Positions 1-24,263 of a stretch of 24,263 bases of DNA are shown here, one piece after another; position 1 is the stretch's first letter; each line of letters opens with the position of its first letter. The DNA is from a virus. The DNA is taken from positions 1-24,263 of IMG/VR virus record IMGVR_UViG_3300021090_000100; one strand, written 5' to 3'. The notes under the pieces were generated by a model that was not told where the DNA came from, searched no databases, and saw only the letters and a list, made by a program, of their open reading frames with translations. Both the position numbers and the translations under genes were made by a program.

Positions 1-320
1 CAGTTCTTGAGTTTTCTTTCGTCGCGCTTTGTGCCCGCAAAAATGACCACCAGTGCATAGGGGATTCTCTGCCTATTAGCTTCCCGTAAGAATGCACTGC
101 CTGTGCCTTTGCGATGATGAAATAGTCTCTTTTCAACTTGCGTTGAAAACCCTACGTAATGACGGGCGCGACTCCCTGCCAGGGGCTTGGCCAGGTGAAT
201 GATATAAACGAATCCGCGTGTTTTATCGGGATAAATTGTATACGGCTCTGATGTTCCTAGATTGCCCGAAGATATTAGATTCTCATGGTGCGGTGTAGTG
301 TATTCAAATGTTATTGACAT
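1..320 (-). CDS. GIY-YIG family endonuclease (C-terminus beyond window)
   Basis: Reading leftward from ATG at 320 gives 106 codons with no stop before the window edge, so the gene is partial. A GGAG site (327-330) lies 6 nt before the ATG. Residues about 36-41 (GFVYII) and 54-59 (HYVGFS) form the paired strands of the GIY-YIG fold. An Arg follows near residue 64, then HHRKGTGSAFL, and near the edge RDERKLKN supplies the Glu expected to bind the metal. The spacing matches short stand-alone GIY-YIG proteins (roughly 100-130 residues) rather than UvrC or intron-homing enzymes. Such proteins cleave DNA, but the target here is unknown. It is the last visible gene of the leftward small-gene block. 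Fold assignment is confident; biological role is open (homing, host DNA degradation or recombination). Confidence 0.8.
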   Translation of the reverse strand, partial: MSITFEYTTPHHENLISSGNLGTSEPYTIYPDKTRGFVYIIHLAKPLAGSRARHYVGFSTQVEKRLFHHRKGTGSAFLREANRQRIPYALVVIFAGTKRDERKLKN

Positions 321-335
321 GGCATACTCCATTCT

Positions 336-397
336 AAAAACTGGACGGTTTTTGACTTTACACTGCTTATAAAACTGGACGTTATAAGCAGTGTAAA
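336..397. repeat. 16-bp inverted repeat plus 11-bp direct repeat
   Basis: Arms 357-372 and 382-397 (TTTACACTGCTTATAA and its exact reverse complement) flank a 9-nt loop. The 11-mer AAAACTGGACG occurs at 337-347 and again at 371-381, the second copy filling the loop. The element lies between the 72-residue gene and the GIY-YIG gene on the leftward transcript. No T-run follows the hairpin on the minus strand, so it is not a standard terminator. It could be an RNA processing site, an operator or a recombination remnant. Confidence 0.7.
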
Positions 398-414
398 ATC
401 CCCCTAATTTTGTA

Positions 415-633
415 CTATTTCAAATCATAATTCGTGGGATTGTAGAGTGCCTTTCCTACGTGTTCTTTGCCATCTGGTTGAGTAATAATTTTCAACGTAG
501 CTGACTCTACATACTCATTGCTGTAAACTTTTCTGATTGCCTTTTCGTACGTGCGGGCGTTGATTGGCGGATACCAAATCTCCGAATTTTTATCCCCATA
601 AATTGTGACCTTGAAGCTATAGATGTTTGTCAT
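415..633 (-). CDS. hypothetical small protein, 72 aa
   Basis: ATG at 633 is preceded by an AGGAGT site with good spacing. I do not recognise the product. It is a mixed-charge soluble protein whose N-terminal part (FKVTIYGD) alternates in a beta-strand-like way, with a helical stretch around ARTYEKAIRKVYS. No membrane segment or cysteine is seen. The gene is the sixth of the leftward block, 9 nt before the 39-codon membrane gene at its 5' side and followed by the long inverted repeat. Function unknown. Confidence 0.7.
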   Translation of the reverse strand: MTNIYSFKVTIYGDKNSEIWYPPINARTYEKAIRKVYSNEYVESATLKIITQPDGKEHVGKALYNPTNYDLK

Positions 634-642
634 GATGGACTC

Positions 643-762
643 CTATTGAATGTTTGTAATGACATAGACGAACACGGAAACAACGATGATTAGGAGTCCA
701 AAGACTCCAGCAGAATTTTGTCCTAGTTCACGTTCTTTTATGGTGATCTTGAAATTTTTCAT
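643..762 (-). CDS. single-span membrane micro-protein, 39 aa
   Basis: ATG at 762 with an AGGA site 7 nt upstream opens 39 codons. Residues 1-15 are charged (KITIKERELG) and residues about 18-36 form one hydrophobic span (VFGLLIIVVSVFVYV). The predicted topology is a cytoplasmic basic N-terminus with a C-terminal anchor. It fills an otherwise empty gap in a compact operon, which supports it being real. Single-span phage peptides of this size can be holin-like, superinfection-related or membrane effectors; the sequence does not say which. Confidence 0.6.
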   Translation of the reverse strand: MKNFKITIKERELGQNSAGVFGLLIIVVSVFVYVITNIQ

Positions 763-786
763 GTTAGATTCCTATGTTTCTCAGGC

Positions 787-963
787 TTATTCAAGTTCTG
801 GCAAAGCAAAGTATTTTGCGAATTCACTGGCCGGGTAAACTGTTGGCTCTGGTTCGTTCTTCCAAAATACGATATAGCGCACCCCTTCGTCTCTTTTGAC
901 CTTGATAACAATTACGTTTTCTCCCGTGAGAAAGTAACTAGCCGCTAACTCTTTTGATTTCAT
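787..963 (-). CDS. hypothetical small protein, 58 aa
   Basis: ATG at 963 is preceded by AGGAGT at the usual distance (TAGGAGTCAATCATG). The product begins MKSKELAASYFLTGEN, continues with a strand-rich middle (VIVIKVKRDEG, RYIVFWKNE) and ends in an acidic tail. No known motif is seen. The downstream neighbour is the 39-aa membrane peptide and the upstream neighbour is the 109-aa FGGCT protein, all in one direction with short gaps, so co-transcription is likely. Confidence 0.65.
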   Translation of the reverse strand: MKSKELAASYFLTGENVIVIKVKRDEGVRYIVFWKNEPEPTVYPASEFAKYFALPELE

Positions 964-972
964 GATTGACTC

Positions 973-1302
973 CTAGATAAACTCAATACCTAATTCAGTT
1001 TCTAATGCGATGGACTCTTGACCATATTCCTCTTTGATTTTCTTGGCTAGTGGAATGACGATTTCAAGAGCCGCTTGCGTTGAAACTTCGTGATAGGATG
1101 TAACAAGAGTTATGGATTCTCTTATCAGTTTCCCCGCTTTGCTCTTGAAATATCCGCTTGCGTTGATTGTAGTGCAACCACCAAAAGAGTCGGCAAAAGT
1201 ATTGCAGATTCTATTTATTAGTGCCTTTTTTTCACTTTTGGTCAATGGTGTCCCTACATTTTTGGTACTCGGAACGTAAAATGTGACTCTATTTTCTAAC
1301 AT
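973..1302 (-). CDS. hypothetical 109-aa protein with FGGCT motif
   Basis: ATG at 1302 has an AGGA site in AGAAAGGAATAATACATG. The pattern is VTFYVPST at residues 6-13, a helix (KALINRICNTFADSF), FGGCTT near 40-45, then GYFKSKAGKLIRESITLV. This resembles a small hypothetical-protein family of phages and plasmids with the order VTFYVPS, FGGxT, GxWxSxxGxLVxE. I recall the pattern from memory and know no assigned function. The alternating strand-helix layout suggests a small ferredoxin-like alpha/beta fold (inference). Confidence 0.7.
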   Translation of the reverse strand: MLENRVTFYVPSTKNVGTPLTKSEKKALINRICNTFADSFGGCTTINASGYFKSKAGKLIRESITLVTSYHEVSTQAALEIVIPLAKKIKEEYGQESIALETELGIEFI

Positions 1303-1321
1303 GTATTATTCCTTTCTGTTT

Positions 1322-1483
1322 TTATATGTGGGTGAGAATAAACAAAGCAATCGCGGCGACTAGTATCAGTCCAATGACTAGCACTAGTCCCGACCTATCA
1401 GGCTTTGTTTCGTACTCAATAGATTTGCTGGATGAGACCAATCCCCATTTGTTTACTGACGTGGATGTATATTTGATGGACAT
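1322..1483 (-). CDS. C-terminally anchored membrane protein, 53 aa
   Basis: ATG at 1483, with an AGGAGC site 5-6 nt upstream, gives 53 codons. Residues 1-31 are polar, starting MSIKYTSTSVNKWGLVSSSK. Residues about 32-51 form one long hydrophobic span (GLVLVIGLILVAAIALFIL), ending THI. It is a tail-anchored type protein and the second membrane peptide of this leftward block. No family recognised. Clean Shine-Dalgarno spacing and tight packing between two other genes support it. Confidence 0.65.
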   Translation of the reverse strand: MSIKYTSTSVNKWGLVSSSKSIEYETKPDRSGLVLVIGLILVAAIALFILTHI

Positions 1484-1512
1484 TTTATGCTCCTATTTAT
1501 GAAATATAGTTC

Positions 1513-1827
1513 TTATTGTATTGTCCGGCCACTACGTGCTACCAATTCACAATATTCTGCACTTTCTACGAAATCTTTTTGTAATCTTGATAATTTCAAG
1601 TCATGTCTATATTCAACTCCACAACCACCGCTCCAGAGATTTATTACTCTGACATAACCTAATCTGAACATAAATTGATATATCGAAAAAACAGAGTCGC
1701 AGAGTCTTTTCACAGGAACGTTGAACCTGTCGGACAGAATCTCATAGGCTATGTTTGCGTGACATGCTTCGTGTTCAACGTTGATAATTTCATCTTTGGC
1801 AATCCAATATCCATACATTTTTTTCAT
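1513..1827 (-). CDS. hypothetical protein, 104 aa
   Basis: ATG at 1827 follows an AGGAG site by about 9 nt (TTTTTAGGAGCGCATACC). It is the first gene of the leftward block. The start MKKMYGYWIAKDEIINVEH resembles small phage proteins that open with an aromatic-rich strand and an aspartate/glutamate turn. Residues 19-23 spell HEACH, formally an HExxH pattern, but no third ligand or peptidase-like context is evident. Five cysteines, including GGCG in the middle, are unusual for its size. Function unknown. Confidence 0.65.
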   Translation of the reverse strand: MKKMYGYWIAKDEIINVEHEACHANIAYEILSDRFNVPVKRLCDSVFSIYQFMFRLGYVRVINLWSGGCGVEYRHDLKLSRLQKDFVESAEYCELVARSGRTIQ

Positions 1828-2229
1828 GGTATGCGCTCCTAAAAAATAGTAGAATCGTCGGTTATGCTCTTTAGCATAAGACCATCACACGGCTACGCCG
1901 CGCTAGGTTTCATCTTGATATTTGACTGTTTATAAAATTAGAACACGTCGTCAGTATCTATTGGCTTATAACCCCCATTTTCTACCTGGGCATGTAACAG
2001 TAACTGTCAACTTCTGTTATCCGATCTTTACCAAACTCGGCCGCGCCCACTGTGCGCCTATCATAGCTTCCCTAACATGTTCTTATGGAATGTTCCCCAT
2101 AACTTTCAATCAATAAACTTGTTTGTCGAAAATTCACTTCTGAATTCGTACGACGTGCCATCTATTTGATTGACATAATGATAAATCACGAAAATAAGTA
2201 ATTGATTAGAATCAAATAACAAAAAATTC
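1828..2229. other. gene-free divergent region with a small hairpin and TTGATT half-sites
   Basis: No ORF here has a credible start site. A 7-bp hairpin (TTATGCT-CTTT-AGCATAA) lies at 1862-1879 in the untranslated leader of the leftward block. TTGATT-like hexamers occur near 2094-2116 (reverse), 2165 and 2202, where TTGATTAGAATCAA at 2202-2215 is a near-palindrome of operator type. A promoter for the leftward genes must lie here or further right, but I cannot place a convincing -35/-10 pair on the minus strand. Confidence 0.5.
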
Positions 2230-2830
2230 ATTTTATATAAGAGAATGCGAATAGCCGCACCTACGAAATATGAGAGAAAGATAAGAGAACTCTTGTTCTA
2301 ACAAAATAGTATAGAACAAGTGTCCACACAGAACAAGAGATAGCGATAAGAGATAGGGAATAGATAAGAGATAGTCACACCGGATAGATAAGATAATAGA
2401 TAAGATGGCAGATAGATAGATAGTAGATAGTATATAACAGACCATCATTGCATATGGGGAATTCAGGATGCAGCAACACACACACACACACACACACACG
2501 GGCGCACTCATGCGGGCACATGCTCCCAGGTGACACAGTAGAACATATGTTCTATGCCTGGTGCATAGGGGAGCAGAGAGAGAGAGAAGCAATGAGGGCG
2601 ATGGGCGGGCGGGCGCATCACATCTATAAGTTAGTACGGGTAGGTACTAGACAATCACAAATATATCCAGAATAAGGTTACCCAGGCAATTTCCAACGAG
2701 TGAACAATTGATCCTGGGGCATTATCCTGGGGCATTCTCTGTGTGACTGTCTTTTTCCTTCATATGACTGATATATTACGTCACATTGTCAACATATTCT
2801 GTCAACATATGCCCCCTGCCCTCCCCCACT
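2230..2830. repeat. repeat-dense intergenic region, candidate origin or regulatory hub
   Basis: GATAAG occurs at about 2280, 2345, 2363, 2387 and 2399, with the 12-mer GATAAGAGATAG exact at 2345-2356 and 2363-2374. GATA runs continue to about 2430. The inverted repeat CTTGTTCTA (2292-2300) and TAGAACAAG (2312-2320) has an extra copy of AGAACAAGAG at 2330-2339, and TAGAACATATGTTCTA is a 16-bp palindrome at 2539-2554. Microsatellites are (AC)12 at 2476-2499 and (AG)6 at 2575-2586. Tandem 13-bp units lie at 2711-2736, with TGTCAACATAT at 2787-2797 and 2800-2810. ORFs across it translate into low-complexity peptide and are not real. Iteron-like repeats between divergent blocks fit a replication origin or control region (inference). 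Confidence 0.6.
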
Positions 2831-2917
2831 GATCGCCCCGCGCGACCAAAACACGGCTAATAACCACACACAGCCACCCACACACAGCGAAAACACACTG
2901 TCTACTCATCTTCCACT

Positions 2918-2946
2918 CATAATTCTTTTTTATGTGTTGCTATAAT
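2918..2946 (+). promoter_or_regulatory. promoter with CATAATTC box and extended -10
   Basis: CATAAT at 2918-2923, a 17-bp spacer, and TATAAT at 2941-2946 preceded by TGC (extended -10 motif TGnTATAAT). Transcription would start near 2953, at or 1 nt before the ATG at 2954, so the first gene probably has a leaderless mRNA. The same CATAATTC box and spacing recur at 3953 and, on the other strand, at 10513. Confidence 0.65.
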
Positions 2947-2953
2947 TGTTCTT

Positions 2954-3577
2954 ATGTTCAGCCATTCAACACGACCTGCGCATTTTTTTATCCCTTTGGT
3001 GATGATAATCATCGGTGGAGCGCTTTCCCAATTCGATTCCTGGAGATGGGTAGGGTATCTTGTCGTTGTTTTGGCTGGTTATGTGTCCCATTGGCTATAT
3101 AAGATGGGGATCGAACACGAAAAGACCGAACGCATTAGGGAAAATCACGAATTGTACGCCACCATCGAAAAAATTGATGCAGAAGCACGCGCTCAGTTGG
3201 GACTTGAACCCTCCAAAACCACTACGCAAGTCGTTGTGGATAAATCCAGTCTGGTGGGTAACTATTTTTCACGATCATATCGTGAATTGCCCCTGCCGCC
3301 CTGGAAACTAAGGACATTTGCTAAAGGAATCAAAGCAGGCCGTCCTTTTCACATAAGAGAATGGACACCCATAAAAGATGGGAGGTTGCTGTCAGATGGT
3401 GAGTGGCGTGATCTGGTCAAGTTTCTCAAACAGCCCGATCCCGAAAGTAAGGAAATTGCCTTTGTAGTCCAGCGTCATCCTACAAATGAACGAAAGGGTT
3501 TTGACTGGACAGCGGTGGGTCAGGAGTGGCTTGATGATGTGGTAAATTTGATGAACACTGCCCCCCTACCTCAATAA
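2954..3577 (+). CDS. two-span membrane protein with cytoplasmic domain, 207 aa
   Basis: Hydrophobic spans at about residues 11-25 and 32-49 form a hairpin, followed by a charged helical stretch (about 53-82) and a soluble C-terminal domain of about 110 residues with no family I recognise. The segment HIREWTPIKDGRLLSDGEWRD reads like part of a compact folded domain. No Shine-Dalgarno precedes the ATG. The -10 box ends 7 nt before it, so this start depends on leaderless translation. The next in-frame ATG (M17) also lacks a good site and would cut the first span. It opens a rightward block of membrane proteins before the lysis genes, so a holin or envelope role is possible but unproved. Confidence 0.7.
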   Translation: MFSHSTRPAHFFIPLVMIIIGGALSQFDSWRWVGYLVVVLAGYVSHWLYKMGIEHEKTERIRENHELYATIEKIDAEARAQLGLEPSKTTTQVVVDKSSLVGNYFSRSYRELPLPPWKLRTFAKGIKAGRPFHIREWTPIKDGRLLSDGEWRDLVKFLKQPDPESKEIAFVVQRHPTNERKGFDWTAVGQEWLDDVVNLMNTAPLPQ

Positions 3578-3598
3578 AATCAACGAAAGGAGTATGTT

Positions 3599-3904
3599 AT
3601 GTCTACAAAAGTACAGTCTGTCCTGCTCGCGATCCTGATCCTGGGAGGTATCTTTGCCTCCTGGTCATTTGGGATCAATCAAGTCGCTGCGGCCATAGAA
3701 AAGGCTCAAGCTATTCAGGTACAATCCGTTCTGGAAGAATGCGTGACTTATGGTGCGCCCCATGCCGTTGTTGCTGATGGAGTAGCCTATTGTTATATGG
3801 TTTGGAAAGGATCGGAGTCTCTTATTCCTCTGGAGACGCTGAAAAAACTATATAGTGAACCAACGCCTAACCCGGCCCCCGAACCCGATAGCACCAGCAC
3901 CTAA
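3599..3904 (+). CDS. membrane-anchored protein, 101 aa
   Basis: A strong site (GAAAGGAGTATGTT) precedes ATG 3599, 21 nt after the previous gene. Residues about 7-25 form one hydrophobic span that could be a signal anchor. It continues with a helix (VAAAIEKAQAIQVQ), a segment with two cysteines (CVTYGAPH ... VAYCYMV), and a proline-rich acidic tail (PTPNPAPEPDSTST). If the N-terminus is inside, the two cysteines would lie outside the membrane and could form a disulfide. That layout (span, small outer domain, Pro-rich tail) is compatible with a spanin-like or wall-spanning role, but no family is recognised. Confidence 0.7.
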   Translation: MSTKVQSVLLAILILGGIFASWSFGINQVAAAIEKAQAIQVQSVLEECVTYGAPHAVVADGVAYCYMVWKGSESLIPLETLKKLYSEPTPNPAPEPDSTST

Positions 3905-3909
3905 CCCTA

Positions 3910-3937
3910 ATGCCCTCCTAATTCTCCAGGAGGGCAT
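3910..3937 (+). terminator. hairpin terminator after the 101-aa gene
   Basis: Ten-bp perfect stem ATGCCCTCCT (3910-3919) and AGGAGGGCAT (3928-3937) with an 8-nt loop, starting 6 nt after the stop codon. The 3' side (CACTTATTCTCCC) is only moderately T-rich. A new promoter follows at 3953, consistent with termination and re-initiation. Confidence 0.6.
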
Positions 3938-3952
3938 CACTTATTCTCCCTT

Positions 3953-3981
3953 CATAATTCCGCCTGAAAATTTCATATAAT
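3953..3981 (+). promoter_or_regulatory. promoter with CATAATTC box upstream of the 155-aa gene
   Basis: CATAAT at 3953-3958, an exact 17-bp spacer, and TATAAT at 3976-3981. The arrangement is identical to the promoter at 2918-2946. An overlapping alternative -10 is TAGAAT at 3982-3987. The leader to the next ATG (4027) is about 40 nt and contains GAAAGGAGT. Confidence 0.6.
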
Positions 3982-4026
3982 TAGAATAGTCTTATCCTCG
4001 ACCACTAATTGAAAGGAGTCGTCCAA

Positions 4027-4494
4027 ATGCGCAGCATAGTAATAGTAATTATTTTGATCGGGATCGCCGCAGGGGCAGCACAACTGCCCTGGTCAACTTT
4101 CCCCTGGCACGAACTGTGGGTAACCCTCAAGTGGGGATTTTTGATTTGGCTTGCTTTCGCTCTTTCGGTACGTATAGTTGCCCATTCTCGGTATAATCAT
4201 GATGACGACATAGAAGAAAGCACAGGCTCATGGGAAAAAACAGGCTCATGGACAGATGATTGGGCTAATATCCCTGATGCCACAGTGACCCCTTTGGAAA
4301 ATGAAGCATTTCGTCTGGATGCCAGAGGCAGATCATTCATCATAGCCCAAAATAAAAAGGGCCAAAAGGCAGCCCGCGAGATCGACCAGCATGGAAATTA
4401 TATTTCCAAGCCAATGTTCAGCAGTGAACGAGACCCAAATGGAGAAGGTCTCGCTAATTTACTCAAATATAAGATCAATACACGGAGGAAGTGA
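4027..4494 (+). CDS. two-span membrane protein, 155 aa
   Basis: The frame is open from a TTG at 4009, but GAAAGGAGT at 4011-4019 is the ribosome site and ATG 4027 sits 7 nt behind it, so 4027 is the start. Spans are at about residues 3-19 and 32-53, joined by a short loop with three tryptophans. The soluble C-terminal part has a small duplication (TGSWEK, TGSWTD) and then a basic domain (RGRSFIIAQNKKGQKAAREID). No family recognised. The size and double span resemble the 207-aa protein at 2954, perhaps an analogous membrane component. It is followed after 8 nt by the zinc-finger membrane gene, so the two are co-transcribed. Confidence 0.7.
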   Translation: MRSIVIVIILIGIAAGAAQLPWSTFPWHELWVTLKWGFLIWLAFALSVRIVAHSRYNHDDDIEESTGSWEKTGSWTDDWANIPDATVTPLENEAFRLDARGRSFIIAQNKKGQKAAREIDQHGNYISKPMFSSERDPNGEGLANLLKYKINTRRK

Positions 4495-4502
4495 AGTAAG
4501 CA

Positions 4503-4985
4503 ATGAAAAAATTTGATCCAAAGATTATTCCTTATATGGCGGCAATCACTACGGCCATCATGCTCATGCGGGCGGCTGTGGATCACTTCGGAGTGTGGGG
4601 ATGGGCTATCGGGTTTATGGCCGGACTAGTAGCCAGTTTCTCCCTGGCTATTGCAGGCAGTAAGATCAGTGATATTGCAGCTAAGCGCAAGCCTTTGGCT
4701 TATGTCTCCCTGGCTTTCATGGTCACCATTAGTCCCATCGTGATTGCCTTGAGTGATCCTACTCCCAATGCAGCAACTTGGGCCTGGGCCATGTTTCCTG
4801 ATGCTGCAATTCTGTTGGCAAGTGCGGTGACTGGCAAGTCCCTGCTTGCGCAAGACGAGCCACCAGCTAAAAGCCAAAGCAAGCCAGCTAAACCAGCTTT
4901 TAGCTGTAAGGCAGCTGGCTGCACAGCCAAATCGTTCGGCTCACAGTCTGCTTTGAATGCTCATCAGCGAAAACATAAGCCATGA
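4503..4985 (+). CDS. four-span membrane protein with C-terminal C2H2 zinc finger, 160 aa
   Basis: Hydrophobic segments lie at about residues 8-24, 32-52, 65-83 and 92-110. An Ala/Lys/Pro linker (about 116-131) leads to a last segment with C135, C140, H154 and H158, spaced C-x4-C-x13-H-x3-H, with the expected core aromatic F145 and leucine L151. This closely matches the classical C2H2 finger. The implied protein is a membrane anchor holding a cytoplasmic nucleic-acid or protein-binding finger. Actinobacterial Spd/DUF2637-type proteins also join four spans to a DNA-binding tail, but I see no sequence identity to claim. It overlaps the HExxH gene by 4 nt (ATGA). The site before ATG 4503 is weak (GGAGG about 13 nt away). 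Function unknown. Confidence 0.75.
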   Translation: MKKFDPKIIPYMAAITTAIMLMRAAVDHFGVWGWAIGFMAGLVASFSLAIAGSKISDIAAKRKPLAYVSLAFMVTISPIVIALSDPTPNAATWAWAMFPDAAILLASAVTGKSLLAQDEPPAKSQSKPAKPAFSCKAAGCTAKSFGSQSALNAHQRKHKP

Positions 4986-5398
4986 GCAAGGGATTTTTGA
5001 AGATCATAAAAGAACTAAATTATCCGCCGATCTTTCTGGTTTCTCCCCATCAATTTTCTATGATTGATGGGGAGGGAAAGAAAGACGAAAATAGTCTCAG
5101 TGCCCTGGTGGTAGGTATCGCTGCCACTGGTTATCCAATCATTACTATTCATTCCACGTTGGAAGGCAAGGAACGAGACAATACCATTTACCATGAACTT
5201 GCTCATCATCTTTGGCCCTGGAGGCAGCATTGGTGGATTGAAATGTTTGCTGAGAAGATGGCAAATGGCGGGGGACGTGGATACTATAGCAAGAAATATA
5301 AAAAGAAAAGAACCGATCTTCCTACAAAAGCAAGGCTTCGTAACATGGCCCGCAGACAGGCTGAGAAATTGAAAGAACGATACAAATTGCCCAGGTAG
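4982..5398 (+). CDS. HExxH metallopeptidase-like protein, 138 aa
   Basis: The start ATG overlaps the previous stop as ATGA with no separate ribosome site, so translation is probably coupled. Residues 71-75 are HELAH, preceded by strand ITIHSTLEGKERDNTIY, and E87 or E91 in the following helix (WIEMFAEKMA) could be the third zinc ligand. This fits compact zincin folds of the phage/ImmA-like type. The C-terminal third is strongly basic (KKYKKKRTDL ... RRQAEKLKERYK), possibly nucleic-acid or membrane-surface binding. No signal peptide or membrane span, so it would act in the cytoplasm. Its obvious partner is the adjoining zinc-finger membrane protein. Substrate unknown. Confidence 0.75.
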   Translation: MSKGFLKIIKELNYPPIFLVSPHQFSMIDGEGKKDENSLSALVVGIAATGYPIITIHSTLEGKERDNTIYHELAHHLWPWRQHWWIEMFAEKMANGGGRGYYSKKYKKKRTDLPTKARLRNMARRQAEKLKERYKLPR

Positions 5399-5416
5399 AA
5401 CTCCTCCTGGGTTTTT
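5390..5416 (+). terminator. intrinsic terminator overlapping the peptidase stop codon
   Basis: Stem CCCAGG (5390-5395) and CCTGGG (5406-5411) with a 10-nt loop, followed by TTTTT (5412-5416). The TAG stop of the peptidase gene (5396-5398) lies in the loop. Confidence 0.7.
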
Positions 5417-5418
5417 GT

Positions 5419-5433
5419 TATGATTGTCTTATG
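5419..5433 (+). promoter_or_regulatory. weak candidate -10 region downstream of the terminator
   Basis: TATGATTGTCTTATG begins 3 nt after the terminator T-run and resembles the sequence TATAATTGTTCTTATG at the 2941 promoter. There is no CATAATTC box at the -35 position, so this is tentative. A promoter here would place the competing hairpins at 5450-5494 in the mRNA leader. Confidence 0.35.
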
Positions 5434-5449
5434 GGCGGGACTTTTCCTT

Positions 5450-5502
5450 TCACCTGCCTATCCAATGGGGCAGGTGACTTCAAAGACCTGCCCCTCATTT
5501 TT
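5450..5502 (+). promoter_or_regulatory. three-segment attenuator-like leader
   Basis: Segment A TCACCTGCC (5450-5458) pairs perfectly with GGCAGGTGA (5469-5477). The overlapping segment GGGGCAGGT (5467-5475) pairs perfectly with ACCTGCCCC (5486-5494), which is followed by TCATTTTTC. The two 9-bp stems cannot form together. The second looks like a terminator and the first like an antiterminator. The next gene's AGGAG site begins at 5510. The regulator or ligand is unknown. Confidence 0.55.
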
Positions 5503-5521
5503 CTAATTCAGGAGTATGCCA

Positions 5522-5806
5522 ATGTTGTCTCGTTTTCTGCAATGGCTCAAATCCTTTTTTGGGTCTAATAAAAAGTTTGCTGTCCCTGATGTTCCCAATA
5601 GTAAAATATGGGTGGTCATGCCACTGACCTATGAAAAATGGAAACATCCATCCACCAAAGCAAAACACTATAGAGCCGTTTTCTCTAATGGCTTGGTTCG
5701 CAGGACAGGCAAACAGAAATTCAAAACTGCCACACAAGTTCTGGCGTTTGTTGATCGTTACACAGGTCGTATGTGTGAAATATACAAACAAAGGAGGGGG
5801 CTATGA
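5522..5806 (+). CDS. hypothetical basic protein, 94 aa
   Basis: An ATG at 5516 is only 1-2 nt behind the AGGAG at 5510-5514, so ATG 5522 (7 nt spacing) is preferred. The N-terminus MLSRFLQWLKSFFG is a short amphipathic or hydrophobic helix, followed by a basic body (KAKHYRAVFSNGLVRRTGKQKFKTATQ) and a basic end. It overlaps the endolysin start by 4 nt (ATGA), so the two are translationally linked. A small membrane-touching protein directly before an endolysin could be a holin or lysis regulator, but it has no full membrane span. Not recognised. Confidence 0.6.
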   Translation: MLSRFLQWLKSFFGSNKKFAVPDVPNSKIWVVMPLTYEKWKHPSTKAKHYRAVFSNGLVRRTGKQKFKTATQVLAFVDRYTGRMCEIYKQRRGL

Positions 5807-6876
5807 TATTTCAGGATAAAGGAATCATAGGGCCTGATGTTTCTTTTTATCAGGCTGATCCCAGGCAGAACCAGTTCATAGACTTCAATAAGATGAAAGA
5901 GTATGGGGTTTCTTTTGTCATCATAAAAGCAGGGCAGCGCAATTATTTTGATCCTGCTTTTGCTGTCAACCGTGCCGCAGCGCGAGTCGCAGGACTTCCC
6001 AGGGCCTTCTATTGGTTTTTGGATTATCGAGACAAGGGGAAAGCCCAGGCCCAATTCTTCTGGAATCTAATCAAAGACGATCCTGGAGAGGGCCCGCTGA
6101 TTGTGGATTTCGAGGATGGATCGGGGGGAGACTGGCGTAAACTTTATGATTTCATTGTGGAGTTGCAAGTTTTATCAAAATATCCATCAGACCGAATTTG
6201 GATTTATACCGGATATTACTATTGGTTGGATTTTGGCCCGCAGTTTACGGGGGACGAACTCTGGTTCATCGCATACCGCTTATGGATAGCCTCTTATACT
6301 GATCGCGTTGATCTAGTCAAAGTCCCTCGTCCCTGGATAACGGCATCTATGTGGCAAAAAGGAACAACTGTCGTATATGGGCCCGACATGGGGGTGCTGT
6401 CCCTGGAGATTGATTTCAATATATTCAACGGAGACAGAGAACTGTTCAATCATTATTTCCTGACTAATTATGTCCCTGATCCACAGGAAGATCATCCACA
6501 GGAAGAAGAAGGAGAGTCAATGAAATACAAAGTTGTTTGGACGAAGGGAGTTGCCAAGAGAACACAGCCAACCACCAGCAATAGTTATACAGGACTGTTA
6601 CTGCCGTATCCCAACGAAGTTGAAGTTATTGAGGATCATATTGATGATTTGAATGATCCATCCAACATCAACAAAGTGTGGGTAAAGTTAGCAGATGGAT
6701 ATTATGCAGCAAAGAATTATCCAGACAGCTTGGGTGTTCCACGTGTGCGGATGGAAAAAGTGGAGACGCCTGTCCCTGATCCTGATCCTATCCCTGATCC
6801 AGAACCCACCATCGTCCACAGGATTGACGTTTACTCGGACGGAAAGGTGGCTATAGATGGCAGCAACCCCTTCTAA
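5803..6876 (+). CDS. GH25 muramidase endolysin with SH3-like binding domain, 357 aa
   Basis: The N-terminal domain (about 8-215) is a glycoside hydrolase family 25 lysozyme: D12 in GPDVSFYQ, D102 and E104 in LIVDFED, and IDFN at 203-206, matching the barrel-strand positions of the family. GH25 enzymes cleave the N-acetylmuramyl-beta-1,4-N-acetylglucosamine bond of peptidoglycan. An acidic linker (about 225-239) leads to an SH3-like region (about 241-322), then a Pro-Asp linker (PVPDPDPIPDPEPT) and a short end containing RIDVYSDGKVAIDG. There is no signal peptide, so export by a holin is expected. A strong site (AAAGGAGGGGG) precedes ATG 5803. A second site at 6509-6514 before in-frame ATG 6520 could yield the binding domain alone. 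The gene overlaps the next by 20 nt. Confidence 0.9.
   Translation: MIFQDKGIIGPDVSFYQADPRQNQFIDFNKMKEYGVSFVIIKAGQRNYFDPAFAVNRAAARVAGLPRAFYWFLDYRDKGKAQAQFFWNLIKDDPGEGPLIVDFEDGSGGDWRKLYDFIVELQVLSKYPSDRIWIYTGYYYWLDFGPQFTGDELWFIAYRLWIASYTDRVDLVKVPRPWITASMWQKGTTVVYGPDMGVLSLEIDFNIFNGDRELFNHYFLTNYVPDPQEDHPQEEEGESMKYKVVWTKGVAKRTQPTTSNSYTGLLLPYPNEVEVIEDHIDDLNDPSNINKVWVKLADGYYAAKNYPDSLGVPRVRMEKVETPVPDPDPIPDPEPTIVHRIDVYSDGKVAIDGSNPF
6509..6522 (+). promoter_or_regulatory. internal ribosome-binding site and start codon within endolysin
   Basis: AAGGAG (6509-6514) stands 5 nt before in-frame ATG 6520 (Met240), exactly at the boundary between the acidic linker and the SH3-like domain. Initiation here would make a 118-residue C-terminal product. 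Several characterised endolysins make a separate wall-binding subunit this way. Confidence 0.6.
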
Positions 6877-7726
6877 ACGTATCCTTACCTATTCAGACGG
6901 TAATTACAAAATCGAAGATGTGATCCAATCTGTTGTTCAGTGGTATATGCAGCGGGAGGATCGAGAAGTGTTTGGATCAGTTCGATCCTGTGCTTCCTGT
7001 CCTGCCGTATTCGTAATGAAAGATGATCCACATGCTTTCCTCGGACAACAGTGGCAATATTATGCAATAGGGATCAACTACAATATGTTACTCGAAGATG
7101 TCTATTTGCTTTTTGATCGTGCATTGGCATTTGCAAACGGAACAGGCTTTCGAATAAGTGATGATCCCAGGGCGGACTGGTTTCATAACAAAGACCTGCG
7201 ATATAAGCCAGTCAATCTGGACAAGGTTAGAACTACTGCCAGATCGGTCATGACAGGCACAGAACAGTATAGCTTGATGCAGGCTATTTTGGATGTGGTG
7301 CAGGTCGCCCGTTTCATTGTTACGCGGAGCATCAGCTTTATGAATGCAAGATCGTCTTTCGTGCAGGCAACTACAGCTTACCAGAATGTTCTAAACGTAT
7401 CTGTGTTCGATAGTAGGCAGCTTCCCACTCTCAAGCCAGGCTATAGTTATCCCCAGGACATCAGCCAGGTAGACCCAGGCGCGTATAAGTATATGCCAGA
7501 GACCCACCCCGAAAAATTCTTGGTGGCAAATATAGTCAATTCAAAAGGAGAAGTAGTACAATTCCCACGCGGAGGTCTATATCCCTGGACACACGATAAT
7601 ACTCCTTATTCTTTTGTACCGCATATCGCAAATCTCGCTTATGGCCCAATATTTTATCCAATGAGTCGGCTTTATAAAGTACCCCTGGGATCACCAAAAC
7701 CAAGTCCGTATAGGCGCAATGTGTAG
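6857..7726 (+). CDS. unknown protein of the lysis block, 289 aa
   Basis: ATG 6857 lies inside the endolysin end and has GGAAAGG (6841-6847) upstream. The protein has no signal peptide or membrane span. It opens with RILTYSDGNYKIED, a short peptide similar to the end of the endolysin, then a Cys pair (CASC about residues 44-47), a helical middle (about 120-165) and an aromatic/Pro/Gly-rich C-terminal half (PGYSYPQDISQVDPG, FPRGGLYPWTHDNTPYSF). The second half has the look of a beta-rich structural or binding domain. I recognise no family. Overlap with the endolysin suggests linked production. It is the last gene before the strong terminator at 7732. Confidence 0.7.
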   Translation: MAATPSKRILTYSDGNYKIEDVIQSVVQWYMQREDREVFGSVRSCASCPAVFVMKDDPHAFLGQQWQYYAIGINYNMLLEDVYLLFDRALAFANGTGFRISDDPRADWFHNKDLRYKPVNLDKVRTTARSVMTGTEQYSLMQAILDVVQVARFIVTRSISFMNARSSFVQATTAYQNVLNVSVFDSRQLPTLKPGYSYPQDISQVDPGAYKYMPETHPEKFLVANIVNSKGEVVQFPRGGLYPWTHDNTPYSFVPHIANLAYGPIFYPMSRLYKVPLGSPKPSPYRRNV

Positions 7727-7731
7727 TAACG

Positions 7732-7760
7732 AACAGCCCCGAATTTATTTCGGGGCTGTT
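7732..7760 (+). terminator. strong terminator between convergent blocks
   Basis: Twelve-bp perfect stem AACAGCCCCGAA (7732-7743) and TTCGGGGCTGTT (7749-7760), 5-nt loop, followed by GTGTTTATT. It starts 5 nt after the stop of the rightward gene. On the minus strand the stem is not followed by a T-run, so it mainly serves the plus-strand block. Confidence 0.8.
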
Positions 7761-7794
7761 GTGTTTATTGCGGCAAACTTAGTCTGCTTCAATG

Positions 7795-7980
7795 TCAGTC
7801 ACGAGCGATGATTTTTGAACGGCTAATCAAGATAGCGACAACATTGACACCAACAGCAAACAAAGTACCAATTGAGACTCCTTCTCGTGGAAAGGGAAGG
7901 CACAAAAATTCACCAATCATCACGCCAATGGAAATGCTACAAACAATAACAAGGCTCAACAAGACTTTGATTTTATTCAT
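7795..7980 (-). CDS. two-span small membrane protein, 61 aa
   Basis: ATG 7980 overlaps the preceding gene's end as ATGAATAA, with GAGAAAGAA upstream, so coupled translation is likely. A longer open frame from 8028 lacks a start site and is rejected. Residues about 5-24 and 34-52 are hydrophobic, separated by a short loop (CLPFPREG), with a basic end (SRSKIIARD). Two spans in 61 residues is typical of small class II holins, but its place at the end of a methylase operon is atypical for one. Function open. Confidence 0.65.
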   Translation of the reverse strand: MNKIKVLLSLVIVCSISIGVMIGEFLCLPFPREGVSIGTLFAVGVNVVAILISRSKIIARD

Positions 7981-8272
7981 TTCGATGTTCTTTCTCGCTA
8001 ACAGACGGATCGGGCAGTGGAAGATCAATTTTCTCGTGGACTTCCACTACGAAGTTGATCGTAAAGTGATCGCCTTCTGGCAAAAGACTGGTATGCGCTA
8101 TGTTAGAAGAAAGAACTTTGTAATTGATCTTACCTCCAAGCATACTTTGGATTGCTACTGCCAGAAGGGGTTCAATGCTTTTTCTCAAAACCACGTTATC
8201 ATCGTGTCTGTATTTTCTATAGCGAGGCTTGTCGGGCAAGGCTGGTACACTGAGATCAGGAATAGGAGACAT
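7973..8272 (-). CDS. hypothetical protein, 99 aa
   Basis: The start at 8272 shares one base with the stop of the upstream methyltransferase gene (TAATG), and GAAAGGAAAAC lies 8-12 nt upstream. A longer frame from 8302 is less likely. The product is soluble, with a Pro-rich N-terminus (SPIPDLSVPALPDKPRYRK), a helix (SIEPLLAVAIQSML) and paired strands (INYKVLSS, FTINFVVEVHEKI). A small alpha/beta domain is plausible. No family recognised. It overlaps the downstream membrane gene by 8 nt. Confidence 0.6.
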   Translation of the reverse strand: MSPIPDLSVPALPDKPRYRKYRHDDNVVLRKSIEPLLAVAIQSMLGGKINYKVLSSNIAHTSLLPEGDHFTINFVVEVHEKIDLPLPDPSVSEKEHRNE

Positions 8273-9159
8273 TAGGAAGTTTTCCTTTCTTGGGCAGGCC
8301 ACATAATTGGATTAGTGGCGTGCCGGATGGCGAGCCTATCGGACATGTCTTTTGCTCCCTGGGTAATTTCTCTTTTGTGAGTTGGACGAACCATCCACCT
8401 GGGAAGATGCTTTTCAAGCGGGATGTACCCATAAGTCACAGGCTCTTTCATGTGAGGTAATCCCCACGTGAACCAGGCCACAGAGTAGTCTGACCTAGAG
8501 ACATGTGTTACATATTTTTCTTTTTCTTTATCCCAAAAGAGTTTGGGATCGCCATTCTTATCGAACTCTCCCCACCCAAGATTGGGCATGTGGAAATGAA
8601 CGCGCCGATTGAGAATGATAATGCTCATGCCGAACCGCTGGAACTGCGCCTGTGCCCGCGCTGCGGCCCAGGTATCGAATGGCATCAGGAGGGCGAACGG
8701 CTGATGATTGTCAAAGCTGCGCTCAATCCATTCATATTTTATCGAAAAGGGGGGATTGGTAATCTGGAGTTGTGCTGTTAGCTTGGGGGGAACAGTTAGA
8801 TAGTTTGTACCATCCAACTCCAGGCCAGTTTCGATTACGGTATTGCCATTCAGGGCCCTGAGTGCCTCTCCCAGGAAACCATATTTACTAGACGCACTTT
8901 CCCATATAATCCACTCCTTTGGAACATAAGGTAACAGAGGAAGTACAGCGTAGGGTGGAGTTTGAGCCTCATCTCTTTCTGGAATGTTTTTGAGATTTGA
9001 CTTTGCTGGTTTTCGTTTTGAGCGTCGGAGGGACAAGTCAATTGCTGCTTGCTCTTTTTTAGTAAGTTTTGCCTCCTGGAGATCACTGAGATGTTTCTTT
9101 ATGATCTTCTTTTCATTTTTGGTGAATGTGCTTTTGATGACATCAATGGGATTATTCAT
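8272..9159 (-). CDS. SAM-dependent methyltransferase-like protein with NPPF motif, 295 aa
   Basis: GGGGAGCG lies 4 nt before ATG 9159. The frame extends to 9201 but the upstream Met has no site. Residues 1-60 are basic and helical. The Rossmann-like core follows: IIWESASSKYG (84-94) in the place of the SAM-binding motif I, ITNPPFS (133-139) as the amino-methyltransferase motif IV, then PFALLMP (154-160), RRVHFHMP (185-192) and WFTWGL (229-234). This order matches a phage family usually annotated as DNA or adenine methyltransferase. Motif I lacks the usual glycine-rich loop, so SAM binding may be altered or lost. It overlaps the deoxyribosyltransferase-like gene by 8 nt (ATGAATAA). Substrate unknown, probably DNA. 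Confidence 0.7.
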   Translation of the reverse strand: MNNPIDVIKSTFTKNEKKIIKKHLSDLQEAKLTKKEQAAIDLSLRRSKRKPAKSNLKNIPERDEAQTPPYAVLPLLPYVPKEWIIWESASSKYGFLGEALRALNGNTVIETGLELDGTNYLTVPPKLTAQLQITNPPFSIKYEWIERSFDNHQPFALLMPFDTWAAARAQAQFQRFGMSIIILNRRVHFHMPNLGWGEFDKNGDPKLFWDKEKEKYVTHVSRSDYSVAWFTWGLPHMKEPVTYGYIPLEKHLPRWMVRPTHKREITQGAKDMSDRLAIRHATNPIMWPAQERKTS

Positions 9160-9628
9160 AGGACGCTCCCCGCGCAAGAGATAATTCTTTGAGATAATCA
9201 TATGCGTTATCTAATGTTTGAAAATGGATTGTTGCAGCTTGGCGCACAAATGCGTGGTTGTGAACGTTGTCATTAGGCATGACCAGAATAACATGTTTAC
9301 CCAGGTGGGAGGCCCAAGCTAGTTCCATCATTGTGCCAATGGAAATATGATCTTCTGATGTGGAGAGATCAACCAAAACAACATCAACAAGGGAAACCAT
9401 CCAATGATCCCGTTGAAAGATCGCATGATCGTTTGCAATGAGATGGTCATACCCTCCAGATTTGAATGTAGCTTCCGTTCGTAAGTTCATCTTGCCAAGC
9501 ATCGGCTGATAAACCATATAACCAAAGTCAGACAGGATGGCTATCTTTTCTTCATAGCGAGAAACTACTCCTTCCCCTGTTTGCCCTGTGATCGGGCCTG
9601 CCAGATAAATACTAAGTTTGTTGGACAT
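9152..9628 (-). CDS. nucleoside 2-deoxyribosyltransferase-like protein, 158 aa
   Basis: AAAGGAG lies about 13 nt before ATG 9628. An ATG at 9640 is too close to it (1-2 nt), so 9628 is preferred with some doubt. Family signatures are YLAGP at 8-12, an aspartate-bearing segment (RDHWMVSLVDVVLVDLS, 73-89), and SIGTMMELAWA (97-106), whose E102 sits where the catalytic glutamate is expected. The length fits the family (about 150). Known members swap bases between deoxynucleosides or hydrolyse modified (deoxy)nucleotides. Here, between two methyltransferases, a role in nucleotide-pool or base modification is plausible but inferred. Confidence 0.75.
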   Translation of the reverse strand: MSNKLSIYLAGPITGQTGEGVVSRYEEKIAILSDFGYMVYQPMLGKMNLRTEATFKSGGYDHLIANDHAIFQRDHWMVSLVDVVLVDLSTSEDHISIGTMMELAWASHLGKHVILVMPNDNVHNHAFVRQAATIHFQTLDNAYDYLKELSLARGASYE

Positions 9629-9648
9629 CGGTAATAACATACTCCTTT

Positions 9649-10437
9649 CTATTGATCGTTACTAAGAATTACGATCTCATTTGATTTTTTGTTTTTGCCC
9701 ATTCCGTATATCCAGTGGACAGGCAGAATAGTGTTATCTTTATATAACTTACGCATGTGTAGACTGTCATTGTAGGACATAATCCAATGTTTGCGATTTT
9801 TCAGTAGTTCTGCCAGGGCAAAATGATTGAAGCCTTTGTGGGCGTCTCCTTTATTTCCATAGAGCGCCTGGTCAATTTCATAGGGCGGATCAAGATAAAG
9901 GAAATCATCAGTTTCTTTTATCACATCAAAGGCATCACCATGCTCTACTTTCAAATTATTTACATGGAAGTCTGCCAGGCGCTTTATGGAACTTTCTGTA
10001 AAGCGAGGATGACCTGGAGACATGCCACCCGAAAACGTAGTGCCGGAAAAGGAAGCGCGATTTAGAACATAGTAAACCGCAGCCCGTTCCAGCTTGGTAG
10101 GAATGTCCTTATAATATTTTTGAAGTGAGTAAAACATCCATTTGGTGATCGGATAGTAGAGACGAACCATTTCCACTAGATCATCCTGGTTTTTCAATAG
10201 CTCCTGCCAAAATTCCACTACCGGAAGAAAAATATCATAGCCCGTGACTTTCATGCGTGTGGTCAGGGCCAATTCCAACGATCCGCCTCCGAAAAATGGT
10301 GCGGTTAGCTTAGTTACATAGGAGGGAATCAACGGATAAAGAAACTTGACCGCCCTACTTTTTCCGCCTGGGTATCTCAGGGGAGAATGAGCATAAGCCG
10401 CAGGAAGAATAGGAGTAATACCTAGAGTAGTTGACAT
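9649..10437 (-). CDS. dam: Dam-like D12-class adenine-N6 DNA methyltransferase, 262 aa
   Basis: All family landmarks are present: PLRYPGGK (19-26), FFGGGS (48-53, SAM-binding motif I), NRASFSGTTFSGG (126-138), LDPPY (182-186, catalytic motif IV) and the late SNEIVI (252-257). The length fits D12 enzymes (260-280). They methylate adenine N6, most often in GATC. The target here is inferred, helped by the abundance of GATC nearby. It is the first gene of a leftward operon. The AGGA site (GAAAGGAACATATC) is about 14 nt from ATG 10437 with no better in-frame start. It is driven by the promoter at 10484-10513. The gene symbol reflects family, not proven specificity. Confidence 0.9.
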   Translation of the reverse strand: MSTTLGITPILPAAYAHSPLRYPGGKSRAVKFLYPLIPSYVTKLTAPFFGGGSLELALTTRMKVTGYDIFLPVVEFWQELLKNQDDLVEMVRLYYPITKWMFYSLQKYYKDIPTKLERAAVYYVLNRASFSGTTFSGGMSPGHPRFTESSIKRLADFHVNNLKVEHGDAFDVIKETDDFLYLDPPYEIDQALYGNKGDAHKGFNHFALAELLKNRKHWIMSYNDSLHMRKLYKDNTILPVHWIYGMGKNKKSNEIVILSNDQ

Positions 10438-10483
10438 GTGATGATATGTTCCTTTCTATACACACATAAAATTATGTTTTCTT

Positions 10484-10513
10484 ATTATACAGAAATAACG
10501 GACTGGAATTATG
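10484..10513 (-). promoter_or_regulatory. leftward promoter of the methylase operon
   Basis: On the minus strand CATAAT (10513-10508) within CATAATTC, an 18-bp spacer, then TATAAT (10489-10484). This is the same box seen at 2918 and 3953. It lies in the 131-bp gap between dam and terminase. No equally clear rightward promoter for terminase was found in the gap. Confidence 0.6.
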
Positions 10514-10568
10514 AGAGGAAGATGAGGTAAACTTACTCCTATACGAAAGGAGTCGTTCAGTCAGCCAT

Positions 10569-12167
10569 ATGATGTCTTTTGTTGAATGGGTGGAAAAACG
10601 GGGGTTCTGGAGTAGAGAAGTCTGGTCTCCTACTAAGAATAGAATGATTGGCATGGGGAAATTATTTCTATTTCCCGATCAGATACGTATCCTGAATCAC
10701 GGCCTGGAATTCAATAAAGATACAGGCCGATTTCGCTATGAGACGTTTCTCTTTTCCACCATAAAAAAATCAGGCAAGACTTCACTGGCTGCCGCAGTGG
10801 GGGCCTGGTATGCCGAAGAAATAGGGCCTCCTGGGACGGAGATATATGCAATTGCCAATGACCTGGAACAGATTGAAGGACGTGTGATGCGTGACATAAA
10901 ATTTCATTTCCAGATGCGCATTGAACATAAAGAATCAATTCCCAATACGATCACAGACGACGGTATGATTATTCTTACTGATAAGAACACAAAGATCACC
11001 ATGTATCGAATTGACCTTCCAACTGGATCGTTTATTCAGGCACTAGCACAATCCTATAAGACGGTGGCAGGTTCGCGACATGCTCTAACGCTATGGGATG
11101 AGCTATGGGGAGTTACGTCGGAATTATCCCGACGTGTGTGGGATGAAATGACTCCTATTCCGACCATTCCACATTCTTTGAGATTTATCGCTACTTATGC
11201 GGGGTTTGAAAATGAGAGCGATTTATTGTGGGATTTATATCTCCAGGGGGTTAGCAAGGCAGAACACGACCAGGGCAGGGGGACTGAAATAATGGAATTA
11301 GATGGTTTGCCTTGCTATGAGAATGGGAGTCTATTCACTTATTGGGATCATGAGCCGCGCTTGCCCTGGCAAACAGAAAAATATTACGATGGACAAATGT
11401 CCAGTCTGCGCCCCGCAGCTTTTTTACGTCTGCACGAAAATCGGTGGGTTACGTCGCACGAAGCATTTATCCCAATTGAGTGGTATGACGAAGCGGCTAA
11501 ATTGTATGAAGCGCCCGTGACATTGTGGATAGATCATCCAATGCGATATTGGCCTATCTATGTAGCAGTAGATGCGGGCATCAAGAGGGATAGCACAGCT
11601 TTGGTGGGCGTAGGCTATGACGCAAAGAGGGGGAAAGTCGGCCTAGCCTTCCATTATATTTGGACGCCGACCAAAGACAATCAGGTCGATTTGGATGCAA
11701 CAGTTGAAACCAAACTTCTGGAGTTGTATAATAAGTTCAATATCGTTTCTGTAGTGTATGACCCCACACACCTACTCCAGACGATGCTCAGATTGAAACA
11801 AAAGGGGCTGCCGACAAGAGAGTTTCCACAGAACGTCACTTTGATGACGGGGGCAAGTCAACTTCTCTATGACCTGTTCAAGAACAAACACTTCGAAGCC
11901 TACTATGACGAAGAATTTCGTCGTCATATTCAAATGGCTGTAGCCGAAACCAATGCACGGGGATTTCGGATCGTCAAGTCTAAGGTATCGAAACGCCATT
12001 TTATAGATGGAGCAATTGCCACTGCAATGGCAGCATACGAAGCAGTGAACCAGGGCGGTGTAGATATAGGCATCCCCGTTGTAATTGAAAGCCCATACAG
12101 CGATGCTTCCGCCTGGAACGTAGGGCCAGAGGAACAGAAGTTACCATTTCCCTTACAGACAGACTAG
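10569..12167 (+). CDS. terL: terminase large subunit, 532 aa
   Basis: Powers DNA translocation into the prohead and cuts the concatemer. The ATPase domain has a Walker A variant STIKKSGKTS (63-72, K70/T71), a Walker B ALTLWDE (172-178, D177/E178) and a coupling motif FIATYAG (206-212). The nuclease domain has an RNase H-like acid triad: D335 in YVAVDAG, D398 in VVYDPT and D480 in HFIDGA. The length is typical. ATG 10569 is 15 nt behind GAAAGGAGT (10545-10553), longer than usual, with no other in-frame start between (ATG 10572 follows). The portal begins 9 nt downstream. No small terminase is recognisable upstream; the gene there is dam on the other strand. Confidence 0.95.
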   Translation: MMSFVEWVEKRGFWSREVWSPTKNRMIGMGKLFLFPDQIRILNHGLEFNKDTGRFRYETFLFSTIKKSGKTSLAAAVGAWYAEEIGPPGTEIYAIANDLEQIEGRVMRDIKFHFQMRIEHKESIPNTITDDGMIILTDKNTKITMYRIDLPTGSFIQALAQSYKTVAGSRHALTLWDELWGVTSELSRRVWDEMTPIPTIPHSLRFIATYAGFENESDLLWDLYLQGVSKAEHDQGRGTEIMELDGLPCYENGSLFTYWDHEPRLPWQTEKYYDGQMSSLRPAAFLRLHENRWVTSHEAFIPIEWYDEAAKLYEAPVTLWIDHPMRYWPIYVAVDAGIKRDSTALVGVGYDAKRGKVGLAFHYIWTPTKDNQVDLDATVETKLLELYNKFNIVSVVYDPTHLLQTMLRLKQKGLPTREFPQNVTLMTGASQLLYDLFKNKHFEAYYDEEFRRHIQMAVAETNARGFRIVKSKVSKRHFIDGAIATAMAAYEAVNQGGVDIGIPVVIESPYSDASAWNVGPEEQKLPFPLQTD

Positions 12168-12176
12168 GAGGGTATT

Positions 12177-14063
12177 TTGACCGACCTTATAGATCAGAGT
12201 GAAGAAGTAAAAGATATTATGCAACGCATTCAACGAGCCAAACGTCACGTGGAGGGCTGGAAAGAAAACATTACCCGCTGGCGTCAGTTGTACGATATGC
12301 AACACTACAACACAAAACCCAAAACAAGCGAAGTTCAATATAATGATCCTACTTATACCAATACAGTAGATTTGGCTATTGGCATTATGCTGGCAAATCG
12401 GTTACGCTGGCACGCCTTTGGGTTTCATCCATCGTCTCAGGAACAAACCGAAACCTCCCAAATCGAAAAATTGCTGGATGGAACACTCATGATAAATAAT
12501 GAGCGTGAGGAATCCAACCAGCTTTATCAATTGTATCTGCACTTCACCCGCGATGGGGGCGGAGCAATCTATTCAGTATTCGATCCAGCAATTGCCGATG
12601 AACATCGTTTTATCAAAGAAGTTCCCGATTCCGAGGAAGGCGCAAAGAGAGTATGGGCATTCAAAGAAATTCCCCTGCGCGTACAAGTCATTGATCCTGA
12701 AAGTATTATTGCTCTGCCTGGTGGCCCAAAGCGTTGGCTGATGATCGGACGTATAGAACAACGCTCAGTCCTGGACATCGAAACTATTTATGGTATCCGT
12801 CTCCAGAGATTTGTTTCTTATAGCGATGAACAGAAAGCCACCACTATGGGGGAATTCATTGATGTATGGGATTTTGCTCAGCGAGATCAGCCCATTAGGA
12901 ATAATGAAGGCCAGGAAGCATTCAACAGTGTCTTAGGAAAAGTCGAGACCGCGCCAAAATTATCTGTTCGTAATACGGTCATGTTCGAGAACCAGGCTTT
13001 GATCGGGCCACGAATTATGGATGGCTACAAAGACCTGCCATACACAATTCAATTTTTCAAGCCCACAGACAGCAAAGATTCGAAACAGTGGCATTCGATC
13101 TTGAGGCCGCTGGAAAGTTCTGTTGCACTGTTGGAACGAACGTTCAATCGACGGGCCCATCAAATTGATGTATACACTTCGATGCCCATCGTATCGAAAA
13201 CACAGCCTGGCCGGGCGGTGAAAATTGATCCAGGACTTTACAACCACGTCAACATCACACCCGATGAGTCCATCGAATTTCCTACGTGGCAAGGCAATCC
13301 ACCCGATCTCAATTTCCATATTGAATTTCTGCGCTCTCGTATCCAACAGTCTGGTTTTAGCGATGTTATGTTTGGATCAGGACAAAGCCAGGTGGCAGGG
13401 TATGCTCTGTCTCAGTTGGGAGATCAGAACCGCATACGGATGGAACAACCTATAACCCATCTTGAACTTCTGCTTACTCATTGGGCAAAGAAATCGCTTG
13501 CATTGCTTTCGGAGTTTGCTCAGGGAGCACAAATCTGTGTGTACGGTCAACATAAAGGTAAGGATTACCTTGAATATGTTGAAGTAGATGACCTAAATAA
13601 ATATGCTGTCAGGGCTGAAATCATACCTGAATATCCGAATGAAGAAACCCGCAAGACCGCTATGGCGACACAGGTCAAGGGAACACTTTCTGAGTATACG
13701 ATTATGGAACGCTACCTGGGGATCGAACAACCCGATGATGAAGAAGAACGCAAGATCATTGAGGCGGCTTCCCGTCATCCCGTCATGATCCAATATCTTC
13801 TGATGAAAGAACTGAAAGAGATGGCGGATGCTGGAGATGAAGCTGCGGCTCAGACTCTCCAACAGATGCAAGCGGGAATGATCCCTGGCGCACAGCCTGG
13901 CAGACCCAAAGACCCCAACAATCCAGAACAGTTGACGGGCACACAAAGCCCGACGGGACAGCCTGTACCACAAGCCACAGGTCAACAGCCTGGTGAAAGC
14001 GCAACGGATCAGGCTGACAATGCCGCTAATGCTGCCCCGAACATGCAGGGAGGAATATCGTGA
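12177..14063 (+). CDS. portal protein, 628 aa, TTG start
   Basis: Forms the dodecameric DNA gate of the head. The start is TTG 12177, placed by AGGAGGG (12166-12172); the first in-frame ATG (residue 15) has no site. The N-terminus is helical (VKDIMQRIQRAKRHVEGWKE), followed by the wing region, and the middle has the usual portal stem-like helix (LERTFNRRAHQIDVY) and GSGQSQVAGYALSQ, which resembles the portal helix/loop area. The last 85 or so residues are Pro/Gln/Ala/Gly-rich and probably disordered. Identity rests on position right after terL, length and overall pattern. It overlaps the next gene by 4 nt (GTGA). Confidence 0.85.
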   Translation: MTDLIDQSEEVKDIMQRIQRAKRHVEGWKENITRWRQLYDMQHYNTKPKTSEVQYNDPTYTNTVDLAIGIMLANRLRWHAFGFHPSSQEQTETSQIEKLLDGTLMINNEREESNQLYQLYLHFTRDGGGAIYSVFDPAIADEHRFIKEVPDSEEGAKRVWAFKEIPLRVQVIDPESIIALPGGPKRWLMIGRIEQRSVLDIETIYGIRLQRFVSYSDEQKATTMGEFIDVWDFAQRDQPIRNNEGQEAFNSVLGKVETAPKLSVRNTVMFENQALIGPRIMDGYKDLPYTIQFFKPTDSKDSKQWHSILRPLESSVALLERTFNRRAHQIDVYTSMPIVSKTQPGRAVKIDPGLYNHVNITPDESIEFPTWQGNPPDLNFHIEFLRSRIQQSGFSDVMFGSGQSQVAGYALSQLGDQNRIRMEQPITHLELLLTHWAKKSLALLSEFAQGAQICVYGQHKGKDYLEYVEVDDLNKYAVRAEIIPEYPNEETRKTAMATQVKGTLSEYTIMERYLGIEQPDDEEERKIIEAASRHPVMIQYLLMKELKEMADAGDEAAAQTLQQMQAGMIPGAQPGRPKDPNNPEQLTGTQSPTGQPVPQATGQQPGESATDQADNAANAAPNMQGGIS

Positions 14064-14284
14064 ACGGACTCAAAATAGAGATGATGCAAGGGGCGGTCAA
14101 GAAAGCCTTTCAACGAACACAGAAGGTCGGCAACATCGAAGCCGATCCTGATCTCGCTCTTTATGGCACTCTAAAAGCAGGACATTTCCAAGAACTTATG
14201 AAAGTTTATGGAGAGGGGCCTATCGTAGACTACATCAAACTTATGGAAACTAAAAAGATTATGAATAGCGGAGGGAAAAGATAA
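14060..14284 (+). CDS. small helical head-region protein, 74 aa, GTG start
   Basis: GTG 14060 overlaps the portal stop (GTGA) and GGGAGGA sits 6 nt upstream, inside the portal end. The product is soluble and mostly helical (LKIEMMQGAVKKAFQRTQKV ..., KAGHFQELMKVYGEG) with a basic end. No family recognised. Its position suggests a head accessory or portal-associated factor. It overlaps the next gene by 1 nt (TAATG). Confidence 0.65.
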   Translation: MNGLKIEMMQGAVKKAFQRTQKVGNIEADPDLALYGTLKAGHFQELMKVYGEGPIVDYIKLMETKKIMNSGGKR

Positions 14285-15129
14285 TGCCAACGAAAAAAGA
14301 TTTCGCGGGGAAAACCAAGACCAGCAAAACTTATGACAAGGATTGGGTTTTTTCTGGTGGAGCATGGACAACTCAGAAACAGGCCAAAGCAGACATTGCT
14401 AACAAGAAGGAAGCCCAAGCCTATAAAGCGAATTTGTCGGCTCAGGCTGCGCCTTCTCCCGTCCCAGGTGTCCCTGGAACTCCACCCGCTTCCGCCACAG
14501 CCCCGATTGATACCAGTGGACTAGTGACATCTGCGCCTGTGCCCATGCCCCTTCCTACGCCTGCTCCTTCACTTACTCAAACCGCCCCCGATACTTCCAT
14601 TCCAAATTGGTGGATCGGCAATGCCATTACAAATCCATCAACGCCCGAAGCACAATTTGCAAATGTAGCAAATGCCCTACTGCCAACTCTTGCCCCCGAA
14701 GATCAACGCACCCTGGCGGGTTATCTTTCACAAAATCACAAAGATGTGTTTGGTGGATATTCCAATACAGATTTCGGATCAGCGCCGACAGCCATCACCG
14801 ATGCAACCCGCAAACAATATCTAAATCCACAGCGCGCACAATTGGCAATCAGTTTATTGGATCGTATGCAAAAAGCATCTGGAGCGACTGAGATGGGTGC
14901 TGGTTATGACTTCCTCAAGAATGCCATCAACCTCATCAATCAATTTGCAGTAGATGGAGTGATGACCAGAGAGAAGTACGGTCAATTCACCAACGCTGTT
15001 TCCAGTTTGACCAAGAATGCTGGACAAGGAATGTCATCTTATGCCAACCTGGCCCAATTGTTCAACCTGCCTCAATTTACCGCAGGCCCGTTGATCTCCA
15101 ATACTCCCAATTCAACTTTATTCGTCTAA
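14284..15129 (+). CDS. head-region protein with proline-rich linker, 281 aa
   Basis: ATG 14284 follows GGAGGG with good spacing. Layout: a basic N-terminal stretch with an FSGGAWTTQKQAKAD segment (1-50), a Pro/Ala/Thr linker (about 56-106) and a helical C-terminal domain (about 112-281: QFANVANALLPTLAPEDQRTLAGYL, LAISLLDRMQKASG, YDFLKNAINLINQFAVDG). The two-domain, disordered-linker design suits a virion or assembly protein that bridges partners. No family recognised. The giant gene follows 10 nt later. Confidence 0.65.
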   Translation: MPTKKDFAGKTKTSKTYDKDWVFSGGAWTTQKQAKADIANKKEAQAYKANLSAQAAPSPVPGVPGTPPASATAPIDTSGLVTSAPVPMPLPTPAPSLTQTAPDTSIPNWWIGNAITNPSTPEAQFANVANALLPTLAPEDQRTLAGYLSQNHKDVFGGYSNTDFGSAPTAITDATRKQYLNPQRAQLAISLLDRMQKASGATEMGAGYDFLKNAINLINQFAVDGVMTREKYGQFTNAVSSLTKNAGQGMSSYANLAQLFNLPQFTAGPLISNTPNSTLFV

Positions 15130-15139
15130 GAGGTAGTTC

Positions 15140-18100
15140 ATGCAAATCAAAGCAGGAGGGGGAGAGCGTAAACAAAAGGATGACGTTGCCTCTCCTCCTA
15201 TTCACACAACAGACAAATTCAAACAAACCGTAAAGCAGATCAAAGAACGAGACGCAGCCCAGGCTGCAATTGACAGCGCTACTGTATCTTCACCCACGCC
15301 ACCCAAGCAGCCGACATTCAATGTCCCCATGCCTGGGTCATCTTCGCTACCTGCTAGAAATAGAAGTCGTTCGCTTGATCCGGCTCTCTATGAGAAAGAA
15401 CTGGAAAAGGCTGTACGTACTCAGATTGCGCATGAATATCCTAACCAGCCCCCGATGGGAATGATGCAAGATAAAGTCAAGAAATTCATTGACACAAAAG
15501 TTTCCGAGAGAATGGACATCATCAAGACGCCCCGTTATGTATTTCTATCGGATGACACGCCTTTCCTTCTGACCAAGAAAGACGAACGGGCAGAACTCGA
15601 AAGATCACTTGCCGGAGAAAGTCACTGGAAACGTTTGTGGATGCTGACAAAATATGACCTTGCCAACACTGTTGGTGAGATCACACGTTTGATCGGTGAA
15701 CCAGCTATGCGCACCAAAGAATATATTACTGATACTGGTGTGCAGGGTAATACTATAGGCAGTGTAGCCCAACTTGGATATAACTCTGCTCTCCTGGGGA
15801 TTGAATATATTCGTGCCTCTGATGCTGGCTGGAAATATGGCACACAGGCTCGCATTGACAAAACTAAACAAGACATCGAAGCCATGAAATATACTGATCC
15901 AGCCAAAGCAACAGAACTTGTAACCTACTTGGGGCAACTGGAAGAACAAAAACAAATCAATCAGTCTATTACAGATCGCATCAAAGTTGCAAAGCAGGCA
16001 GTGAAAAACTCATGGGCCAGTTTACAAGGAGAAATAGAAGAATCACACGATCTGCCTTATACGGGCATGGGGGCAGGGCCGAAATATGCCGCCAATATGC
16101 GGGAACTAGAACAAAAAGAAGCCGAGGCTGATGCCAAAGCTGTCACTATTCGTGCTCAGGCTTATCAGGCCTATGGAGAAAAGAACTTCGAACGCGCACT
16201 CGAACTAACTAAACAAGCCCAGGATGAGGATCGTCGTGGGACGACGGGTGATTATTATGGAGCGTACACTTGGATCAGAGAGCCAGAACGCGAAGCTAAA
16301 TTCAAAGAAGATGCTGCCTTTTTGGAACTCCAAAAAGGTGCGCCACTTGACAAAGAAGAAATCCGCCGATTGAAAGAATTTCATGCAAATGCGTGGACAG
16401 AGATCGGGGGCGAATTTATTTATGATCCCATCAATCTTATACCCGCCTCAGTCCTGGAAGATATTATCAAACTTCCCCTTAGGGGAGTATCCAAAGCCAG
16501 TCAGGCCGTTGCTAAGGAATTTCCTGTTTATGAAAAAACCTTACATGTCCTGGGATCGCCTGTGCGCTGGCTGAGGCGACAAAGTGTTACCAGCGGTGCA
16601 AGTCAGGTTGCGGTCACTGTCCATAATCAACTTCAACGGATCAGCAGTGCCTATATCAAATCAGATGATATGGTCAAGGCTCTCGACCAAGTAGGGAACT
16701 TCGTCACGGAAGCCAAATCAGTCAGAACAGAAGAAGCGGCACGGGCGATCTTTGAGAAAGGCAAGACCCAAGTCCCTGGACTTCAAAATATTTCATTTAC
16801 TGACTTCAAACAACTTATGGATGCCGCCGATCATGTTGCTGCGGACGATGGCGCATGGGGTAAAATATTCAGCGATGCGCTCACCAAAGCAGAAGATGAC
16901 ATGCAACACATTGCTGCGCGATTCAACAAAAATCCAGATGAACTGATCTCTGATATTTCAAAGTCCAGACGAGCACTGAGGACTACATCCAATAGTTTCA
17001 AAGAAGCCTTTACAGATGCCCACCGTATCTATAAAGGATCGTCCTTCGTAGATGACACCATCTCCGGTTGGACAACTAAAGTCATGCGGGAACTTTCTGG
17101 AGAGGAAGTCAGTGACCTTCTCAAAACCAACAAGCTGGATGAATTTCTAACCAAATATTCAACCACCCTTAGTCCCAAATCTAAAACAGCCTGGAAATAT
17201 AACAGGCAGGTAGTTGAGTCTGTTCTACAACGCACTGCACAACTCAAAGACTTTTGGGTCAAGCTGGCATTGTCAACTCCACGCTATCTTATGAACAATC
17301 TTCCTGATACTGCCATGCGGGATGTAGTAGCAGGAGGAAATCTATTCGATGATCTGGTTACGTTATTCACTAGTACACAACGAACTCTCGCTGATGACCT
17401 GGGATTTGTACCTGCTGAACTGGCACAGAAAATATCTAGTGCAGGGATTGATTTTGGAAGCGATGTTCCCACTCGTCTGCTTTATGATGGATGGAAACCT
17501 AAAACAGGATTGTTCTCCTATATCAAATATGAATTTGGACGACTCAAGCAAACCGATCATATGCTCGCTAAGAGGGAAATTATAGACGGGATGCTGACCA
17601 GCCTTCCAAAAGGTAAACTTAGAAATGCTCTGGCAAATCTGATGGATGGTTTCTCCAATGTCCCCCTGGCTCTCAACGCCTATGCGGATGGGATAGGTAG
17701 TTTCAATGAAGCTATTGAATTTACCTTTCGCCTCAGAATGTTTCATCGGGAATATTTCAAACTGCTGGAACGGATTGAACCAAAGTTCATGGAGAAAGGA
17801 CTGGCAGGCTTATCTCCAGCCACCAAAGGAATCGCCAAACAGATATGGCAGGCTGCCGAAGGCAATCCCCGTAGAGTGACAGCCTACGCAGAGGCTCTGG
17901 CAAAAAAGTCAATCAAGGGAACTCCGGCTGAATGGGCATTCATTGTCCCGCCTGAAATTGAACAAGTTACAAAAGGAATGGACATTGCTGATCGACAGGT
18001 GTTCATTACGTCCGTGCGCAATGAATTGGATGCGTTTATTGATACATCTACCAAAGCGGGCAAAGACCTGGATGAAGGAGACTTCAATAAATTCTTTGAT

Positions 18101-21100
18101 GATTACGTGGACAAATTCAGGGACGAGATGCAGGCTCGCATGTCGCAGGCCCATGATTTTCGTAATATGGAAGGATCAATTGCAACGGATGCCGTGTTGT
18201 CTGATGCTCCTGATCTCAATAGATTACAGGGATCGTTGCCGCTTCCGAAAGATGAATCTCCAATCAATGCGATCATCGAGGAAGCTACCAGTAATCTCAA
18301 GAGAGGAAAACGGGCCCTAACCGGAGATATTGTTGATGACTTTCAAACTTCCCTTTCTGAATATGCCAGAATGGATCGAGTGGCCGGTAAAGATATTCGG
18401 GTGGTAAATAAGGAAGGCCAAATTGTCATCAAGATCGGAGAAGATGCCGCCAAGAAAAAAATCACTAAACTCTATGACGACATCAATGAAGCTGTGGTAC
18501 AGGTATTTAGAAACACAGATACCGACCTTGTTCTTCATTCTGGATTTAGGGATTTGGATCACTACGAAGATACCTTGAGAAGGTTTATTGATGACGCCAC
18601 TGAAATTTATCATGAGGATGAACGGCAATTCCTTACCATTGTCAATGAGATGGAAACTCATCCACAACTCAAGACATTACTACAGCAAACACTTCCGAAA
18701 GACAAGGCACTTCGCTATGACAGCACAATGGATGTCTACCGCGATCTTGGGGTTTATTCGGATAGCTATGGACTTGTACGTCCTCCCGAAGAAGTATTTG
18801 AAGATGCGGCTCAAAAGTTACGCCCTGTGCCTGGTTCTCATGTGGCCGCCGCCAATGAAGTCAGGGTTGCTACACGCCAACTTGCTGAACATGCAAAGAC
18901 CTTAGACCCCGAAATAACAAATAAGGTTACACAGTTTCTTGATCCATTCGCAGTATATCGGGAAGAACTCAAGCAGGTTTATGCTTTCATCTATCCTGGC
19001 CCATTGCTGAAATCCACAACAGGCGAAGGACGACACGCTGCCTGGGATTTATTTTATAAGATGAGCGAAGAAGAATTTCTAAGAGAATCAGAGGTCAAGA
19101 AAACCCTACTCCAACTCTTACAATCCAATCCTGAAAAAGCCGCCAAGTATATGGATGAAGCATCCGGCGATTTCGTAACTTTCTTTCTCAAGAAGAATGG
19201 AGTTTCCCTAGAGTGGGACGCCAACCATGAAGTCCTAATGAATGTACAGATCACAACGCCCAACGGAATAAAAAATTTCACTGCTCGTCGTGATCTCGCA
19301 TACATTCAACGTCGCCTGTTCACTAATGACATCAACAAAAAATTGGCAGAGAACCCACTTATCCAAATCAGATCAGATGTCAAACTCCAAATGAAACGAC
19401 AGGTGCGCAATGCACTGCGGGACACTTTCGATATTCCTACGCGTCATGCCGATGCGTGGGCTACAGCAATTGACAGTCATGCACAAGCCTGGGCTGATGT
19501 CACAGGACAGCCCATTGAAAAATACTATGAACGATTGGGTTTCCAAAAACTTGAAGGTGAAGCTACACAGGGTTTGGCGGTCAAGGAAAATTTCCGCGTT
19601 ACCAAGCGTGGGGCGGTCTCTCGAACGCCCGATGGTGGATTTACATTCTACGGTTTAGGTCAGTCAAACTTTGAATCTATGGTTCGTGAAACGGGCGAAC
19701 TGTTTTTTGATGATTTGGTCTCAATGGCCGAGCACAGCCCACAACACGCGGATGATCTCAAAGCCATGAAAGAATTGATCGAAAGTAAAACAGCCAGGAA
19801 GATAAAAAGTAACCGACTGGAAAAAATTCATTCAGATGCCCTGGCTGAAATGTTCACTGGTTATGTTCACACTGGCACAGGCCCACACATAAAGGTCAAG
19901 GGCGGACTGGAAAAGTTCAAGGGATGGCTTTCCTCAACCTTCGATGCTATAAAAGATACACCCATCACAGGTGAGATGAATGATGACACCTTCCGTGTTA
20001 TGGATCGTCTGTTCAATGAAGGTAAATTGAACGATGTGCCAAAGATCAGTAAACGCAGGATCAAGATCATTGCAAAAGAAATGGGAATTGAAGCGGATGA
20101 TGAGACCCTGCTCAAGATCATCAATGAATCTATGGTTGATCCAGCACGCGGACAATTGGTCATCGAACAGAATGAACTGAATAAGAAATTATGGTCAACT
20201 CAATCCAGAGAAGAACTTGTGCCGATACAAGATCGATTACGACAGGTGGATGAACTTCTCAATCCTTCCACGCCCATGCTTACAATCTCACCACCTACAT
20301 TCAAATCATTGGATGAAATTCCAGTAGAAGTTCTCACACAGACACTATCGAAAGGCAAGGAAAGTAAGATCGCACAGGAACTCCAGGAAGGATGGGACGT
20401 ATGGAAAACACAGCGCGGTCTGGTAGGCTTCCCCGATGATGCCTTGTCAAGCCTTGACTCATTCAAAGAATATCTTCGTACTCGCATGGGACAGGAGTGG
20501 AGCGAAGCATCTAATTACTACAACCGATTATTATGGGAAACGGAACAATTTGAAGATTCACTATTGAACCATCACGCAGGCGACGACTTCGCTGAGGTAC
20601 TATTCCCGCGCGTACACGAAGCCAATATTTCCAATGGCATGAAAACATTTCTCCGCAACCAGGAAACAATGGGCAATAGTTATGAGTCGGCTCTCCAGGC
20701 TCTTGATGTGTGGAAAAAACACATGGGAAAGATGGCCACTGATGGACATCCTGCATTTGTACTTCCAAAGGAAGCACAGGCCGAATTACTCGCCTGGAGT
20801 AAGGGGGCCGCCACTGATAAGTCCGACATGATGGATATTCTTATTCATGGCGGAGACTTCAATGGATCAACACTTGAGGGTGCTCTAGATAAGACTAATC
20901 GTTTCATGTTGGACTACACTCATACAAGCATCTTCGATCAAACCATGAAAAATTTCTTTCCATTCTGGATGTTCCCATCCAGATCGTTCCCATTTTGGGC
21001 CGAGACAATGGCAACCCATCCACAGATAATCTCGAACTATGAAAAGATACAACGCCTTTCTAGATCACAAAGGTATCAAGCAGGCGCAGTAACCTCGCGG

Positions 21101-23647
21101 GGCGCGCCGCTTCCCTCATTGGATGGATACATCAAACTCCCTGGGACTGACTTGTGGTTCAATCCAATTGCTCCCCTGTCCTTCCGGTATGTGCTGGACA
21201 TTCAAAAAACAAAGGATGACATTCAGTATGCGGCACAGTCCGAAGATGAAATAGAACCCAAAGCCTTTATGGTACGAGAGATGATGCAAACAGGCCAAAT
21301 TTATGGATTCTCCCTTGCGCCCTGGATGACCTATCTCATGAAGAAAGCCTACAACATCTCAGATACAATCATTCCAAGCTACCCCCTCATACCTGAAATC
21401 CAGTTGATCCCGCGTTGGATGGTGAGCGATCTTATCCATAAGGCCAACAAGATGAATTTATTTGGAATGGAAATCCAGGGCCTCGGTGATGCAATTTATC
21501 CAGAAGCCCCCTGGCATGATTATATGGTCGAGCGTCGTATTTTGGAAAATGCCCTCGGACAAATTAGATCAGGAAACCTAAGCGAAGCCGACAAGATCAA
21601 GCTGATGCACCAGGCTCAAAATGCAATCAAATACAAAGGAGAGGATGTTCTTTGGAAGCAATCTTATAAAGACCTAACCAGCGAAGAATGGACACGCAGC
21701 GTTTCTTCCTTCTTCTCCGGTGTATATCCCAAGAATTTTGGTGACAATCAAGCTGAGATGCTGCAACTGCGCAATGAGCTAAACCTGTTGAAGTCAGCAA
21801 TGAATAATGAATTTCAAGCAAATATGTTTGATCTTCCTGTTCAGGCAGATACAGCCTGGAACAATTACCTCAACGCCCTGGACACACCAGAAGGCTGGAA
21901 CTATCGTTTATATACAGACATTGGGTGGGTCAAAAATGCTCAGGGGGAATTGACACGCGATCCCAAAGAACGCAACAAGGCGCTGGCGATCAAGATCAAA
22001 CAGGACGAAGATCAACAAGTCTATTACGACAAGATGTCTGATCTCCAGAATGAATTCAATAAACGAATTCGGGCGCTGCCTGTTGGTACAGATTGGGAAC
22101 AAATGAAAGTTGTTTATGACTGGTATTCCAAAGAAAGATCATCTCTGGATTATCTGCGATCATTTGAAAAAATCTATGGGACAAATAAACCACAGGAATT
22201 GATCCAGCAGGATATTGCAAAAGACTGGTTCAGAGAAATTGGCGCACTCAAGCCAAGATGGGAACTCACCACTGGTGAGACCTATGAGGACTATCAACAT
22301 AGAGTAACAGAATGGGAAACCAATCTGCCAAACATTGCATCCATTTTTATGCGCTCCTATGTGCGAAGGCACGACCTTATCAATACAATGAACTCATTGC
22401 GCGATGACCAGAAATTCAATCTCGGAACATTCAGTCAGGAACTTGTAGCCATAACCAACGTCCAGGGCCTTGAGCAATGGGAGAAAAAGAATGATGACAT
22501 ATTTGATGCCCTCAACAAAGCATGGAAATCAACATATTGGGACAATTATTGGAATGGAGTAATTGGCAAAAGCGGCTATGAAGTAGACCTGGCCGAACAT
22601 GACTTCTATGCCAAACACAATGAACCTCCATCATCTGATGAACTCTATCAGTGGATCACTGCCTACTACGGAACAGGTAAATTCACACGAGAGGAAATCG
22701 CCAAGTGGGTGGATGAAACAGACACCATGAGTGTCGAACAGCGTCGGCTTATTACCAAAGACGATCCTGTGGACTTCCAAAAACGTCAGGGAGTCTGGGA
22801 TATGCTTTCATGGATTGGGCCGGGCAATCGTAATCGAAATGTATTCAACACAGCTTTCGTCAATGCAGGCGGCGACCCCGATGCACTAACAGTCTGGTAT
22901 GAAGAAAGTGGCGAAGCCTATAAAACAAAACCCGAAAAGATGGATCAGCTTTACAATGCAATTCAGGAAGCCATTCGAACATTGGGTCTCAAACCACCGG
23001 ATCGGCCTGAGTTGGTTCGCTACATTCAGGCACAGTCCGAAAACGATACCTTCAAGCAGCTTATCTCCAATGAATTGGGCAACCAGTTTTTTGATTACAC
23101 TGACGAAGATGGAAAAATTCAACCTGGCGTATTCAGTTATTACAACAGTTTGGACACACAATCTAAAAGAGCGTTTCGTAAGGAACGCACCGAAGAATAT
23201 GATTCTATTCAGGCATACTATGATATGCGTGATGCGTTTGGAGAGGAACATATCACCTGGAGCGATTATTATGGATCAGAGACCACCCCAACGGTCTCAC
23301 TGCCAACCGCTGCTGAAGGGTCAACCTTCACTCCCCCACCGCTGCGTGGTTTTCATTCAGGGGGCGGAAGAAATAGAACCCCTGTTGCGCCCAAATCATA
23401 TGCCACCGCGACTCGCAGTAGCTCCAACTATTTCCCAAGTTTCAACATTGGGGGAGACAGAACATCCAATTATTTTTCCCCAGGACTTTACAGCCTGGTA
23501 GGCAGCAAAATGGCATGGGAAATTACCAGTGTCTTTGCAAGCGGAAGAAGGATCAGCACATCAGGCGTGAACTTCCTGCGGTCGGTTGCCAGTCGGTATC
23601 CAGAGTACGCATCCGAAATAAATAAGATACTTAGTAAGGGCACTTGA
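15140..23647 (+). CDS. giant virion-associated-type protein, 2835 aa
   Basis: A single uninterrupted frame of 8.5 kb between portal and scaffold. The start ATG 15140 has AGAGGT upstream. Residues 1-85 are polar, Pro-rich and probably disordered. Helical, charged stretches follow (about 230-370), with coiled-coil-like heptads. Residues 712-720 (STPRYLMNN) and 1938-1953 (an FPFW repeat) are short hydrophobic/aromatic anchors inside otherwise soluble, mostly helical sequence. The C-terminal 150 residues are Gly/Ser/Thr/Pro-rich. The two anchors recall the pattern of large polyvalent proteins packaged in phage heads (from memory, not a database match). Position where a MuF-like minor head protein often lies supports an internal or ejected protein. 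No enzyme motif found. Confidence 0.75.
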   Translation: MQIKAGGGERKQKDDVASPPIHTTDKFKQTVKQIKERDAAQAAIDSATVSSPTPPKQPTFNVPMPGSSSLPARNRSRSLDPALYEKELEKAVRTQIAHEYPNQPPMGMMQDKVKKFIDTKVSERMDIIKTPRYVFLSDDTPFLLTKKDERAELERSLAGESHWKRLWMLTKYDLANTVGEITRLIGEPAMRTKEYITDTGVQGNTIGSVAQLGYNSALLGIEYIRASDAGWKYGTQARIDKTKQDIEAMKYTDPAKATELVTYLGQLEEQKQINQSITDRIKVAKQAVKNSWASLQGEIEESHDLPYTGMGAGPKYAANMRELEQKEAEADAKAVTIRAQAYQAYGEKNFERALELTKQAQDEDRRGTTGDYYGAYTWIREPEREAKFKEDAAFLELQKGAPLDKEEIRRLKEFHANAWTEIGGEFIYDPINLIPASVLEDIIKLPLRGVSKASQAVAKEFPVYEKTLHVLGSPVRWLRRQSVTSGASQVAVTVHNQLQRISSAYIKSDDMVKALDQVGNFVTEAKSVRTEEAARAIFEKGKTQVPGLQNISFTDFKQLMDAADHVAADDGAWGKIFSDALTKAEDDMQHIAARFNKNPDELISDISKSRRALRTTSNSFKEAFTDAHRIYKGSSFVDDTISGWTTKVMRELSGEEVSDLLKTNKLDEFLTKYSTTLSPKSKTAWKYNRQVVESVLQRTAQLKDFWVKLALSTPRYLMNNLPDTAMRDVVAGGNLFDDLVTLFTSTQRTLADDLGFVPAELAQKISSAGIDFGSDVPTRLLYDGWKPKTGLFSYIKYEFGRLKQTDHMLAKREIIDGMLTSLPKGKLRNALANLMDGFSNVPLALNAYADGIGSFNEAIEFTFRLRMFHREYFKLLERIEPKFMEKGLAGLSPATKGIAKQIWQAAEGNPRRVTAYAEALAKKSIKGTPAEWAFIVPPEIEQVTKGMDIADRQVFITSVRNELDAFIDTSTKAGKDLDEGDFNKFFDDYVDKFRDEMQARMSQAHDFRNMEGSIATDAVLSDAPDLNRLQGSLPLPKDESPINAIIEEATSNLKRGKRALTGDIVDDFQTSLSEYARMDRVAGKDIRVVNKEGQIVIKIGEDAAKKKITKLYDDINEAVVQVFRNTDTDLVLHSGFRDLDHYEDTLRRFIDDATEIYHEDERQFLTIVNEMETHPQLKTLLQQTLPKDKALRYDSTMDVYRDLGVYSDSYGLVRPPEEVFEDAAQKLRPVPGSHVAAANEVRVATRQLAEHAKTLDPEITNKVTQFLDPFAVYREELKQVYAFIYPGPLLKSTTGEGRHAAWDLFYKMSEEEFLRESEVKKTLLQLLQSNPEKAAKYMDEASGDFVTFFLKKNGVSLEWDANHEVLMNVQITTPNGIKNFTARRDLAYIQRRLFTNDINKKLAENPLIQIRSDVKLQMKRQVRNALRDTFDIPTRHADAWATAIDSHAQAWADVTGQPIEKYYERLGFQKLEGEATQGLAVKENFRVTKRGAVSRTPDGGFTFYGLGQSNFESMVRETGELFFDDLVSMAEHSPQHADDLKAMKELIESKTARKIKSNRLEKIHSDALAEMFTGYVHTGTGPHIKVKGGLEKFKGWLSSTFDAIKDTPITGEMNDDTFRVMDRLFNEGKLNDVPKISKRRIKIIAKEMGIEADDETLLKIINESMVDPARGQLVIEQNELNKKLWSTQSREELVPIQDRLRQVDELLNPSTPMLTISPPTFKSLDEIPVEVLTQTLSKGKESKIAQELQEGWDVWKTQRGLVGFPDDALSSLDSFKEYLRTRMGQEWSEASNYYNRLLWETEQFEDSLLNHHAGDDFAEVLFPRVHEANISNGMKTFLRNQETMGNSYESALQALDVWKKHMGKMATDGHPAFVLPKEAQAELLAWSKGAATDKSDMMDILIHGGDFNGSTLEGALDKTNRFMLDYTHTSIFDQTMKNFFPFWMFPSRSFPFWAETMATHPQIISNYEKIQRLSRSQRYQAGAVTSRGAPLPSLDGYIKLPGTDLWFNPIAPLSFRYVLDIQKTKDDIQYAAQSEDEIEPKAFMVREMMQTGQIYGFSLAPWMTYLMKKAYNISDTIIPSYPLIPEIQLIPRWMVSDLIHKANKMNLFGMEIQGLGDAIYPEAPWHDYMVERRILENALGQIRSGNLSEADKIKLMHQAQNAIKYKGEDVLWKQSYKDLTSEEWTRSVSSFFSGVYPKNFGDNQAEMLQLRNELNLLKSAMNNEFQANMFDLPVQADTAWNNYLNALDTPEGWNYRLYTDIGWVKNAQGELTRDPKERNKALAIKIKQDEDQQVYYDKMSDLQNEFNKRIRALPVGTDWEQMKVVYDWYSKERSSLDYLRSFEKIYGTNKPQELIQQDIAKDWFREIGALKPRWELTTGETYEDYQHRVTEWETNLPNIASIFMRSYVRRHDLINTMNSLRDDQKFNLGTFSQELVAITNVQGLEQWEKKNDDIFDALNKAWKSTYWDNYWNGVIGKSGYEVDLAEHDFYAKHNEPPSSDELYQWITAYYGTGKFTREEIAKWVDETDTMSVEQRRLITKDDPVDFQKRQGVWDMLSWIGPGNRNRNVFNTAFVNAGGDPDALTVWYEESGEAYKTKPEKMDQLYNAIQEAIRTLGLKPPDRPELVRYIQAQSENDTFKQLISNELGNQFFDYTDEDGKIQPGVFSYYNSLDTQSKRAFRKERTEEYDSIQAYYDMRDAFGEEHITWSDYYGSETTPTVSLPTAAEGSTFTPPPLRGFHSGGGRNRTPVAPKSYATATRSSSNYFPSFNIGGDRTSNYFSPGLYSLVGSKMAWEITSVFASGRRISTSGVNFLRSVASRYPEYASEINKILSKGT

Positions 23648-23673
23648 TTTCTTCGCATAAGCTGCGTTAGAAT
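23644..23673 (+). promoter_or_regulatory. sigma70-like promoter for the scaffold gene
   Basis: TTGATT (23644-23649), 18-bp spacer, TAGAAT (23668-23673). The -35 overlaps the stop codon of the giant gene. This would give the capsid genes a separate, stronger supply of mRNA than the giant gene. Confidence 0.55.
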
Positions 23674-23682
23674 AGTATGAGC

Positions 23683-23709
23683 GGGGAATGAGAAATATCT
23701 CATTTTCCC
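23683..23709 (+). other. leader hairpin upstream of scaffold gene
   Basis: GGGGAATGAGA (23683-23693) and TCTCATTTTCCC (23698-23709) can form an imperfect stem with an AATA loop: ATGAGA pairs exactly, then a less regular extension. It lies in the 5' leader after the TAGAAT promoter and before AAAGGAG. It could stabilise the mRNA or act as a partial terminator for the giant gene. Confidence 0.45.
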
Positions 23710-23738
23710 AAAACAATTGAAAAGGAGTATTGAACCAA

Positions 23739-24263
23739 ATGGGTGATCTAAATCAAGTTCCAGGGTCAAGCACAGAAGGAGTTTCTGCTCAACCAGTAGA
23801 GACGCCCGTCCAGGAAGTCAGGGTTACCGAACAGGTGACGCCTGCACCAAAGCCCGATGTGGACGTTGAACTGCTAAAAACCAAGTACGAGAAAGACATC
23901 AATCAAATGAAGTCAACTCTACAGCGGCAGACAGCACAGGTCAACAAAGAATGGCAGACGCGCTATGACGGCCTCCAGAAACAAATGCACGAAACCCGCA
24001 TGCAAAGCATGACGGAGGAGGAACGTGGGCGCTACGAACGACAACTTGAAAGTGAAGAAATACAATCTCTCCAGGCCCGCCTGGCAGAGATAGAAAATGA
24101 AAAATCAATGATGAACTCAACCGTCAGTGCATTTTCATTCTTCATTCAACAGGGAGTCCCTGCCGACAAACTCAATCTCGCTGATGGGTACGATACAGTT
24201 GTGAACGCAGGGTGGGAACACCTAACCAGTGAACTCGCTGCATTGCGTCAGGCTAAAGCGAAC
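23739..24263 (+). CDS. scaffold-like protein (C-terminus beyond window)
   Basis: ATG 23739 follows AAAGGAG by about 12 nt. 175 codons are open to the window edge. Residues 1-42 are polar and Pro/Val-rich. Residues about 45-130 are a long charged coiled-coil (LKTKYEKDINQMKSTLQR, ..., RYERQLESEEIQSLQARL), then a hydrophobic helix (SAFSFFIQQGVPADKLNLADG). That layout and the position after the head genes match phage scaffolding proteins that direct prohead assembly. The major capsid gene would be expected just beyond the window. No protease domain is visible in this part. Confidence 0.7.
   Translation, partial: MGDLNQVPGSSTEGVSAQPVETPVQEVRVTEQVTPAPKPDVDVELLKTKYEKDINQMKSTLQRQTAQVNKEWQTRYDGLQKQMHETRMQSMTEEERGRYERQLESEEIQSLQARLAEIENEKSMMNSTVSAFSFFIQQGVPADKLNLADGYDTVVNAGWEHLTSELAALRQAKAN

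What the first reader, a model, noticed from the sequence alone, without database searches (positions are those of the whole stretch)
15140..23647. 2835-residue gene in the slot of a minor head protein
One intact 8.5 kb frame lies between the portal block and the scaffold-like gene and is about a third of the window. Phages of this type often carry a MuF-like or small head gene here. No catalytic motif is apparent, and the sequence is largely helical with disordered ends. An internal head protein ejected with DNA, or a polyvalent effector carried in the capsid, would fit; this is inference.
Basis: partly seen in the sequence, partly recalled or inferred. Interest (0 to 1): 0.75.

Follow-up and report, generated by a model that had tools for sequence, protein, structure and literature searches.

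The report
Giant phage carrier protein, empty bay
This giant gene encodes a conserved carrier-type protein next to a virus's head genes; relatives carry enzyme cargo (ADP-ribosyltransferase, GGDEF, peptidase) in its middle, while this copy is nearly empty and keeps only a dead version of the peptidase.

Summary
The 2,835-residue frame is real and intact. It belongs to a family of giant proteins (2,764-4,126 aa where complete), about 16 distinct ones in viral contigs, nearly always in one slot: portal, small conserved gene, giant, scaffold, N4-gp56-type major capsid gene. No Pfam, PHROG or PDB entry covers the window protein; its relatives explain it. Conserved N-terminal (~650 aa) and C-terminal (~900 aa) parts flank a middle (597-2,072 aa) that accounts for nearly all size variation (r 0.96, n = 12). 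In relatives this middle holds ART-PolyVal, GGDEF and zincin (HExxH) domains, the toolkit of phage polyvalent proteins. In the window the main insertion site is ~49 residues, effectively empty. Its one recognisable domain (residues 1510-1626) is a zincin that lost its metal ligands (HExxH to RETGE); five members share this dead copy as one group, and two of them also have a live copy. Best explanation: an internal head protein acting as carrier for injected effectors, here without recognisable cargo. Packaging and ejection are inferred, not shown; AlphaFold models were too poor to interpret.

The parts
15140..23647 (+). giant protein, 2835 aa (P0001)
   Evidence: intact frame; about 16 distinct relatives, nearly all in the same slot
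16178..18136 (+). conserved N-terminal part, residues 347-999
   Evidence: profile matches in 13 relatives
19667..20017 (+). dead zincin-like domain, residues 1510-1626
   Evidence: hhalign prob 96-97, E 3e-9 to 6e-11; independent HMM i-E 7.5e-8; z 12.5 against shuffles
19685..19699 (+). RETGE, residues 1516-1520, in place of HExxH
   Evidence: alignment with live zincins of relatives and of named phages
20135..20281 (+). near-empty cargo bay, residues ~1666-1714 (about 49 aa; holds ~400-760 aa of insert in P0002, P0003 and G006)
   Evidence: alignments; cargo domains in relatives
20585..23284 (+). conserved C-terminal part, residues 1816-2715
   Evidence: nine-member profile; constant length 853-1002 aa
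20957..20998 (+). FPFWMFPSRSFPFW signature, residues 1940-1953
   Evidence: most conserved stretch of the family
23552..23644 (+). C-terminal tail with YPEY ([HNY]P[EQ][WY] in 10 of 10 members compared) after a low-complexity linker
14284..15129 (+). 281-aa companion gene directly upstream, conserved in the relatives
   Evidence: 61, 34 and 34% identity to the genes at the same place in L007, L002 and L015
12177..14063 (+). portal-like gene (TTG start)
   Evidence: PHROG 64 weak; 83% identical in L007
10569..12167 (+). terminase large subunit
   Evidence: PHROG 9, E 3e-36
23730..24263 (+). scaffold-like gene, cut by the contig end
   Evidence: PHROG 172 E 5e-5, Pfam DUF4355 E 0.001

Best explanation
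The gene encodes the carrier (chassis) of a family of phage polyvalent-type giant proteins. It is made late, together with portal, scaffold and capsid proteins. Its conserved N- and C-terminal parts would place it inside the head near the portal, and it would be ejected with the DNA. The middle is a cargo bay into which effector domains (ADP-ribosyltransferases, a GGDEF domain, a live zincin that could cut cargo free) have been inserted in relatives. In this phage the bay is almost empty and the zincin next to it is a conserved pseudopeptidase, so this copy most likely serves the shared structural or DNA-ejection task. SHOWN from sequence: the family, its slot, constant ends with a variable middle, effector domains in relatives, the dead zincin, the near-empty bay. 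INFERRED: packaging, ejection, cargo release and the role of the dead domain.
For: Same slot beside portal, scaffold and MCP in relatives found independently through the MCP. Total length follows the middle (r 0.96, n = 12) while the C part is constant (CV 0.04). ART-PolyVal and GGDEF over Pfam cut-offs in relatives. Live zincins in five relatives, dead ones in five, the dead ones on one side of a 100/100 branch. The zincin's nearest named relatives include Pseudomonas phage AF gp16 and PfDIW6 gp16, encoded beside genes annotated 'internal virion protein'. dN/dS about 0.12 for the N part, although dS is near saturation. Published reasoning that phage polyvalent proteins lie among late virion genes and are packaged and injected (PMC5512222, PMC9503650).
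Against: No virion proteomics or experiment. Nothing in the window protein itself resembles a proven ejected protein apart from the dead zincin. Structure models failed (pLDDT 42 and 48). The middle (residues 1000-1500) could hide an unrecognised active domain, so 'empty' is a statement about detectable domains. No cultured member of the family was found.
Confidence: 0.6

Rival explanations
1. It is itself an injected effector: residues ~1000-1500, or one of the conserved parts, carry an enzymatic activity too diverged to recognise.
For: Several relatives have long middles without any Pfam match, so undetected domains do exist in the family; the giant diverges 3-4 times faster in dN than TerL or portal, as conflict proteins often do.
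Against: The N and C parts are present in all members whatever the cargo, including those with their own recognisable effectors; no domain match in the window copy.
Confidence: 0.22
2. It is a purely structural inner-core or procapsid assembly protein that stays in the head or acts during assembly and is never injected; the effector domains in relatives act inside the producing cell.
For: Place between portal and scaffold genes; no effector in the window copy.
Against: The recurrent ART-PolyVal, GGDEF and zincin set matches a class argued from context to be injected (PMC5512222).
Confidence: 0.13
3. Tail tape measure or host-surface fibre.
For: Size and helix content alone.
Against: Lies between portal and scaffold/MCP in the readable relatives, with further morphogenesis-region genes downstream of the MCP; no tape-measure or fibre family match; no strongly hydrophobic segment (maximum 19-residue Kyte-Doolittle mean 0.96).
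Confidence: 0.03

Closest known systems
Phage polyvalent proteins (Iyer et al. 2017, PMC5512222)
   Same: Very large protein encoded among late head genes of a portal-terminase phage; relatives carry ART-PolyVal, GGDEF and zincin domains in one chain; the window copy keeps a degenerate zincin of this type.
   Different: The window copy has no detectable active effector; the N and C parts match no described LPD or other polyvalent domain in Pfam; cargo is concentrated in an internal bay.
Zincin-bearing giants of podoviruses: Pseudomonas phage AF gp16, Vibrio phage 1.021 gp18, Caulobacter phage Jess A
   Same: Homologous zincin domain; AF gp16 is encoded beside genes annotated 'internal virion protein'.
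   Different: They carry LPD22 and in part LPD23 or ART-PolyVal; the rest of the chain is unrelated to the window chassis by hhalign.
MuF-type minor head proteins with fused effectors (SPP1 gp7, Mu gp30; own knowledge and PMC5512222)
   Same: Minor head gene close to the portal that can carry effector fusions.
   Different: No MuF domain detected; ten times larger; effectors internal rather than C-terminal.
Cellulosimicrobium phage DS1 1783-aa protein
   Same: A 65-residue match to the FPFW signature (i-E 7e-7 among 25 proteins; tblastn E 0.009).
   Different: Only this short stretch matches; its function is unknown.

Membership tests
Phage polyvalent proteins | two or more domains with disparate activities in one polypeptide | tested here: not met
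   Window copy: no active domain detected. Relatives P0003 (ART + GGDEF + zincin) and L062 (ART + zincin) meet it.
Phage polyvalent proteins | encoded among late virion genes of a portal-terminase phage | tested here: met
   TerL, portal-like, giant, scaffold-like; MCP next in relatives
Phage polyvalent proteins | homology to domains of the polyvalent network (zincin, ART, LPDs) | tested here: met
   degenerate zincin 1510-1626
Phage polyvalent proteins | packaged in the virion and injected with DNA | not testable with these tools
   needs proteomics or infection assays
LPD38 (PF18857) | match to the Pfam profile | tested here: inconclusive
   no match in hmmscan up to E 10 or in genome-wide searches, but no positive control rang in the latter
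MuF minor head proteins | MuF domain | tested here: not met
   no Pfam match
Active zincin metallopeptidase | HExxH motif and third Glu ligand | tested here: not met
   RETGE and Asp in the window copy; HExxH present in P0003, G006, G010, G007 and L062
T7 gp16 / N4 vRNAP inner proteins | sequence homology | tested here: not met
   no PHROG, Pfam or PDB match

The most novel reading that the evidence does not exclude
The family is a modular protein-injection carrier: two constant ends do head loading and ejection, effectors are swapped into an internal bay between a conserved pseudopeptidase and the C part, and an optional live peptidase at the bay's far edge releases them after entry. The window phage carries the unloaded form, which shows that the carrier has a task of its own.
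Probability: 0.35. Interest if true: 0.75.

Novelty: new variant of a known kind. Interest (0 to 1): 0.6.

Why it matters
Polyvalent proteins are known as strings of effectors, but how they are loaded and what their non-enzymatic parts do is open. A family with constant ends, a bay that ranges from about 49 to about 760 residues in the closest members, and a pseudopeptidase shared by five lineages separates carrier from cargo by sequence alone. That makes the carrier function directly testable and points to a natural way of putting proteins into phage heads.

Tried and rejected
Foldseek of the second model gave no match at E<=1e-3 and was ignored. LPD38 membership of the FPFW region was suspected from memory and not supported. 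A ParB-like segment in P0002 (around residue 1640) was suspected by eye; ddrB-ParB gave no match, without a positive control. Two scans of genome contigs found no cellular or prophage relative, so the host is unknown. tblastn of the window giant and portal against named phages found nothing. hhalign of the chassis against AF-type proteins outside the zincin found nothing. NCBIfam and PDB sequence searches of the long middles of relatives gave only weak, implausible matches, apart from the GGDEF of P0003.

Full report
Observation. The frame at 15140-23647 is intact, 2835 codons, and not a chance event. It sits between a TerL-portal-281-aa block and a scaffold-like gene that runs off the contig. 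The window is a whole 24,263-bp IMG/VR record.

Family. Alone, the protein matches nothing in Pfam, PHROGs, PDB sequences or named phage genomes. Related viral contigs were found step by step: L002/G001 (3316 aa, P0002), L007/G004 (N-terminal 938 aa, 51% identical), L014/L015 = G002/G003 (3725 aa, P0003). A separate search with the major capsid protein only gave 12 more contigs. Every locus with MCP identity of 50% or more and readable upstream sequence has a giant gene in the same slot, whereas two loci with 24-26% MCP identity do not. A profile search gave 22 loci, about 16 distinct giants in all, 2764-4126 aa where complete. The MCP is of the N4-gp56 type (PHROG 1357; annotated homologue).

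Anatomy. A profile of nine members defines a C-terminal part of about 900 residues with the signature FPFWMFPSRSxPFW. An N-terminal part of about 650 residues is also conserved. Between them lies a middle of 597-2,072 residues. Across 12 complete members the C part varies by 4% (CV) and the middle by 33%, and total length follows the middle (r 0.96). The end of the N part is uncertain in L059 and L068, where the profile match stops early. An [HNY]P[EQ][WY] motif lies near the end of all ten C-termini compared, after a low-complexity linker in most.

Cargo in relatives. P0002 has ART-PolyVal over the Pfam cut-off and a second ART-like repeat. P0003 has ART-PolyVal (57 bits) and GGDEF (45 bits), both over the cut-offs, followed by an HELGH zincin. 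G016/L062 has ART-PolyVal and HELSH; G007 and G018 have ART matches below the cut-off. HExxH zincins also occur in G006, G010 and G007. G011, L064 and L066 have an HExxxH variant. In P0002, P0003 and G006 the main insertion falls between the positions equivalent to residues ~1666 and ~1714 of the window protein, and the live zincin of P0003 and G006 sits at its C-terminal edge. In the window this stretch is about 49 residues. G005 is also nearly empty there, with about 170 extra residues further on. Several long middles (G010, G011, L054) have no Pfam match or were not scanned with all of Pfam, so their cargo is unknown.

The dead peptidase. Residues 1510-1626 align with the zincin of phage polyvalent proteins: hhalign probability 97, E 5.6e-11, 96 for the window sequence alone, i-E 7.5e-8 with an HMM built only from proteins outside the family, and z 12.5 against shuffles. 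HExxH is replaced by RETGE and the third ligand by Asp. P0002, P0003, G005 and G006 have equivalent dead copies (RLSSE, RQTSV, RQYTV, AQISN). In the tree the five dead copies lie on one side of a 100/100 branch, and the extra live copies of P0003 and G006 pair together (95/95). This fits one inactivation followed by long retention; some end branches are long, so the order within the group is unsure.

Selection. Against L007, TerL, portal, the 281-aa gene and the giant's N part are 86, 83, 62 and 50% identical. dN of the giant is 3-4 times that of TerL and portal, but dN/dS stays near 0.12, with dS close to saturation and therefore rough. The gene diverges fast but is maintained.

Mechanism. 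The slot, the recurrent injected-effector domains and published reasoning on polyvalent proteins (PMC5512222, PMC9503650) point to an internal head protein ejected with DNA. That the ends persist when the bay is nearly empty suggests that they have their own task (loading, portal-proximal structure or ejection). Metallopeptidase pseudoenzymes elsewhere act in protein-protein contacts or scaffolding (abstract of PMC11266112), a reasonable guess for the dead domain. Packaging, ejection and cargo release are not shown here.

Known or new. The kind (phage polyvalent protein) is known. This chassis, the variable bay with constant ends, and the retained pseudopeptidase did not turn up in four literature searches, which is a limited search. 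The window copy itself fails the multi-effector criterion, so it is described as a carrier related to that class rather than as a full member.

Noticed in passing
window 4982-5398 (+): A 138-aa protein with a free-standing zincin-like motif (YHELAHH ... EMFAEKMA); it could be a separate small metallopeptidase of this phage.
   Followed up: no
window 5803-6876 (+): Endolysin with a GH25 lysozyme domain (Pfam E 1e-19), upstream of the terminase; relatives have one at the same place.
   Followed up: no
window 9649-10437 (-): Looks like a Dam-type adenine methyltransferase (YLDPPYE) on the opposite strand, next to a second NPPF-bearing methyltransferase-like gene at 8272-9201 (by eye).
   Followed up: no
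L047 1605-7811 and L034 3-8447 (contig G007, 66,311 bp): The giant is split over the two ends of the contig (2069 + 2814 aa), suggesting a circular or circularly permuted genome and a protein near 4,900 aa.
   Followed up: partly
L024 5046-11687 (Pseudomonas phage AF gp16) and L027 3370-9489: LPD22-bearing giants with a zincin follow genes annotated internal virion protein, the order of the T7 inner-core genes; polyvalent proteins may occupy the T7 gp16 slot in these podoviruses.
   Followed up: partly
L022 6053-6541 (-): TPTPTPT-rich secreted-type protein in contig G002; such tracts are common in Chloroflexota (own knowledge), a weak host hint only.
   Followed up: no
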